From assembly GCA_947490145.1 (NCBI GenBank), contig CANLGD010000004.1, forward strand, positions 1-64,000: DNA of 64,000 nucleotides, read 5' to 3'. A program made the translations under genes and the position numbers. Positions 1 through 64,000 of this stretch are shown piece after piece. Below the pieces are notes generated by a model that was not told where the DNA came from, made no database searches, and saw nothing but the letters and a program-made list of their open reading frames with translations. How positions within the stretch are numbered: position 1 is the stretch's first letter; every line of letters starts with the position of its first letter. Source of the stretch: Flavobacteriia bacterium. GTDB lineage: Bacteria; Bacteroidota; Bacteroidia; Flavobacteriales_D; Crocinitomicaceae.

Positions 1-1428
1 TACCTTGAATTGAAAGCTGAACTGGAAAAGCAGGGTGAGCTATTTCATACCAGTTCAGATTCTGAAGTATTACTTCGATTATATATGCTGCAAAAAGAAG
101 CTTGCTTAAACGATTTAGACGGCATGTGGGCTTTTGCAATTTGGGATGAAGAGGAACAAACGCTTTTTTGCGCACGTGATCGTTTTGGTGAAAAACCATT
201 TCATTATATGAAAAATGACAAGGGGTTTTATTTTGCCTCTGAAATGAAAGCTTTTTGGGCTTTAGGAATTCAAAAAGTAAAAAATATTGAAATGTTTGAT
301 TTGTTTAAAAGAAAAGGATTTGTTCATAATCCGAATAATTTAAATGAAACTTTTTATAAAGATATTTTTAGATTGGAACATAGCCATTGGATGAAAGTTG
401 CAAAAAATGGGGAAGTTAAGATAGAAAAATATTACGATATTGATTGGAGAAAACAAGATTTTAATGGAAGTATTGAAGATGCTGCAATAAAATTTAAGCG
501 ATTGTTTCTTCAAAGTTTAGAAAGACGTTTCCGTTCTGATGTTATGGTTGGTACAAGTTTGAGTGGGGGTTTAGACAGTTCATCGATCGTTTGTAACATG
601 ACTCAATTTTTAGGAAAAGGCAACATCACACCCTTAACTTTTTCGGCTCGATTCGAAGGATTTAAGAAAGACGAAGGTTATTTTGTTGAAAAAGTCATTG
701 AAAAAACAGGTGTTGAAGCGCACTATACATGGCCAAATGGTTTAGAAATGTTCAACGATTTCGAGAAATTATGTCACCACCAAGAAGAGCCTTTTGGCAG
801 TGCTAGTTCATATGCCCAATACCGTGTGCAACAATTGGCGAAAGAAAAGGAGGTGACCGTGCTCATCGATGGACAGGGGGCAGATGAAATTTTAGCAGGG
901 TATACCTCTTATTATCCTAAATATTTAAAAACAATTGAAGCGAAAAATTTTTTTTCCTCAAAAAGAATAAAAGAACAAAACAAGTTTATTGATTTTCATA
1001 CTCCACATTCAATTCGTAAAAAAAACATAATAAAAATTTCTTTTTTTTACGAATTAAGACATCATATAAAGCACAAAAATAGTCATGGTCACAAATCACT
1101 TAATGAATATTTATATGATAGCACAATGAAAGGAGATTTGCAAGATTTATTGAGGTTTGCTGATCGCAATTCCATGGCGCATAGCCGAGAAGTGCGTTTG
1201 CCTTTTTTAAATAAAGAATTGGTTGAATTTTGTTTTTCCTTGCCTGATTCATACAAGTTAAACTTGGGATGGACTAAATATGTAATGCGTTTAGCTTTTG
1301 AAGAAGTTTTGCCTCAGGAAATATGTTGGCGTAAAGAAAAAGTAGGGTTTGAACCCCCTCAAAATGAGTGGATGCGTAATTTTGAAGAAAATAATTGGAA
1401 AAAATTAATGATTGAACATTATGGCTAA
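1..1428 (+). CDS. asnB: Asparagine synthase (glutamine-hydrolysing), 5' end outside window
   Basis: Transfers ammonia from glutamine to an AMP-activated carboxylate, normally aspartate to asparagine. Homologues in polysaccharide clusters may amidate sugar acids instead. The frame is open from the first base, so the catalytic N-terminal Cys and the start of the glutaminase domain lie upstream. What remains is the end of the Ntn glutaminase domain (DGMWAFAIWD, then ARDRFGEKPF) and a full synthetase domain with the PP-loop SGGLDSS at nt 562-582 and the DGQGADEILAGY segment at about nt 868-903. A TTG at nt 10 is only an in-frame codon, not the start. The next gene overlaps the stop by 8 bp, so the two are co-transcribed. 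The part at about nt 930-1130 is much richer in A/T and Lys than its flanks. The family is certain; the substrate is open because of the cluster context. Confidence 0.93.
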   Translation, partial: YLELKAELEKQGELFHTSSDSEVLLRLYMLQKEACLNDLDGMWAFAIWDEEEQTLFCARDRFGEKPFHYMKNDKGFYFASEMKAFWALGIQKVKNIEMFDLFKRKGFVHNPNNLNETFYKDIFRLEHSHWMKVAKNGEVKIEKYYDIDWRKQDFNGSIEDAAIKFKRLFLQSLERRFRSDVMVGTSLSGGLDSSSIVCNMTQFLGKGNITPLTFSARFEGFKKDEGYFVEKVIEKTGVEAHYTWPNGLEMFNDFEKLCHHQEEPFGSASSYAQYRVQQLAKEKEVTVLIDGQGADEILAGYTSYYPKYLKTIEAKNFFSSKRIKEQNKFIDFHTPHSIRKKNIIKISFFYELRHHIKHKNSHGHKSLNEYLYDSTMKGDLQDLLRFADRNSMAHSREVRLPFLNKELVEFCFSLPDSYKLNLGWTKYVMRLAFEEVLPQEICWRKEKVGFEPPQNEWMRNFEENNWKKLMIEHYG

Positions 1429-2671
1429 AAAGAAAATTCTTATTATTTCTTACTATTACCCCCCATCGAATTGCATTGCTGGATTAAGACCGCAATCTTT
1501 TGCGAATTATTTGTCTGATTATTATGAGATTAAAGTAATTACAAGACAATGGGATGGTACTGAAAAGCAGTGGAAAGATTATTTAAAGTCAAATAAAGCG
1601 GAAAAAAAAATCATTCAACAAAACGACAATCTTGAAATTACCTATGTTCCATATACAGACGCTAGAAAAAAGAAAAATAAACTCCGTACGCTTTTTGATT
1701 TGGTGAAAGGAAAATTAGATTATGACTACGATTGTAATCAATTAAAAAGCACTGCTGTTGATATTGTAGAAACATGGGGACCTGAACTTCTATTGGTAAG
1801 TCTGCCACCCAATAATTTAATTAACTTAGCTTATTCACTAAATAAAAAATACAAATTACCATATATCGTTGATTTTAGAGATTTTGAAAATGAAGTTTTA
1901 TTGAATAATCAAACGGTTTCTTTAAAATCTAAATTCATACATTTTTTTACACATAAGAATATACTAAAAAAGGTCAAAAATAGCATCTTGGTTGTCACCA
2001 TTAACAGTGTTTTTTATGATTATATAAAGGATAAGGGTCATACTAAAGTATTGAAAATATATAATGGTTACGAAAATTCCATTTTCTATAACTTTAAGAA
2101 TCGGATTAAAAATAAACACTTAACTTTATCAATCACTGGTACAATATATCCTCAGCAAGAGATAAGTACGATTTTAAACGGTTTTGATCAGTTTTTAGAT
2201 AAAAATCTGGAATCTAGAATAATCATTAACTTTATGGGAATAGAAACATTTGATTCAGTTCCGAAGTTTATTAAAAATAATTATCGCAATCCAAAAATCA
2301 ATATTATTGCAAAACAACCCAGAGATGAAGCAATTAATCTTCTTGAAAATAGTGACATTTTGTTTTATATGGGGTGGAAAGGTTATAAAGGAGTGTATTC
2401 CGGTAAAATTTTTGAATACCTTGGGGCAAAGCGCAACATCTTAATTGCCCCTTCAGATGAGGATGTAATTGAAGAATTGTTAAGAGAAACCAATGGTGGA
2501 GAGGTAGCCAATACCCCTGAAGAGGTTTGTGCCTATTTAGAAAGAAAATATGCAGAATGGAAAGCAAAGGGTTACATAGACTACCATGGCAATGATGAAA
2601 AAATTGCTTTTTATTCAAGAGAAAATCAAGCAAGTATATTACAAAAAGAAATAGAAAAAATATTATTTTAA
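1421..2671 (+). CDS. Glycosyltransferase (GT-B fold, family 4-like)
   Basis: Probably adds a sugar to a lipid-linked surface glycan at the cytoplasmic face of the inner membrane. The protein (416 residues) opens with a beta strand and a loop typical of GT-B enzymes (KKILIISYYYPPSNCIAG). It has a donor-side region with ENSDILFYMGWKGYKGVYSG and KIFEYLGAKRNILIAPSDEDV, which replaces the usual E-x7-E motif region. I place the start at ATG 1421; a TTG three codons upstream is also possible. It overlaps asnB by 8 bp and ends 4 bp before the next gene, so it sits inside an operon. The last quarter (about nt 2410-2610) is visibly richer in G/C than the middle. The acceptor and sugar cannot be read from the sequence. 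Confidence 0.85.
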   Translation: MAKKKILIISYYYPPSNCIAGLRPQSFANYLSDYYEIKVITRQWDGTEKQWKDYLKSNKAEKKIIQQNDNLEITYVPYTDARKKKNKLRTLFDLVKGKLDYDYDCNQLKSTAVDIVETWGPELLLVSLPPNNLINLAYSLNKKYKLPYIVDFRDFENEVLLNNQTVSLKSKFIHFFTHKNILKKVKNSILVVTINSVFYDYIKDKGHTKVLKIYNGYENSIFYNFKNRIKNKHLTLSITGTIYPQQEISTILNGFDQFLDKNLESRIIINFMGIETFDSVPKFIKNNYRNPKINIIAKQPRDEAINLLENSDILFYMGWKGYKGVYSGKIFEYLGAKRNILIAPSDEDVIEELLRETNGGEVANTPEEVCAYLERKYAEWKAKGYIDYHGNDEKIAFYSRENQASILQKEIEKILF

Positions 2672-2675
2672 TAAT

Positions 2676-3950
2676 ATGAAAATTCAATTTATTAATCATG
2701 CATCTTTCATTATTGAAAATGAAGATATAAAATTAATTTGTGACCCTTGGATCAAAGGCTCTGCATTTAATAACGGTTGGAGTCTTTTATCTAAGACTAA
2801 AATGAAATTCGATGAATTTGATACAATCACTCATATCTGGTTTTCACATGAACACCCAGATCATTTTTCTCCACCAAATTTAATGGAAATACCAAAAGAG
2901 ATTAGAGAAAATATGACGATTTTATTTCAAGAAACGACTGATAATAAAGTTTTGCAATTTTGCAAAAAAATAGGTTTTAAAAAAATAATTGGACTTAAAG
3001 AAAATAAATCTTTAAAATTATCTCAAAATTTTGAAATACTATGTAATCAATATACTGATGGAGATTCCTATGCATTATTTACTGTCAATAAATTAAAAAT
3101 ATTAAATCTTAATGATTGTATTGTAAACACTGAGTTTAAAGCTAAATCTTTAAAAAATAAGATAGGTGAAGTTGATATTTTATTTACTCAATTTGGTTAT
3201 GCAAATAAAATAGGTAATGAAAAAGATACTTTATTAAGAAAGCAAGCATCAAATGAAAAACTAAATAGAATATTTTATCAAAACAAATATTTAAATCCCA
3301 AAATTATTGTTCCATTTGCTAGCTTTGTCTATTTTTCACATGAAGAAAATAAATATATGAATGATGGTATAAATAAAATTGATGTTGTTTATTCATATAT
3401 TAAAAATGAACTGAAAACTTCTTGTTTAGTCATGTACCCAAATGATGTTTGGGAATTAAATCAAAAGATAGATTCAACTATAGCCGTTAATAATTATTTA
3501 AATGATTATGATAAAATTAACTTAAGTCATTATGAAATTTCTGAATCAATTAAAAAAGAGGAACTAATTTCAAATTGTAATAAATTCTTAGAAACTTTAA
3601 AAAAAGGCTATTCTGATAAAATTAAAATAATAAATTCTTTAAAAACAATTGTATATATTTCAGACTATAATCAAACATATATTCTTTCAGGTAAATCTGG
3701 ACTAATTAAAAATAATTCAAATAAGAATTACGATGTTAAATTAAGTTCTGATTCATTAAATTATTGTTTTAAAGAATTTTGGGGTTTTGACACACTTCAA
3801 ATTAATGCAAGGTTTCAGATTACCAATCAACATTCTGGTTTTTATAATTTTGGAGCTATAGCGTCAAGTTTAAATCGTAAACAAACTTTTCCAATTCCAT
3901 CAAAATTTAGCTGGTATTTACTTAAAATAAAAAACATTTTTAAGAAATAA
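2676..3950 (+). CDS. Metallo-beta-lactamase-fold hydrolase in glycan cluster
   Basis: The N-terminal half is a metallo-beta-lactamase fold with the metal motif HEHPDH at residues 58-63, after a short segment ending in DPWIKGSAF, a form seen in the UlaG / NAPE-PLD / CMP-sialate hydroxylase-like branch. The C-terminal half (residues about 270-424) carries LSSDSLNYCFKEFWGFDTL, which resembles the tail of the CMP-sialate hydroxylase-like proteins found in sugar clusters. There is no signal peptide, so it is cytoplasmic. It starts 4 bp after the upstream glycosyltransferase and is followed by the acyltransferase fragment. A role in modifying an activated sugar or a lipid-linked intermediate is inference from position; no substrate can be assigned. 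Confidence 0.75.
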   Translation: MKIQFINHASFIIENEDIKLICDPWIKGSAFNNGWSLLSKTKMKFDEFDTITHIWFSHEHPDHFSPPNLMEIPKEIRENMTILFQETTDNKVLQFCKKIGFKKIIGLKENKSLKLSQNFEILCNQYTDGDSYALFTVNKLKILNLNDCIVNTEFKAKSLKNKIGEVDILFTQFGYANKIGNEKDTLLRKQASNEKLNRIFYQNKYLNPKIIVPFASFVYFSHEENKYMNDGINKIDVVYSYIKNELKTSCLVMYPNDVWELNQKIDSTIAVNNYLNDYDKINLSHYEISESIKKEELISNCNKFLETLKKGYSDKIKIINSLKTIVYISDYNQTYILSGKSGLIKNNSNKNYDVKLSSDSLNYCFKEFWGFDTLQINARFQITNQHSGFYNFGAIASSLNRKQTFPIPSKFSWYLLKIKNIFKK

Positions 3951-3962
3951 ATTTTAGATTTT

Positions 3963-4235
3963 ATGAAAAAAGAAATGTTCCCAAGTTTGAATGGTTTAAG
4001 AGCTCTAAGTATCATAATTGTGATTTTTAGCCATCAAAAAGATAAGTTATTAGACGTGCCTTATATTGGTAGTTTATTTAAATATATTTTTTTTCTATCT
4101 GATGGTCACCTAGGGGTTAATATTTTTTTTGTGATATCTGGCTATTTAATAACAATGTTAATAATTATGTTTGATTTAGAAAATTCAAATAAAGGAAAAT
4201 TATTACAAACAGAAATTGAAAAAATATTGAAATGA
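3963..4235 (+). pseudogene. Truncated acyltransferase-3 gene with a foreign 3' tail
   Basis: The 90-residue frame begins like an OafA/YrhL-type membrane O-acyltransferase: PSLNGLRALSIIIVIFSH, then GHLGVNIFFVISGYLIT, covering the first two membrane segments. Intact members run to 350 residues or more with about ten membrane helices; here the similarity stops after residue 64. The remaining residues end in LLQTEIEKILK, which closely matches the end of the glycosyltransferase at 1421-2671 (ILQKEIEKILF). The frame therefore looks like the start of an acyltransferase gene joined to the last codons of a lost glycosyltransferase gene. The ATGA overlap with the next gene is kept. It is very unlikely to be an active enzyme, though a short membrane peptide could still be made. 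Confidence 0.8.
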
Positions 4236-5359
4236 AAATATTGATAACTGGCGGTGCTGGATTTATAGGAAGTAATTTAGCATTAAAATTGATTGAAAAA
4301 GGACACAGTGTTTCTGTTTTGGATAATTTATCGCCTCAAATACATGGTGAAAACCCGCTAGAATCAAAGTTATATTTATCAATAAAAGATAAAGTGAATT
4401 TTATTATTGGTGATATTTTAGATGAAAACATTTGGGATATTGCTATTGGTGATAATGAAGTTATAATTCATTTAGCTGCTGAGACTGGAACAGGGCAATC
4501 AATGTATAATATTGAAAAATATTCTCTTGTAAACATTCATGGAACTTCATTAATGTTAGATTATTTAACAAATGTAAAGCATAAAGTGCTGAAAATCGTA
4601 GTCGCTTCATCAAGGGCTATATACGGAGAAGGAAAATATTTACACCCAAAATTTGGTGAAGTGTATCCTTCGCCAAGAGCTGAAAATGATATGCTTTCAA
4701 AACAATTTGAACCTTTTTATAAGGATAAAGAAAAATTAGTTTTAGTAGGTACGGACGAACTGTCTAAGATACATCCGAGTTCATTTTATGGCTTAACCAA
4801 ACAATTTCAAGAACAAATGATTATGACGATTTGTCCTTCTTTAGGAATTACTCCAGTTGCATTCAGATATCAAAATGTATATGGGCCAGGACAATCACTC
4901 TCAAATCCATACACAGGAATACTATCCATATTTTCAACACAAATAAGAAATAACAATAGCATTAATATTTTTGAAGATGGCTTAGAATCGCGAGATTTTG
5001 TATATATTGACGATGTTGTTGAGGCAACTATCTTGGGGATTGAAAAAAATGAGGCAAATAATCAGGTTTTTAATGTCGGAACTGGTGTTGCTATCAATGT
5101 ATTAAATGTTGCCCAAACTCTAAAGGATTGTTTTAAAAGTAAAACAGAAATTAATATTACTGGTCAGTTTCGAATTGGAGATATAAGACATAATTTTGCA
5201 GATTTAACAAAGATTAAGGACAAATTAAATTTTAACCCTAAAATTACTTTTCAAGTTGGAATTAAAAAATTTGTAGATTGGGTATTAGAACAAGAAATTT
5301 CAAATGACTTATATGCCAAATCTGTTGAAGAATTAAAAGCTAAAGGATTATTAAAATAG
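4232..5359 (+). CDS. NAD-dependent sugar-nucleotide epimerase/dehydratase (extended SDR)
   Basis: Extended short-chain dehydrogenase of 375 residues acting on a nucleotide sugar. It shows the NAD-binding motif GGAGFIG at residues 7-13, the acidic LDNLSPQIHG strand end (residues 30-39) and the catalytic pair Y186-x3-K190 (YGLTK). VLDNLSPQ(I/V)HG and the long insert between residues 135 and 182 recall dTDP-L-rhamnose 4-epimerases, so that is the best guess, with UDP-sugar 4-epimerase as the alternative. The ATG overlaps the stop of the acyltransferase fragment (ATGA), and the next gene begins 5 bp after the stop. It probably supplies a sugar for the glycosyltransferases around it. Confidence 0.85.
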   Translation: MKILITGGAGFIGSNLALKLIEKGHSVSVLDNLSPQIHGENPLESKLYLSIKDKVNFIIGDILDENIWDIAIGDNEVIIHLAAETGTGQSMYNIEKYSLVNIHGTSLMLDYLTNVKHKVLKIVVASSRAIYGEGKYLHPKFGEVYPSPRAENDMLSKQFEPFYKDKEKLVLVGTDELSKIHPSSFYGLTKQFQEQMIMTICPSLGITPVAFRYQNVYGPGQSLSNPYTGILSIFSTQIRNNNSINIFEDGLESRDFVYIDDVVEATILGIEKNEANNQVFNVGTGVAINVLNVAQTLKDCFKSKTEINITGQFRIGDIRHNFADLTKIKDKLNFNPKITFQVGIKKFVDWVLEQEISNDLYAKSVEELKAKGLLK

Positions 5360-5364
5360 GAAAA

Positions 5365-6378
5365 ATGAAAATACTTTTAACTGGGAATATTTTTCATGGT
5401 TATGATCTAGATTTGCAAGATGCAATTGAAGAATTAGGACATGAAACAGTTTTATTATTTAATAATATTCAAGGTCCTTTTAATGTTTTAAGAGACTTAA
5501 ATAAAAAAATTATTTATGGAATTTTGCCTAGTAAATATAATGTAAACTATTTTAAAACAAAATCGATTGAAAAATATAACCAAGATATCTTAAAATTAAT
5601 CAAAAATAACAATTTTGATTTAGTTATTTTTATTGGAGGAAAAACTGTTTTTGAAGAAACCCTAAATAATATCAAAATACCAAAAGTTTTGTGGTTTATG
5701 GATGGAATCAAATATTATGATTTTTTAATTCCCAAATTTAAATTATTTGATAAATTATTTTTCTTTGAGCCAACGGACATTTCTTTCCTGAAAAACAAAT
5801 ATGATAGTAGTTTACTTAATTTAGGCTTTTCGAAAAAGAGATTTTTCCCTATAAATTTCAAAAAAAAATATGATTTGAGTTTTATAGGTAGTTATTATGA
5901 AAATAGAAATAGTTTATTAGCTAGAATGTCAGATTATCAATACGAAAGTATCATAATTGGAGATTTTAAAAAATCAAAAAATGAATGGATAAAGAAAAAA
6001 AATTTGAAACAACAAATCACTATACAAGAAACAAATCAAATTTTTAATACCTCAAAAATCAATATTAATATTCATCATCAACAGTCTATTGAAGGCCTAA
6101 ACGTAAGATCTTTTGAGCTTTTGGGAACTGGAAATGTTCAGATTTTAGAAAATAAAAAAGTAGCAATGGAGCTATTTGACGATGGTATAAATTGCATATT
6201 TTATGAAAATGAAAATGAATTTGTAGATAAGATAAATTTTTATTTAAAGAACGATACATTATTAGAAAATATTCGAAAAAACGCATATGAAATAGCTGTT
6301 AATAATCATACTTGGAACCATCGAATTCAAGAAATGTTAACAAATTTAAATGAAAATAAAATCATCAAAATTGCATGA
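5365..6378 (+). CDS. CgeB-like glycosyltransferase
   Basis: A 337-residue GT-B protein resembling the CgeB/YkvP spore-coat glycosyltransferase-like family. It has an N-terminal MKILLTGNIFHGYDLDLQDA segment, a central KKYDLSFIGSYYENR segment that starts the second Rossmann domain, and the donor-side stretch GLNVRSFELLGTGNVQI followed by DGINCIFYENENEF. The start is an ATG 5 bp after the epimerase stop, preceded by AGGAAAA. The stop overlaps the next ATG (ATGA), which means translational coupling. Very AT-rich, like its neighbours. Sugar and acceptor unknown. Confidence 0.8.
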   Translation: MKILLTGNIFHGYDLDLQDAIEELGHETVLLFNNIQGPFNVLRDLNKKIIYGILPSKYNVNYFKTKSIEKYNQDILKLIKNNNFDLVIFIGGKTVFEETLNNIKIPKVLWFMDGIKYYDFLIPKFKLFDKLFFFEPTDISFLKNKYDSSLLNLGFSKKRFFPINFKKKYDLSFIGSYYENRNSLLARMSDYQYESIIIGDFKKSKNEWIKKKNLKQQITIQETNQIFNTSKININIHHQQSIEGLNVRSFELLGTGNVQILENKKVAMELFDDGINCIFYENENEFVDKINFYLKNDTLLENIRKNAYEIAVNNHTWNHRIQEMLTNLNENKIIKIA

Positions 6379-7493
6379 ATATTATCATAATAGAAAATAG
6401 TATTGGTCAAACAGGGGCATTAAATTCAATTTTAGATAAAGTAACTAATGTTGATAAGAAATTTAATTTTATTTTTTTAATTCCTAAAGCGAGTAAGACA
6501 AAAAAAATTATTGAACTAAGAGGTTTTGAATGTATTGAGATCAATTTTGTTGAAATTAGTAGGAATAACCTAAGAAACGTGATTTATTTGTTTTCGTTGA
6601 TAAAAAATGCATATTTAATTTCAAGAATTGTTAAAAGAAAAAAAATTGAAATTATTCAAGTTAATGATATTTACAATTTAGCAGGTTTGGCTACGAAATT
6701 ATTCACAAGGATTAAAGTAATTACACATGTGAGACGAATGCCAGAGTCATTCCCCATTCAATTGTATAAACTATGGGTAAAAATACATTTAAAATTTTCA
6801 GATAAAATTTTACCAGTGTCTTTTGCAAATGCAAGAATTTTCAAAAATTCGAAGAAAATTGAAGTTCTTTATAATCCTGCAATGAAAAAAGATTTTAACT
6901 ATACTTATAAAAATAATGATAATCTAAGGGTTTTATATCTGGCCAATTATACAAAAGGTAAAGGGCAAGAACACGCCATAAAAGTAATTGATATAATCAA
7001 AAATGTAAATAAGAGTAATATTCACTTTAAATTAGATTTTGTTGGAAGTGATTTTGGTTTAAAAACAAATCAAATTTTTAAAAAGGAACTTGAAAATTTC
7101 ATTCATAATAATAAACTCAGTTCGATAATTGAATTGAAAATGGAATCCACTAATGTGATAAAAGAAATTACTGAGTCTGATATAGTATTGAATTTTTCTG
7201 ATTCTGAATCTTTATCAAAGGTAACAATGGAATCTTTATTTTATAGGATCCCAATTATTGCTACAAATGTAGGTGGAACAAATGAAATGATTGAAGATGG
7301 GATAAACGGGTTTTTAGTGGAAAAAGAAAATATTGATCAAATGGTTGAAAAGTTAACCTTATTGTTAGACAATTATGAATTAAGAAATAGTTTCCATTCG
7401 AATAACTTTAATTACATTAATAAAAAATTTAGCCCCGAAAAAATTAAATTTCAACTAATTACTATCTACGATGAACTATTGCAAAAAAAATAA
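6375..7493 (+). CDS. Glycosyltransferase family 4 protein
   Basis: A 372-residue GT-B enzyme. The second domain begins with NLRVLYLANYTKGKGQEHAI, the usual phosphate-loop region of family 4, and the donor site is SESLSKVTMESLFYRIPIIATNVGGTNEMIEDGINGFLV (given here only to name the region, residues about 276-313), which matches the family pattern E-x7-E-A-x-x-x-G-x-P-V. Retaining transfer from a nucleotide sugar is expected. It overlaps the upstream gene by 4 bp and is followed by another transferase after 12 bp. It acts in the cytoplasm at the membrane on a growing surface glycan. Confidence 0.88.
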   Translation: MNIIIIENSIGQTGALNSILDKVTNVDKKFNFIFLIPKASKTKKIIELRGFECIEINFVEISRNNLRNVIYLFSLIKNAYLISRIVKRKKIEIIQVNDIYNLAGLATKLFTRIKVITHVRRMPESFPIQLYKLWVKIHLKFSDKILPVSFANARIFKNSKKIEVLYNPAMKKDFNYTYKNNDNLRVLYLANYTKGKGQEHAIKVIDIIKNVNKSNIHFKLDFVGSDFGLKTNQIFKKELENFIHNNKLSSIIELKMESTNVIKEITESDIVLNFSDSESLSKVTMESLFYRIPIIATNVGGTNEMIEDGINGFLVEKENIDQMVEKLTLLLDNYELRNSFHSNNFNYINKKFSPEKIKFQLITIYDELLQKK

Positions 7494-7505
7494 ATATTTT
7501 TTAAG

Positions 7506-8588
7506 ATGAAAGAAATTTTATTTATTTGTCCATATCCAGAAAATAAGGCACCTAGTCAAAGACTTAAGTTTGAACAATACTTTGATTTGTTTGCAGAAAA
7601 TGGTTTTAATTGTAAGTTAAAGTCTTTTATATCTGTTGATTTCTGGAAAATTGTTTATTTAGAAGGATATTTATTGCAAAAAGTAAAATTTACCTTTATT
7701 GCCTATTTAAAAAGGTTAATTTTACTTTTTACCATTAGGAAATATGATGTTGTTTATATTCATTTATGGGTAACACCATTTGGTCCTCCCGTTTTTGAAT
7801 TTTTGGTCTGCATTTTGGCAAAAAAAATAATTTTTGACATTGATGATATGGTTTATTTAGGACATTCGAGTTCTGCAAATAGATTTTTTCAAAAATTAAA
7901 GGGTAGATACAAAATGATTTACTTAATGAAAAAGGCAAATCATGTAATTACATGTACTCCTAAATTAGATGAATTTGTTCGAAAATATAATGCAAATACA
8001 ACAGACATTTCTTCTACAATAAACACAGAAATATATTTACCGAAACTAAGTACCGAAATTAAAAATGAAGTGATTTTGGGTTGGAGTGGCAGCCATAGTA
8101 CGTCTAAATATTTAAAACTGCTAGAACCCGTCTTTATAGAATTATTGGAAATGAAAATAAATTTTAAAGTTTTAATTATTGGAGATGAAAATTTTCAGTT
8201 CGATAATAAAAAAATTCCTTTTCAAGCTATTAAATGGAGCCATGAATCTGAAGTTGAAGATCTAAAAAAGATTGATATAGGACTTTATCCATTGCCAAAT
8301 GAAGCATGGGTGTTTGGAAAAAGTGGATTAAAAGCACTACAATATATGTCGCTTGGAATCCCAACAATTGCGCAAGCAATTGGGGCAAATTTTAGGATAA
8401 TCGAAAATGAAATAAATGGATTTTTAGTATCGAAGAATTCTGAATGGGTTACACATATTAATCTTTTAATCAAGGATAAATCGCTTAGAGATTTTATATC
8501 AGTAAATGGTGTTATGTCCGTTAATGAAAATTATTCTCTTAAAACCAACGTATCAAAATATTTAAATGTTTTTGAAAAAAATGACTAG
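7506..8588 (+). CDS. Glycosyltransferase (group 1-like)
   Basis: A 360-residue protein starting KEILFICPYPENKAPSQRLK, a form common in Bacteroidota GT-B enzymes of capsule and O-antigen clusters. The second domain starts at residue about 190 (GWSGSHSTSKYL), and the donor loop is GLYPLPNEAWVFGKSGLK followed by ALQYMSLGIPTIAQAIG. The FGKSGLKALQYM stretch stands in for the E-x7-E motif. Upstream spacing is 12 bp, and a 41-bp gap separates it from the last epimerase of the cluster. Specificity unknown. Confidence 0.83.
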   Translation: MKEILFICPYPENKAPSQRLKFEQYFDLFAENGFNCKLKSFISVDFWKIVYLEGYLLQKVKFTFIAYLKRLILLFTIRKYDVVYIHLWVTPFGPPVFEFLVCILAKKIIFDIDDMVYLGHSSSANRFFQKLKGRYKMIYLMKKANHVITCTPKLDEFVRKYNANTTDISSTINTEIYLPKLSTEIKNEVILGWSGSHSTSKYLKLLEPVFIELLEMKINFKVLIIGDENFQFDNKKIPFQAIKWSHESEVEDLKKIDIGLYPLPNEAWVFGKSGLKALQYMSLGIPTIAQAIGANFRIIENEINGFLVSKNSEWVTHINLLIKDKSLRDFISVNGVMSVNENYSLKTNVSKYLNVFEKND

Positions 8589-8629
8589 TTTTACTTTTTA
8601 TTCTTTAAAAACAAAATAAGCGCACTAAA

Positions 8630-9550
8630 ATGAACATACTTATTACAGGTGGAGCTGGATTTATACCAAGTTCTACTGCTGACAAATTACTTGAGAACCC
8701 TTCAAATAGAGTTACATTAGTGGATAATTTTTTAACAGGTTTAAAATCAAATATTCCTATTCATGAAAATTGTAAATTTATTGAATGTGATGTGAACAAT
8801 ATAAATCAAATAAAACTAATTTTTGATAACAACCAATTCGATTATGTCTTTCATTACGCGGCTATGGTTGGAGTTCTTAGGACTCTTGAAAATCCTATAG
8901 GCGTTTTAGAAGATATTCAAGGAATAAAAAATATTTTAGAACTTTCCAAAAATACGAAGGTAAAAAGAGTTTTCTTTTCGTCATCTTCTGAAGTATATGG
9001 GGAACCTGTTCATCTTCCTCAAAATGAAGAAACAACACCATTAAATTCGAGACTACCTTATGCGATAGTTAAAAATGTTGGAGAATCATATTTTAGATCT
9101 TATTTTCAAGAATATGGTCTAAAATACACCATTTTTCGCTTTTTTAATACTTATGGACCAAAACAAAGTCCAGATTTTGTCATGTCAAAATTTATTAATT
9201 TAGCATTAAATAATGAAGATATTACTGTTTATGGTAATGGAAGTCAAACAAGAACCTTTTGTTATATTGATGATAATGTAGAGGCTTGTTTGAATACCTT
9301 AGAAAATGATAATTTTGCAAATGATGTTTTCAATATTGGAAACGACAAAATAACTACTGTTTTGGAGTTAGCAAATACTATTATTCGTTTGACTAATTCT
9401 AAGTCAAAAATCATCAACTTTCCACCTTTGCCAGAAGGAGATATGACCAGAAGACAACCAGATATTTCTAAAATGAAACAAATATTAAATAGAGATTTAT
9501 TGTCTCTTGAAGAAGGAATTAAAAAAACAATTTTATTGAGAAGAATTTAA
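8630..9550 (+). CDS. NAD-dependent epimerase/dehydratase with GGAGFIP loop
   Basis: Extended SDR of 306 residues, last gene of the polysaccharide cluster. The Rossmann loop reads GGAGFIP (residues 7-13) where almost all relatives have GGAGFIG: Pro replaces the third Gly. The rest is standard: FHYAAMVGV, SSSSEVYGEP, the catalytic Y-x3-K in LPYAIVKN, RFFNTYGPKQ, and GDMTRRQPDISK near the C-terminus, which is typical of UDP-glucuronate decarboxylase/4-epimerase-like enzymes. It is preceded by 41 bp without a clear promoter, so it probably belongs to the same transcript. An activity on a UDP- or dTDP-sugar is expected; the substrate is unknown. Confidence 0.83.
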   Translation: MNILITGGAGFIPSSTADKLLENPSNRVTLVDNFLTGLKSNIPIHENCKFIECDVNNINQIKLIFDNNQFDYVFHYAAMVGVLRTLENPIGVLEDIQGIKNILELSKNTKVKRVFFSSSSEVYGEPVHLPQNEETTPLNSRLPYAIVKNVGESYFRSYFQEYGLKYTIFRFFNTYGPKQSPDFVMSKFINLALNNEDITVYGNGSQTRTFCYIDDNVEACLNTLENDNFANDVFNIGNDKITTVLELANTIIRLTNSKSKIINFPPLPEGDMTRRQPDISKMKQILNRDLLSLEEGIKKTILLRRI

Positions 9551-9573
9551 TAAGCTATTTTCCTATTTTTCCA

Positions 9574-9581
9574 TACATTTG
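9574..9581 (+). promoter_or_regulatory. -7 box of the fumarylacetoacetase promoter
   Basis: TACATTTG fits the Bacteroidota -7 consensus TAnnTTTG and ends 19 bp before the ATG at 9601. No clear TTTG -33 element is visible at the right distance. Confidence 0.4.
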
Positions 9582-9600
9582 TAAAAAAAATAATAAGCAC

Positions 9601-10872
9601 ATGATTTCAGCAAACAATCCTTCACTTAAATCCTGGATTTCAATTCCAGAAAATTCTGATTTCCCAATTCAAAACCTTCCTTTTGGAATTTTTAAAACAG
9701 CTTCTGTTGGCGAGAGAGTAGGAGTAAGGATAGGAGACTTTGTTTTAGACCTTAAAACCTTGTTTGTTTTAGGTTATTTGGAAAATTTACCGTTTGAAAG
9801 TTATGATTTTGACACAAAATATTTAAATATTTTGATGGGTAAAGGGAAAAAAGCTACGAGAGATTTAAGAAATAGAATTTCAAAATTATTGGAGACAAAT
9901 CACGATGATTTAAGTAAAAACGAACATCACGTTTCACAAGTTTTAATTCCCATTGAGCAAATTACGATGTGTATGCCTGTTCAAATTGGAGATTATACAG
10001 ATTTTTATTCTTCACGAGAACACGCTACAAATGTCGGAACTATGTTTCGTGACCCTGCAAATGCATTATTGCCGAATTGGCTATGGATTCCAGTTGGTTA
10101 CCACGGAAGAGCAAGTTCAGTAATAATTTCTGGTCAGGATATTCACCGACCAAAAGGACAAATTAAACCAAATCCTGACGAAAATCCAATTTTTGCTCCT
10201 TGTCGTAATTTAGATTTTGAATTAGAAACTGCTTTTATTACTTTTGAAGGAAAACCGCTTGGAGATTCAATTTCTCCTGATGAAGCAGAAGATTTTATTT
10301 TTGGGGTTTGTTTATTTAATGATTGGTCTGCGCGAGATATCCAAACCTGGGAATATATTCCCCTAGGACCATTTTTATCAAAAAATTTCGCATCAAGCAT
10401 TTCTCCTTGGATTGTAACCTTGGATGCACTTCAACCCTATAAATGCGAAGGACCAGTTCAAGCTCATCACGAATTATCTTATTTAGAGTTTGAAGGAAAT
10501 AAATCCTATGATATTAAATTACAAGCATTTATTCAACCTGAAAATGGTGAAGAAAATCTGATAAGTACATCGAATTTGAAATTCATGTACTGGAATATGG
10601 CGCAACAATTAGCTCATCATACAGTAAACGGGTGCAATGTTCGTTGCGGAGATTTGATGGGGTCTGGAACAATTTCAGGGCCAACTGCAGATTCGTACGG
10701 ATCAATGCTAGAATTAGCTTGGAAAGGAACTAAACCTCTAACTTTATCTGATGGTACAGAAAGAAAATTCATTCAAGATCACGATTCAGTTATTATGAGA
10801 GGATATTGCGAAAATGAAGGTGTTAGAATTGGATTTGGTGAAGTGAGAGGAAAGATTTTACCTGCGAAGTGA
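9601..10872 (+). CDS. fahA: Fumarylacetoacetase
   Basis: Hydrolyses 4-fumarylacetoacetate to fumarate and acetoacetate, the last step of tyrosine degradation. At 423 residues the protein has the usual length. It carries the small N-terminal domain, then the catalytic domain with GDYTDFYSSREHATNVG, MFRDP and PVGYHGRASS, and the metal and substrate segments DFELE, FNDWSARDIQ and GSGTISGP. It has its own probable promoter and no linked hmgA or hpd gene in the window, so here it stands alone. Cytoplasmic. The assignment is firm. Confidence 0.97.
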   Translation: MISANNPSLKSWISIPENSDFPIQNLPFGIFKTASVGERVGVRIGDFVLDLKTLFVLGYLENLPFESYDFDTKYLNILMGKGKKATRDLRNRISKLLETNHDDLSKNEHHVSQVLIPIEQITMCMPVQIGDYTDFYSSREHATNVGTMFRDPANALLPNWLWIPVGYHGRASSVIISGQDIHRPKGQIKPNPDENPIFAPCRNLDFELETAFITFEGKPLGDSISPDEAEDFIFGVCLFNDWSARDIQTWEYIPLGPFLSKNFASSISPWIVTLDALQPYKCEGPVQAHHELSYLEFEGNKSYDIKLQAFIQPENGEENLISTSNLKFMYWNMAQQLAHHTVNGCNVRCGDLMGSGTISGPTADSYGSMLELAWKGTKPLTLSDGTERKFIQDHDSVIMRGYCENEGVRIGFGEVRGKILPAK

Positions 10873-10917
10873 TTAATTGCTTAAAATTTTCTTACTGTTA
10901 ATTTGAAATGTAAAATT

Positions 10918-10949
10918 AACCACTTAGAAGCATAAGAAAACTTAGAAGT
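10918..10949 (-). repeat. Inverted copy of the 'CTAAGTGGT' intergenic repeat
   Basis: Read on the minus strand, this segment contains CTAAGTTTTCTTATGC followed by TTCTAAGTGGTT. It matches the plus-strand copy at 11132-11159 over about 26 bases with one difference. Together the two could form a long-range stem of the intergenic region. Confidence 0.7.
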
Positions 10950-11131
10950 ATTGTGATAAAAATTCACATATGATAAAATCAGTTTAAAAAAAATATGTAC
11001 AATCGACGTGAAAAATTAAAGTTAGACTGAATGTTACTAATTCAAGCTAAGTTTTTTTAGCCTCTGCTGAAAGTGTTTAAAAAAATAATCACCAAAGTTA
11101 ATTGATAAAAAAGTACCTAAACTAAACACAG

Positions 11132-11159
11132 TCTAAGTTTTCTTAAGCTTCTAAGTGGT
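11132..11159 (+). repeat. Direct copy of the 'CTAAGTGGT' intergenic repeat (upstream side)
   Basis: This 28-base copy begins TCTAAGTTTTCTTAAG and ends CTTCTAAGTGGT. It is identical, but for one base, to the copy at 11775-11802 on the other side of the GxxExxY gene. The similarity goes on more loosely for about 28 bases (AAAAAACTTTCAAC against CAAAAAAACTATCAAC). Confidence 0.8.
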
Positions 11160-11315
11160 AAAAAACTTTCAACTAAGTTTGATTAACAAAAAAAGTAACT
11201 ATATTTATCGTAATTTAAGTTTCTAAATTCTTAAAATATTAAACCTTTTGTCATTTTAAAAAAAAACTTAAATTTTTTTTAAAAATAAATGATTAAATCT
11301 GATTAAAATCAACTC

Positions 11316-11723
11316 ATGACAAAGAAAAGTATTAACTCATTAGCATATAAAGTGCTGGGCTGTGTGATCGAAGTTCATAAAAATATTGGACCAGGTTTGT
11401 TAGAAAGTGTTTATCATAAATGTTTGATGCACGAGTTAGAATTGAAAGGTATTTCTTTCGTGTCAGAAAAAATGGTTCCAATTAAGTACAAAAATATTTT
11501 TCTCGAAACAGAACTAAGATGCGACTTATTTATAGAGGATTCTGTAGTTCTTGAATTGAAATCAGTTAAAGAATTTCATCCAATATATGATGCACAAATA
11601 CTAACTTATATGAAATTACTTGAAGCACCAAAAGGGTTATTAATTAATTTTAATTGTTATAATATTTTCGAAGATGGACAAAAAGCATTCATTAACAGTT
11701 TTTTCAATAATTTAGATGATTAG
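11316..11723 (+). CDS. GxxExxY family protein (nuclease-like fold)
   Basis: A 135-residue protein with the signature G-LL-E-SV-Y at residues 27-33 (GLLESVY), after the conserved IEVHKNIGPG. A D70-x9-E80-x-K82 pattern (CDLFIEDSVVLELK) has the form of a PD-(D/E)xK nuclease core. The family is widespread in Bacteroidota and often present in several copies per genome; its role is unknown, and mobility or defence has been suggested only from the fold. Here the gene is alone, set between near-identical repeats (11132-11159 and 11775-11802), so it may have arrived as a small cassette. Catalysis is not shown. Confidence 0.88.
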   Translation: MTKKSINSLAYKVLGCVIEVHKNIGPGLLESVYHKCLMHELELKGISFVSEKMVPIKYKNIFLETELRCDLFIEDSVVLELKSVKEFHPIYDAQILTYMKLLEAPKGLLINFNCYNIFEDGQKAFINSFFNNLDD

Positions 11724-11774
11724 AAAAGGCTGTCAAGAAGTAAATGAAAATATATATATATATTTTTACCGCAA

Positions 11775-11802
11775 TCTAAGCTTTCTTAAGCTTCTAAGTG
11801 GT
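11775..11802 (+). repeat. Direct copy of the 'CTAAGTGGT' intergenic repeat (downstream side)
   Basis: This copy begins TCTAAGCTTTCTTAAG and ends CTTCTAAGTGGT, with one base different from the upstream copy at 11132-11159. It lies 51 bp after the GxxExxY stop codon. The two direct copies are 643 bp apart and bracket the gene. Confidence 0.8.
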
Positions 11803-11903
11803 CAAAAAAACTATCAACAAAGTTGATAAAACATATTTACTATTTTTAAGTTTTTTATTAGCCTTGGATTAAAATATAAAAAAAAGAAACATTATTTTTA
11901 TTT

Positions 11904-14126
11904 ATGACAGAAATCGACCTAGAAAAAGAAAGAATTGAAATACTTAATGCATTTAAAGGACTTTTAAGAGCCACTAAAGACCGTACGCGAGAAAACACCA
12001 AACTCATCCGAAAGGCTTTTGATGTTGCTGTTGATGCCCATAAAGATGTTAGAAGAAAATCTGGAGAGCCCTATATTTACCATCCAATTGCTGTTGCTCG
12101 AATTTGTGCAGAAGAAATCGGACTTGGAACGACAAGCGTTGTTTGTGCATTGCTTCACGATACGGTTGAAGACACGCATATAACTTTGCAAGATATTGAA
12201 GATTTATTCGGAGAAAAACCACGCAGAATTATTGATGGTTTAACAAAAATCCCCGAAGTTTTTGACGAAAACGCTTCTATTCAAGCGGAAAATTTTAGAA
12301 AAATGATTTTAACCATTTCTGACGATATCAGAGTGGTTTTAATTAAACTGGCGGATAGACTTCATAATATGAGGACTTTAGGAAGTATGGCTCCGGAAAA
12401 ACGATTAAAAATTGCCTCCGAAACCAAGTTTCTATATGCACCACTTGCTCATCGTCTCGGCTTATACTCAATTAAAAGCGAATTAGAAGATCTAGCATTC
12501 AAACATACGGAACCAGAAGTTTATCAGCAAATTGAGAATAACTTAAAGTCAACACAAGATGTAAGAAATCGTTTTATTAGACGATTTGTTCATCCAATTC
12601 GAGAAGCTCTATTACATGAAGGGTATATTTTCGACATTAAAGCTAGAACAAAATCTATTTCTTCCATTTGGAGAAAAATGCAAACGAAGGGCGTGCCTTT
12701 TGAGGAAGTGTACGATTTATTTGCCATTCGAGTTATTGTAGATACACCTGTTGAACTTGAAAAACCTGACTGTTGGAGGATTTATAGTTTAGTGACCGAT
12801 TTTTATCAACCAAGCCCAGACCGATTAAGAGATTGGATATCGACCCCACGTGCGAATGGATATGAATCGCTTCATACTACCGTAATGTCTCCGCAAGGAA
12901 AATGGGTAGAAGTTCAAATTCGTTCCAAACGAATGGATGAAATTGCGGAAAAAGGACTTGCTGCTCATTATAAATACAAGGAAGAAAAGGGTGAAGATTC
13001 AAAATTTGACCGCTGGTTAGTTGAGATTCGTGAGTTAATGGAGAATCCAGATTTAAGTGCGATGGATTTTGTGAATGAATTCAAAATGAATTTGTTTTCG
13101 GAAGAAATATATGTATTTACACCAAAAGGAGATTTAAGAGTTTTGCCACATGATGCTACAATTTTAGATTTTGCATACGATATTCATACTGAAATTGGTA
13201 GCAAATGTATTGGTGCAAAAGTGAATAATAAATTAGTGCCTTTGAGTTATCAACTGCATAATGGAGATCAGGTTGAAATCATAACCTCAGCGAAGCAAAA
13301 GCCAGTTGATGAATGGCTAAAATTTGTCACTTCGGCTAGAGCAAAACAAAAAATAAAAACAGCATTATTCGAAGAAAAGAAAATCATTTCATTTGATGGC
13401 AAAGAAATCTTACAAAGAAAATTAAGGCAGTTTAACATTAAATATACACCCGAAAATATTGCGGTTTTGGAAAAATATTTTGCTTATGCAAGTGCTCAAG
13501 ATTTATATTTTAGAGTTGCGAAGGGAAAAGTTGATTTAGCGAAAATCCGTGAAATTGAAAATCATAATGGAAATTTATCCCTGGAGAAAAAAGGAAGTAA
13601 TGTTCCGAAAGATAAACACGAATTAGATGTTTATCCAAAAATAAATAAACAAGAAGACGTCCTTATAATAGGAGAGGATTTTAAAAACATCCAATATCGT
13701 TTAGCAAAATGTTGCAATCCAATTCCGGGAGATGAGGTTTTTGGTTTCATAACAATCAATGAAGGAATAAAAATTCATCGAAATAATTGTGCTAATGCAG
13801 AACATTTAATGTCAAAAATGGCATATCGCTTGGTGAAAACAAAGTGGAAAAAGCAAGAATTAACTGCTCATTTAGCCTCTATAAGATTAATTGGCATTGA
13901 TAATGTTGGAATTGTAAATAAAATTACAGAAATCATTTCAAATCAGCATAATGTAGATATGAAATCAATTTTCTTTGAAGCAAATGATGGAATTTTTGAA
14001 GGTAGAATTAAAGTGTTAGTTTACGACAAGGAACATTTGGAACAATTGACGAATAATTTTGAATTAATTGAAGGAGTGAAAAGAGTTGAAAGATGGGATT
14101 CACAAGATGAAGAAGCGATTCAATGA
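11904..14126 (+). CDS. rel: Bifunctional (p)ppGpp synthetase/hydrolase, RelA/SpoT family
   Basis: Makes and degrades the alarmone (p)ppGpp in the stringent response. The 740 residues show, in order, the HD hydrolase domain (YHP with H60; H85-D86 in LLHDTVEDT; KLADRLHNMRTL near 148-159), the nucleotidyl-transferase domain (DRLRDWISTPRANGYESLHT at about 300-320, then VEVQIRSKRMDEIAEKGLAAH), a TGS domain (EIYVFTPKGDLRVLP at about 400), a conserved-Cys region (RLAKCCNPIPGDEV) and a C-terminal ACT domain. Both catalytic sites look intact, so a bifunctional enzyme is expected. Single-gene unit by its spacing. Confidence 0.97.
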   Translation: MTEIDLEKERIEILNAFKGLLRATKDRTRENTKLIRKAFDVAVDAHKDVRRKSGEPYIYHPIAVARICAEEIGLGTTSVVCALLHDTVEDTHITLQDIEDLFGEKPRRIIDGLTKIPEVFDENASIQAENFRKMILTISDDIRVVLIKLADRLHNMRTLGSMAPEKRLKIASETKFLYAPLAHRLGLYSIKSELEDLAFKHTEPEVYQQIENNLKSTQDVRNRFIRRFVHPIREALLHEGYIFDIKARTKSISSIWRKMQTKGVPFEEVYDLFAIRVIVDTPVELEKPDCWRIYSLVTDFYQPSPDRLRDWISTPRANGYESLHTTVMSPQGKWVEVQIRSKRMDEIAEKGLAAHYKYKEEKGEDSKFDRWLVEIRELMENPDLSAMDFVNEFKMNLFSEEIYVFTPKGDLRVLPHDATILDFAYDIHTEIGSKCIGAKVNNKLVPLSYQLHNGDQVEIITSAKQKPVDEWLKFVTSARAKQKIKTALFEEKKIISFDGKEILQRKLRQFNIKYTPENIAVLEKYFAYASAQDLYFRVAKGKVDLAKIREIENHNGNLSLEKKGSNVPKDKHELDVYPKINKQEDVLIIGEDFKNIQYRLAKCCNPIPGDEVFGFITINEGIKIHRNNCANAEHLMSKMAYRLVKTKWKKQELTAHLASIRLIGIDNVGIVNKITEIISNQHNVDMKSIFFEANDGIFEGRIKVLVYDKEHLEQLTNNFELIEGVKRVERWDSQDEEAIQ

Positions 14127-14133
14127 GTTAAAA

Positions 14134-14187
14134 GTTATGAATTATGAGTGTTGAACTTCGGACAAGCTCAGTTTAAAAGTTATGAGT
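14134..14187 (+). repeat. Dispersed GTTATGAATTATGAGT-type repeat
   Basis: Two partial copies (GTTATGAATTATGAGTG at 14134-14150 and AAAAGTTATGAGT at 14175-14187). Related copies occur at 26076, 27168 and 52249, always between genes. Confidence 0.55.
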
Positions 14188-14369
14188 CTTTTCCTAATCG
14201 TTTATACTACGAAGTTGAAAAATAATCCTGTAAAAATCGCTGGTATTATTCAGTGACAATTGACTTTAATTAGTCTTATGTCTTTTTTTTAATAGCGAAG
14301 CGGTTCTAAAGTCTAAAAAAAATTTTGTTATTTTTTAGTAAAAAATGGAAATCGTATGTAATTAATCAG

Positions 14370-14377
14370 TATTCTTG
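14370..14377 (+). promoter_or_regulatory. Probable -7 box for the DUF1573 gene
   Basis: TATTCTTG matches TAnnTTTG in seven of eight positions and ends 21 bp before ATG 14399. No convincing -33 element. Confidence 0.3.
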
Positions 14378-14398
14378 TAAAAAAATATAATAGAAACT

Positions 14399-14824
14399 AT
14401 GAAAGCAATGTTATTTATTTTATTGACATTTGGAATGTCGGTAGTAAGTTTTTCTCAAGAGAAAACAAAAAAAACGAAAAAAGTAAAATCTGCAATTACT
14501 TTTAAAACAATGGTTATTGAAAGAAATGGCATTGAATATGGTGCAGATGAAACTTTTACATTTGAATTTAAAAACACTGGTAAAGCACCAATTTTAGTTA
14601 CAAATGTTGCAACTTCTTGTGGTTGTACAACTGCTAAAAAACCTGAAGAACCAATTAAACCTGGAAAAACAGGAGTTATCGCAGTAAAATACGATACAAA
14701 AAGAGTAGGTAATTTCACAAAAGAAATTACAATTACAACAAATGCGCAAACTGAACCAATTAAATTAACAATTAAAGGTACAGTTAATCCAGAAAAAACT
14801 GTTGATCCTGTTAAAACAAATTAA
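14399..14824 (+). CDS. Exported DUF1573 domain protein
   Basis: A 141-residue secreted protein. Residues 1-19 form a signal peptide (MKAMLFILLTFGMSVVSFSQ). The rest is a DUF1573 domain of immunoglobulin-like type with the hallmark NTGKAPILVTNVATSCGCTT and the closing strands ITITTNAQTEPIKLTIKG. The function of the family is not established; in Bacteroidota it occurs alone and as a terminal module of larger surface proteins. A second DUF1573 module ends the 766-residue protein at 48472-50772. It has its own terminator and is the only gene of its unit. Confidence 0.9.
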   Translation: MKAMLFILLTFGMSVVSFSQEKTKKTKKVKSAITFKTMVIERNGIEYGADETFTFEFKNTGKAPILVTNVATSCGCTTAKKPEEPIKPGKTGVIAVKYDTKRVGNFTKEITITTNAQTEPIKLTIKGTVNPEKTVDPVKTN

Positions 14825-14842
14825 TCGAATATAATTGGATAG

Positions 14843-14883
14843 AAGTCCTTGTCAATAATTTGGTAAAGGACTTTGTTTTTTTA
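14843..14883 (+). terminator. Rho-independent terminator after the DUF1573 gene
   Basis: AAGTCCTT (14843-14850) pairs with AAGGACTT (14866-14873) and is followed by TTGTTTTTTT. Confidence 0.85.
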
Positions 14884-14935
14884 CAAAAGATTATCTGAAA
14901 TTAAGGGAAAATTTTAAATATATTTCATAATTTAC

Positions 14936-14965
14936 TTTGATTTTAAGAAATTATCAGTATCTTTG
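14936..14965 (+). promoter_or_regulatory. Promoter of rpmH (Bacteroidota type)
   Basis: TTTG at 14936-14939 and TATCTTTG at 14958-14965, 18 bp apart, match both elements of the TTTG / TAnnTTTG promoter. The ATG follows 44 bp downstream. Confidence 0.75.
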
Positions 14966-15009
14966 CATTCCGAATTTTGAAATAAAACGCAATTAAAGTA
15001 TAAATAGTC

Positions 15010-15168
15010 ATGAAAAGAACGTTTCAACCCTCTGTAAGAAAAAGAAAAAATAAACATGGTTTCCGCAGTAGAATGGCAACGAAAAATGGTCGTAAGGTCA
15101 TTGCTGCTCGTCGTCGAAAAGGTAGAAAAAAAGTAACTGTTTCTAGCGAATCGAACCACAAACGTTAA
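15010..15168 (+). CDS. rpmH: 50S ribosomal protein L34
   Basis: A 52-residue basic protein of the large ribosomal subunit. It begins [20 protein letters not shown] and continues [20 protein letters not shown], the full L34 signature, followed by the short tail [12 protein letters not shown] often seen in Bacteroidota. It has a strong promoter and its own terminator, so it is a single-gene unit. No rnpA follows, as expected where rpmH is not in the dnaA-rnpA arrangement. Confidence 0.97.
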
Positions 15169-15194
15169 TTTTTGTTGACTTTAATAGTATTATG

Positions 15195-15229
15195 GGCTGT
15201 TCGTTATCTGACGAATAGCCTTTTTTTAT
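15195..15229 (+). terminator. Rho-independent terminator after rpmH
   Basis: GGCTGTTCGT (15195-15204) pairs with ACGAATAGCC (15211-15220), with one G-T pair, followed by TTTTTTTATT. Confidence 0.88.
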
Positions 15230-15320
15230 TTGTTAAATTTTCACAATAATATAACTTCATTTAAACATATATGCAAAAAGAGTGTTATATTTATATTCAT
15301 TCTAAACAAAAAAAATAAAT

Positions 15321-15509
15321 ATGGGACGTCCTCCTTCAAAACCAGCTAGATTGAAAGACGGTTTTTACATAGAAGTAAAAAACTCTGGGTCGAGTGCAAT
15401 AATTTTAAGAAGAGATACACGCGAGCAAATGATGATCGCAGCTACTGAATACGGTAGAAGTAAACAAGTAACTGTTCTTGGTGAATTGAAAAACGATAAA
15501 TGGATTTAA
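15321..15509 (+). CDS. Small conserved protein of unknown function (62 residues)
   Basis: Begins MGRPPSKPARLKDGFYIEVK, ends VTVLGELKNDKWI. It is basic, without signal peptide or membrane segment, and looks like a compact all-beta or mixed fold. A regular codon pattern, an ATG after an A-rich leader and its own terminator support a real gene. The GRPPSKPARLKDG start resembles short AT-hook-like or RNA-binding tails (GRP followed by Lys/Arg), but this is only a likeness. Function unknown. Confidence 0.8.
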   Translation: MGRPPSKPARLKDGFYIEVKNSGSSAIILRRDTREQMMIAATEYGRSKQVTVLGELKNDKWI

Positions 15510-15540
15510 TTAACATTATCTAATTAATTTAAAATATATA

Positions 15541-15571
15541 ATTCTCAATGTTTCATTGGGAATTTTTTTTT
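15541..15571 (+). terminator. Rho-independent terminator after the 62-residue protein gene
   Basis: ATTCTCAATG (15541-15550) pairs with CATTGGGAAT (15554-15563), one G-T pair, loop TTT, followed by a run of T. Confidence 0.85.
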
Positions 15572-15622
15572 GATTTAAAATTGAAATAAAAATTACTACT
15601 TTTACAAAACAAGATTTAATTT

Positions 15623-16069
15623 ATGTTATCCAAAAAATCAAAATACGCTATTAAAGCTTTGGTTTGTATTGCTAAAAATTACGGCAATAATGTTCCAATG
15701 AAAATTTCACAAATTTCTGAAAGTGAAAAAATTCCTCGTAAATTTTTGGAAACAATCCTAGTTGAATTGCGCAATAGTGGCTACGTTCACAGTAAAATGG
15801 GATCTCATGGTGGATATTATCTTGCGAAACATCCTGACGAAATTGTTTTAACTCAAATTATCAGACTTTCAGGTGGACCTTTGGCTTTGCTACCTTGTGT
15901 AAGTTTGAATTTTTATGAAAAATGCGAAGAATGTGTTAATGAAGCAACTTGTAGCCTGAGAGAAGTTGCTCAAGAAGTACGTGATGCAACAATTCGTATT
16001 TTATCCAAAACCAGTCTTTCTGACTTAATCGAAAGAGAAATGAAATTAATTGAAAAAATAGGGATTTAA
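15623..16069 (+). CDS. Rrf2 family transcriptional regulator
   Basis: A 148-residue winged-helix regulator. The DNA-binding part is MLSKKSKYAIKALVCIAKN, then ISQISESEKIPRKFLETIL and LRNSGYVHSKMGSHGGYYLA. The C-terminal half holds four cysteines in the order C-x8-C-x2-C-x5-C (PCVSLNFYEKCEECVNEATC), in the place where IscR-type members bind an Fe-S cluster; the spacing differs from the classical C-x5-C-x7-C. It lies 167 bp upstream of the sulfite reductase gene in the same direction, with two copies of an inverted repeat between them. It most likely controls the sulfur island in response to sulfur supply or Fe-S status, in the manner of CysR/CymR. The signal is inferred, not seen. Confidence 0.9.
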   Translation: MLSKKSKYAIKALVCIAKNYGNNVPMKISQISESEKIPRKFLETILVELRNSGYVHSKMGSHGGYYLAKHPDEIVLTQIIRLSGGPLALLPCVSLNFYEKCEECVNEATCSLREVAQEVRDATIRILSKTSLSDLIEREMKLIEKIGI

Positions 16070-16088
16070 ATTTATTTTTTTAAATAAT

Positions 16089-16109
16089 GTCCTACTAAAA
16101 ATGTAGTAC
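16089..16109 (+). promoter_or_regulatory. Operator 1, GTCCTAC-N7-GTAGTAC
   Basis: An imperfect dyad (GTCCTAC, seven bases, GTAGTAC), 20 bp after the Rrf2 stop. All 14 arm bases are identical to operator 2 at 16181-16201, while the seven central bases differ. This is the pattern expected of a protein-binding site. Confidence 0.75.
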
Positions 16110-16133
16110 TAATATTTTTATTTTTAAAATTTA

Positions 16134-16165
16134 TTTGCTTTTATCATTTTAATGTATTTATTTTG
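16134..16165 (+). promoter_or_regulatory. Probable promoter of the sulfur island
   Basis: TTTG at 16134-16137 is followed after 20 bp by TTATTTTG (16158-16165), seven of eight matches to TAnnTTTG. It lies between the two operators; the expected start point is near 16172, so operator 2 would cover about +10 to +30. Confidence 0.5.
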
Positions 16166-16180
16166 CAATCAAATTTACAA

Positions 16181-16201
16181 GTCCTACAATTTTAGTAGTA
16201 C
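16181..16201 (+). promoter_or_regulatory. Operator 2, GTCCTAC-N7-GTAGTAC
   Basis: Same arms as operator 1 with spacer AATTTTA. The two sites start 92 bp apart. It lies 35 bp before the ATG of the reductase, just downstream of the -7 box, a position from which a bound protein would repress. Confidence 0.75.
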
Positions 16202-16236
16202 TTAGTATTGATTAAAAACTAAAAATATATATTGAA

Positions 16237-18360
16237 ATGGCAACTTTTAGAGAAGGAATTGAAAATTTGAAATTATCTCCTACTAAAACCATAGTAGAAA
16301 AGGATATTCTTGATTTAGGCTATAAAATTCAAGCATTTAAAGAAGGGAAAATAAACGAAGATAAATTCAAAGCTTTGCGTTTGGCACGTGGAGTTTATGG
16401 ACAACGCCAACAAGGAGTTCAAATGATTCGAATCAAATTGCCATTCGGAAAAGTTACAAGCAACCAGTTGAGAAGAATTTCCGATGTTGCTGATGAATAT
16501 AGTACGGGAAGATTACACATTACTACACGTCAAGATATTCAAATACATCATGTTAGCCTTGATCGAACGCCTCAACTTTGGACTGATTTAGAAAAAGATG
16601 ATGTCACATTGCGTGAAGCTTGTGGAAATACGGTAAGAAATGTTACAGCGAGTGCAATCGCAGGAATTGATCCTAACGAACCATTTGATGTTTCTCCTTA
16701 TGCGGATTTGGTGTTTCGTTATTTTTTGAGAAAACCTTTCGGTCAAGAATTAGGTCGAAAAATAAAAATTGCTTTTAGCTCTTCTTCTGAAGATGATTCT
16801 TACACTTTTATTCACGATTTTGGCTTTATTCCAAAAATTGAAAATAAAATAAAAGGATTTAAAGTTTTAGTTGGAGGAGGTTTAGGAGCTCAACCTTTTT
16901 TAGCTCAAACAATTTTTGAATTTTTACCAGGAGAAGAAATTTTGTCATTTATCGAAGCATCAATCAGAGTATTTGATCGTTTGGGGGAAAGAAATAATCG
17001 TAATAAAGCTCGTTTAAAATATTTGATTTCAAAAATTGGAATTACTGAATTTTTAAATTTAGTGGAAACTGAAAAAAATGCAACACAATTTGATTCAAGT
17101 TTAGATTTTTCAGTTGTAGAACAACAAGCAATTTTTGATAAAGTAAAAGAGCCAATTTCTAAAGAAATTATTTTAGGAAATGCTTCTGATTCAGATTATA
17201 TTGAATGGGTAAAAACAAATACCTTTAATCAAAAGCAAACTGGATATTTGGGAGTTTATGTAAAAGTTCTTATTGGTGATTTTTATACAAATCAAGCGAG
17301 AAAACTAGCCGATATTGTTGAAACCGCCATAGGCAGCAACGAAGTTAATTATGCTTCAAATGACATTCGTTTTACGATTGATCAAAGTATTTTACTGAAA
17401 TTTGTTTTACCAGAAAATTTATTTGAATTATATAAAGCATTAAAATCTATTGGTTTAGCTTCTTCAGGATTTAATAGTTTAGCTGACGTAACTGCTTGTC
17501 CTGGTACTGATACATGTAATTTAGGTATTTCTAATTCTACAACAGTCGCGGAAGAAATTGAAAGTTTAATTAGAGTTGAATATCCTGAATTGCTCTACAA
17601 CAATGATATTAAAATAAAAATTAGCGGCTGTATGAATTCTTGTGGTCAACACGGATTGGCTCATATTGGTTTTCATGGAAGTTCTATGAAAGTTGAAAGC
17701 AACACTTTGCCTGCCCTTCAATTGCTTTTAGGGGGTGGAAAACTAGGAAATGGCCTTGGAAGAATAGCAGATAAAGTGATTAAGTTTCCAAGTAAACGCG
17801 TTTTGGATGTAATCAGAACTTTGTTGAATGATTACTCAGAAAATCAACTAGAAGACGAATTATTCAATGATTTTTATGATAGAAATGGCAATAAATATTT
17901 TTATAATTTATTGAAACCATTAACAGATGCTTCCACTTTGACTGAAAGCGATTTTATTGATTGGGGAAGCGAAGATAAATTCAAAACTGCGATTGGAGTT
18001 GGAGAATGTGCTGGTGTTGTGATTGATTTGGTTGCTACTTTGATTTACGATGCTGAAGAAAAATTACTCTCATCTGATGAAGCTTTTCAAGAAAATCGTT
18101 TTGCTGATTCACTTTATTTTGCATACTCTGCAGGGATCCACACAGCAAAAGCCTTGTTACTAAAATCAAAAGTACATTGTAATACGCACATTGGAATAAT
18201 GCAGGACTTTGATAAGCACCTCGCAAAAGAATATGGTTTTGATGAAAATAATTCATTTGAAAATTTTATTCTACAAATAAATAAAGAAAAAGCAAGTGCA
18301 GAATTTGCTGAAACTTATTCAAAAAAAATAAAACTATTTATTTCAAACGCAAAAAAATAA
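16237..18360 (+). CDS. Siroheme sulfite/nitrite reductase with C-terminal helical (HEPN-like) domain
   Basis: Six-electron reduction of sulfite to sulfide (or nitrite to ammonia) in the cytoplasm. The 707 residues hold two ferredoxin-like/siroheme half-domains. The siroheme-[4Fe-4S] ligands are C421 and C427 (CPGTDTC) and C465 and C469 (CMNSC); the substrate and siroheme arginines lie in STGRLHITTRQDIQIHHV and EACGNTVRNVTAS. The last 120 residues or so, from about 590, are extra compared with a plain NirA/CysI. They are helical and resemble a HEPN-type domain (DAEEKLLSSDEAF, then ADSLYFAYSAGIHTAKALLL). The neighbours (APS reductase, CysDN, siroheme genes) make sulfite the likely substrate. 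It leads the island behind the paired operators. Confidence 0.92.
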   Translation: MATFREGIENLKLSPTKTIVEKDILDLGYKIQAFKEGKINEDKFKALRLARGVYGQRQQGVQMIRIKLPFGKVTSNQLRRISDVADEYSTGRLHITTRQDIQIHHVSLDRTPQLWTDLEKDDVTLREACGNTVRNVTASAIAGIDPNEPFDVSPYADLVFRYFLRKPFGQELGRKIKIAFSSSSEDDSYTFIHDFGFIPKIENKIKGFKVLVGGGLGAQPFLAQTIFEFLPGEEILSFIEASIRVFDRLGERNNRNKARLKYLISKIGITEFLNLVETEKNATQFDSSLDFSVVEQQAIFDKVKEPISKEIILGNASDSDYIEWVKTNTFNQKQTGYLGVYVKVLIGDFYTNQARKLADIVETAIGSNEVNYASNDIRFTIDQSILLKFVLPENLFELYKALKSIGLASSGFNSLADVTACPGTDTCNLGISNSTTVAEEIESLIRVEYPELLYNNDIKIKISGCMNSCGQHGLAHIGFHGSSMKVESNTLPALQLLLGGGKLGNGLGRIADKVIKFPSKRVLDVIRTLLNDYSENQLEDELFNDFYDRNGNKYFYNLLKPLTDASTLTESDFIDWGSEDKFKTAIGVGECAGVVIDLVATLIYDAEEKLLSSDEAFQENRFADSLYFAYSAGIHTAKALLLKSKVHCNTHIGIMQDFDKHLAKEYGFDENNSFENFILQINKEKASAEFAETYSKKIKLFISNAKK

Positions 18361-18366
18361 GAAAAA

Positions 18367-19155
18367 ATGAATTCAGATAATACAAAAAATATAAAACCAA
18401 ATATTACATTAATTGGTTCAGGACCAGGAGATATTGAATTAATTACTGTCAAAGGATTAAATGCTTTGAAAAAAGCGGATGTAATTTTATATGATTCCTT
18501 AGTAAACCTTGATTTACTAGATTATGCACCGATTGCAAAAAAGATTTTTGTCGGAAAAAGAAAAGGATTTAAAGCATATTCGCAAGAAGAAATAAATCAA
18601 TTATTGGTTGATTCTGCCTTGAAATTTGGAAATGCTATTCGCTTAAAAGGAGGAGATTCATTTGTTTTCGGAAGAGGTTTTGAAGAAGTTCTTCATGCAG
18701 AAAAATACAATATTCCAACTGAAGTAATCCCTGGAATTTCTAGTTCAATTTCTGTCCCTGCTTTGGCCGGAATTCCGGTTACTCATCGAGCTTTAAGTAA
18801 TAGTTTTTATGTAATTTCAGCAACTTTGGCTGATGGAAAAATCAATCCTGAAATACAAAAAACAACAGAATTAAATGGAACAGTTGTCATTTTGATGGGT
18901 TTGTCAAAGCTAAATGAAATCGTTGAAATATATCAAAAGAATGGAAAAGTAAACTCAAAAATTGCTTTAATCAGCAATGGTTCTTTACCAAATCAAGAAG
19001 TAATTTCAGGTGAAATAGCTTCAATTAAAGCAATTTATGAAAAAAATCCAGTTCCTTCTCCAGCAGTGATTGTAATTGGAGAAGTTGTTGGTTTGCTTAG
19101 AGAGCAAGAAGAAAAATTTCATTCAAAACTGGTGCTTTCAGGAACTTTAAATTGA
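18367..19155 (+). CDS. cobA: Uroporphyrinogen-III C-methyltransferase
   Basis: Methylates uroporphyrinogen III twice with SAM to give precorrin-2, the siroheme precursor. The 262 residues carry the family motifs ITLIGSGPGDIELITVKG, ADVILYDSLV, RLKGGDSFVFGRG with the catalytic-loop Asp, and PGISSSISVPALAGIPVTHR. It starts 6 bp after the reductase gene and is surely co-transcribed with it. The later siroheme steps are supplied by the fusion protein at 22989-24476. In CysG these activities are in one polypeptide; here they are split. Confidence 0.95.
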   Translation: MNSDNTKNIKPNITLIGSGPGDIELITVKGLNALKKADVILYDSLVNLDLLDYAPIAKKIFVGKRKGFKAYSQEEINQLLVDSALKFGNAIRLKGGDSFVFGRGFEEVLHAEKYNIPTEVIPGISSSISVPALAGIPVTHRALSNSFYVISATLADGKINPEIQKTTELNGTVVILMGLSKLNEIVEIYQKNGKVNSKIALISNGSLPNQEVISGEIASIKAIYEKNPVPSPAVIVIGEVVGLLREQEEKFHSKLVLSGTLN

Positions 19156-19281
19156 TTTAAAATGTACATTAAAGAATATCATTTTTCCTTTTTGTGTTGA
19201 TTGAAGTAAGAATTAAAAAGCAAAATGAATTAAAAAACACACAGATAAATAACAAATAAAAGTATAAAAATTACAAATAAA

Positions 19282-21879
19282 ATGAAAACAAAAATTAAAT
19301 TAGTCATAATATTATTTACCCTAATTGGAAATAGTTCTCTAGCCCAGAAAACCTTTTTTACCCTAAAAGGTTCAGTAGTTGAATCAATAAATAATCAAGC
19401 TGTTTTTGGCGCAAAAGTAATTGTTAAAAATGAAAATGTAGGTGCAGTAACAGATGTTGAAGGAAAATTTGAATTAAAAGTTAATAATAAATTTCCAATA
19501 AAATTAATTATAACAGCACAAGGTTATAGTGAAACAGTATTTAATATTCAAAGTGATACAACTTCATTAATTATCAAAATTGAAAAGCAAGTAAATTTAA
19601 ATGAAGTAATTGTTTCAGGAAGAAGAAGAAAAGAAATTGTTCAAGATATTCCAATTCCAATAACTGTAATTAGTGGTCAACAAGCGGAAGATGCTGGAGC
19701 ATTTAATGTAAATAGGTTAAAAGAATTGGTTCCATCCGTGCAACTTTATTCTTCAAATGCAAGAAATACAACCTTAAATATTAGAGGTTTAGGTTCTACT
19801 TTTGGTTTGACAAATGATGGAATCGATCCAGGAGTTGGTTTTTATATTGATGGAGTTTACCATGCTCGGCCAGCAGCAACTTCTTTAGATTTTGTTGATG
19901 TTGAACAAATAGAAATTTTACGTGGACCACAAGGTACATTATTTGGTAAGAATACAACAGTTGGAGCTTTCAATATTACAAGTAAAAAGCCTAGTGAAAC
20001 AGCAGGAGCGAAAGTAGAATTAACTTATGGTAATTACAATTACATTCAAGCGAAAACATCTTTTACAGGAGCTTTGGCGAAAAATCTAAGCACTCGAATT
20101 TCTTTTAGTGGAACACAAAGAAATGGAACAATTTTTAATGAACGTGATCAACAAAGATATAATGGACTTAACAATCTAGGTTTTAAAGGACAATTACTTT
20201 ATACCCCATTTAAAAATTTAGAATTTCATTTAATTGGTGATTACAATAATCAAAGACCTGATGGTTCGGCCTTAGTCGTAGCAGGGGTAACTTCGACTTT
20301 AAGAAGCGCTTACAGACAATACGATAAAATAATTTCAGATTTAGGTTATGAAAAAACAGTCATTGGTCCCTTTGCAAGAAAAATTAGTACCAATACACCA
20401 TATAGACACGATCAATCTGCGGGTGGAACGTCGTTAAATATTGATTACAAACTTGGAAAAGGTACATTTACTTCAACTACTGCTTGGAGATTTTGGAATT
20501 GGAATCCTGTAAATGATCGAGATTTTACTGAGGTTGCGGCGCTTACAAAATCTCAAGCTCCATCAAGACATGAGCAATTTTCACAAGAATTAAGATATGG
20601 AGGAAACTTAACTAAAAATATTACAGGTGTAATCGGTGCATATTACTTAAATCAAATTCTTGAAACTTCACCTTTTCATGAAGAAGAAGTTGGTGCAGAT
20701 CAATGGAGATTTGTTCAAACGAGTTCAAGTGGTAACCAAGCATTGTATTCGACTCCAGGTTTACTTGATAATTATGGTATTCAAACATATTCAAATTTAA
20801 AATCAATTAGCTCTGCTGCGTTTGCTCAATTGGATTGGAAATTATTGAAAGTTGTACATTTAATTGGCGGACTAAGATATAATTACGACAAAAAAGTCAT
20901 TGATTATAATCGAAAAACATATGGAGGTCTAGAAACAAGTGATGCAACATTGTTAGCACTTAAAAAGGCAGTTTATTCAAATCAAAGCTTCAATACTGAA
21001 ACTGAGAATACAAATTTATCAGGGAACATTACGTTGGCGGTAAAACCAACTGAAAAAATAAATGTTTTTGCAACCTTTTCTACAGCTTATAAACCTGTTG
21101 GTGTAAATTTAGGTGGTTTACCAACAACAACTACTGGTGAAGCTGATTTATCATTGGCTGTAATTCGTCCTGAATATGTTCAGCACTTAGAACTTGGAAT
21201 TAAAACTAGACCATTTAAAGGTTTAATTTTTAATGCTACAGCTTTTAATACTGATATCAAGGATTATCAAACGAATGTTCAATCCCCACAACTTGGTGTG
21301 AATAGAGGTTATCTTGCCAATGCTGAAAAAGTGAATGTAAAAGGTTTGGAAGTGGATTTAAGTTATCAATTGAAAAACTTTTTGACTTTTAATGGAGCAT
21401 TGGCATATACAGATGGGAGATATGTGAAATTCACAAACGCACCTTTACCATTGGAAGAAACAGGAAGAACAACAAAAGACGAAAATGGAACAAATGTTCA
21501 GCAAGCATTTAAAGATGCTTCAGGTGATGTTTTACCAGGTATTTCAAATTGGAATATATCATTTGGAACTGAATTAAGTGCAAAAGGAAAACTTTTTGAA
21601 AAAAATGGAAGATTTTTTATCGCAGGTGACGTCTCATATCGTTCAAAATATTCGTCAAGTCCAACGGAATCTTCAGTTCTAGCTATTGATGGTTATTCTT
21701 TGATAAATTCAAGAGTAGGCTTTAAATCCAGTCAATTTACAATTTTCCTTTGGAGTAGAAATCTTGGAAGTTCAAAATATTTTGAACAATTACAAGCTGC
21801 AGCTGGTAATTCAGGACTTTATGCAGGTGTACTTGGAGATCCAAGAACTTACGGATTAACAATTCGATACAATTACTAA
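19282..21879 (+). CDS. TonB-dependent outer-membrane receptor in the sulfur island
   Basis: An 865-residue outer-membrane protein: signal peptide (residues 1-21), a carboxypeptidase-regulatory-like domain (about 25-105, AVFGAKVIVKNENVGAVTDV), a plug with NIRGLGSTFGLTNDGIDPG and DVEQIEILRGPQGTLFGKNT (about 140-235), then a 22-strand type barrel ending in an aromatic residue (TIRYNY). No SusD partner follows, so it is not a glycan-utilisation pair. A 126-bp gap separates it from cobA and 24 bp from the peroxiredoxin. Its place inside a sulfate-assimilation operon suggests import of a sulfur-containing ligand or a metal or siderophore needed for the Fe-S/siroheme enzymes; the ligand itself cannot be read. 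Confidence 0.93.
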   Translation: MKTKIKLVIILFTLIGNSSLAQKTFFTLKGSVVESINNQAVFGAKVIVKNENVGAVTDVEGKFELKVNNKFPIKLIITAQGYSETVFNIQSDTTSLIIKIEKQVNLNEVIVSGRRRKEIVQDIPIPITVISGQQAEDAGAFNVNRLKELVPSVQLYSSNARNTTLNIRGLGSTFGLTNDGIDPGVGFYIDGVYHARPAATSLDFVDVEQIEILRGPQGTLFGKNTTVGAFNITSKKPSETAGAKVELTYGNYNYIQAKTSFTGALAKNLSTRISFSGTQRNGTIFNERDQQRYNGLNNLGFKGQLLYTPFKNLEFHLIGDYNNQRPDGSALVVAGVTSTLRSAYRQYDKIISDLGYEKTVIGPFARKISTNTPYRHDQSAGGTSLNIDYKLGKGTFTSTTAWRFWNWNPVNDRDFTEVAALTKSQAPSRHEQFSQELRYGGNLTKNITGVIGAYYLNQILETSPFHEEEVGADQWRFVQTSSSGNQALYSTPGLLDNYGIQTYSNLKSISSAAFAQLDWKLLKVVHLIGGLRYNYDKKVIDYNRKTYGGLETSDATLLALKKAVYSNQSFNTETENTNLSGNITLAVKPTEKINVFATFSTAYKPVGVNLGGLPTTTTGEADLSLAVIRPEYVQHLELGIKTRPFKGLIFNATAFNTDIKDYQTNVQSPQLGVNRGYLANAEKVNVKGLEVDLSYQLKNFLTFNGALAYTDGRYVKFTNAPLPLEETGRTTKDENGTNVQQAFKDASGDVLPGISNWNISFGTELSAKGKLFEKNGRFFIAGDVSYRSKYSSSPTESSVLAIDGYSLINSRVGFKSSQFTIFLWSRNLGSSKYFEQLQAAAGNSGLYAGVLGDPRTYGLTIRYNY

Positions 21880-21903
21880 TATTTATTTTAAAATCAATTA
21901 ATT

Positions 21904-22539
21904 ATGTCATTAAAATTAGGAGAAGTCGCACCAGATTTCAAAGCAGAAACATCAAAAGGTTTAATCAATTTTCACTCATGGCTAGGTGATAGTTGGGGAG
22001 TTTTATTTTCTCACCCAGCAGATTTCACGCCAGTTTGTACAACCGAATTAGGAACAGTTTCTAACTTACAAGATGAATTTACAAAACGAAATGTAAAAAC
22101 GATTGCCTTGAGCGTTGACTCTCTAGAATCTCATTTCAAGTGGATTGATGATATCAATGAAACTCAAAATACCATTGTTGATTTTCCAATAATTGCAGAT
22201 CCAAATTTTGAAGTTGCAAACTTGTATGAAATGATTCATCCAAACTCTTCTGATAAATTTACTGTACGTTCCGTTTTTATAATTGGAACAGATAAAAAAA
22301 TAAAATTAACTCTAACTTACCCAGCTTCGACAGGTAGAAATTTTGATGAAATATTAAGAGTTATTGACTCCTTGAAACTTACAGCCGATTATTCAGTGGC
22401 AACTCCAGCAAATTGGATTCAAGGTGAAAAAGTAGTTATTATTCCAAGTGTAAGCGATGAACTTGCTTTGGAAAAATTTCCAAAAGGTTTTGAAACGATA
22501 AAGCCTTATTTAAGATTAACTGAACAACCAAATAATTAA
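21904..22539 (+). CDS. 1-Cys peroxiredoxin (Prx6 type)
   Basis: Reduces peroxides. The 211 residues contain the peroxidatic motif HPADFTPVCTTELG with C45, and no second cysteine anywhere in the protein, so it is strictly 1-Cys and needs an outside thiol for recycling. The length and the C-terminal extension (SVATPANWIQGEKVVIIPSV) fit the Prx6 class. It starts 24 bp after the TonB receptor gene. It may protect sulfur-metabolism intermediates or oxygen-sensitive cofactors; this is inference from position. Confidence 0.94.
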   Translation: MSLKLGEVAPDFKAETSKGLINFHSWLGDSWGVLFSHPADFTPVCTTELGTVSNLQDEFTKRNVKTIALSVDSLESHFKWIDDINETQNTIVDFPIIADPNFEVANLYEMIHPNSSDKFTVRSVFIIGTDKKIKLTLTYPASTGRNFDEILRVIDSLKLTADYSVATPANWIQGEKVVIIPSVSDELALEKFPKGFETIKPYLRLTEQPNN

Positions 22540-22556
22540 CTTATAAATTCAAAAAT

Positions 22557-22596
22557 GTCGATTTTCAAGTAGTAAAAAATTTGAAAATCGACTTTT
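22557..22596 (+). terminator. Perfect 12-bp hairpin after the peroxiredoxin gene
   Basis: GTCGATTTTCAA (22557-22568) pairs fully with TTGAAAATCGAC (22581-22592), 12-base loop, followed by only TTTT. It may be a weak terminator or an mRNA-processing or stability element inside the operon. Confidence 0.6.
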
Positions 22597-22605
22597 AATA
22601 AAATC

Positions 22606-22986
22606 ATGAAACATATTTTCTCTCTTCTTTTATTTTTTACTTGTCAGTTATTAACTGCTCAGGATCAAAAATCAGCTGAATTATCTTTTGAAGGTCAGAT
22701 AGCTGCAACAACAAACGGAAAAGGTTGTTTCATCAATTTCGGTGGGCCAGGAATTAAATTGAAAGCAAAATCGTTTCATTTTGCGATAAATATGCTCCCT
22801 TCTTTGCGCTTTCAAAAAGAAGACCCAAAACCATTAATTACACCAATTTTAGGAGTTGGACCTCAATTTTATTTCTTAAAATCGAAACGATTAATTCTAA
22901 GTTTTCCAATTTATTATTATGCCCCAAATCATAAATGGGAATTTTCAGCAGGAATTGGTTATGTTTTAACACAAAAAAAATCTTAA
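22606..22986 (+). CDS. Exported protein of unknown function (126 residues), beta-rich
   Basis: Residues 1-18 form a signal peptide (MKHIFSLLLFFTCQLLTA). The rest alternates polar and hydrophobic strands with Gly turns (FINFGGPGIKLKAKSFHFAI, ILGVGPQFYFLKSKRLILSF, WEFSAGIGYVL), like a small outer-membrane beta-barrel or half-barrel. It sits 2 bp before the siroheme synthase-transporter gene and is co-transcribed with it, so it may belong functionally to the sulfur island. No family was recognised with confidence. Confidence 0.75.
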   Translation: MKHIFSLLLFFTCQLLTAQDQKSAELSFEGQIAATTNGKGCFINFGGPGIKLKAKSFHFAINMLPSLRFQKEDPKPLITPILGVGPQFYFLKSKRLILSFPIYYYAPNHKWEFSAGIGYVLTQKKS

Positions 22987-22988
22987 AT

Positions 22989-24476
22989 ATGAATGCTGTA
23001 AAATCCAATAATTTAAATAATTTATTTCCTATCTTTCTTAAAGGTAATGAATTAAATTTTCTCATAATTGGTGGGGGAGAAGTTGCATTGGAAAAACTTA
23101 CAGCAGTATTGAATAATTCTCCTGAAGCAAAAATTCGTTTGGTAGCAAAAACTTTTTCTGAATCACTCCTTTTATTTATAACTGACAAAAAAAATATTGA
23201 AAAAATAGAGGGAGAATTTGAAGTAAAATATTTGCAAGGTTCACAGGTTGTGATAACAGCTTTAAACAATATTCAAACATCTTCAGACATCAAAGAATTA
23301 GCAAATCAAAAAGGTATACTTTATAATGCAGCTGATAAACCTGATTTGTGTGATTTTTATTTAGGATCTATTGTCCAAAAAGGAAATTTAAAAATTGGCA
23401 TATCAACAAATGGAAAATCTCCCACTTTAGCAAAAAGAATTAAGGAAGTCTTAAATGAAACAATTCCCGAAGAAATCAACACAAGTTTAGATCAGTTGCA
23501 AGAGATTAGAAATAATTTAAAAGGTAATTTCCAAGAAAAGGTTGCAAAATTGAATGAAATAACTAAGAACTTTGAAGTGGAAAAGAAAAAAGAATGGTTT
23601 CATTTTAGTTTTAAACGACTTTTTGCCTACGTTTTTTCAATTTTAGGAATCATGTTGGCTGGACATTTAATTTTCTCCATAATTCCTTTGTCAACTATTT
23701 GGAATTCGGCTTCAAGTGCCTTTGACAGTTTAGATGTTCAATTTGTTTATTTCATGCTTGGAGGATTTATTGCCCAAATGATTGACGGCGCATTGGGTAT
23801 GGCTTATGGTGTCAGCGCGACAACTTTTTTACTCAGTTTTGGAGTTTCTCCAGCTATTGCGAGTATGAGCGTTCATACCTCTGAAATTTTTACAAGTGGC
23901 GTTTCAGGATTTATGCACTTGCGATTTGGAAACGTGAACAATAAATTATTTAAAACAATTGTAATTCCTGGAGTAATAGGGTCAATTTTAGGAGCTTATG
24001 TTTTGACAGAATTTGAAAATTATAATTCCTATATCAAACCAATAGTGGGGATTTATACTTTAACACTTGGTATCATTATTATTTATAAGATAATTCGTAA
24101 AAATAATACCCGGAAAAAAGTGAAACGAGCTGGTTGGCTTGCTTCTTTAGGTGGATTTTTAGATGCAATTGGCGGAGGCGGTTGGGGACCAGTTGTTTCT
24201 TCAACATTGATAGCAAGAGGTAAAAATCCTAGAATTGTGATTGGTTCAGTCAATTTAGCTGAATTTTTTGTTTCACTAGCAAGTTCTTTTACTTTTTTCA
24301 CGCTTTTAGGAGCTTCACATTGGCAACCAACTTTAGGTTTGATTTTAGGAGGAGTTTGCGCAGCTCCGATTGCGGCACATTTGTCAAAGAAAATCAACAT
24401 TAAAGCAATGATGCTTATGGTGGGGATAATCGTAATAATAGTTAGTTTGAGAATAATAATTATGTCAATAATTTAG
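22989..24476 (+). CDS. Siroheme synthase (precorrin-2 dehydrogenase) fused to a TSUP transporter
   Basis: Two proteins in one chain of 495 residues. Residues about 8-200 form a CysG-N/Met8p-type NAD-binding domain (FPIFLKGNELNFLIIGGGEVALEKLTAVL, region 13-41; NAADKPDLCDFYLGSIVQKG; ISTNGKSPTLAKRIKE), oxidising precorrin-2 to sirohydrochlorin and probably inserting Fe. Residues about 210-495 form a TSUP/TauE-SafE integral-membrane carrier (GGFIAQMIDGALGMAYGVSA and a repeat LGGFLDAIGGGGWGPVVSST) for sulfite, sulfate or related anions. I chose ATG 22989, 2 bp after the upstream stop; a longer frame from 22935 overlaps the upstream gene and adds residues without family likeness. Siroheme synthesis and a sulfur-anion carrier in one polypeptide fit the island well. 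Confidence 0.92.
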   Translation: MNAVKSNNLNNLFPIFLKGNELNFLIIGGGEVALEKLTAVLNNSPEAKIRLVAKTFSESLLLFITDKKNIEKIEGEFEVKYLQGSQVVITALNNIQTSSDIKELANQKGILYNAADKPDLCDFYLGSIVQKGNLKIGISTNGKSPTLAKRIKEVLNETIPEEINTSLDQLQEIRNNLKGNFQEKVAKLNEITKNFEVEKKKEWFHFSFKRLFAYVFSILGIMLAGHLIFSIIPLSTIWNSASSAFDSLDVQFVYFMLGGFIAQMIDGALGMAYGVSATTFLLSFGVSPAIASMSVHTSEIFTSGVSGFMHLRFGNVNNKLFKTIVIPGVIGSILGAYVLTEFENYNSYIKPIVGIYTLTLGIIIIYKIIRKNNTRKKVKRAGWLASLGGFLDAIGGGGWGPVVSSTLIARGKNPRIVIGSVNLAEFFVSLASSFTFFTLLGASHWQPTLGLILGGVCAAPIAAHLSKKINIKAMMLMVGIIVIIVSLRIIIMSII

Positions 24477-24503
24477 TTATAAAATAAATAAAAATTAAAA
24501 ATC

Positions 24504-25382
24504 ATGAGTAAAAAAGTATTATTAAGCGATTCAGGTCCAGAAATATCAAATTCTGTTTATAGTTTTTGGAGATGGAATGAAATTGAAAATTTGAATGTAG
24601 AAATAGTAAGTGACATTCTTACTTACACTCTAAGTCTCGGAATCAATGCATTTGATGTATCCCCTTTGTATGGTAATGGTCAAATAGAAAAACTTGTAGG
24701 AGAATCGATTCATAAATTAGGTTTAAAAAGAGAAAATCTTGTATTATTCTCCAAGATTGGCAATAAAACGATTAATAATGAAGGATTTTATCAATATCGA
24801 GAGTTGAATGATAAAAGCATTCAAAAACAAGTTGATAATTCATTAAATAATCTTCAAACTAATTATTTGGATGTTTTGATTATTGATGGTTTTGATCCAT
24901 TAATGAATGTAGAACAAGTTGCTTCGTCGCTAACAGCATTGCAAATAAGAGATAAAATCAAACATATTGGCGTTTCCGAATTTAATATTCAACAGTATAA
25001 ACTATTAGCTTCTCGTCTTTCTTATGAAATAGTAACTAATCACTTCGAATTGAACTTGTTACAAACTGACGCTCTAAAAGATGGACGAATTGATTTTCTC
25101 AAAGAAAATTATTCCAAACCTATGGCGTTTGGACCTCTTGCTGATGGAAGAATATTAACTGGACAAGATGAAAAAGCTGTTCGAGTAAGAAACGTTTTGG
25201 AAATCTTGAGCAAAAAATATGATTCAAATATCGAACAATTAGCTGTCGCTTGGATTTATAAATTGGGTGCTCTACCAATTATTGGAAGTCTATCTCGAAA
25301 TAGAATTTTAAATGCTGCCACAGCTGATAAAACAGAATTAAGTTATGAAGATTGGCAATTAATTTATTCAGCAATTAAATAA
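24504..25382 (+). CDS. Aldo/keto reductase-like protein lacking the catalytic His
   Basis: A 292-residue TIM-barrel protein of the aldo/keto reductase superfamily, closest in shape to the YdhF group. The tetrad residues D51 and Y56 (FDVSPLYGNGQ) and K84 (LFSKIG) are present. The fourth, normally His in a stretch such as LLIHRPDPLM, is D128 here (LIIDGFDPLM). An altered reaction is possible; a few relatives with Glu in that place act as double-bond reductases. It lies between the siroheme/TSUP gene (27 bp) and cysH (8 bp), so it belongs to the sulfur island. Substrate unknown. Confidence 0.85.
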   Translation: MSKKVLLSDSGPEISNSVYSFWRWNEIENLNVEIVSDILTYTLSLGINAFDVSPLYGNGQIEKLVGESIHKLGLKRENLVLFSKIGNKTINNEGFYQYRELNDKSIQKQVDNSLNNLQTNYLDVLIIDGFDPLMNVEQVASSLTALQIRDKIKHIGVSEFNIQQYKLLASRLSYEIVTNHFELNLLQTDALKDGRIDFLKENYSKPMAFGPLADGRILTGQDEKAVRVRNVLEILSKKYDSNIEQLAVAWIYKLGALPIIGSLSRNRILNAATADKTELSYEDWQLIYSAIK

Positions 25383-25390
25383 ATTGGATC

Positions 25391-26077
25391 ATGTTAAATG
25401 AAAAAGATTTTAATCAATTGACACTTCCTCAAATTTTGAGTGACATCGCAACTAAATTCCCGAATAAAGCGGCTTTTTCAACCAGTTTAAGTTGGGAAGA
25501 CCAAGTGATTACTCACCATATTTTCAGTTTAGATTTACCAATTAAAGTCTTTACTTTAGATACTGGTCGCTTGTTTCCAGAAACTTACAGTGTTTTAAAC
25601 CGAACTTTAGACCGATACAAAAAGAAGATTGAAGTATATTTTCCAAATTTTATGAAAGTAGAAAAATTAGTCACTGAAAAAGGACCAATAAGTTTCTATG
25701 AATCACTTGAAAACAGAAAAGAATGTTGTTTTGTGAGAAAAGTTGAACCTTTAAATCGCGCACTTCAAGGAACTGATTGTTGGATTACAGGTTTGAGAGC
25801 CGAACATTCTGAAAATCGAAGTGAAATGAAAATGATTGAATTTGATGACAGTCGAAATTTGACAAAAATTCATCCTTTAGCAGATTGGACTTTAGAAGAA
25901 GTTAAAGCTGAAATTGCAAAACACAATATTCCATACAATAGTTTACACGACAAAGGTTTTGTAAGTATTGGTTGTCAGCCATGCACAAGGGCAATAAACG
26001 AAGGGGAAGATTTCCGTGCCGGAAGATGGTGGTGGGAAGATAATTCTAAAAAAGAATGTGGTTTGCACGTGAAATAA
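25391..26077 (+). CDS. cysH: Adenylylsulfate (APS) reductase, thioredoxin-dependent
   Basis: Reduces adenylylsulfate to sulfite and AMP using thioredoxin. The 228 residues carry the PP-loop-like SLSWEDQV, the paired cysteines C112-C113 (KECCFVRK), the C195-x2-C198 pair (GCQPCTRA) and the catalytic C223 in KECGLH. The CC...CxxC set binds a [4Fe-4S] cluster and marks an APS reductase rather than a PAPS reductase. No cysC-like kinase is seen in the island, which agrees with direct use of APS. It follows the aldo/keto reductase gene by 8 bp and supplies sulfite to the siroheme enzyme. Confidence 0.96.
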   Translation: MLNEKDFNQLTLPQILSDIATKFPNKAAFSTSLSWEDQVITHHIFSLDLPIKVFTLDTGRLFPETYSVLNRTLDRYKKKIEVYFPNFMKVEKLVTEKGPISFYESLENRKECCFVRKVEPLNRALQGTDCWITGLRAEHSENRSEMKMIEFDDSRNLTKIHPLADWTLEEVKAEIAKHNIPYNSLHDKGFVSIGCQPCTRAINEGEDFRAGRWWWEDNSKKECGLHVK

Positions 26078-26095
26078 GTTAAGAATTATGAATTA
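26076..26095 (+). repeat. Dispersed GTTATGAATTATGAGT-type repeat, partial
   Basis: AAGTTAAGAATTATGAATTA right at the cysH stop, a diverged member of the intergenic motif also found at 14134, 27168 and 52249. Confidence 0.4.
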
Positions 26096-26136
26096 GTTGT
26101 GATTAATAACTCAATTTAAAATAAAACAAAAATCGA

Positions 26137-26250
26137 ATGAAAAAAACTTTGTTTAAGGAGGCGAATGAAGATTTTGTTTTTGAGTCCCGACTTATCGGGA
26201 TGATAAAACGAAATTTGAAATTCAACGATGTTAAACTAAGTTTATTTTGA
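26137..26250 (+). other. 37-codon open frame or dispersed element between cysH and cysD
   Basis: An ATG frame of 37 codons (begins MKKTLFKEANEDFVFESR, ends FNDVKLSLF) fills most of the 191-bp gap. It contains a perfect 6-bp hairpin, TCCCGA (26185-26190) / TCGGGA (26195-26200) with loop CTTA, and has no T-run. Sequences of this sort are typical of repeated intergenic elements in Flavobacteriales, so I prefer an element over a gene. It may cause processing or pausing between cysH and cysD. Confidence 0.3.
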
Positions 26251-26268
26251 TTCTCAAAACAATAATAT

Positions 26269-27165
26269 ATGGATTATTTAGATCAATTAGAGGCTGAAGC
26301 GATATATATCTTAAGAGAAGTCGCAGGGCAATTCGACCGCCCAGCCTTACTTTTTAGTGGTGGAAAAGACAGTATTTGTTTGGTTCATTTAGCTTTAAAA
26401 GCTTTTCGTCCAGGGAAATTTCCTTTTCCTTTGGTACATGTTGATACAGGACATAATTTTCAAGAAGCCTTGGACTATCGAGATTTATTAGCGAAACAAT
26501 TGGACGAAAAATTAATTGTTCGCTACGTAGAAGACACAATTAAAGCTAAGAATTTGCAAGATGGGAAAGGAAAATTTCCGAGCAGAAACGGATTGCAAAC
26601 TTACACCTTACTTGATGTAATTGAAGAGTTTGAATTTGATGCTTGTATTGGTGGCGCTCGCCGTGATGAAGAAAAAGCACGAGCAAAAGAACGCATTTTC
26701 TCTGTTAGGGATGAATTTGGTCAATGGGATCCAAAAAAACAACGACCAGAAATTTGGAATATTTATAACGGAAAAATTGATAAAGGAGAAAATGTGCGTG
26801 CTTTCCCAATTTCAAATTGGACAGAATTAGATGTTTGGAAATACATCAAAAGAGAAAATATTGTACTTCCTTCAATTTATTTCACTCATAAAAGAGAATG
26901 TATTTTGACCGAAAATGGACAATTAATGAATACAAATAAATTTGTGGAATTGGATGAAAATGATGTAGTTGTAACAAAAAATGTTCGATATAGAACAGTT
27001 GGTGACATGACTTGTACTTCAGCAGTTGAAAGTGAAGCTTACACCGTGGACGATATTATTTCTGAAATCAAGGAAACAAAAATTTCAGAACGCGGGGCAA
27101 CTCGAATGGACGACAGAGTTTCAGAAGCAGCAATGGAAGATAGAAAAAAAGGAGGATACTTTTAA
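26269..27165 (+). CDS. cysD: Sulfate adenylyltransferase subunit 2
   Basis: With CysN it makes adenylylsulfate from ATP and sulfate. The 298 residues show the PP-loop LLFSGGKDSICLVHLALKAF, VHVDTGHNF, the insertion EDTIKAKNLQDGKGKFPSRN, ACIGGARRDEEKARAKER and the C-terminal ERGATRMDDRVSEAAMEDRK followed by KGGYF, all diagnostic of CysD. The usual length is about 300. A gap of 191 bp from cysH holds a repeat-like element; cysN follows after 70 bp. Confidence 0.97.
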   Translation: MDYLDQLEAEAIYILREVAGQFDRPALLFSGGKDSICLVHLALKAFRPGKFPFPLVHVDTGHNFQEALDYRDLLAKQLDEKLIVRYVEDTIKAKNLQDGKGKFPSRNGLQTYTLLDVIEEFEFDACIGGARRDEEKARAKERIFSVRDEFGQWDPKKQRPEIWNIYNGKIDKGENVRAFPISNWTELDVWKYIKRENIVLPSIYFTHKRECILTENGQLMNTNKFVELDENDVVVTKNVRYRTVGDMTCTSAVESEAYTVDDIISEIKETKISERGATRMDDRVSEAAMEDRKKGGYF

Positions 27166-27167
27166 TT

Positions 27168-27226
27168 AGTTATGAATAATGAGTGATGAATTTTACTCAT
27201 AACCCATAATTCAAAACTCATAACTC
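27168..27226. repeat. Paired copies of the GTTATGAATTATGAGT-type repeat between cysD and cysN
   Basis: One plus-strand copy (AGTTATGAATAATGAGTGAT) is followed at once by two minus-strand copies (ACTCATAACCCATAATTC and ACTCATAACTC on the plus strand). The pair fills almost the whole 70-bp cysD-cysN gap and can fold as a long imperfect stem. Confidence 0.6.
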
Positions 27227-27235
27227 AAAAATAAA

Positions 27236-28480
27236 ATGGAATTATTAAGATTTTTTACAGCAGGAAATGTTGACGATGGGAAAAGCACTTTAATTGGAAG
27301 ATTATTGTTTGATAGCAACTCGATCTCAACAGATATTATCGAAACTTTAACAAGACAAAGTAAAGCAATAGGAAATGATGCAAACATTGATTTGGCTTTA
27401 TTAACCGATGGTTTGAGAGCTGAACGTGAGCAAGGAATTACGATTGATGTCGCTTACAAGTATTTTACAACCGAAAAGCGAAAATTCATCATCGCTGATA
27501 CTCCGGGACATTCGCAATATACGCGAAATATGTTTACTGGTGCGTCGAATACTGATTTGGCCATTATTTTGGTTGACGCAAGAAATGGAATTACCGATCA
27601 AACAAAACGGCATAGTATTATTTCTTCGATTTTGGGAATTCCGCATATTTTGGTGTGCATCAACAAAATGGATTTGGTAAATTACGATGAAAAAGTTTAC
27701 AATCAAATTCAAGAAGATTATTTGAAATTTTCTAAAGAATTGCATTTGAAAAATATTTCATTTATTCCAACAAGTGCGTTGACTGGAGAAAATGTAGTTA
27801 CTAATTCGGAAAATCTGGCTTGGTATAAGGGTGCCTCTTTATTTGAATTTTTGGAGCAAGTTGAAATTCCTCATGAAGAAGAAAATCAAGATTCTCGTTT
27901 TCAAGTACAATATGTTATCAGACCGCAAACAGAAGATTTACACGATTATCGTGGTTATGCTGGGAGTGTTTTAAGCGGAACTTTCAAAAAAGGACAAGAA
28001 GTTCAGATTTTTCCTTTAGAGTCAAAAACAACAATCTCAAAAATAGAGAAAAATGGGGAAGAAATCATCGAAGCTTCTGCTGGTGAACCAATTATTATTC
28101 ATTTAGAACACGATTTAGATGTTAGCCGTGGAAGTACAATTGTTCCTTTAAATCAACAAATTGAATCAGAAAAAAACCTTGAAGCAACGATTTGCTGGAT
28201 GGACAACAAACCTTTTCAAGCAGGACAAAAATTAATTTTACAGCAGAATAGTTTTAGAACCAAAGCAATTGTCAAAGCAATTGATAGTAAAATTGACATT
28301 CATAACTTCAGTGAAATTGAGTCAAATGGAACGATTCACTTGAATGAATTTTGCAAAATTCAATTGAAAACAGCAGAAAAAATTAGTTTTGATTCCTATA
28401 AAAAGAATAGAAAAACGGGTGCTTTTATTTTGATAAATGAAAATACGAATAATACAGTTGCAGCTGGAATAATAAATTAA
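27236..28480 (+). CDS. cysN: Sulfate adenylyltransferase subunit 1 (GTPase)
   Basis: GTP hydrolysis by this elongation-factor-like subunit drives adenylylsulfate formation by CysD. The 414 residues include the P-loop GNVDDGKST (10-18), REQGITIDVAYKYF, the G3 motif DTPGHSQY, the G4 motif NKMD, and the two EF-Tu-like beta-barrel domains. No CysC kinase domain is fused at the C-terminus, which agrees with an APS rather than PAPS route. It is the last gene of the sulfur island; a different transcription unit follows. Confidence 0.97.
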   Translation: MELLRFFTAGNVDDGKSTLIGRLLFDSNSISTDIIETLTRQSKAIGNDANIDLALLTDGLRAEREQGITIDVAYKYFTTEKRKFIIADTPGHSQYTRNMFTGASNTDLAIILVDARNGITDQTKRHSIISSILGIPHILVCINKMDLVNYDEKVYNQIQEDYLKFSKELHLKNISFIPTSALTGENVVTNSENLAWYKGASLFEFLEQVEIPHEEENQDSRFQVQYVIRPQTEDLHDYRGYAGSVLSGTFKKGQEVQIFPLESKTTISKIEKNGEEIIEASAGEPIIIHLEHDLDVSRGSTIVPLNQQIESEKNLEATICWMDNKPFQAGQKLILQQNSFRTKAIVKAIDSKIDIHNFSEIESNGTIHLNEFCKIQLKTAEKISFDSYKKNRKTGAFILINENTNNTVAAGIIN

Positions 28481-28550
28481 TTTTTAATAGATAATTTAAA
28501 TTTTTCTAGAATAATAGTCATTTAGAAACTTCATTTTTCAAAATAATTTC

Positions 28551-28558
28551 TAACTTTA
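28551..28558 (+). promoter_or_regulatory. Probable -7 box for pyrH-frr
   Basis: TAACTTTA, seven of eight matches to TAnnTTTG, ends 23 bp before ATG 28582. The -33 region is not clear. Confidence 0.35.
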
Positions 28559-28581
28559 CGCTCTACTAAAATTGAGAGTAA

Positions 28582-29289
28582 ATGAAGTATAAGCGTATTT
28601 TGCTTAAATTAAGCGGAGAGTCATTGATGGGTGACAAGCAATTTGGAATTGATAATAACCGTATCGATTCTTATGCCAAACAAATTAAAGAAATTTGCGA
28701 AGCAGGAGTAGAGGTTGCAATTGTTATTGGTGGAGGAAATATTTTTCGTGGAGTTCAAGCTGAAGAAGGCGGAATGGATAGAACACATGGAGATTATATG
28801 GGAATGCTTGCCACAATGATTAATTCCATGGCTCTTCAAGCTGCGTTAGAGTCCAATGGTGTGAATACGCGTTTGCAATCAGCGATTGAAATGAAAGAAA
28901 TTTGTGAGCCTTTTGCTCGTCGTCGTGCTGTCAGACATTTAGAAAAAGGTCGGGTAGTAATTTTTGGCGCTGGAACTGGAAATCCTTATTTTACAACAGA
29001 TTCTGCTGCTTCTCTTCGCGCAATCGAAATCAATGCTGATGTAATTCTTAAAGGTACTCGAGTTGACGGAATTTATACTGCCGATCCGTTCAAAGATCCA
29101 ACAGCAACAAAATACGAAACAATTTCATTTGAAGATGTCTATAAAAAGGATTTGAAAATCATGGATATGACAGCTTTTACTTTGTGTAACGAAAATAATT
29201 TGCCAATCATTGTTTTTGATATGGATACGCCAGGAAATTTGAAAAAATTATTAGACGGCGAAAAAATTGGAACAGTAGTAATAAATTAA
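28582..29289 (+). CDS. pyrH: UMP kinase
   Basis: Phosphorylates UMP to UDP. The 235 residues are standard for the bacterial hexameric enzyme: [15 protein letters not shown] at the N-terminus, [23 protein letters not shown] and [13 protein letters not shown]. It is followed after 23 bp by frr. In many Flavobacteriales pyrH-frr come right after rpsB-tsf, but here rpsB-tsf are at the far end of the window on the other strand. Confidence 0.98.
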
Positions 29290-29312
29290 GATTTTTTTTT
29301 AAAAAAACAACT

Positions 29313-29876
29313 ATGACTGAAGATGTACAATTAGTTTATGATGAATTAAAATCAACAAACGCTAAAACCTTAAGCCATTTAGAATACGAATTACAAAAAA
29401 TTAGAGCTGGAAAAGCTACGCCATCGATGCTACAAAGTGTTATGGTTGAATATTACGGTTCACTTGTTCCAATGCAGCAAATTGCAAATGTTTCAACATC
29501 TGATGCAAGAACGCTTACTGTTCAAGCTTTTGAAAGATCAATGCTACCAGAAATTGCAAAAGCTATTATAAACTCAAATTTGGGTTTTGCTCCACAAAAT
29601 AATGGAGAATTAATTTTGATTAACGTTCCAGCTTTGACAGAAGAAAGACGTAAAGAAATGTGCAAAAAAGCAAAAGCTGATGGCGAACATGGAAAAGTAG
29701 GAATCAGGAACAACCGTAAAGATGCGATTGATATGATTAAAAGCTTAAAAGCTGACGGTTTATCTGAAGACATGATAAAAGATTGTGAAATTCAAATTCA
29801 AAATGTTACTAATAATTTCATCAAAAAAGTAGATGAATTAGTGGAATTGAAAGAAAAAGATATCATGACGATATAA
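29313..29876 (+). CDS. frr: Ribosome recycling factor
   Basis: Splits post-termination ribosomes together with EF-G. The 187 residues cover the whole family: SHLEYELQKIRAGKATPSML, the insertion domain, and ERRKEMCKKAKADGEHGKVG, then IRNNRKDAIDMIK. Translationally linked to pyrH by a 23-bp gap. Cytoplasmic. Confidence 0.98.
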   Translation: MTEDVQLVYDELKSTNAKTLSHLEYELQKIRAGKATPSMLQSVMVEYYGSLVPMQQIANVSTSDARTLTVQAFERSMLPEIAKAIINSNLGFAPQNNGELILINVPALTEERRKEMCKKAKADGEHGKVGIRNNRKDAIDMIKSLKADGLSEDMIKDCEIQIQNVTNNFIKKVDELVELKEKDIMTI

Positions 29877-29900
29877 TATAATGATTCGAGTAAATAAATT

Positions 29901-30548
29901 ATGAATTACTTCTTACATGAGTTTAAAGTTAATTCAAGTAAAATTTATTTGCTGGAATTTGATAATAATTTTGATCCTCAGGAGTATTTAGATACCTTGA
30001 CAGAAATAGAATTAGAACGTTACCTTGAATTTAAGAGCGATAAGCGCAAAAAAGAATTTATCGCTATTCGTATTTTAAAAAATCAATTGTTTGGATATCA
30101 AGAGATTAAATATGAGTCACACGGTGCGCCTTATATTCATTCTGATTCTAATGAAAATACATTTATTTCCATTAGTCATGCGAAAAATTTAGTCGGAATT
30201 GCTTGTAATACCGATTTTCAAGTTGGTTTTGATATTGAACAAGTTAAACCTAAAATCACCAAAATTTTTCATAAATTTCTAAATTCTCAGGAAAAAGAAA
30301 TTTTTGATTTAGATAATACTTCCGAACTAACTTCTTGCTGGTCTTTCAAAGAAACACTCTATAAATTAGCTGGTCGGAAGTTAATTGATTTTAAAACTGA
30401 ATTATTGCTTCTCGAAAAAACAAAAAATCGGGTAAAAGGAAAAATAATTAATCCAAAAGAAGAGATTCTTGTCGATTTACATTGTTTTGAATTTAAAAAT
30501 AATGTTATCACAATTAATTCGAGCGAGGTTGTTCGAATTCATGCATAG
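29901..30548 (+). CDS. 4'-phosphopantetheinyl transferase superfamily protein
   Basis: Moves the phosphopantetheine arm of CoA to a carrier-protein serine. The 215-residue length and the motifs ISISHAKNLVGIA, VGFDIEQVKPK (Mg-binding Asp and Glu) and CWSFKETLYKLAGRK (general base Glu and Lys) place it in the Sfp type. No polyketide or peptide synthetase is nearby, so the target may be the fatty-acid carrier protein or a carrier encoded elsewhere. It starts 24 bp after frr and may be co-transcribed. Confidence 0.9.
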   Translation: MNYFLHEFKVNSSKIYLLEFDNNFDPQEYLDTLTEIELERYLEFKSDKRKKEFIAIRILKNQLFGYQEIKYESHGAPYIHSDSNENTFISISHAKNLVGIACNTDFQVGFDIEQVKPKITKIFHKFLNSQEKEIFDLDNTSELTSCWSFKETLYKLAGRKLIDFKTELLLLEKTKNRVKGKIINPKEEILVDLHCFEFKNNVITINSSEVVRIHA

Positions 30549-30673
30549 AAATAATTTTATCTTTTGTATTTTCAGAATTTTGAATGATTCTCATAATCGC
30601 TTTCAACAAAACAACGTGTACAAAATAATACGAAGCTAAAAATTATACAAAAAATTGATTCTAATTTTACTTT

Positions 30674-31309
30674 GTGAATTTTCTAGACATTATAATATTG
30701 ATTCCGCTTGCTTATGCAGCTTGGATTGGTTTCAAAAAAGGCTTTATCATTGAAGTTTTTACACTTTTAGCTTTGGTCGTAGGACTTTATGCTGGAATAC
30801 ATTTTTCAGAATCGATTTCCTCTTGGTTGAAAAAAACCTTTTCTTGGGATTCAACTTATTTGCCTACGGTTTCATTTACACTTACTTTTTTGGGAGTAGG
30901 AGCAATGGTTTATTTTGCAGGAAAAGCTCTAGAAAAAATTATCAAATTCGCTATGCTTTCGCCTTTCAATAAAATTGCTGGAGTAATTTTTGCCCTTTTA
31001 AAGGGAAGTTACATTGTGAGCGTTGTGTTATTATTATTAAGTTCCTACGATAAATCTAATAAATTCATACCTTTGGAAACGAAAAATGATTCTTTGTTAT
31101 ATAATCCACTGTTGAAATTGTCGAAAACAACAATTCCAGGATTCAAAGGAAGTTCTTTTTTTCAAGAATCAGACAGTTCAGATGTAACTTTAACAGTAGA
31201 TCAAGTTATTAGAGCCAAGGAGATTGCTGATAGTTTGGGCATTGATGCTGAAGATGTAGTTGAATTAAATGAAATTTATCAGAAGTATGAGATTAATAAA
31301 TATAAATAA
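30674..31309 (+). CDS. CvpA family membrane protein
   Basis: A 211-residue inner-membrane protein with four predicted membrane segments in the first 125 residues (FLDIIILIPLAYAAWIGFKK; GFIIEVFTLLALVVGLYAGI; YLPTVSFTLTFLGVGAMVYF; KIAGVIFALLKGSYIVSVVL) and a polar tail. CvpA relatives are linked to colicin V export and envelope homeostasis; the mechanism is not settled. GTG is taken as start because the family opens with MNFLDIIILIPL. The 3' end overlaps the next gene by 23 bp. Confidence 0.87.
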   Translation: MNFLDIIILIPLAYAAWIGFKKGFIIEVFTLLALVVGLYAGIHFSESISSWLKKTFSWDSTYLPTVSFTLTFLGVGAMVYFAGKALEKIIKFAMLSPFNKIAGVIFALLKGSYIVSVVLLLLSSYDKSNKFIPLETKNDSLLYNPLLKLSKTTIPGFKGSSFFQESDSSDVTLTVDQVIRAKEIADSLGIDAEDVVELNEIYQKYEINKYK

Positions 31310-31829
31310 ATCTATAATTTTTACTTTTTGCGGGATTATTTGTCTCCTAAATCAAGCCAAAGCTCAAAATATTGAAAGTCTATTTTCCGCGAGAAAAATC
31401 GAATTGCCAATAATAAAAACACAAAAAAGTGGACCTTACATTGGTTTTCAAAAAGGGGAATTTAATTTAATTGAATTTGGAGGAGAATTACAACTAAAGA
31501 GGGTAAAATTGACTCATCCGAAGATTCACGCAATTCGTTTGGGAACTAATTACGATTTTAATGGCAATGTCCTGGGATTTGACGCAGCATATTGGTATCA
31601 ACAATCTCGATTAGGTTTAACTTATGGAGCAATTTTATCACATAGGACAAATTTTGAGGCTTCAAGAGTTGGTTTTGCTCCAGTTATCGGTTTTCGCCTT
31701 ACTCAATTTCACCTGCAAACTGGATATACTTTTTATTCTAAAGTCTCCTATCCTGCGTATTATAATAAATTTTTCATCGCATTAAAATTTACCTTAATAA
31801 ATAAAAGAGATATTGACATAAAAAAGTAG
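31287..31829 (+). CDS. Exported beta-rich protein of unknown function
   Basis: I prefer ATG 31287 (180 residues), which puts a clean signal peptide (INKSIIFTFCGIICLLNQAKA) near the N-terminus; ATG 31269 is possible. The mature part alternates strands and Gly turns (FNLIEFGGELQLKRV, IRLGTNYDFNGNVLGFDAAY, LGLTYGAILS, FAPVIGFRLTQFHLQTGYTF), as in a small outer-membrane barrel. It overlaps the CvpA gene by 23 bp and precedes porW by 71 bp. No family was recognised. Confidence 0.75.
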   Translation: MRLININKSIIFTFCGIICLLNQAKAQNIESLFSARKIELPIIKTQKSGPYIGFQKGEFNLIEFGGELQLKRVKLTHPKIHAIRLGTNYDFNGNVLGFDAAYWYQQSRLGLTYGAILSHRTNFEASRVGFAPVIGFRLTQFHLQTGYTFYSKVSYPAYYNKFFIALKFTLINKRDIDIKK

Positions 31830-31860
31830 TTTTAAATTATTTTTTGTCGAAAATTTACAA

Positions 31861-31868
31861 TAAATTTG
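31861..31868 (+). promoter_or_regulatory. -7 box for porW
   Basis: TAAATTTG is a full match to TAnnTTTG, 32 bp before ATG 31901. A TTTG at 31843-31846 is only 14 bp upstream, closer than usual. Confidence 0.4.
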
Positions 31869-31900
31869 TGCTTTTACCGTTATTCAGTTTAAAATTTTAC

Positions 31901-34573
31901 ATGAAATTCTTATCAATTCTATTTATATTTTTTTTCATCTTATCTTGCTCAACCGAAAAGAATACCCTTATAAATCGTTCTTATCACGGAATGAATGCGC
32001 ATTATAATGGGTATTTCAATGCAAATGAATTGATTAAGCTTTCGGTTGGAACATTCAAAGATTCTAGAACTGAAGATTATTACGCTCTTTTACCAATTAA
32101 TCCTTTGCCAAATGAAGATGAGGTAAAAGGAATGTACCCAGCTATTGATACAGCGATTGCAAAATGTACAAAAGTGATTTCAAAACACGCGATGCCGACA
32201 GTTTCTGAAGTTTCGAAAAAACGCGCGGAATATAATCCTTGGATTGATGAAAATTGGCTTACAATTGGGGTCTCTAATTATTACAGAAGAGATTATGAAT
32301 TAGCTGAAAAGAATTTTACATATATCAATAAATTTTTCAAGAATAATACAAGTAACTACACTGCCGCAATTTGGTTGGCAAAAACAAATATTGAGATAAA
32401 AAATTATACTGAAGCGTCTTTAATTTTGAAGAACTTAGACAAAGAAATTGAAGAATTGGAAAATCAATCAGATTCAAAATCTTCTGACAAAGATAAAACG
32501 TCTGCAAAAAAAGGAACAAAAAAGAAAAGATCTAAATCTAAAAGTAAATCAAAATCAAAGGATAATCCTGAAGAAAAAGCCGAATTTCCCAAAAAGTATC
32601 GGTTCCTTTTTGAAACAACAAAAGCTGATTTAGCAATGAAGCAAGAAGATTTCGATCAAGCAATAATTGATTTGGAGAAATCTTTGGAATTTTGTAAAAA
32701 ATCAATAGAGAAAGCAAGAGTTCATTTTATTTTGGCGCAGCTTAATTCTGCAAAAAATAATTATGAAAAAGCAAAATATCACTATGGTAAAGTTTTAAAG
32801 TATAATGCTCCTTTTGACATGAATTTTAATGCACGAATCAATCGGGCCATAATGGGTGGAGATTCTAAAATCAAAAAAGATTTAGAAAAAATGCTCCGAG
32901 ATGAAAAAAATATTGAATTTAAAGATCAAATTTATTTTGCATTAGGAGATATTGCTTTTAAAGAAGGCGAAAAAAATAAAGGAATTGAATTGACACATAA
33001 ATCGATTCTTTTTTCAACAAAAAATACCCGTCAGAAAGCGATGAGTTATGAAAAGTTAGGCGATTTAAGCTTTACTGATAGAAATTATGTAGTTGCTCAA
33101 AAATATTATGATTCATGTGCAAAAGTACTTCCTGATAGTTATCCAAATGCTGAAGGAATTAGAAATAAAGCACTGAAATTAAAAGATTTAGTGGTGGCAG
33201 TTGAAACTGCGGTATATGAAGATAGTATTCAAAAAATTGCTGAGATGTCTGAAGAAGATAGAAATCGTTTTGCGGATAATTTAGTTTTGAAAATAAAAGC
33301 TGATGAAAAACGAAAAGCAGAACAAGAAGCCATTCGATTGAAGGAAATTCAAGCACAACAAGCAATTGTAAACGAATCTCAATCAACAACAAAATTTTTC
33401 TGGAATAATTCTAAAATTAAGACGGAAGGCTTAGAAAGTTTTAGAAAACAATGGGGCTCTAGAGAAAACGAAGACGATTGGAGAAGAAGTGAAAAAATCG
33501 CTGTAGCTTCCTTTGAAGTGCTTGAATCAGATACTTCAGATGTTCTTATTGAAGAACCAAAAGAAGATAGTTTGACTTCAGAATCACTGTTAGCGAACTT
33601 ACCAATTACGGATTCCTTGATGTCAATTTCAAAAGAAAAATTAGTTGGAGCTTTATATGATGCAGGAATAATTTATAAAGATCAGTTGAATGAATTGGCT
33701 TTTGCAACAAAACAATTTCAATCAATTTTGGACAGAAAAATAGAAAGTAAGTACAATTTATTAGCTTTGTTTCAATTGTATAAAATGAATGAATTAGCGG
33801 ATCCAGTTAAAGCATATGCGTACAAAAATGAAATATTAGCTTCTTATCCAGACTCAGATTTTGCAAATTACTTGCGTGATCCAGATTATTTTATAAAAAA
33901 GAAAGAATTTGAACAACTAGCTGAAAATGATTATTTAAAGGTTTTAGATCGCTATAACCGTGGCTTGTATTCATTAGTTATCTCTACTTCTGAAACAATT
34001 ATTGAGAATGAAAAAGCAAATCCTTATCGTTCAAAATACATGCTTTTAAGGGCTATGTCTGTGGGTCAATCATCTGATAATAAAAATAAAATGATTCCAC
34101 CTTTAAAAGAAGTTATTTCAGAATATCCTGGCACGATGGAAGAGAAAAAGGCAAAAGAATTGATTGAAATTATTGAAAAAGGCTATTCTGCTTTTGTAGA
34201 ATCCAATTTTGAAAAAAAATCAATTTATTCCTACGATGAAAATGCAGATTATTGGGTGGTCATATTTCTAGAAAAAGGAGAAATTAATGCGCAAGCTAAA
34301 ACCAAAGTTGTTGATTTTAACAAGGAATTATATAGTAAAAATAAATTGAATGTATCTTCAAAAATATTTGGTAAAGATCAAAATATAATTGTTATTAAGG
34401 ACTTTACTGAAACAAAAGCGGCAGAGTACATGCGTACTTTTAAGAAAACAAAAAAGAATGTTCAAAGTTTGCATGAATCGAAAATGTACGCTATCTCTCA
34501 AGATAATTTAAAAATTCTTTTCGAATCACAAAAACTAACTGAATTTGAAGATTTTTATTCCGAATTTTTCTAA
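31901..34573 (+). CDS. porW: T9SS/gliding motility lipoprotein PorW/SprE
   Basis: An 890-residue TPR lipoprotein of the type IX secretion system, attached to the outer membrane from the periplasmic side. MKFLSILFIFFFILSC gives a signal peptide with lipobox Cys, and the mature start has the family landmark NRSYHGMNAHYNGYFNANEL. TPR-like helix pairs run from about residue 100 to 460, then FFWNNSKIKTEGLESFRKQW and GSRENEDDWRRSEKI, typical of SprE, and more repeats up to 770. A Lys/Ser-rich tract (KKKRSKSKSKSKSK, about residues 207-220) interrupts the repeats. I start at ATG 31901 because the 19 residues upstream add nothing to the signal peptide. The next gene is the ATP synthase-linked atpZ, an order also known in relatives. 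Confidence 0.92.
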   Translation: MKFLSILFIFFFILSCSTEKNTLINRSYHGMNAHYNGYFNANELIKLSVGTFKDSRTEDYYALLPINPLPNEDEVKGMYPAIDTAIAKCTKVISKHAMPTVSEVSKKRAEYNPWIDENWLTIGVSNYYRRDYELAEKNFTYINKFFKNNTSNYTAAIWLAKTNIEIKNYTEASLILKNLDKEIEELENQSDSKSSDKDKTSAKKGTKKKRSKSKSKSKSKDNPEEKAEFPKKYRFLFETTKADLAMKQEDFDQAIIDLEKSLEFCKKSIEKARVHFILAQLNSAKNNYEKAKYHYGKVLKYNAPFDMNFNARINRAIMGGDSKIKKDLEKMLRDEKNIEFKDQIYFALGDIAFKEGEKNKGIELTHKSILFSTKNTRQKAMSYEKLGDLSFTDRNYVVAQKYYDSCAKVLPDSYPNAEGIRNKALKLKDLVVAVETAVYEDSIQKIAEMSEEDRNRFADNLVLKIKADEKRKAEQEAIRLKEIQAQQAIVNESQSTTKFFWNNSKIKTEGLESFRKQWGSRENEDDWRRSEKIAVASFEVLESDTSDVLIEEPKEDSLTSESLLANLPITDSLMSISKEKLVGALYDAGIIYKDQLNELAFATKQFQSILDRKIESKYNLLALFQLYKMNELADPVKAYAYKNEILASYPDSDFANYLRDPDYFIKKKEFEQLAENDYLKVLDRYNRGLYSLVISTSETIIENEKANPYRSKYMLLRAMSVGQSSDNKNKMIPPLKEVISEYPGTMEEKKAKELIEIIEKGYSAFVESNFEKKSIYSYDENADYWVVIFLEKGEINAQAKTKVVDFNKELYSKNKLNVSSKIFGKDQNIIVIKDFTETKAAEYMRTFKKTKKNVQSLHESKMYAISQDNLKILFESQKLTEFEDFYSEFF

Positions 34574-34584
34574 ATCATAATAAA

Positions 34585-34812
34585 ATGGAACAAAATTCAG
34601 AGCCAGAAAAAAAAAACAATTTATACCTACGTTTTACAAGCGTTGTAATGCAAATGACTGCTGTGATTGGCGGGTTTTCATGGCTAGGCGTTTTTTTAGA
34701 CGATAAATACCAACTTAAAACACCGATTTGGACCATTGTATTAGCTCTTTTTGGCGTTTTTATCTCCATGTATTTGATTTTTATAGAAGTAAAAAATATA
34801 AACAAAGATTAG
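34585..34812 (+). CDS. AtpZ/AtpI family ATP synthase accessory protein
   Basis: A 75-residue membrane protein with two helices (TSVVMQMTAVIGGFSWLGVF and IWTIVLALFGVFISMYLIFI) separated by LDDKYQLKTP, the AtpZ/AtpI pattern with conserved Gly and Asp. It helps ATP synthase assembly or Mg supply. It begins 11 bp after porW. In relatives the atp genes follow; here only one more small membrane gene is left. Confidence 0.88.
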   Translation: MEQNSEPEKKNNLYLRFTSVVMQMTAVIGGFSWLGVFLDDKYQLKTPIWTIVLALFGVFISMYLIFIEVKNINKD

Positions 34813-34824
34813 TAGATCAACTTT

Positions 34825-35184
34825 ATGCTTAAAACAATTTCTTTCGGAATTTCGATTCTTTTTTTACATTTAATTTTAGTTTATTCTGCTATTTTACCAG
34901 GGAAAATGGATTTAATGATTTATCTAGATTTAGCAATTGCATTTATTTTTGTTTCGGGTTTTGCCATTTCATATACTGGATTAAAATTGGGAGCAGAAAC
35001 CTTTAATCTGCGGTTTTTATTAACCACAACTTTGCAGATGTTGCTAATGTTAGGATTAATTGTGGTTTTGGCTTTTAATAAAATAGAAGGAGTAAAAGTT
35101 GCCGGTTTTTCAGCTATTATTTTATTTGTTTTATTGTTAGCTCTTCAATCTGTTGTCTTGATAAAAGCAGTGAATAAGAAATAG
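34825..35184 (+). CDS. Small membrane protein, usually linked to atpB
   Basis: 119 residues with four hydrophobic segments (FGISILFLHLILVYSAIL; LAIAFIFVSGFAISYTGL; FLLTTTLQMLLMLGLIVVLA; AGFSAIILFVLLLALQSVVL). A protein of this size and shape normally stands between atpZ and atpB in Flavobacteriales. Its role is not known; by analogy with AtpI it may help build the c ring. The frame is intact, but no atpB follows. Confidence 0.8.
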   Translation: MLKTISFGISILFLHLILVYSAILPGKMDLMIYLDLAIAFIFVSGFAISYTGLKLGAETFNLRFLLTTTLQMLLMLGLIVVLAFNKIEGVKVAGFSAIILFVLLLALQSVVLIKAVNKK

Positions 35185-35212
35185 TTATTTTTGAAATAAC
35201 AAACTATTTTTA
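35180..35212 (+). terminator. Possible terminator at the end of the truncated atp locus
   Basis: AAATAGTTATTT pairs with AAATAACAAACTATTT through GTTATTT / AAATAAC (35184-35190 and 35194-35200). The T-run is short and broken. Confidence 0.35.
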
Positions 35213-35521
35213 GGTGCTTTTTTATGATAGTTTCCACCGCAATTAATCTACTTATAATTATTTCAACGAATTATCACTTTTTTAGTAACAACAATCAAAA
35301 AAATGGTAATATTAATCTACTATGCTCATTCAAATTGAAAAATTTAGAAAATTACGAAATTTAGAGTTTTTAAAACAACGGGAAATAGCAGATAAAATTG
35401 GAGTTTCATTGTTTATTTTCTGCGATTGAAAAAAACACGATTCAATAAAAAAAAAAATACTATTTTATTTTGAATATTTTTCTAAATCAACTAATACTTA
35501 AAATCCTAATATCCTGATGTC
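35185..35521 (+). other. Intergenic region where atpB would be expected
   Basis: 337 bp between the small ATP-synthase-linked membrane gene and gldA. It holds a weak hairpin at its left end and an HTH gene fragment (35322-35429). No part of atpB (the a subunit) is recognisable. Confidence 0.6.
35322..35429 (+). pseudogene. Fragment of an XRE-type HTH regulator gene
   Basis: A 35-codon frame reads MLIQIEKFRKLRNLEFLKQ then REIADKIGVSLFIFCD. KFRKLRNL...(K)QREIADKIGVS matches the first two helices of an XRE-family helix-turn-helix, where the next residues would be the recognition helix and its ending. The frame stops right after the turn, so at best it is a remnant. It marks a place where DNA was inserted or lost next to the broken atp locus. 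Confidence 0.5.
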
Positions 35522-36427
35522 TTACTTTGTGAGCTCCTTAAATACTTCTTCCAAAGTTTTCTCTTCTTTTCTAATTGTCAAAGTTAAAAGATCATTTTTC
35601 TGCGCGAAGGCAGCAATAGCTTTTCTTAAATCTTCTGGATTTGTAGATTCAATTAACCAAGTGTTGGCGTTTTCCAAACCTTGAACTTTTGAAACTCCTG
35701 CGATTTTATTCAATTGATTTTTGCTAATTTCTTTATCAAATTCTACGTAAACAACTTGCATATTTTCTTCGTGTTGCAAGTTTTCTGCTAAATCATCTGC
35801 AACAATATTTCCACGTTTGATTATGATCACGCGATCACAAATTGCTTTCACTTCTTGCATGATGTGCGTTGAAAGCATTACTGTTTTTTCTTTACCAATT
35901 TTTTTGATTAATTCCCGGATTTCAACCAATTGATTTGGGTCTAACCCTGAAGTCGGTTCGTCTAAAATCAATACTTCTGGATCGTGAATTATTGCTTGCG
36001 CCAAACCAACACGTTGACGATAACCTTTTGATAAAGTGCCAATTTGTTTGTTTTGCTCCAATTCTAAACCAACTTGCTGAATCATTTCATCAACGCGCTG
36101 TTTTAGGTTTTTAATTTTATATATTTTACCAACAAATTCTAGGTATTCTCTGACATACATGTCTAAATATAGAGGATTGTTTTCTGGTAAGTAGCCAATT
36201 TTTTGTCTTGTTTCTAAATTATCTAAATCTACGATTGATCCACAGACTTTTACTTCTCCACTAGTGGAAGGAATAAAACCTGTTATAATTTTCATTGTAG
36301 TAGATTTACCAGCTCCGTTTGGACCCAAAAAACCAACGATTTCACCTTTATTAATAGTGAATGAAATATCATGAACAGCAGCTTGCTCTCCGTAGAATTT
36401 TGTTAGGTTTTTGACTTCTATAGACAT
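35522..36427 (-). CDS. gldA: Gliding motility ABC transporter ATPase GldA
   Basis: ATP-binding subunit of the GldAFG transporter, needed for gliding in some flavobacteria. The 301-residue length is typical. Walker A GPNGAGKST at 35-43, Q-loop region YLPENNPLYLDM (79-90), signature LSKGYRQR at 132-139, Walker B VLILDE at 152-157 and the H-loop STHIMQEV are complete. A C-terminal accessory domain (residues 220-301) is present. gldF and gldG are not adjacent, so the permease is encoded elsewhere or missing. A general ABC-2 type exporter ATPase is the alternative. Confidence 0.87.
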   Translation of the reverse strand: MSIEVKNLTKFYGEQAAVHDISFTINKGEIVGFLGPNGAGKSTTMKIITGFIPSTSGEVKVCGSIVDLDNLETRQKIGYLPENNPLYLDMYVREYLEFVGKIYKIKNLKQRVDEMIQQVGLELEQNKQIGTLSKGYRQRVGLAQAIIHDPEVLILDEPTSGLDPNQLVEIRELIKKIGKEKTVMLSTHIMQEVKAICDRVIIIKRGNIVADDLAENLQHEENMQVVYVEFDKEISKNQLNKIAGVSKVQGLENANTWLIESTNPEDLRKAIAAFAQKNDLLTLTIRKEEKTLEEVFKELTK

Positions 36428-36628
36428 GTTAAAAATTTTTAGGCGAAGTTACGTTTTTTTATTTTTAAACGCAAAGTTTACAATTTCGAATACTATCGGG
36501 AGGCAATTTTCGCTGAGTTTTTTAAAGTTCAAATAGTTAAAATAAATCAATATCTAAATTGATATATGAATGTTCTCTAAAAATCTTAAGCTTTAATTTT
36601 TTCCGTCCTTTGCGTCTAAAACTTTAAA

Positions 36629-38866
36629 TCACTTATCCAAATAAGTCTGCAATGATGAATCATAAATATCTTTTAATTCTTCACAAAAACCGTAATGATC
36701 TTCATCAATCATAAATTTCCCTTTTGTAACATGCCCTAAAAGAGTAAAATTCACTCCTGAATGCAACATTTTTTCTATAAAATCTTGTTCTTGCTCTTCT
36801 GAAACTGTAACAACAATTCTTCCTTGTGCTTCTCCAAAAAGGAATGCATCTTCTCTGACTTCTGAATCTGTTACGATGTCAAAACCCAAACCTCTGGGGA
36901 AAGCCATTTCAGCTAAGGCGATAAATAAGCCACCGTCTGAACAATCGTGAGCCGCATTAATTAATTCACCTTGAATCAAATCTTTTACAATTTGGTGTAA
37001 AGCATATTCTTTTTCTAAATCAAAATATGGCGCTGGAGAAGCTTCAATATTGTGGAAAGAAGCCAAATATTCTGATGAAGCAATATCTTCAACTGTTTCA
37101 CCCAAAATGAAAATTAAATCTCCTTTTTGTTTGAAGTCTAAAGTCATTATTTTTGACTTATCTTCTACCACACCAATCATTCCAATTGTTGGTGTTGGGA
37201 AAACAGGAACTTCTTTTCCATTAATTACTGATTGATTGTAGAAAGAAACATTTCCGCCAGTAACAGGAGTTTCAAACTTTAAACAAGCTTTCGACATTCC
37301 TTTAATTGCTCCAACAAATTGCCAGTAGGATTCTGGATTATAAGGATTCCCAAAATTCAAGCAATTTGTAATTGCACTTGGATTTCCACCTGCACAAGTA
37401 ATGTTTCTCGCAGCTTCAGAAATCGCAATCATTGTTCCAACTTCTGGATCAGCATTCACGTAACGAGAATTGCAGTCAACAGTCATTGCTAAACCTCTAT
37501 CGGTACCTTTGATATTTACGATTCCTGCATCAGAAGGACGATTAGTTGTCATCGTTTTCGTTCCAACCATGGAATCATATTGTTCGTAAACCCATTTTTT
37601 GGATGCTATATTTGGATTTTGCAATAAAAATAAAGCAACCTCTTTCAAATCTTCTGGCTGTTCAACCGTGTTAATATCAAATTTTTTATATTCTTGATAA
37701 TAAGCTGGTTCTTTATATTCTCTTTGATATTGTGGCGCTCCGCCACCCAAAACTAGTGATTTAGCAGGAACATCTCCAACCATTTCACCATGCATAAAAT
37801 AGCGAACTCGATCCGAATCGGTTACAACACCAATTTCTTCAGCATGTAAATCCCATTTATCAAAAATTGCTTTTACTTTTGCTTCCTCTCCTTTTTGAAT
37901 CACAACCAACATTCTTTCTTGCGATTCTGAAAGTAAAATCTCGTAAGGTAGCATGTTTTCTTGTCTCGTTGGAACTCTGTCTAAATGAATATCCATTCCA
38001 ACTCCGCCAGCAGCACTCATCTCATTTGTAGAACATGTAATTCCTGCTGCTCCCATGTCTTGCATTCCACGAATTGAATTCGTTTCAGCTAACTCCATGG
38101 TAGCTTCCAATAATAGTTTTTCTTGGAAAGGATCACCAACTTGCACAGATGGTAAATCATTTGCTGAATCTTCCGTAATATCTTTTGAAGCGAAAGCTGC
38201 ACCTGCAATTCCATCTTTTCCAGTCGCAGAACCTACTATGTAAACAGGATTCCCTGGCCCAGTTGCTTTTGCTGAAATAACTTTTTTAGGATCTATAATT
38301 CCGGCAGAAAAAGCATTTACTAAAGGATTTTGATTGTAGGATTTATCAAAGAAAACTTCTCCTCCAACAATTGGAATTCCGAACGCATTTCCATAATCAC
38401 CGATTCCTTTAACAACGCCTTTCACCAGCCATTTTGTTCTATCTTGGGATATATCTCCAAAACGCAATGAATTTAATTGTGCTATTGGTCTAGCTCCCAT
38501 AGTGAAAATATCACGATTGATTCCACCCACTCCTGTTGCAGCTCCTTGATAGGGTTCCAATGCACTTGGATGATTATGTGATTCGATTTTAAAAACACAG
38601 CCAATTCCATTTCCCAAATCAACCAATCCAGCATTTTCCTCGCCAGCTTTAACCAACATGTGAGGACCATCTTTTGGTAATTGTTTTAACCAATAAATAG
38701 AATTTTTGTAAGAACAATGTTCAGACCACATTACAGAATAAACACTTGTTTCAGTAAAGTTAGGTGTTCTACCTAAAATTTCTTTTATCATATCAAATTC
38801 ATCGGCTCTTAAACCCAATTCAATTGCTTGTTCTAACGTTGCTTCTGCTTGTAAACTACTTTCCAT
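36629..38866 (-). CDS. purL: Phosphoribosylformylglycinamidine synthase subunit PurL
   Basis: ATP-dependent amidation of FGAR to FGAM in purine synthesis, as the small form (745 residues) that works with PurQ and PurS. Motifs: MWSEHCSYKNSIYWLK, ESHNHPSALEPYQGAATGVG, MQDMGAAGITCSTNEMS, GGNVSFYNQS and AHDCSDGGLFIALAEMAFPR. The frame could start at a TTG (38884), but ATG 38866 is more plausible and keeps the start MESSLQAEATLEQAIELGL. A full -7 box lies 16 bp upstream of this ATG. It is followed on the same strand by gldA, 201 bp away. Confidence 0.97.
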   Translation of the reverse strand: MESSLQAEATLEQAIELGLRADEFDMIKEILGRTPNFTETSVYSVMWSEHCSYKNSIYWLKQLPKDGPHMLVKAGEENAGLVDLGNGIGCVFKIESHNHPSALEPYQGAATGVGGINRDIFTMGARPIAQLNSLRFGDISQDRTKWLVKGVVKGIGDYGNAFGIPIVGGEVFFDKSYNQNPLVNAFSAGIIDPKKVISAKATGPGNPVYIVGSATGKDGIAGAAFASKDITEDSANDLPSVQVGDPFQEKLLLEATMELAETNSIRGMQDMGAAGITCSTNEMSAAGGVGMDIHLDRVPTRQENMLPYEILLSESQERMLVVIQKGEEAKVKAIFDKWDLHAEEIGVVTDSDRVRYFMHGEMVGDVPAKSLVLGGGAPQYQREYKEPAYYQEYKKFDINTVEQPEDLKEVALFLLQNPNIASKKWVYEQYDSMVGTKTMTTNRPSDAGIVNIKGTDRGLAMTVDCNSRYVNADPEVGTMIAISEAARNITCAGGNPSAITNCLNFGNPYNPESYWQFVGAIKGMSKACLKFETPVTGGNVSFYNQSVINGKEVPVFPTPTIGMIGVVEDKSKIMTLDFKQKGDLIFILGETVEDIASSEYLASFHNIEASPAPYFDLEKEYALHQIVKDLIQGELINAAHDCSDGGLFIALAEMAFPRGLGFDIVTDSEVREDAFLFGEAQGRIVVTVSEEQEQDFIEKMLHSGVNFTLLGHVTKGKFMIDEDHYGFCEELKDIYDSSLQTYLDK

Positions 38867-38881
38867 GGAATAATTTTTGTT

Positions 38882-38889
38882 CAAAAATA
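38882..38889 (-). promoter_or_regulatory. -7 box for purL
   Basis: On the minus strand TATTTTTG, a full match to TAnnTTTG, ending 16 bp before ATG 38866. This also speaks against the TTG start at 38884, which would overlap the box. Confidence 0.5.
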
Positions 38890-38993
38890 AAGATTCTAAA
38901 TCGGTTTTTACTGATTTTTTGATAATTATTGTGAATTGTTGATTAAAAAATATAAATTTTACCGAATTCAGAAAATAAATTAAATCTAAGCGC

Positions 38994-39001
38994 TAACTTT
39001 G
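38994..39001 (+). promoter_or_regulatory. -7 box very close to the start of the membrane protein gene
   Basis: TAACTTTG is a full match to TAnnTTTG and ends 9 bases before ATG 39010, so transcription would begin only a base or two ahead of the start codon. Confidence 0.5.
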
Positions 39002-39009
39002 ACCCACAA

Positions 39010-40512
39010 ATGTTTTTCGAAATTACATATTCCTTTTTTGCTTTTCTCTTGGTTTTTCTCTTTATAAGATTCTCCAAACTTGGGAAAATTGACGGCTTTA
39101 AAAAATGGGACTTAAGTTTGGTTTTTGCAGTAAAATCTTCAGTAGCTTTAGTTTTTATATACCTATATACATGGTATTATGGATCAGGTTATTTGTATTA
39201 TGATTCAGGAATTTACATAACTGACGCAAAAATTTTGCAAAATGTATTTTTTGAATCTCCCATAAATTATTTCAAATTACTTACTGGAGTTGGAGAAACG
39301 AAAGAAATTATAGAGGCAAACATTTTAGGAACGAGCGTCTGGTCGCAGCCACAAAGCGTGATTCACGATGATGCAAAAAATATAATTAGGATAAATAGTA
39401 TCATTCATTTTTTCTCCTTTAATGTAGTTTATATTCATTTTCTTATTTTCAATTTATTTTCAACTTTTGGAATCATTCAAATTTTCCTTTATTTCAAAAA
39501 GTATGTGCATGTAAATGCAAGAGTATTTTTACTGGCATTGCTATTATTGCCTTCATTTTTATTTTGGGGAAGTGGAGTTTTAAAAGAACCAATGGTCATT
39601 TTTGTGTATGGTTTACTTTTTTGGATTTTAAGAAAACCTTTTAAATTTAAATTACTAAATTATCTATCATTTCTGCTTATTTTATATTTTTTATTAAATT
39701 TTAAAGCATATATTTTAATTGCAATTACTTTTCCTTTTGTATTTTTATTCCTTTCAAAATATGTTTTTCCAAAGATGAAATTACTTTTTGTTGCAGGGAT
39801 TCAGATTGGAATCTTGTTCATAAGTTTTTTTATTTTCCCAAATCAATGGCAACTTTTTACTGATGCCATTACTGTGAAACAATTTGATTTTAATAACATC
39901 ACAAAAGGTGGGATTTATTTGCAAAATGAACATGAAAAATTCACCTATCATGTCCCAATTAATCAATACAGTAAAATTGTGAATGAAAGGGATTCTGCTT
40001 ATTTCACTAAAGATGCAGGGATTTTTAAAATGCCCAGAGGAAATAAACACGGGTTGAAAAAAATCACAATGAAAGCTGATTCTCTCAGGAAATTCAAAAT
40101 TCATAGTATTTGGACTCACTCAAACTCATACATTGAACCAACTTTAATTTTGTATTCTAAAAAGCAGCTTGTCAAAAATATTCCTATTTCCTTAGCAAAT
40201 TCTTTATTAAGACCCAGCTGGAATGATCCTTCACCTAAGTTTAAAATTTTAACAATTTTAGAAACCTATTTCTTATTTGGAGCATTGATTTTGGGAATTA
40301 TTTTCAGACGAAAATTAAATCGAAATGAAAAAATTTTAGTAATAACTTTATCTATGTTTGTCTTGATTTTATCCTTATTTATTGGCTGGGCAACGCCAAT
40401 TTTCGGTGCAATTGTTCGTTATCGAATTTTTTCTTATCTAGCAATTTTATTAATCATATTTATCATTGTAAAACCTTTTAACGAATGGAAAAAGAAAGAA
40501 AATATATCTTAA
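39010..40512 (+). CDS. Polytopic membrane protein of unknown function
   Basis: 500 residues with about ten membrane helices and one large polar loop at about residues 290-395. In the middle, LPSFLFWGSGVLKEPMVIFVY is a conserved-looking segment of the kind found in membrane proteins of polysaccharide export or glycosyltransferase-C type families. The loop is soluble and Lys-rich (KGGIYLQNEHEKFTYHVPIN). No catalytic motif was recognised. It overlaps the downstream dehydrogenase by 28 bp, so the two are co-transcribed. A role in the envelope is the only safe inference. Confidence 0.75.
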   Translation: MFFEITYSFFAFLLVFLFIRFSKLGKIDGFKKWDLSLVFAVKSSVALVFIYLYTWYYGSGYLYYDSGIYITDAKILQNVFFESPINYFKLLTGVGETKEIIEANILGTSVWSQPQSVIHDDAKNIIRINSIIHFFSFNVVYIHFLIFNLFSTFGIIQIFLYFKKYVHVNARVFLLALLLLPSFLFWGSGVLKEPMVIFVYGLLFWILRKPFKFKLLNYLSFLLILYFLLNFKAYILIAITFPFVFLFLSKYVFPKMKLLFVAGIQIGILFISFFIFPNQWQLFTDAITVKQFDFNNITKGGIYLQNEHEKFTYHVPINQYSKIVNERDSAYFTKDAGIFKMPRGNKHGLKKITMKADSLRKFKIHSIWTHSNSYIEPTLILYSKKQLVKNIPISLANSLLRPSWNDPSPKFKILTILETYFLFGALILGIIFRRKLNRNEKILVITLSMFVLILSLFIGWATPIFGAIVRYRIFSYLAILLIIFIIVKPFNEWKKKENIS

Positions 40513-41261
40513 TTTCTGGAGCAACATCTGGATTTGGATTAGAAACTGCAAAAATTTTTGCTGCACAAAATTGGGATTTGATTTTAACTGGCAGAAGATT
40601 TGAAAGATTAAAAGAAATCAAAAATGTGTTTAATTTGAATTTCCCCGAAATTGACGTAATAACTTTGAATTTTGACATTCAAAAAAATAATGAAGTGATT
40701 GAAAGTGTAAAAAGTTTGCCCGAAAATGTTACAAAAAACATAAAAATCCTAATAAATAATGCTGGATTAGCTTTAGGGAGAAATGTCATTGAGGACGGAA
40801 ATGAAAATGACTGGGATCAAATGATCGACACAAATATCAAAGGATTATTGTATTTGAGTAAACAAATTATTCCATTTTTAAAAGAAAATAAAGAGGGTCA
40901 CATTGTGAATCTTGGAAGTATAGCAGGTAGAGAAGTTTATGCTGAGGGAAATGTTTATTGTGCCACAAAACACGCAGTAGAGGCACTTTCAAAAGCCATG
41001 AGAATTGACCTTGTTAAATATAATATTAAAGTTACAAATATTGCACCTGGAGCGGCTAAAACTGAATTTGCGCAAGTAAGATTTAAAGGGAACGAAGAAA
41101 TTGCAAATTCAGTTTATGCTGGTTTTGAGCCATTAATTGCAAAAGATATAGCGGAAACAATTTATTTTGTGTGCACTCGACCAAAACATGTTACCATAAA
41201 TGACTTATTGATTATGCCAACTGCGCAAGCTTCAGCTTCTGTTTTTCACAAAATAATTTAA
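40485..41261 (+). CDS. Short-chain dehydrogenase (YdfG-like)
   Basis: A 258-residue classical SDR: NAD(P) loop SGATSGFGLETA (11-22), NNAGLALG, catalytic Ser in LGSIAGREVY, and Y-x3-K in VYCATKHAVEALSKAM. The GRRFERL region after strand 2 favours NADP(H). The order TSGFG, then PGAAKTEFAQVRFKGNEE, is that of YdfG-type 3-hydroxy acid dehydrogenases, acting on serine, allo-threonine or malonic semialdehyde. It overlaps the upstream gene by 28 bp and is followed after 3 bp by the amidohydrolase. Confidence 0.92.
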   Translation: MEKERKYILISGATSGFGLETAKIFAAQNWDLILTGRRFERLKEIKNVFNLNFPEIDVITLNFDIQKNNEVIESVKSLPENVTKNIKILINNAGLALGRNVIEDGNENDWDQMIDTNIKGLLYLSKQIIPFLKENKEGHIVNLGSIAGREVYAEGNVYCATKHAVEALSKAMRIDLVKYNIKVTNIAPGAAKTEFAQVRFKGNEEIANSVYAGFEPLIAKDIAETIYFVCTRPKHVTINDLLIMPTAQASASVFHKII

Positions 41262-41264
41262 GAC

Positions 41265-42917
41265 ATGCTGAAACATATTGCTCTCCGCTATAGTGGACTC
41301 TTTTTTTTATTCTCAGTTTTTGCCTTTCAATCCTCCTGTATGAAAGGTAAAAAAGTGGATTTAATTATTCATAATGCCAAAATTTATTCTGTTGATGGAA
41401 ATTATACCATTTTTGATGCAATGGCAGTGAAAGATGGAAAAATTGTTGAACTTGGTCCTGAAAGACAGATTTTAAATAAATATCGCTGTGAGGAAGCTAT
41501 CGACGCAAATGGCAAAGAGGTTTATCCTGGATTTACAGATTCTCACGGACATTTATTAAGTTTAATAGACCAAAAATTAAATTTAGACTTACGAGAAACT
41601 AAATCTTTTGATGAGGTATTATTTAAATTGGAGAAATATGCTGCTAAATCTTCTAGAAAATTCATTGTTGCTCGTGGATGGGATCAATCTTTATGGGCTT
41701 TAAAAGAATTCCCAAACAACGAAAAATTAAATAAATTATTTCCAAATATTCCTGTTTTATTGATTCGTGTGGATGGTCATGCCGCTTTAATTAATGAATG
41801 TTTGATGAAAAAAGCAAATCTGTCCAAAGATTCAAAAATAGCTGGTGGAAAAGTTATAATGGCAAATAATGTTGAAACAGGATTAATCTTGGATAATGCT
41901 ATTAACGAAGTTACAAAATTAATTCCCCCTTTTTCTCTGAAAGAAAAGCAAGAAACTTTACTTGAAATTCAAGAAGAATTATTTCAATATGGAATAACAT
42001 CTGTTCATGAAGCCGGCATAAATTTTGAAGATATTCAACTTTTTGAAAGCTTGATTAAAAGCAAAAAATTAAATTTGAATGTATATGCCATGCTTTATCC
42101 AACTGAAAAAAATAAAGATTTTGCTAAAAAAAATGGACATTATGTAAACAAAAATTTAAGTATTAGAAGTTTTAAAGTTGTAGGTGATGGATCTCTAGGG
42201 TCACGAGGTGCTTGTTTGAAAAAACCATATTCAGACGACCAGCATTCTCATGGATTTTTATTAACATCTTTGGCTGATTTTAAAGAAATTTCTGCTTTTT
42301 GTCGGAAAGTTGATTACCAAATGAATACGCATGCAATTGGAGATTCTACAAATAAGATTGTGTTAGATATTATTGCTCAAACATTCAAATACAAAAAAGA
42401 CCATCGCTGGAGAATAGAACACGCTCAGGTTTTGGATTTAATTGATATTGAAAAATTAACTTTATATGGAGCTTTTCCATCTGTGCAGCCGACTCACGCA
42501 GTTAGCGATCAACGTTGGGCAGAAAATCGAATAGGGAAAGCCAGATTAAAAGGAGCGTATGCTTACAAATCTATTTTGGACAAAACAGGAATTTTTGCTT
42601 TAGGAACAGATTTTCCGGTAGAATCGTTTGATCCTTTTTTGACAATCCACGCTGCAGTTCAGCGAAAAAATGTGCAAAATTTACCAAAAAATGGATTGTT
42701 AATGAATGAAGCAATTTCGCTAAAAGAATGTATCCAAGGAATGACACTCTGGCCAACATTTGCTTGTTTTCAAGAAAATAAATCTGGTTCATTAGAAAAA
42801 GGGAAAGATGCAACATTTTTTATTGCAGATTTACCAGTGCGATCTTATTCCACATTCCAGCAAAATTTTGCTTTTATGACTTTTATAAAAGCAAAAAAGG
42901 TTTACTCTGCCGAATAA
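41265..42917 (+). CDS. Amidohydrolase family 3 lipoprotein-like protein (YtcJ type)
   Basis: A 550-residue metal-dependent hydrolase. The metal ligands H94 and H96 (DSHGHLLS) are present, with the later GDGSLGSRGA, TGYP-like HAIGDSTN, EHAQVL and LGTDFPVE segments. The N-terminus has a hydrophobic segment ending at C25 (FQSSC), which looks like a lipoprotein signal with a non-standard lipobox. It would act in the periplasm or at the outer membrane. The stop codon is part of a strong terminator. Substrate unknown; cyclic amides or N-acyl compounds are typical. Confidence 0.88.
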   Translation: MLKHIALRYSGLFFLFSVFAFQSSCMKGKKVDLIIHNAKIYSVDGNYTIFDAMAVKDGKIVELGPERQILNKYRCEEAIDANGKEVYPGFTDSHGHLLSLIDQKLNLDLRETKSFDEVLFKLEKYAAKSSRKFIVARGWDQSLWALKEFPNNEKLNKLFPNIPVLLIRVDGHAALINECLMKKANLSKDSKIAGGKVIMANNVETGLILDNAINEVTKLIPPFSLKEKQETLLEIQEELFQYGITSVHEAGINFEDIQLFESLIKSKKLNLNVYAMLYPTEKNKDFAKKNGHYVNKNLSIRSFKVVGDGSLGSRGACLKKPYSDDQHSHGFLLTSLADFKEISAFCRKVDYQMNTHAIGDSTNKIVLDIIAQTFKYKKDHRWRIEHAQVLDLIDIEKLTLYGAFPSVQPTHAVSDQRWAENRIGKARLKGAYAYKSILDKTGIFALGTDFPVESFDPFLTIHAAVQRKNVQNLPKNGLLMNEAISLKECIQGMTLWPTFACFQENKSGSLEKGKDATFFIADLPVRSYSTFQQNFAFMTFIKAKKVYSAE

Positions 42918-42926
42918 ACCTTTTTT
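42893..42926 (+). terminator. Terminator overlapping the amidohydrolase stop codon
   Basis: AAAAAAGGTTTA (42893-42904) pairs perfectly with TAAACCTTTTTT (42915-42926), 10-base loop. The stop codon TAA (42915-42917) is the first triplet of the right arm. Symmetric in sequence, so it can stop transcription from both sides. Confidence 0.85.
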
Positions 42927-43167
42927 CAAAACAAAAACAAGTATAAGTCTTTTTAAAACCAGATAAAATGTGACTTATGCATTCTCTTAAAACAAAACTA
43001 AAATCATATGATAAAAAAGCTGCAAGACAAATTTATTTTATGCTCCTAATTTTCATTAGTAAACACAAAATTCGCATAAAAGTTACAGTTGAACGAAGGT
43101 AAATGAATATTTATGACTTAATAATGAATAAATATACATTTTGAATGATAATTTAACTTTTGGCGTT

Positions 43168-43200
43168 AATTGCTAAAAATAATTATTATTTTTAGCAATT
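43168..43200 (+). other. Perfect 15-bp hairpin without T-run
   Basis: AATTGCTAAAAATAA (43168-43182) pairs fully with TTATTTTTAGCAATT (43186-43200), loop TTA. No coding sequence or T-run follows (ATCTTTTCAC). It may be a cruciform site, a protein-binding site, a processing signal or part of a small RNA. Confidence 0.55.
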
Positions 43201-43260
43201 ATCTTTTCACAAAATTTATTTAGTATCACCTATACTAGAAGTTATCTAATTTTAGAGTGC

Positions 43261-43277
43261 TTTTACTTTAAGTAAAA
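43261..43277 (+). promoter_or_regulatory. 17-bp palindrome upstream of the acyl-CoA ligase gene
   Basis: TTTTACTT-T-AAGTAAAA is a perfect 8-bp inverted repeat with a single central base, 34 bp before ATG 43312. This is an operator-like site for a dimeric regulator; the regulator is not encoded next to it. Confidence 0.5.
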
Positions 43278-43311
43278 ATAATAATGATTGTTTAATATAA
43301 TTTAGAAATCT

Positions 43312-45108
43312 ATGAAGATTGAAGCTAAAGACTCTATGAACAGACTATTTGATATTCCTTATCATCAGTTAGAACATTTTCCGAATCCAAAAATGTTTTC
43401 TACAAAAATAAATGGAGAATGGATTCCTATTTCTACCAAAGATTTTTTACAATCTGTAAATGAATATTCAAGGGCATTAGTTGGATTCGGTATTAAGCCC
43501 AACGATAAAGTTGCCATCGTTTCGAGTAATCGCTTTGAATGGAATATGATGGATTTGGCAATTTTACAAATTGGAGCAATTGTTATACCTGTTTATCCAA
43601 ATATTGCAACGAAAGATTACCTGTATATTTTTAATGATGCCCAAATTAAACTCTGTTTTTGTGGTAATGAAGAATTATTTACAAAAATAAACAGTATAAA
43701 AAATGAAATTCCAAGTTTGGAAAAAATTGTTTGTTTTGATGAAGCTGAAAAGGTGGAACATTTTTCAAATTTATTGACATTTAATCTTGAAGTAGATCAA
43801 AAAACAGTTGAAGAACTTAAGGTAAATGTTAGAAATTTAGATTTAGCAACGATTATTTACACTTCTGGTACAACTGGAAACCCGAAAGGAGTGATGCTTT
43901 CTCATAATAACTTAATTTCAAACGTACTTGGCTGTGTGGAACGAATTCCTGCAGATCATAATTCGCGTGTTTTGACATTTTTACCTGCTTGTCATGTTTA
44001 CGAGCGAATGTTACATTATTTATACATGTATTTAGGTTGTGCGATTTATTTTGCAGAATCAATGGATACAATTGGTGATAATGTCCGAGAAGTAAAGCCA
44101 CATGTTTTTACGGCAGTTCCTCGCCTTTTGGAGAAGATATTTGAAAAAATAATGGCTAAAGGCGATGTATTAACTGGCATAAAACGAAAATTATTTTTCT
44201 GGTCTGTAAAATTAGCGGAAGAATACGATTTTAAAGGAAAATCGGCTTGGTATAACTTTAAGTTAAAAATTGCTCGAAAATTAATTTTCTCCAAGTGGCA
44301 GGAAGCTTTAGGTGGACATACAACTGCTGTTGCTTCTGGAAGTGCAGCTTTGCAACCAAGATTGGCAAGAATATTTCTTGCAGCTGGAATTCCGATTTTG
44401 GAAGGTTATGGTTTAACGGAAACTTCTCCCGTTGTCTCAGTGAATTGTTTCAAAAAAGGAATTAAAATTGGAACTGTTGGAACACTTTTAAATAATGTAA
44501 AAGTTAAATTTGGTGCAGATGGCGAAATCCTGGTAAAAGGTCCTAATGTGATGATGGGTTATTATAATTTACCAGAAAAAACTGCTGAAGAAATAAATTC
44601 TGAAGGTTGGTTCCATACAGGAGATATAGGAGAAATGGTGGAAGAAAAGTTCCTAAAAATTACTGATAGAAAAAAGGAAATTTTTAAAACTTCTGGTGGC
44701 AAATTTATCATTCCGCAAGCCATGGAAAATAAATTCAAAGAATCTCGTTTTATAGAGCAAATAATGGTAATTGGTGAAAATGAAAAATTCCCTGCAGCGA
44801 TGATTGTGCCTAATTTTAATTTTATTAAAGAGTGGAGCACTCGAAAAAAACTGAATATAGAAACTCTTTCAAATGAAGAGTTGTACAAAAATGAACTTGT
44901 CATAAAACGCATTGAATTAGCGGTTGAAAAATTAAATGCGAATTATGGAAATTGGGAACAAATCAAAAAAGTTTCATTGTTACCAAAGGAATTCACGATT
45001 GATGGGGGAGAGCTAACTCCAACCTTGAAGTTGAAACGTAAAATAATTATGGAAAAGTATAAAATTGTTGTTGATTATATTTATCATGAAGATTCTGCGA
45101 AAGAGTAA
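43312..45108 (+). CDS. Long-chain fatty acid-CoA ligase (AMP-forming)
   Basis: Activates fatty acids to acyl-CoA. The 598 residues contain the AMP-binding motif YTSGTTGNPKGVMLSHNNL (from about 183), LPACHVYERM, EGYGLTETSPVVS, GWFHTGDIGEM and ITDRKKEIFKTSGGKFIIPQ with its adenylation lysine region. This length and the HVYERMLHYLYM motif place it with the Faa/FadD-like long-chain group. The gene runs to 29 bp before rsmG. A palindrome lies upstream of its start. Confidence 0.93.
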   Translation: MKIEAKDSMNRLFDIPYHQLEHFPNPKMFSTKINGEWIPISTKDFLQSVNEYSRALVGFGIKPNDKVAIVSSNRFEWNMMDLAILQIGAIVIPVYPNIATKDYLYIFNDAQIKLCFCGNEELFTKINSIKNEIPSLEKIVCFDEAEKVEHFSNLLTFNLEVDQKTVEELKVNVRNLDLATIIYTSGTTGNPKGVMLSHNNLISNVLGCVERIPADHNSRVLTFLPACHVYERMLHYLYMYLGCAIYFAESMDTIGDNVREVKPHVFTAVPRLLEKIFEKIMAKGDVLTGIKRKLFFWSVKLAEEYDFKGKSAWYNFKLKIARKLIFSKWQEALGGHTTAVASGSAALQPRLARIFLAAGIPILEGYGLTETSPVVSVNCFKKGIKIGTVGTLLNNVKVKFGADGEILVKGPNVMMGYYNLPEKTAEEINSEGWFHTGDIGEMVEEKFLKITDRKKEIFKTSGGKFIIPQAMENKFKESRFIEQIMVIGENEKFPAAMIVPNFNFIKEWSTRKKLNIETLSNEELYKNELVIKRIELAVEKLNANYGNWEQIKKVSLLPKEFTIDGGELTPTLKLKRKIIMEKYKIVVDYIYHEDSAKE

Positions 45109-45116
45109 TTTTTTCT

Positions 45117-45124
45117 TACTTTTG
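45117..45124 (+). promoter_or_regulatory. -7 box for rsmG
   Basis: TACTTTTG, full match to TAnnTTTG, 12 bp before ATG 45137, just after the stop of the ligase gene. Confidence 0.5.
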
Positions 45125-45136
45125 CAGAAAAAGAAC

Positions 45137-45769
45137 ATGAATTCAGTAGAATTAGTCAAAAAATATTTTAAAAATTTAAGCGAAAAGCAAATTGCTCAAT
45201 TTACTGAATTACGTGAAATTTATGAATTTTGGAATAATCAGATAAATGTTATCTCACGAAAAGATCTGGATTCTTTCTATGAAAGGCATGTCTTACATTC
45301 TTTAGCAATCGCCAAAATAATTGATTTTAAACCAAACACAACTATTTTAGATATTGGAACAGGTGGAGGTTTTCCGGGAATTCCATTAGCGATTTTATTT
45401 CCTGATTGCCAGTTTCACCTGGTAGATTCTATAGGTAAAAAAATCAAAGTTGTGACAGAAGTTGCAGCACATTTGAAATTAGAAAATGTTAAAGCATCAA
45501 ACGATAGAGCGGAAAACATCAAAGAAAAATTTGATTTTATTGTTAGTCGTGCTGTAACTGCAATGCCAACTTTTTTAACTTGGACAAAAAACAAATTCAA
45601 TAAAGAAAATAAAAATTACATGAAAAATGGAATTTTGTATCTAAAAGGTGGAGATTTAAAAGAAGAAATGAAACACATCAAACAAAAAATAACCTATCAT
45701 TCAATTCCTGATTTCTTTGAAGAAGATTTTTTTGAAACGAAAAAAGTTGTTTTTGTAAAAATGAATTGA
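45137..45769 (+). CDS. rsmG: 16S rRNA (guanine-527-N7) methyltransferase
   Basis: Methylates G527 of 16S rRNA. The 210 residues have HSLAIAK, DIGTGGGFPGIPLAILFPDC as SAM-binding site, VDSIGKKIKVV, NDRAENI, and VSRAVTAM. A longer frame from 45065 lies mostly within the ligase gene, so I chose ATG 45137 (MNSVELVKKYFKN), right behind a -7 box. Convergent with the next gene, which is on the minus strand. Confidence 0.95.
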   Translation: MNSVELVKKYFKNLSEKQIAQFTELREIYEFWNNQINVISRKDLDSFYERHVLHSLAIAKIIDFKPNTTILDIGTGGGFPGIPLAILFPDCQFHLVDSIGKKIKVVTEVAAHLKLENVKASNDRAENIKEKFDFIVSRAVTAMPTFLTWTKNKFNKENKNYMKNGILYLKGGDLKEEMKHIKQKITYHSIPDFFEEDFFETKKVVFVKMN

Positions 45770-45798
45770 AATCTTAAATATTTGAAATTGTACTTAAA

Positions 45799-46335
45799 TT
45801 ACATTTTATACTTCTTGAAAAACACATCCCAATCCCAAAGAAAACTTTGAACAACATCATCCATTCTTTTTAAGAATAATGGATTTGGCGCTTGCATTCT
45901 TTTGAAATAGTCATCTTGAAAGTCATTCAAATTGTATTTATAAAAAATGGATTTTGACATAGCATAAATCATATTTTTTGAAGGATGATTTTTTCGAGAC
46001 ATAAAGCTCTGGTATTCGCGGATTAAATCAATAAATGAGTGTAGTTCCATTCCGTAAATTTTAGCTAATTTCTCAAAAACCAATTTCTCAACATTATGCG
46101 CTTGTTCAGCTTCAAAAGTACTTTCAATGAATGATAAATTTCCAACAAGCACAATCATAGCGAATTCACCATCTTGGTTTGCCTGAATCTGAGGTGAAAC
46201 GACAAATGCTGCGTCTTCATTTATAATAGAAGCAACTTCATCAAATCCTTTTTCTACTACTTCAAATAAAGCGTTCACAAAAATATTTGCAACTTGATTA
46301 TCTGACAATCTTTTCTTGATTAATGAGCTTAACAT
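45799..46335 (-). CDS. Conserved protein of unknown function (178 residues)
   Basis: A soluble protein without signal peptide or membrane segment, mixed helices and strands. Notable stretches are VSPQIQANQDGEFAMIVLVG and IREYQSFMSRKNHPSKNMIY, ending FLWDWDVFFKKYKM. The Trp/Phe-rich C-terminus looks like a conserved core. A full -7 box precedes the start, so it is a single-gene unit. I did not recognise a family; similar proteins seem confined to Bacteroidota. Confidence 0.8.
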   Translation of the reverse strand: MLSSLIKKRLSDNQVANIFVNALFEVVEKGFDEVASIINEDAAFVVSPQIQANQDGEFAMIVLVGNLSFIESTFEAEQAHNVEKLVFEKLAKIYGMELHSFIDLIREYQSFMSRKNHPSKNMIYAMSKSIFYKYNLNDFQDDYFKRMQAPNPLFLKRMDDVVQSFLWDWDVFFKKYKM

Positions 46336-46364
46336 CTTTGTAACTATTAATATCGTTTGAAAAA

Positions 46365-46397
46365 CAAAGATACTAATCGATTAAGGACAAAAAGCAA
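46365..46397 (-). promoter_or_regulatory. Promoter for the 178-residue protein gene
   Basis: On the minus strand TTGC (46397-46394) and TATCTTTG (46372-46365) are 21 bp apart, a full -7 match and a fair -33. The start codon lies 29 bp downstream. Confidence 0.55.
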
Positions 46398-46501
46398 TCT
46401 TTGAAAAGACATTATCAACTAAGTTATTAACATTAACTTTACATTACACTAATTGAGAAATTAATTGTACTTTTAAAAAATAGAGCTGGTAAATTTATAA
46501 A

Positions 46502-47425
46502 ATGAAAAAAAGAATTTTAGTGTTATTTTCGTTATTTATTTGTATAACAGTTATTTACTTTAATTTATTTAAGGAAAATAATCAAAATAATTCACAATTC
46601 AATTCAAAAAAAAGTTCATTAAAAATTGAAAGATCATTAAATTCATCAGAAAATTTAAAAGAATTAGCGGAAACCGAAAAATATATAAAAGTAAAACTTA
46701 TAAAATCTTTTCTTGTCGAAAAAATAATCTCATTTCCAATTTCAGGAATGTTGGAGAAAGGAGAATTAATTTTAAAAGTTGGTTCGAAAGTTAAAAAACA
46801 CGATTTCCTATTTCAGTTAAATAATAAAAAATATTTTGACGAATTAGTGGTTTTCAAAAGAGAATTAAAATCTATTTTGAATTTAAATTTTACAAATATT
46901 TCGCAGCAATTTCCCAATGAAGTAAGCAAATGGCAAATTTTTTACAACGAAATTTCAGAGACAGACTTACTTCCAAAAGTTCCCGTTTTCTCCTCAAAAA
47001 ATGAAGATAATTACTTTCGGGAAATTAAATTTAATTTAACTTTTGCTAAAATTGAAAAGAAAGAATCCGAGGCTGAAAACTATTTTTATTTATCACCAAT
47101 TAAAGGACAAATTGGAGAAATTTATTGTCGGTTAAATTCACACATTAGGGCAAATCAAAAAGTTGCAACGATTATAAATCCAAACATTACTCTACTAACT
47201 TTAAAAATTCATAAAAAAAATGAACAGTTTTTTCTCCATAAACAGAAAATAAAAGCTCAAATTGTATTGCTTTCAAGTCAACATAAAACTATTTTAATAA
47301 ATCCAAATTTTGTGTCTAAAAAAAGTGCTGTTGCTGATAGTATTTCTCTCATTTTCAAAGTTAACTCTAGAGAATTGAAATCAATAAAAGCAGATGAAGC
47401 TTTATTTTTTAATATGAAAAAATAA
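46502..47425 (+). CDS. Membrane-fusion (HlyD-like) protein without a partner
   Basis: 307 residues: one N-terminal membrane anchor (RILVLFSLFICITVIYFNLF), then a periplasmic part with two half-lipoyl-like segments (FPISGMLEKGELILKVGSKV followed by KKHDFLFQLNN; LSPIKGQIGEIYCRLNSHIR followed by ANQKVATI), split by a helical hairpin. This is the layout of periplasmic adaptors of tripartite pumps. No inner-membrane pump or outer-membrane channel gene is near. It lies upstream of the porP gene by 66 bp. A role as an adaptor or as a T9SS-linked envelope protein is inference. Confidence 0.65.
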   Translation: MKKRILVLFSLFICITVIYFNLFKENNQNNSQFNSKKSSLKIERSLNSSENLKELAETEKYIKVKLIKSFLVEKIISFPISGMLEKGELILKVGSKVKKHDFLFQLNNKKYFDELVVFKRELKSILNLNFTNISQQFPNEVSKWQIFYNEISETDLLPKVPVFSSKNEDNYFREIKFNLTFAKIEKKESEAENYFYLSPIKGQIGEIYCRLNSHIRANQKVATIINPNITLLTLKIHKKNEQFFLHKQKIKAQIVLLSSQHKTILINPNFVSKKSAVADSISLIFKVNSRELKSIKADEALFFNMKK

Positions 47426-47491
47426 TAATTTCATTAAAATTAATTCTATTTTATTTTTTTTCACTATCTTCATCACTGAAAAACATTTAAG

Positions 47492-48490
47492 GTGAGAACA
47501 ATTGCTTTTATATTTCTTGTATTTATGTGTGAATTAAGTTTTGCACAAGATATTCATTGGTCGCAATTTTTCAATAATTCACTTTATTTAAGTCCGGCAA
47601 ATAGCGGTAATTTCAAAGGGAATAATAGATTTATTTCGTCTTATAGAGAGCAGTGGAAAAGCGTTACAAAACCTTTCAAAACATTTTCATTTTCGTTTGA
47701 TACCCATCTCAAAAAAAACCAAGATGTTGGCTTGGGTTTTTTACTTTTCAATGATATTTCTGGTGATGGAAAATTTAAAACAATTGAACTTCAATTGATG
47801 CCTTCTTACCGTAAATTTCTGAATAAGGATTCAACGCAACAACTAACTGCAGGATTACAAATTGCCCTTAACCACAGGCAATTTACTTTCCCGAATTTTT
47901 ATTTTGATGAACAGTTTAATGGATTAAAATACGATTCAAATGCACCTATTACGGAAGAATTAATCACTTCAAAAAGGAATAATTTGTCACTGGGGACCGG
48001 AATTTCTTATGAAGTAATTAAAGACAAGAAACATTTATTTCAATTTGGTTTTTCGGTATTTAATTTGAATCAACCGAATCAAGGATTTTATGGTGAAAAA
48101 GTAAAAAGAGATGTTCGATTTAGTTTATTTGCAAATGCAACAATTAAGTTAAACGAAAAGATTAATTTATTGCCTTCCCTCATATTTCAAAAACAAGGAA
48201 CTTTTCGTGAATTAATTTTTGGTTCTCAAGTAAAGTATGCCTTAAAAAACGATGCAAAATCCTACAAGGCGATTTCTGGTGGAATTTTTATGCGGAAAAA
48301 AGATGCTTTTTTCTTAAATTTTGGAATTGATTTAAATAATTTTTATGTTGCCTTAAGTTATGATGTGAATATTTCAAATTTAAAGCCTGCAAGTAATTCA
48401 AGAGGTGGATTTGAATTAAATTTAAAATATATATTTAATAAATACAACCCAAAACAAATTCAACACAGAGTATGCCCAGAATTTATTTGA
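47492..48490 (+). CDS. PorP/SprF family outer-membrane protein (T9SS)
   Basis: 332 residues: signal peptide (RTIAFIFLVFMCELSFAQ), then DIHWSQFFNNSLYLSPANSG, the opening that marks the PorP/SprF family, and an outer-membrane barrel (FLLFNDISGDGKFKT, LTAGLQIALNHRQF, YVALSYDVNIS). Such proteins work with T9SS, often as anchors for surface proteins such as SprB. The start is GTG 47492, since no nearby ATG keeps the signal peptide. It overlaps the next gene by 19 bp, a coupling typical of porP with a TPR/PD40/OmpA protein. Confidence 0.92.
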   Translation: MRTIAFIFLVFMCELSFAQDIHWSQFFNNSLYLSPANSGNFKGNNRFISSYREQWKSVTKPFKTFSFSFDTHLKKNQDVGLGFLLFNDISGDGKFKTIELQLMPSYRKFLNKDSTQQLTAGLQIALNHRQFTFPNFYFDEQFNGLKYDSNAPITEELITSKRNNLSLGTGISYEVIKDKKHLFQFGFSVFNLNQPNQGFYGEKVKRDVRFSLFANATIKLNEKINLLPSLIFQKQGTFRELIFGSQVKYALKNDAKSYKAISGGIFMRKKDAFFLNFGIDLNNFYVALSYDVNISNLKPASNSRGGFELNLKYIFNKYNPKQIQHRVCPEFI

Positions 48491-50772
48491 TATTTCTATC
48501 TTTTTTTTTCTTTTCAACTTCTTCTTTTTCTCAAAGAACGAATGATTTTAAGCGAGAATCGAATGGTACTTTCGAAGAAAATATTGATATTGCGAGTAAA
48601 TTAAAAGAAAAGGGAGATTATATTTCAGCTATTTATTTTTATGAAAAAGCACTAATTTCAGATTCAGAATCGGTAAATCTTTTGTGGAATTATGCAGAGA
48701 CTTTACGTTTGACCAAGGATTATTCAAAAGCTGAAAAAATGTATCAAAAAGTTTTTGATAAGGAAGAAACAGAATTGTACATAAGAAGTATTTTATATTT
48801 AGGATTAATGCAGAAGCAAAATGGTCATTACGCTGATGCAATCGAGTCTTTTAAAATCGCAAAGAAAAAATATGCGAACGATAAAAGTGGCTATTTGTAT
48901 TTAAAATCCAAACAAGAATTAGAATCAAATTTGTGGGCAAAAAAAGCAATAAAAGACACTGCTAAATTAGAAGTTTTAAAACTGCCGCCGTCAGTAAATA
49001 CAGTAGATTCCGAATTTGGACATAGCTTTTACAATGATATGCTATATTTCTCCGCATTGAAAGCAGATTCTTCAAGCCGAGTAGATGAGATTTATGCAAA
49101 AAAATATAAAAATGAAATTTATAAAATTAATTTAAATTCTAAGGATGAAATTATTGAACAAGATGAACTCAATCCAGAACAATTTCATGCGGGTAATGGA
49201 ACTTTTTCACTTGATAAAAAACGATTTTACTATAGTTTATGCAAGGAAAATGAAGCAAATTTGAATTGTAAAATAATGGTCGCTTATTATGTTAATGGAA
49301 AAATGAAATCAATTGATACCTTGGGTGAAATCATAAATGAAAGTGATGCAAATACTACTATGCCGCATATTGCGAAGTTTGATAATAACGAAGTCTTATT
49401 TTTTGCCTCAGATAGAATAGGTTCTAAAGGTGGTTTAGATATTTTTTATTCCTATATCAAAAATGGTAATCAGTTTTCAAAACCAATTTCAGTGGAAATT
49501 GTAAATACACCAGATAATGAACTTAGTCCTTTTTTCGATTCGCTGTCAAAAACTCTTTATTTTTCTTCTTCTTGGCATTATGGTTTTGGTGGTTACGATA
49601 TTTTTTCATCAAATTTTGATGGAAATAAATTTCAAAAATCCGAAAATTTAGGTCTTCCAATTAATAGTCAAGCGAATGAATTGTATTATTTTAAGAATAA
49701 CGAAGAGTACTATTTTTCAACAAATAGGCTAGGGGTGACCTTTTCAAATAATCCAACTTGTTGTTCAGATATTTATTCATATTCAATTCCAAAACCAAGT
49801 GCTGACACTAATTTACTTGCAAATAATTTGGAAATTAAGGATAAAGAAATTAAAATAACCTTTGAGGAATTGAACAAAAAACTTCCTGTTACTTTATATT
49901 TTCACAACGATATTCCTAATCCAAATTCAAACGATACAACTTCCAAGATAAACTACATTAAGACTTACAATGATTATACAAGCATGATTTCTCAGTATAA
50001 GAGAGAATATTCTAAAGGTTTAATTGATAAAAAGGCAATTGATGCGCAAGAAGATATCGAAAGTTTTTTTACAGAATTTGTAGAGCAAGGAGTGAAAGAT
50101 TTAGAACTTTTTCGAGATTTATTATTCAAAGAATTGGAAAAAGGAAATTCAATCAATCTTACTGTGAAAGGTTTTGCAAGTCCTTTAGCGAAAAATGACT
50201 ACAATGTTAATTTGACCAAAAGAAGAATTGCTTCATTGAAAAATTATTTGGGAGAATATGATAAAGGTAAATTTTTGCCTTACATAAAAAACTCACATTC
50301 GTCTGGTACAAAGCTAACTTTTCAGGAGGTTCCTTTTGGTGAATATACAGCTGATAAGTTAATAAGTGATAATCCACAAGATAAGAAAAATTCTATTTAT
50401 TCTCGAATTGCAGCTTTAGAGCGAAAAATCGAAATTCAAAGTGTATCGTTTATTCAAGTTGATAGTGCTAATTACCTCGTTACAAATAATCAGGTTAGAG
50501 ATTTAGGAAAAATTGATCAAACGACAAAATATGAAGTCAGTTTTAATATTAATAATATTGGCCCCAAGCCTTTAGAAATTGATAAAATTGATATTCCTTG
50601 TTCTTGCAACACGGCAGAAGTTTCAAAAAATAAATTTGAAATAAATGAAAATGGAACTGTTAAAGTAAGTTTTGATCCAAAGGGTTATTCGGGAAAAATT
50701 GTAAAATCAGTTTATATTTATGTAAAAGGAAGTAAAGAACCTTTACGGTTAGTTTTGACAGGCGAAATTTAA
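48472..50772 (+). CDS. TPR-PD40-OmpA-like-DUF1573 periplasmic protein paired with PorP
   Basis: 766 residues. Signal peptide (IYLIFLSFFFFSTSSFS); TPR-like helices (about 35-160, GDYISAIYFYEKALI); PD40/WD40-like propeller (about 190-440, DNNEVLFFASDRIGSKGGLD, TLYFSSSWHYGFGGYDIFSS); a degenerate OmpA-type domain (about 545-640, LTVKGFASPLAKNDYNVNLT followed by KRRIASLKNYL); and a DUF1573 domain at the end (about 680-766, NIGPKPLEIDKIDIPCSCNT). The first three parts match the PorE-like proteins that tie T9SS components to peptidoglycan; the DUF1573 tail is unusual. It overlaps porP by 19 bp, so the two very likely act together. Confidence 0.88.
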   Translation: MPRIYLIFLSFFFFSTSSFSQRTNDFKRESNGTFEENIDIASKLKEKGDYISAIYFYEKALISDSESVNLLWNYAETLRLTKDYSKAEKMYQKVFDKEETELYIRSILYLGLMQKQNGHYADAIESFKIAKKKYANDKSGYLYLKSKQELESNLWAKKAIKDTAKLEVLKLPPSVNTVDSEFGHSFYNDMLYFSALKADSSSRVDEIYAKKYKNEIYKINLNSKDEIIEQDELNPEQFHAGNGTFSLDKKRFYYSLCKENEANLNCKIMVAYYVNGKMKSIDTLGEIINESDANTTMPHIAKFDNNEVLFFASDRIGSKGGLDIFYSYIKNGNQFSKPISVEIVNTPDNELSPFFDSLSKTLYFSSSWHYGFGGYDIFSSNFDGNKFQKSENLGLPINSQANELYYFKNNEEYYFSTNRLGVTFSNNPTCCSDIYSYSIPKPSADTNLLANNLEIKDKEIKITFEELNKKLPVTLYFHNDIPNPNSNDTTSKINYIKTYNDYTSMISQYKREYSKGLIDKKAIDAQEDIESFFTEFVEQGVKDLELFRDLLFKELEKGNSINLTVKGFASPLAKNDYNVNLTKRRIASLKNYLGEYDKGKFLPYIKNSHSSGTKLTFQEVPFGEYTADKLISDNPQDKKNSIYSRIAALERKIEIQSVSFIQVDSANYLVTNNQVRDLGKIDQTTKYEVSFNINNIGPKPLEIDKIDIPCSCNTAEVSKNKFEINENGTVKVSFDPKGYSGKIVKSVYIYVKGSKEPLRLVLTGEI

Positions 50773-50784
50773 TTCTTTTATTTG

Positions 50785-50792
50785 TACTTTTG
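50785..50792 (+). promoter_or_regulatory. -7 box for the acyltransferase-type membrane protein gene
   Basis: TACTTTTG, full match to TAnnTTTG, 19 bp before ATG 50812. Confidence 0.5.
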
Positions 50793-50811
50793 ACCAACGA
50801 TTAACGAAATT

Positions 50812-52215
50812 ATGGAGAAAACAAAAAGAATTCTTTTTCTTGATTTAATGCGTGTTCTTGCATTGTTTATGATGATTCAAGGTCATACAACTTATGATTT
50901 TTTAGATTTAGAAATAAGAGATGGTGATTCTTATGGCATTAAACTTTGGACAAGTTTTAGAGGTTACACAGCTCCGTTTTTCATGATGGTTTCTGGTGCA
51001 GTTTTTACTTATTTAATGTTATCTCAAGAAAAATCTGACGGTTCAAATCCTCGGGTTAAGGCCGGAATTAATAGAATTGTGACCCTTTTATTTTGGGGAT
51101 ATATGTTAAATTTTCCAATATATGTAATTGGTAAAATTTTCACTGAAGATGGACTAAGACAATTTTTAGATGTAGGTATTGGCGAAACTTTTTTTACAAT
51201 ATTTTGGATTTCTACTTCTTTATTTTTATTTAAAACACTGTCAGCAGAGAAAGATGCTAAGAGACAAAAATTAATTCGTAAAATTTTTCGTGAAGGAGCT
51301 TTAAAACATGCAAGGTATCGCGACGCACTTTTTAATAAAAAGTTTTTTCAACAAGAAGAATTAAAAAGTCGTTTGATGACTTCTGTTTTTTATGGAATAT
51401 TAATCAGTATTCCTTATTTAATTATATCAAATTTATTAGGTTTGGATGAGATTCAGCGCGCATTAAGAGTAGATGTTTTACACATTATTGCTATTGGGTT
51501 GCTAACAATAATGTTATCTTATTTTATTTCTAGACATGTACGTTGGATTATGTCAACATTGATGTTTGCGCTGGTATTATTGATCGTTTCCCTATTTCCA
51601 ATTTTGCACAATGTTGATCTGAATGAATTGCCAATTTTTGTTGCTCCGTATCTGAATGATTTTGAAACTAAATCAATGTTTCCTTTAACTCCCTGGTTGG
51701 CCTATATTTTTGCGGGCTCACTATTAGGTATTTGGCTTTCTTATGAAGTTAAACGTGCAAATTTTGAAAAGTTAATTGGTTTTAAATTAGCTTTTTTAGG
51801 CTTAACATTTATTTTACTATCTGAAATTGGTGATGTTTTTGAAATTTCATATTATGGTAAAAGTTACTTTTGGCATGATAGTCCAAATTTAATTTATCAC
51901 CGTTTTGGAATTGTCCTCTCTGTTGGTTCAGTAATGGCTTTTTTAAGCCTTGTAGTGAAAGATTTACCAGTTTTCATGAAACAGATGAGTAGGAATACTT
52001 TGTGGCTGTATGTGGGGCATTTAATAATTATTTATCAGATTGTAAAACCAATTATTGGTTATCAAACGCGATTTTCAGTTCCCTTTACCTTGGTATGTAT
52101 CTTAACGATGTTTCTATTGATGTATTTTCAAACTAGGATTATTATTTTCATTCAAGGTAAAGGAGGATATATCGCTTACATTAAAAGTTTAAAGACATTT
52201 AAGAGAGAAAAATGA
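50812..52215 (+). CDS. Membrane acyltransferase-type protein (HGSNAT/DUF1624-like)
   Basis: 467 residues with about ten membrane helices. The start TKRILFLDLMRVLALFMMIQ followed by GHTTYDFL carries the Asp-Arg and His pattern of the heparan-alpha-glucosaminide N-acetyltransferase-like/DUF1624 family, and FRGYTAPFFMMVSGAVFTYL follows as the second helix pair. A charged cytoplasmic loop of about 50 residues (KTLSAEKDAKRQKLIRKIFR) is inserted between helices 4 and 5. It has its own promoter box. A role in acetylating a glycan or lipid is likely; the substrate is unknown. Confidence 0.82.
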   Translation: MEKTKRILFLDLMRVLALFMMIQGHTTYDFLDLEIRDGDSYGIKLWTSFRGYTAPFFMMVSGAVFTYLMLSQEKSDGSNPRVKAGINRIVTLLFWGYMLNFPIYVIGKIFTEDGLRQFLDVGIGETFFTIFWISTSLFLFKTLSAEKDAKRQKLIRKIFREGALKHARYRDALFNKKFFQQEELKSRLMTSVFYGILISIPYLIISNLLGLDEIQRALRVDVLHIIAIGLLTIMLSYFISRHVRWIMSTLMFALVLLIVSLFPILHNVDLNELPIFVAPYLNDFETKSMFPLTPWLAYIFAGSLLGIWLSYEVKRANFEKLIGFKLAFLGLTFILLSEIGDVFEISYYGKSYFWHDSPNLIYHRFGIVLSVGSVMAFLSLVVKDLPVFMKQMSRNTLWLYVGHLIIIYQIVKPIIGYQTRFSVPFTLVCILTMFLLMYFQTRIIIFIQGKGGYIAYIKSLKTFKREK

Positions 52216-52248
52216 AAAGTGAAGAATTAAAGTTGCCAGTAAATTATT

Positions 52249-52273
52249 AACTCATAATTCAGAATTCAAAATT
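52249..52273 (-). repeat. Dispersed GTTATGAATTATGAGT-type repeat, minus-strand copy
   Basis: AACTCATAATTCAGAATTC on the plus strand, between two convergent genes and running into the 3' end of the HIT gene. Related copies at 14134, 26076 and 27168. Confidence 0.45.
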
Positions 52274-52653
52274 TTCGCAGCAACTTCTTCTAATTCCTGC
52301 GTTGATAATTTCATTTTTTCATTTGCGAAGTTCATGTCATTCAAACTGTTGATTGGAATTAAATGAATATGGGCATGAGGAACTTCTAATCCAATAACTG
52401 TAAGACCAATTTTTTTGCAGGGATAAGCCTTTATTATTTTTTTGGAAACCTCTTTTGAGAAAATAATCATTTTTTCTAGTATCTCGTCTTCTAAGTCAAA
52501 TATGTAATCAACTTCAACTTTTGGAATAACTAATACATGTCCTTTTACCAAAGGTTGAATATCTAAAAAGGCCAAAAAATCCTCATTTTCTGCAATTTTG
52601 TAACATGGAATCTCTCCTTTAATTATTTTTGAAAATATGGTTTCGATAATCAT
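52252..52653 (-). CDS. HIT family nucleotide-binding protein
   Basis: 133 residues of the histidine-triad family, hydrolysing nucleoside phosphoramidates or similar adducts. The start FSKIIKGEIPCYKIAENEDF and the triad PHAHIHLIP are diagnostic. Zinc-binding cysteines are reduced to one in the first part (IPCYK). It follows greA by 12 bp on the minus strand and is co-transcribed with it, an order common in Bacteroidota. Confidence 0.95.
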   Translation of the reverse strand: MIIETIFSKIIKGEIPCYKIAENEDFLAFLDIQPLVKGHVLVIPKVEVDYIFDLEDEILEKMIIFSKEVSKKIIKAYPCKKIGLTVIGLEVPHAHIHLIPINSLNDMNFANEKMKLSTQELEEVAAKILNSEL

Positions 52654-52665
52654 TGTTAATAGAAT

Positions 52666-53166
52666 TTATCTTGAAATATTTACAATTTCAAATTGCATGA
52701 TACCATTTGGAGTGTTAATTTCAGCTACTTCTCCTACTTTTTTTCCCAACAAACCTTTCCCAATTGGAGACTCAATAGATATTTTTTTGGCTTTTAAATC
52801 AGCTTCATTTTCAGCAACAAGCATGTATTCAACTTCCATTCCATTTGAAATATTTTGTATTTTAACCTTTGATAAAATAAAAACTTTAGAAGTATCGATC
52901 ATAGAATCATCAATTAAGCGAGCATTAGATAAAATTGCTTCTAATTTACCTATTTTCATCTCCAGTAGACCTTGAGCTTCTTTCGCTGCGTCATATTCCG
53001 CATTTTCTGATAAATCACCCTTATCTCTTGCTTCAGCTATTTGATCAGAAATTGCAGGTCTTTGAACCGTTTTCATTTCATGCAAATCATTTTTCAATTT
53101 TTTTAGTCCTTCTTCTGTATAATAGGTTGCTTGATTTAAGGCTGATTTTTCTTTTGGTGCTTTCAT
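52666..53166 (-). CDS. greA: Transcription elongation factor GreA
   Basis: Rescues backtracked RNA polymerase by stimulating transcript cleavage. The 166 residues have the N-terminal coiled coil (YYTEEGLKKLKNDLHEMKTV, with ARDKGDLSENAEYDAAKEAQ carrying the acidic tip) and the C-terminal FKBP-like domain (ISIESPIGKGLLGKKVGEVA). Slightly longer at the N-terminus (MKAPKEKSALNQAT) than E. coli GreA. A -7 box and a terminator-like hairpin lie in its leader, so expression may be attenuated. The HIT gene follows 12 bp downstream. Confidence 0.97.
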   Translation of the reverse strand: MKAPKEKSALNQATYYTEEGLKKLKNDLHEMKTVQRPAISDQIAEARDKGDLSENAEYDAAKEAQGLLEMKIGKLEAILSNARLIDDSMIDTSKVFILSKVKIQNISNGMEVEYMLVAENEADLKAKKISIESPIGKGLLGKKVGEVAEINTPNGIMQFEIVNISR

Positions 53167-53182
53167 AGTGATATTTATTAAA

Positions 53183-53212
53183 CAAAAACAAGAGAGCCAA
53201 ATTGACCCTCTT
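53183..53212 (-). terminator. Hairpin with T-run in the greA leader
   Basis: Read on the minus strand, AAGAGGGTC pairs with GGCTCTCTT (two G-T pairs), loop AATTT, followed by TGTTTTTG. It begins at about the expected start point of the greA promoter, so it can act as terminator for the upstream PorV-like gene and as attenuator for greA. Confidence 0.7.
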
Positions 53213-53218
53213 GCATTG

Positions 53219-53250
53219 CAAAGATATGTGAAAATTATTATTTTATTGCA
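53219..53250 (-). promoter_or_regulatory. Promoter of greA
   Basis: TATCTTTG (53226-53219, minus strand) is a full -7 match, with TTG near 53250 about 22 bp upstream. The first transcribed base would be near 53212, at the edge of the leader hairpin. Confidence 0.6.
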
Positions 53251-54293
53251 ATTGTTACTCCTGCAGTATGAATGTATCCAAATGGACCGGCCAATCTTAC
53301 AGAATATTCAATTCCTAATGGATTTTTAGTTTTTCCTGATAGTACATCAACTGAGAAACCAGCAGTTAATCCTGTTAATGCATTTGTTCTATTTTCTATC
53401 GAAAATAAATTTTTCTCATAAACATAACCAGCTCTTATATTAAATGCAGCTTTTTCCTTTGTTACGTTATAATCTAAACCTAATCTGTATTGATCTGTAG
53501 AAAAAGAATTAGCTGTAAATCCTAACATTGCAACTAGTTTTGATGATTCAGAAAAAATGAAATCATAAGATGCTCCAATGTTTAACAAGGAAGGCATTTC
53601 AAATTGTTGAGAACGTTGTTCCAATGTTGCAATTCCCCCAGTTGATACATAATTGATTTGATTAGCTAATCCATCACCTTTGTATTTCATTGTTGGTCCA
53701 ACATTTTTTAGAGCAATTCCGAATTTAATATGATCTTTTTCTCCTGTAACGTATCTTATGCCAGCATCTATTGCAACACCTTTAGAACTTAGATTCGCAA
53801 TACTTTCTGATATAACTTTGAAGTTGATACCACCTGAAATTGAGTTAGAGAATTTTTTTGCATAGCCTACGTTCACAATATTCACACGTGGCACAAAAAC
53901 TCCAATTCCTCCTTCTGGTAAAGCAACTGTTGTGACATCAATTTCACCGAAATTCATTGATTGAACACTAACAGCAAAAACACTACTTTCTGATATTCTT
54001 TGTGAGAAACCTGCGGAATAGAATTTTATATTTGCCATTCCTAGCCAGTTTGACATATTAAATTTAATTTGAGTTTTGTCAGCTAATGCTAATCCCGCAA
54101 TATTAGTATATTGAGCTTCTAGTCCTATTGTATTTGCAAATCCAGCATCCGCTGAACCAGTGCTTCTTGCCCAGGGATTTACCATTAGTTGAGACGCACC
54201 TGCAGAACCTACTCTGTCTTCATTTCCAGCTTGGATATATGAACTTAAAACAAAAGTTCCAATTACTGCTGTTGTTTTTAATATTCTTTTCAT
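53238..54293 (-). CDS. PorV/PorQ family outer-membrane protein
   Basis: 351 residues: signal peptide (RILKTTAVIGTFVLSSYIQA), then RVGSAGASQLMVNPWARSTG and DAGFANTIGLEAQYTNIAGL, the family opening, and a barrel of about 14 strands ending in HTAGVTIAIK. PorV carries T9SS cargo from the translocon to the surface; PorQ-type members do related jobs. It is the third gene of a unit with a T9SS cargo protein (22 bp upstream) and a TonB receptor. This suggests a dedicated barrel for that cargo rather than the general PorV. The identity as the housekeeping PorV is not shown. Confidence 0.88.
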   Translation of the reverse strand: MKRILKTTAVIGTFVLSSYIQAGNEDRVGSAGASQLMVNPWARSTGSADAGFANTIGLEAQYTNIAGLALADKTQIKFNMSNWLGMANIKFYSAGFSQRISESSVFAVSVQSMNFGEIDVTTVALPEGGIGVFVPRVNIVNVGYAKKFSNSISGGINFKVISESIANLSSKGVAIDAGIRYVTGEKDHIKFGIALKNVGPTMKYKGDGLANQINYVSTGGIATLEQRSQQFEMPSLLNIGASYDFIFSESSKLVAMLGFTANSFSTDQYRLGLDYNVTKEKAAFNIRAGYVYEKNLFSIENRTNALTGLTAGFSVDVLSGKTKNPLGIEYSVRLAGPFGYIHTAGVTIAIK

Positions 54294-54315
54294 TTTTTGA
54301 TGTTTTTCTATGAAA

Positions 54316-57300
54316 TTAAATATTTTCTAAATCAATTTGTCTTACGCCTCCAAAGAATTTTATTATTCTTTCTCCTGCATCTGGAACTTCAACGTGAATC
54401 AAATATACACCACTTGCAATGGGAACATTTTTCGAGTTTTTCATATCCCAATCCAAAGACGTTATTGGACTATCTTTTTTGAAAGTTCTAATTAATTTTC
54501 CACTTATGTTGTAGATTTTGATTGTACAAACATCTGGTAAATTAGTTATTTTAACTCGTGTATCAAGTCTTGAACGCTCGTATTCAGAGAATGCATAATA
54601 TGGATTTGGCACTACATTTATTAAGTCCAAAGCTTCTTTTAATTTATCCGCATTACTAACTTGAGTTGAAATGGCATCCATTGCCCAGGAATACATTGGT
54701 TTTCCTCCATTTCTTCCTGAAGCTATAAAGTCATTATACTCTTTGTTAATTCTTACTCTGATTTTGACATCAGTTGATAAAACTGTTTGTTGAGCTGTTA
54801 ACATTGGATTAGCCACCCATGTTAAATTATTGAAGAGATCAGTGTATGAAGCATTTGTTGCCGTTAAATATTTATCATATACCCAATTATTTACACCATC
54901 GTAGTAAGGACAATTTTTTGTATTGTCTGTTTCACCTTTCATGTTGTACCCAAAAACATAGATAACATGCTGACCACCAAACAATGGATTTCCAACATTA
55001 TCAGTAAGTCTTGAGCTCGGATTCCATTTCATGTCTGAACCATTTTCACCACCTAAGAATGAATTTTCTCCAAAAGCCATGTGTAAACGCATACCAGTCT
55101 CCAGATCAATCGCATATCCTGGGAACCATCCCATTCCTTTGGTACCTGTTCCATCATTTTGGCCTTCCTTATTAACGCTGAATGACTTTCTTAAAGTACC
55201 AGCTTCAGCTTGGCCCACATTTAATTCTGTTGTTCGTCCAAGTTCAATTACAGCACATCTTGTCCATTTTGATTTATCTGATGTTAATACAATATCGATA
55301 CTTGGAGCTCTAGATATACTATTACCCTTTCTTGAAGCCGTAATACCAGTATAAGTTGAAGGGTATGCAAGTGGATGGAAATCTGCCATGTACCCCGTTA
55401 ATCGGTATGGCGCGATTCCTCCATTGAGTAATTTAGCATATGATTTATCCTTATCTCTTCCAATTTCATCTGAATAATAACCTGGAAAGTTTATGTCCTT
55501 TGGTAAACCAGTTGTATCATCACCAGGTTTATAATCGCCACTTAAAATCCAGTTTGTTGGATAAAATCCATCATTATCTTGAACAAATGACAACCAAGGT
55601 TTGGAAGAATCAGCGAATTCAATTGTTGCCTCAATTGGTGAAGTATATCGCTCATTTTCTGGACCAGAACCACTTGCAGCAGATCCTACAAATGAATATT
55701 GGTCTTGAAAAATTTGTACTGATATTCCCCACTCGGGAATTATCTGCTCGTTTGATGCACTAATTGTTTTATCAGATTTTACTGAATCTAACAGATTACC
55801 CCCTTCTTTATCATATCTGTAAACAACCCAACTAGCAGTATCTGTTCCAGCGTAATTTTTATTTTCATTTAAATTAGTAGCAGAAATAGCGCTTACATAA
55901 TCAACAAACTTACATTCAAAATATCCGGAAACAACATTTAATGGATCAACTACTTTTACGTTTAGTGGAGAATTTCCATTTGCATAAGTAGGGTTTTCCA
56001 TGTAGCCATTTGCTACAATAAAATCAATAGATGATTGAACCAAATCAATTGCGTTATTTCCATTTCCTCTTCCATCTAATCGTGTTATCTCTGGTGAAGA
56101 ACCATAAGAGATTAATTGATTTGTACCTCCTAATTCTGGCATAGGATTGTGAGGTATTGCAGGAACCGATACAATAGAACCTCCATCATAATTATTTCGT
56201 GAAGAAACGTAAGGTCTCTTTTGACCCTCTAATTTAGTTGGATCATTTGGATCATATTCAGCATAGTTATTATAACCATAAGCTACTGAAATGTAGTAAT
56301 ATGTTTTGTGATTTACTAAACGTCTTGTACCTTGAGCGAATTGATCTTCTGTGATACTGAAACTGTGACGAATTCCTTTATTTTCTCCATCCACTTTTTC
56401 TGTAGGAACTGAGAAACCTAAATCCTCATCAAATACAAAATTTACTAATTTCGATACTTCATTTTTTATATCACACTGAGCTACTAAACGAGCCTTTGTA
56501 ATATCATTAATGTCTGAAACTGATGCAGCATCATCAACCATTTGGTATATTTGATAACCTTCAAATTTGTAAAGTTTGTCATAAATTACGCCATTTCCTG
56601 GATCAACAATATTGATTTTATCCTCTTCTTGATATTCTTCATTGTAATTATTTGATCCATTTGGATTACTTAACATAAGAACAAGTTCATTTTCTAATTC
56701 TTGTATCGTTAATTTTGGAGCACTTGGTGGATCAAAGATCTTAAAACAATTATCAAATAGGGCTTGTGCTTTTGTATCAGCTCTTTTTAAAGATCGAACT
56801 GAAGCATACAAATCACCCTCTAAACTTCTTGCATAAACAACTCCAACTGTAATATTATTAACAGCTCCTGGTTTTAATGTAAATGGACCGGCAGCTTGAA
56901 CAAATCTTCTATCACCAACTGGGTTATTGTTAGTCTGTTCTGACCAGTTGAATCCTAGATCTATCCCGTTTGTTCCCCAATGAAGAGTATCTGAATCATC
57001 TGGGAATGCATATCTTGTTGGTGTAGTTGTACTTCCAGCGCTTCCTGGATATCCAGTACCTCCGTAAACAATTAAATCCCCAAATCTCCATAAACCGCTC
57101 ATGTAATTATAGAACTGGGCAGCAGTTGAAGGATCATTTTGAGTTGCAGCAGCTCCACCTGTAAAATAGGTAAATCCTTTCATTCCAAAACGTTCATTAT
57201 CAATTATGTTATCACCATAACCAATACCTAAACCACTATATACGATTCCTTTTTGATTTATTGCTTCCGCAACAGTAGGAATAACTGTTTGAATAACTCC

Positions 57301-58527
57301 ATTTACAGTATCTAAATGCGGTCCAGGATTATCTAAACCATCAGCATCTTGATATGGACCTTCAAAAAAGTCAATTCCAATAGCCGGTGGATTTACTCCA
57401 AATCCAATTTTTCCTGCAGCTGACTGGTCATCTAAATCACCATTAAAGCAATACCCTAATCCTCTTGTAACATCACAACCCACATAATCATCATTAAAAC
57501 CACCTAAATCTGTATCAACATATTGCGCAAAATAGGTATCTTGCAAAGTTTGTGTACCTCTGTTGATTAATTCGTAATTATAGAAAGTCATTCTATTAAT
57601 TTCATCATCAGTAGTAAAAGCAAATGCTTGTGCTCTAATTTCCATTCCAATGGGATCACCTCCAGTTTCAGTATGGATATTTCCTTTATCGTTAAAAACC
57701 CACCAATTGGTTTCATCACCAAATAATGAGATTCTTCGATCAGACCCACAAGATATATCATCTCTTCCTAAAATATCATCAAACCAAGGATGATCTCCTT
57801 CGTTTGGGTCATAAATTCCATTATCATCTCTATCGTAAAAAGGAGCTAAATAATAATCTTGACCTTTGGAAATATCGCCATGCGCTGGCCAACTTTGAAT
57901 TCTATTCATCGTTTCAGAGCTTGGATCAACAACATCATCACAACCTTCTTTTCCAGGGATATTACTACACTCCCACCAAACATTAAATTGAATTACTTCT
58001 GATTTTGTAATGGTGAAGAATTTGTCATAGGCTAAACATTCATCAGAATTAATATTTGCTTCGCCAAAATCTCTTCTAACGTTATCACCAACAGGATTTC
58101 TTGGATCAAAATTTCCTGAACCTGCTGTCACTGTTAATGGTCCTGTCCAAAAATCAACCCCAGCGCGATATAATTGTGCAGCTAATTTTAATTGTCCGTT
58201 CACATCAGTTCCACCCATCCATAATGCGCCTGCAAAAATTGAAGTTGGATTAGGATTTCCAGCATCAAGTGACTTAGGAACCTCATAACCCGCAATATTA
58301 TTTGATCTATCGTAAAATAAAATCCCTCCTGGTTCAATTATTGCTCGGACATCATTAAACTGCATTCTTAGTTTTTCTGTTGAAGGTGCACATCCTGTTT
58401 TATTTACTTGCGCATTTGAAGGCTTTCCTTTCCCTACCTCTTTTCCAAAATTATGGTTATAAGCCATAAGATTATTCGTTAGCAAGAAACTTGCTAAAAG
58501 GAAAATTATTTTTTTCGACTTTTTCAT
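54316..58527 (-). CDS. Very large T9SS-exported surface protein (1403 residues)
   Basis: Signal peptide (KKIIFLLASFLLTNNLMA), then a long extracellular beta-rich protein with many Asp/Asn/Gly turns (FDPRNPVGDNVRRDFGEA, FYDRDDNGIYDPNEGDHPWF) that look like Ca-binding loops. FNVWWECSNIPGKEGCDD has a likely disulfide. The C-terminal 90 residues are a type A T9SS sorting domain (VVPNPYYAFSEYERSRLDTR, VCTIKIYNISGKLIRTF, SGVYLIHVEVPDAGERIIKF), but it ends with an added FFGGVRQIDLENI. It is 19 bp after the TonB receptor gene and 22 bp before the PorV-like gene. Function unknown; an exported binding or surface-structure protein is likely. Confidence 0.88.
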   Translation of the reverse strand: MKKSKKIIFLLASFLLTNNLMAYNHNFGKEVGKGKPSNAQVNKTGCAPSTEKLRMQFNDVRAIIEPGGILFYDRSNNIAGYEVPKSLDAGNPNPTSIFAGALWMGGTDVNGQLKLAAQLYRAGVDFWTGPLTVTAGSGNFDPRNPVGDNVRRDFGEANINSDECLAYDKFFTITKSEVIQFNVWWECSNIPGKEGCDDVVDPSSETMNRIQSWPAHGDISKGQDYYLAPFYDRDDNGIYDPNEGDHPWFDDILGRDDISCGSDRRISLFGDETNWWVFNDKGNIHTETGGDPIGMEIRAQAFAFTTDDEINRMTFYNYELINRGTQTLQDTYFAQYVDTDLGGFNDDYVGCDVTRGLGYCFNGDLDDQSAAGKIGFGVNPPAIGIDFFEGPYQDADGLDNPGPHLDTVNGVIQTVIPTVAEAINQKGIVYSGLGIGYGDNIIDNERFGMKGFTYFTGGAAATQNDPSTAAQFYNYMSGLWRFGDLIVYGGTGYPGSAGSTTTPTRYAFPDDSDTLHWGTNGIDLGFNWSEQTNNNPVGDRRFVQAAGPFTLKPGAVNNITVGVVYARSLEGDLYASVRSLKRADTKAQALFDNCFKIFDPPSAPKLTIQELENELVLMLSNPNGSNNYNEEYQEEDKINIVDPGNGVIYDKLYKFEGYQIYQMVDDAASVSDINDITKARLVAQCDIKNEVSKLVNFVFDEDLGFSVPTEKVDGENKGIRHSFSITEDQFAQGTRRLVNHKTYYYISVAYGYNNYAEYDPNDPTKLEGQKRPYVSSRNNYDGGSIVSVPAIPHNPMPELGGTNQLISYGSSPEITRLDGRGNGNNAIDLVQSSIDFIVANGYMENPTYANGNSPLNVKVVDPLNVVSGYFECKFVDYVSAISATNLNENKNYAGTDTASWVVYRYDKEGGNLLDSVKSDKTISASNEQIIPEWGISVQIFQDQYSFVGSAASGSGPENERYTSPIEATIEFADSSKPWLSFVQDNDGFYPTNWILSGDYKPGDDTTGLPKDINFPGYYSDEIGRDKDKSYAKLLNGGIAPYRLTGYMADFHPLAYPSTYTGITASRKGNSISRAPSIDIVLTSDKSKWTRCAVIELGRTTELNVGQAEAGTLRKSFSVNKEGQNDGTGTKGMGWFPGYAIDLETGMRLHMAFGENSFLGGENGSDMKWNPSSRLTDNVGNPLFGGQHVIYVFGYNMKGETDNTKNCPYYDGVNNWVYDKYLTATNASYTDLFNNLTWVANPMLTAQQTVLSTDVKIRVRINKEYNDFIASGRNGGKPMYSWAMDAISTQVSNADKLKEALDLINVVPNPYYAFSEYERSRLDTRVKITNLPDVCTIKIYNISGKLIRTFKKDSPITSLDWDMKNSKNVPIASGVYLIHVEVPDAGERIIKFFGGVRQIDLENI

Positions 58528-58546
58528 TTTCTTTTTAATTTATTAA

Positions 58547-61500
58547 TTAGAAATCAAATTTAACACCTAATCTAATTGTTCTTGGTACACTGACATTTGC
58601 CCCGTTTTGTACTTTCATTGTGTAGTAATCTCTGAATGATTGCTCATCCAATTGGTTTTGAATCGTTGATTGAAATTGAGCAGCAGCCAGATATCCATCA
58701 TCATTAGAGTTTCCAGTTGCTCTGTAAACGTTCAAAGCATTGAATTGGTTTAACAAGTTCGTACAACGTATATAAACATTTAAATATGCTGCTTTCTTTT
58801 TAGACTCATCTTTTCCAAATTCTAAATTAAAAGTTCTGTCTAACTGCATGTCTAAACGGTATTGCCAAGGTAATCTTGAACCATTAGTTGTACCAGTTAA
58901 TCCAGAAGCTAATGGACTTATAGATGCTGCATCGGTTATTGATACGTCTTTTGAATAAGGTGAACCTGAGTAAATATTAGAAACAATATTTAAACCTGTA
59001 TTTTCAAATACAGCAAAATTTTTAATCATTGGACCGTTATAGTCAGCTCCTTCACCGTATCTGTAATCAGCAGTGATTGCAAATGCATGTCTTTGATCAT
59101 AATCATATGGGAAAATTGTTCTTAAGTTTGGCTGTCCAGCATTAATTAAACTTAAAGCAGAAGTTGCATCTGATCCAGTTCCATCAGCAAATTGAATTGT
59201 ATATGCTGCTGTCATTCTAAAGTTCCCAGATCTTCTAAGGTCATAAGCAACAGTCATTCCTTTTACTGTGCCGAAATCTCTATTTCCATAAGTTCTATAT
59301 GAATTTGGATAAGCTTCAAAAACATTGATCAATTGAACATTATTTCTTTGTTCACGATAAAACGCTGAAATTTTTAAAGAAGAAGTTTTAGATAATACTT
59401 GTTGAAAACCTAATTCATAATCAATTGTTGTTTCTGGTTTTAAATTTGGATTGTTGATGATTTCATTTCTATTTTGAATAAATTGAAAATCAACAGGGTC
59501 AAAACGTAAGCCTGAAGTTGGTCTTTTTGTTAGGATGTCATAGTGAGCAAAAAAGGATGCTTCATCTGATATTGGAAATGAAAATGCAATACGAGGCATC
59601 ACATTTACCTGTCTGGTATATTTCTCAAATGCATCAGCTTTTACTTTTGTTTGTGTTGGATCTTGTAACCAAGGAGCAATACCAGCCGAACCTCTTAAGG
59701 CTCTTGCATCTGAAACTTCAATACCATCTGCATCATACCAAGTGTCACCACTTCTAAATCCATTTACTGCAGTTGGATTATCTACATCATTCACATAAAT
59801 TGTGTAATCATCGCCCATAACATCTGGAATTTTTACCCAATTCAAGTTTTCCTTTTCTGCTCTAGCTTTTGCTTCTCCAACTGTCAAGGCAGAATATACT
59901 AAATATTTATCTTTTAAGACAGGCTGATTTGCGTCAAAAACATCGACACGAACTCCAACATTGAAAACGATATCATTGAATGCAAATTTATCCATTAAAT
60001 ATCCTGAAATATAAATTGGTTGAAAAGCTCCTACAAAACGCTTGTAGTTTCCATTATTATCAAATTCATTAAAGTATTTCTGAATATCTGTTTTCCCTTT
60101 AACTTTATCTCCATTTTGATCGTAACCGTAATAAGAAATATAAGTACTTCCGCTGTTTAACAGTTCATCTGGAGTAAACATACTTAATTTAAGCAAATTT
60201 GGATCATAGCTATCTAAATCCAAAAAGTCTTGACCACTTGTTGACAAACCTAATTCTTTTCTAAGGTTGTAATCAAAGAAAGATTGATTATCAATAATAG
60301 GATTTCCATCTGCATCAAATTTACCACCTTGTCCTCCATATTCATCAGTACCAGAAGTTGAAGCATAACCAGTGTTTAATCTGTCGTAATCTATATATCG
60401 ATATGTTCCTTTATTGTACTCATATAAACTATTTTTGTCTAATTCCGTTATGTGAAAGTTTGCTAATTGTCGTGCAATTGTCCATATACTAATTGGACCA
60501 TTTAAACCAGAACCCCAAGATCTATCGGTTCTTTGTTCTACTTCAAATCCTAATGTTAATGAGTGATCTCCAATATTTACCGCACCTGAACCAGTAACAC
60601 GAAATTGCGCATTTTCAGTTTTACCAAATCCATTATAAGGAGCACCAATGTTTTGATAAATTCCGTAAACGGATTGAGGTGCATCACCATTCCTTAAAGC
60701 GTTTCCTAATTGAATTTGGAATAAATTTTCATAATTTCCAATTGGGTTGTCCGCATAAATTGAATAATACTGTGATGTAATTGCTGCTAAAGTTGAATTT
60801 GTTTCTGAGGGAGTAAATTCAACTATTACATCCCTAAAACCGTCTTGTTCAAAATAATCATCTGTCCCATCACCGTTAAAATCTTGTGCGGCATGTGTTC
60901 TGATTTTTGTTGTCTTAAACGTTCCAACATGGCCATAGTTGAAAATATTATATCCGTGTTTATCATCAAAATTTTGACCAAATGATTTAGAATAATCGAC
61001 CATCAATGAGTAATATGCACTTTTAATTTTAGAGGTTGAACCTTCTTGATTATTTGAAAAACGTTGACTTAATCTACCGTAAACTCTATAATCTAAATCT
61101 TTAGATGATCCAAAATTTGTGAAGTTTAGCAGTGAATTATTTCTATCATAATCTTTTCCTCTGTTGTAATTTAATGAACCACCAAATGTCAAATTTGTGC
61201 TTGGTCCAGTATTTACGTCAATTTTACCAGATGCAGAAAACTCAGTTCTTCTCGCATTCATTCTCCAATCAACCATTTCAAAATCATCTTTTCTTAAGAA
61301 GTTTGCATTGTGATATGTTCCAAATCCATTTCCAGTTGGTCTTAAGGGATTTTTAATCAATTCGTCTCTTACTTCTTTTTTGATTCTTTCTCTTCCACCA
61401 GAAATTGGTCTATCATCAATTTGATCTGTAATATTTCCGGAAATCAAAAACCCTAATCTTGGTTTTGTTTTGCTTCCTGTTGAATCTTTTTGCATCCATA

Positions 61501-62341
61501 ACGGACCGGAAAGCATACCTTCAAATAAATTATAACCATATTTGTCTAATCCTATAACTTTGCCATCATAACCATTTTCATCTTTACCTTTTAAGTAAAA
61601 TCCAGAAGAAACAACTTCAGCACTTCCAAAAAACTTTGAGGATGGTCCTCTCGTAGTTACAGAAATTACACCACCAGTAACATCACCGTAATTTGCTGGA
61701 ACACCACCAGTAATAACTGAAACCTCTTCAATTGCAGATTTTGGTAAATTTGATGATCCTCGAACTTTAATTCCATCAATATAAAAATAAGTACCATCTG
61801 AACGTGATCCACGCACGCTTATTCCGCCACCTTCTTGAGCATTTACACCACCCACGGTTGCAGCTACACCAGTGGCAGAACGAACAGGTAATCGTGCTAT
61901 ATCGTCTCTTGTAATTGTGGCTCCAGAGGCACCTCCATCACGGTCAATCAATGGAACACGGTAAGCAACAACTTTGACCTCTTCAATTTCCTTGACGTTA
62001 GCTGGTTTAGCTAATATTTGATTATCAAGAAAGGTGATTTTATTTGCTGAAACAACTACTCCTGTTGTTAAACTAGCCTGGTAACCTTCTCCTTCATTTC
62101 TAATTTCAACGTCATATTCGCCAGGATTTAATGAGTTTATTTGGAATTTCCCATCAAAGTCAGTATTTGCTCCTCCTTTAATTGTTCCATTTTGCTTCAA
62201 AAGCACTTTACAACCAAAAATTGGTTCTTTAGATTTTTCATCAATAACAGAACCTTTTACTGTCCCCAGACCCCCTTGAGAAAATCCGTAAGCAGCTGTC
62301 ATCAAGACACTTAAAACTAATAAATTGAGTTTTCTTAACAT
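58547..62341 (-). CDS. Giant TonB-dependent receptor of the three-gene surface unit
   Basis: 1264 residues: signal peptide (LNLLVLSVLMTAAYGFSQ), carboxypeptidase-regulatory-like domain (about 27-112, EPIFGCKVLLKQNGTIKGGA), a plug with ISVRGSRSDGTYFYIDGIKV and SSNLPKSAIEEVSVITGGVP then ANYGDVTGGVISVTTRGPSS (about 120-235), and a long barrel with large loops ending RLGVKFDF. Its length is over 300 residues above the usual TonB receptor. No SusD gene follows; its partners are the T9SS cargo (19 bp) and the PorV-like protein. It could import a ligand bound by the surface protein or, as in some T9SS-linked receptors, serve as part of a surface complex. Transcription probably starts in the 62342-62650 region. 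Confidence 0.9.
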   Translation of the reverse strand: MLRKLNLLVLSVLMTAAYGFSQGGLGTVKGSVIDEKSKEPIFGCKVLLKQNGTIKGGANTDFDGKFQINSLNPGEYDVEIRNEGEGYQASLTTGVVVSANKITFLDNQILAKPANVKEIEEVKVVAYRVPLIDRDGGASGATITRDDIARLPVRSATGVAATVGGVNAQEGGGISVRGSRSDGTYFYIDGIKVRGSSNLPKSAIEEVSVITGGVPANYGDVTGGVISVTTRGPSSKFFGSAEVVSSGFYLKGKDENGYDGKVIGLDKYGYNLFEGMLSGPLWMQKDSTGSKTKPRLGFLISGNITDQIDDRPISGGRERIKKEVRDELIKNPLRPTGNGFGTYHNANFLRKDDFEMVDWRMNARRTEFSASGKIDVNTGPSTNLTFGGSLNYNRGKDYDRNNSLLNFTNFGSSKDLDYRVYGRLSQRFSNNQEGSTSKIKSAYYSLMVDYSKSFGQNFDDKHGYNIFNYGHVGTFKTTKIRTHAAQDFNGDGTDDYFEQDGFRDVIVEFTPSETNSTLAAITSQYYSIYADNPIGNYENLFQIQLGNALRNGDAPQSVYGIYQNIGAPYNGFGKTENAQFRVTGSGAVNIGDHSLTLGFEVEQRTDRSWGSGLNGPISIWTIARQLANFHITELDKNSLYEYNKGTYRYIDYDRLNTGYASTSGTDEYGGQGGKFDADGNPIIDNQSFFDYNLRKELGLSTSGQDFLDLDSYDPNLLKLSMFTPDELLNSGSTYISYYGYDQNGDKVKGKTDIQKYFNEFDNNGNYKRFVGAFQPIYISGYLMDKFAFNDIVFNVGVRVDVFDANQPVLKDKYLVYSALTVGEAKARAEKENLNWVKIPDVMGDDYTIYVNDVDNPTAVNGFRSGDTWYDADGIEVSDARALRGSAGIAPWLQDPTQTKVKADAFEKYTRQVNVMPRIAFSFPISDEASFFAHYDILTKRPTSGLRFDPVDFQFIQNRNEIINNPNLKPETTIDYELGFQQVLSKTSSLKISAFYREQRNNVQLINVFEAYPNSYRTYGNRDFGTVKGMTVAYDLRRSGNFRMTAAYTIQFADGTGSDATSALSLINAGQPNLRTIFPYDYDQRHAFAITADYRYGEGADYNGPMIKNFAVFENTGLNIVSNIYSGSPYSKDVSITDAASISPLASGLTGTTNGSRLPWQYRLDMQLDRTFNLEFGKDESKKKAAYLNVYIRCTNLLNQFNALNVYRATGNSNDDGYLAAAQFQSTIQNQLDEQSFRDYYTMKVQNGANVSVPRTIRLGVKFDF

Positions 62342-62650
62342 AAGTATAGTTTAATTTTTAAACTTTTATTCATAATAAAGCCCGTAAATATAAATATTTC
62401 ATTTGTAATACTAACGAATTGTTAATAATTTTTAAAAAAAAGATATCTTAACTTACTTTAACAAAAGTATTCAGATTGCGTCTGCTTTTAAAGTTCAGGA
62501 ATGATAAAATATATGTATTTTATACAGGTCTAAATGAAAAATAATTAAGTTGTTAGTTATCAGGATTTTTTGGCTCTTTGAAAATGTAAATTTGTTTTAT
62601 AAATTCTGGAATTGTATAAAGTTTTTTAATTAGACTAGTTATTTTCTTGT
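62342..62650 (-). other. Intergenic region upstream of the giant TonB receptor gene
   Basis: 309 AT-rich bases. On the minus strand TATATTTA (62392-62385) is a seven-of-eight -7 box about 43 bp before the TonB start. No other feature was seen until the tsf terminator. Confidence 0.5.
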
Positions 62651-62683
62651 AAAAAAAAAGGCAAGTCGTAAGACTTGCCTTTT
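62651..62683 (-). terminator. Rho-independent terminator after tsf
   Basis: AAAAGGCAAGTC (62656-62667) pairs perfectly with GACTTGCCTTTT (62672-62683), loop GTAA; on the minus strand the second arm runs into nine T. Confidence 0.92.
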
Positions 62684-62702
62684 AATAAATATTTTCTTAA
62701 AC

Positions 62703-63533
62703 TTAAGCTAATGCATATCTTAAGAAAGAAGAAACCGTTAGGTCTTTTTCAGCTGAAGCTAAAAATTCTTGAACGGTTAATTTGTTGTCTCTTACAAATG
62801 GTTGACTTAATAATGTATTTTCTTGGAAAAATTTATTCAATCTTCCTTGAGAAATTTTCTCAGCCATTTCAGCTGGTTTTCCTTCTTGAATTGCTAATTC
62901 TTTTCCAATTTCCAATTCACGATCTATTGTGTTTTGATCAATTCCATCCTTATTTAATGCCAAAGGATTCATTGCAGCAACTTGCATCGCAATTTGTTTT
63001 CCTGCATCATCGGCAACTTCTGAGTTAGAATTCATGGCAACCAAAGTTGCTAATCTGTTTCCTGGGTGGTTGTATGCAACAACTTTAGGAGCACTTAATC
63101 TTGCATATGCTGATAAATCTAATTTTTCTCCAATTACACCAACTTGTTCGATGATTTTTTCATCAATACTTAATCTTTCATCGTAAGCTAAAGCTTTGAA
63201 AGAATCAACATCAGCAGGAGCTTTTTCTAAAGCAATATCCATTAAAGATTGCACGAAATCACGGAAACTGTCGTTTTTAGCAACGAAATCTGTTTCACAG
63301 TTTAATCTTAAAATAACACCTTCAGTTCCGTCAACGTTAGCCTGAGAGAATATTAATCCTTCTTTAGCCTCATTGTCTCCTCTTTTGGCGGCAATTTTTT
63401 GACCTTTTTTACGTAAAATATCGATTGCTTGTTCGAAATCTCCGTTTGATTCAACTAATGCATTTTTGCAGTCCATCATACCTGCACCTGTTTGTTGACG
63501 TAATTTGTTTACTTCTCCAGCTGTAATTGCCAT
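62703..63533 (-). CDS. tsf: Translation elongation factor Ts
   Basis: Guanine-nucleotide exchange factor for EF-Tu. The 276 residues include the N-terminal UBA-like part (VNKLRQQTGAGMMDCKNALV), the TDFVAKN motif (NCETDFVAKNDSFRDFV), and the C-terminal module (SAEKDLTVSSFLRYALA). It follows rpsB after 76 bp holding a hairpin. Its usual follow-ons pyrH-frr are at 28582-29876 instead. Confidence 0.98.
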   Translation of the reverse strand: MAITAGEVNKLRQQTGAGMMDCKNALVESNGDFEQAIDILRKKGQKIAAKRGDNEAKEGLIFSQANVDGTEGVILRLNCETDFVAKNDSFRDFVQSLMDIALEKAPADVDSFKALAYDERLSIDEKIIEQVGVIGEKLDLSAYARLSAPKVVAYNHPGNRLATLVAMNSNSEVADDAGKQIAMQVAAMNPLALNKDGIDQNTIDRELEIGKELAIQEGKPAEMAEKISQGRLNKFFQENTLLSQPFVRDNKLTVQEFLASAEKDLTVSSFLRYALA

Positions 63534-63552
63534 TTTTTTTAGTTTTTAATCC

Positions 63553-63587
63553 AAAAAGACATTAAACGGAAAGTAAAATGTCTTTTT
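63553..63587 (-). terminator. Hairpin between rpsB and tsf
   Basis: AAAAAGACATT (63553-63563) pairs perfectly with AATGTCTTTTT (63577-63587), 13-base loop; on the minus strand the second arm ends in TTTTT. It is a likely partial terminator that would lower tsf relative to rpsB, or a processing site. Confidence 0.6.
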
Positions 63588-63609
63588 GTTTTTTATTATT
63601 AAATTTTAT

Positions 63610-64000
63610 TTACTCTTTTTCTTCACCAGATTCTGCAACAGGAGCTTCTTCAATCGCAACTTCTGCAACAATTGTTTCTGCTGGAGCAACAACTTCAGTA
63701 ACAACATCAGCTATTGCCTCAGTAGCAGTTTCTTTTGTTGCCTCTTTGTCTTTACTGTTTTTTCTATCTTCTAATCCAACTTTGATTGCATCACAAATTT
63801 GATCTAAAATTATTGATATAGATTTTGTAGCATCGTCGTTTGCTGGAATAGGGAAATCAACCATTTTCGGATTAGTATTCGTATCTACGATTGCAAATAC
63901 AGGAATATTTAATCTTTTAGCTTCATGTAAAGCAATATTCTCTTTTAAGATATCTACTAAGAAAATAGCAGATGGTTGACGCGACATATCAACTATAGAA
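63610..64000 (-). CDS. rpsB: 30S ribosomal protein S2, 5' part outside window
   Basis: The C-terminal 130 codons of S2. MSRQPSAIFLVDILKENIAL, EAKRLNIPVFAIVDTNTNP and the I-PANDDATKSI segment are diagnostic, and the frame is open to the window edge, so the start is upstream. The ordinary S2 end is followed by a tail of about 45 residues rich in Ala, Glu and Val (TEAIADVVTEVVAPAETIVA, then EEKE at the end), longer than in E. coli but not rare in Bacteroidota. It starts the rpsB-tsf unit. Confidence 0.97.
   Translation of the reverse strand, partial: SIVDMSRQPSAIFLVDILKENIALHEAKRLNIPVFAIVDTNTNPKMVDFPIPANDDATKSISIILDQICDAIKVGLEDRKNSKDKEATKETATEAIADVVTEVVAPAETIVAEVAIEEAPVAESGEEKE

Follow-up and report, generated by a model that had tools for sequence, protein, structure and literature searches.

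Conserved palindromes beside a four-cysteine Rrf2 gene as probable operators of a sulfate assimilation island in Crocinitomicaceae

What controls the promoter that separates an Rrf2-family regulatory gene from the sulfate assimilation genes behind it? In the stretch of DNA analyzed here (64,000 nucleotides [nt], hereafter the window), rrf2 (positions 15623 to 16069, + strand, 148 amino acids [aa]) is followed by a gene on the same strand for a cysI-like siroheme sulfite reductase (16237 to 18360, 707 aa, NIR_SIR domains). The first-pass annotation had called attention to a palindrome, GTCCTAC-N7-GTAGTAC, occurring at 16089 to 16109 and at 16181 to 16201 with the same arms and different spacers, and both copies are present as described. 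Our literature search, which took in few of the subscription journals, found no paper that deals with Rrf2 control of sulfate assimilation among Bacteroidota.

We call these copies site 1 (GTCCTACTAAAAATGTAGTAC; core TCCTACTAAAAATGTAGTA, 16090 to 16108) and site 2 (GTCCTACAATTTTAGTAGTAC; core TCCTACAATTTTAGTAGTA, 16182 to 16200); they are listed without a strand. When the 3.08-Mb genome was searched for the 21-mer, as had been proposed, they were the only exact copies; one match with a single mismatch, on contig C85, was set aside as probably due to chance. Short repeats in two copies are frequently random in A+T-rich DNA, and the sites might be chance repeats or hairpins in such intergenic DNA (for example, the terminator of rrf2) with no regulatory role. 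However, the window held six matches with three or fewer mismatches against a mean of 0.73 in shuffled sequence, and none of 100 shuffles reached six. No Rfam family matched the window or any of eight related loci. The consensus TCCTAY-N7-RTAGKA gave four exact matches in the whole genome; the one on contig C25, within an unrelated gene, was also set aside as probable chance. The other three are sites 1 and 2 plus site 3 (TCCTACTAAAACCATAGTA, 16278 to 16296, likewise without a strand), which lies within cysI at +41 from the ATG and had been overlooked in the first-pass annotation.

Is the motif kept in homologous loci? Orthologues of rrf2 were present in 39 of the 59 genomes searched, distant genomes among them, and we gathered 80 further rrf2 loci together with flanking DNA (at most 4 kb per flank). 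Not even the sister species has the literal 21-mer, so that part of the expectation failed; a broader palindrome, TCCTAY-N7-RTAGGA, of which the 21-mer is one version, does occur beside orthologues of the window gene across Bacteroidota. A search with CTAC-N7-GTAG had wrongly indicated that the motif was not conserved; it was too strict, the inner arm positions being Y and R. With CTAY-N7-RTAG, matches beside rrf2 were enriched at a spacer of 7 alone (30, versus 0 to 7 at other spacers), and dyad counting, which uses no motif seed, found TCCTA-N9-TAGGA in 8 loci versus 0.00 expected. Dyad counting was used in place of a palindromic expectation-maximization search with a simple background, which drifted to G+C-rich palindromes.

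A weight matrix was then built from 38 sites, all from outside the genus of the window, although these training sites were themselves picked by consensus match in rrf2 neighborhoods. Scanned across the 64 kb, it placed the three sites first, at 16182 (score, 17.4), 16278 (15.5), and 16090 (14.4); the fourth match scored 10.5, and shuffled sequence gave about 0.07 matches per 64 kb at scores of at least 14. This ranking by a matrix built from other genera, the crowding of three of the four genome-wide matches into 207 bp, and the conservation across genera with a fixed spacing leave an origin by chance hardly credible. The individual scores in the window (14 to 17) are lower than those of many sites in relatives (20 to 30), and Sphingobacteriaceae loci with an Rrf2 orthologue scored poorly. 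A candidate motif in the latter, TATAT-N5-ATATA, was rejected, as it proved to be the promoter region adjoining a degenerate version of the site.

The identity of the arms of sites 1 and 2 had been read as a sign of selection, but the sister species contradicts this reading. Its two sites differ from each other (TCCCAC/ATAGGA versus TCCTAT/GTAGTA), and the matrix score is kept. Site 1 differs at 4 of 25 bases between the window, where it scores 14.4, and the sister species, where it scores 15.0; among randomly drawn sets of four substitutions, 1.8% did as well. Because the arms differ in the sister species, we take their identity in the window to be incidental and the predicted binding score to be the conserved quantity.

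Site 3 has a counterpart in a second genus (g2). Six genomes of this genus have TCATACTAAATCG(A/G)TAGTA at the identical cysI codons, with scores of 17.3 to 17.6, plus an additional upstream site with a lower and varying score (7.5 to 15.4). With protein sequence and codon usage taken into account, a score this high has a probability of 0.008 for the window and 0.0001 to 0.0006 for g2, where the six genomes are related and weigh as about one observation. The recurrence of site 3 in a second genus exceeds what the protein sequence requires.

Which protein would bind these sites? The product of rrf2 is a member of the Rrf2 superfamily by profile (Pfam PF02082, E value of 1.3e-34 and 119.6 bits against a cutoff of 30; TIGR00738, 108.8 bits against 73.3) and by fold. 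It fell below the NCBIfam equivalog cutoffs for CymR (75.4 versus 195 bits), IscR (60.4 versus 207.55), RirA (56.2 versus 193), and NsrR (45.5 versus 182). The C-x8-C-x2-C-x5-C motif reported in the first-pass annotation was confirmed as C92, C101, C104, and C110; these residues, checked in 46 orthologues, are invariant, as is E107. For comparison we used the sequence of Escherichia coli IscR, in which C92, C98, C104, and H107 were confirmed by position. In the alignment, C92, C104, and C110 of the window protein pair with the IscR ligands C92, C98, and C104, respectively, C101 is extra, and the position of His107 holds a variable residue. The window protein shares the Rrf2 fold with this [2Fe-2S] regulator but lacks its ligand motif, C-x5-C-x5-C-x2-H (PMC9218516), and the difference in cysteine spacing from IscR noted earlier holds. 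The predicted targets also differ: sulfate assimilation rather than isc and suf. With four invariant cysteines and no conserved histidine, an Fe-S cluster or a thiol switch is plausible.

The AlphaFold model (pLDDT of 91.3) had as its best match among solved structures CymR, a regulator that works with CysK (TM score of 0.77 by query, 30% identity). In Bacillus subtilis and Staphylococcus aureus, CymR is the master repressor of cysteine metabolism and controls sulfur assimilation genes (PMC3828012). Fold, structural match, and the predicted sulfur assimilation targets make the two proteins alike; unlike the window protein, with its four invariant cysteines and small local set of sites, CymR binds no Fe-S cluster (PMC9338935). 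The layout of the sites also suits the family. The operators of NsrR and RsrR in Streptomyces are palindromes in which the central 7 bp have no protein contact (PMC9338935), and the motif beside rrf2 has the same layout, since a spacer of 7 alone is enriched; arm sequence, targets, and signal are different.

The genes downstream of cysI, all on the + strand from 18367 to 28480, are cobA, a TonB-dependent receptor gene, a peroxiredoxin gene, a cysG-TauE fusion, an aldo/keto reductase gene, cysH, cysD, and cysN. Two gaps, of 191 nt between cysH and cysD and of 126 nt between cobA and the receptor gene, are wide enough for further promoters. The cysI-like protein is below every NCBIfam equivalog cutoff, and its exact enzyme assignment comes from this context. 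The fusion is a single frame (22935 to 24476) with siroheme synthase (CysG N-terminal) and TauE/SafE sulfite exporter domains, a pair also found in relatives.

Among near-complete genomes of the family (completeness of at least 90% and contamination of at most 5%), rrf2 was present in 70 of 151, and all 33 with this cysI also had this rrf2, the pairing having been matched by hand from two lists. In the full set, cysI occurred without rrf2 in five genomes, each less than 90% complete. Neither gene is present in G001, G002, and G004, three nearly complete genomes from the genus of the window, so the island (15623 to 28480) apparently comes and goes as a unit.

Joint inheritance can by itself link neighbors, and a different regulator, for example one of the LysR type, might bind the sites with rrf2 as a mere fellow traveler in the island. 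We consider this improbable. Many relatives have sites on the promoter of rrf2 itself, the position class of the site follows the Rrf2 tree (see below), the arm-N7-arm layout suits Rrf2 operators, and the site stays at the cys genes in g2 and in genome G009, although there rrf2 is located elsewhere. In g2 (L008, L009, L036, L124 to L126, and L128 to L130), rrf2 is divergent from metX, away from cysI, and has no strong site alongside. The matrix found no self-regulatory site upstream of rrf2 in the window (best score, 1.3), whereas some relatives have one. Binding by an Rrf2-type regulator of the sulfur operon, as the first-pass annotation had supposed, is most likely. We think it probable that the sites are operators of the adjacent four-cysteine Rrf2, which would be CymR-like, regulate sulfate assimilation locally, and probably act by repression. 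The computations establish the sites and their conservation, spacing, specificity, and genetic linkage; both the binding by this Rrf2 and the sign of the regulation are what we infer.

The sign of regulation turns on where the sites lie relative to the promoter. The promoter-like elements given earlier, TTTG (16134 to 16137) and TTATTTTG (16158 to 16165), are present. TTTG, the -33 element (+ strand), aligned with TTCTTG/TATTTG of relatives, and the -7 element, TATTTTGC (16159 to 16166, + strand), is of the TAnnTTGY type and corresponds to the TTTGC conserved in relatives. The footprint alignment of relatives reads TTCTTG/TATTTG, 24 nt, and then TTTGC; the promoter that sites 1 and 2 were said to bracket is a conserved one. 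TAnnTTGY (SM5) is a promoter type in the start-site map of Flavobacterium psychrophilum, where it was ascribed to a likely alternative sigma factor (PMC9723704). An SM5-type -7 box is found both in the window and in most cys promoters of clade A (the window, Fluviicola, and others). Because TATTTTGC fits SM5, the start is predicted at 16170 to 16171, which puts the center of site 1 at about -71 and site 2 at about +11 to +31, close to the +10 to +30 first proposed.

The position classes, which were assigned by hand from the sequences, differ among relatives. In clade A the site usually lies 26 nt upstream of the TTG (23 to 26 overall, 20 in one), and the TTG is 24 nt from TTTG (23 in one locus); this 26/24 geometry is fixed in about 20 loci, and site 1 of the window shows it too. 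For clade B (Flavobacteriaceae and others), the site begins 3 to 5 nt past TAnnTTTG, and in group C it is just before TAnnTTTG. At the promoter of rrf2 itself, in most clade A loci with a site there, the site reaches into or adjoins the -7 region. On the Rrf2 tree, classes A and B are each set apart by a branch, with support of 100/98 and 100/99.

Centered at about -71, the fixed upstream site of clade A leaves the promoter uncovered, an arrangement as compatible with an activator as with a repressor. Rrf2 at site 1 could contact RNA polymerase and activate when sulfur is short, with sites 2 and 3 limiting overexpression. The distance of 23 to 26 nt between site 1 and the promoter, kept in divergent loci, points that way, as do the many clade A loci in which the upstream site is the only one at the cys promoter and the fact that class A is a single clade departed from the core-overlapping position. 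We nevertheless regard activation with a brake as rather unlikely: in clades B and C and at the promoter of rrf2 itself the sites overlap the core or the start, where repression is expected, and CymR, the nearest characterized relative, is a repressor. These overlaps in the sister clades, together with the CymR analogy, make repression the more likely sign. Somewhat more readily, but still tentatively, we entertain an evolutionary shift in this clade, in which the operator would have moved from the promoter core to about -71, a switch to upstream, possibly activating, action, with downstream operators added, one of them coding and kept by codon choice.

Under the favored reading, repression by the adjacent Rrf2, a dimer would bind TCCTAY-N7-RTAGGA and control the promoter of the sulfate assimilation island. 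Site 1, with its constant spacing to the -33 and -7 elements downstream of it, would serve as the positional anchor, and RNA polymerase would be blocked or retarded at the auxiliary operators, sites 2 (about +21) and 3 (about +117, in cysI). The outcome would most likely be that sulfate reduction is repressed once the supply of cysteine, sulfide, or Fe-S is adequate, as with CymR; which of these is the signal is a guess. The lac operon likewise surrounds a single promoter with several operators, including one within the first gene, and the window shares this multioperator layout. The lac protein is unrelated, however, and the window has no sign of tetramers or looping and a site spacing that is not kept. 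In clade A, second sites downstream occur at -34, -43, or -55 from the ATG, or at +41, at varying distances from site 1. Compared by hand, the distances between sites in relatives (about 91 to 177 bp) have no common helical phase, and looping therefore lacks positive support.

Two features of relatives may extend the system. Several loci (L010, L038, L040, L042, L043, L044, L189, L190, L192 to L195, and L197) have, in the interval from the cys promoter to the first gene, short open frames rich in Cys codons (for example, MQMCCM, MCCC, and QLCCM), followed by a terminator-like hairpin with a T run. These could possibly be a cysteine attenuator downstream of the Rrf2-controlled promoter; no such frames were seen in the window. 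In g2 (L242:1920 and L243:1889), a canonical site, TCCTACTAATTCGATAGGA, stands ahead of a TATATTTG promoter and a gene resembling EamA-type membrane transporters, which is a possible further target.

For sulfate assimilation in Bacteroidota, these results supply a candidate regulatory protein, a consensus that crosses genera, a promoter, and the exact target bases, and the question is now directly testable in culturable relatives such as Fluviicola, Algibacter, and Pedobacter. The shift in operator position along the Rrf2 tree offers a naturally occurring example of the way in which a regulator may alter its mode of action.
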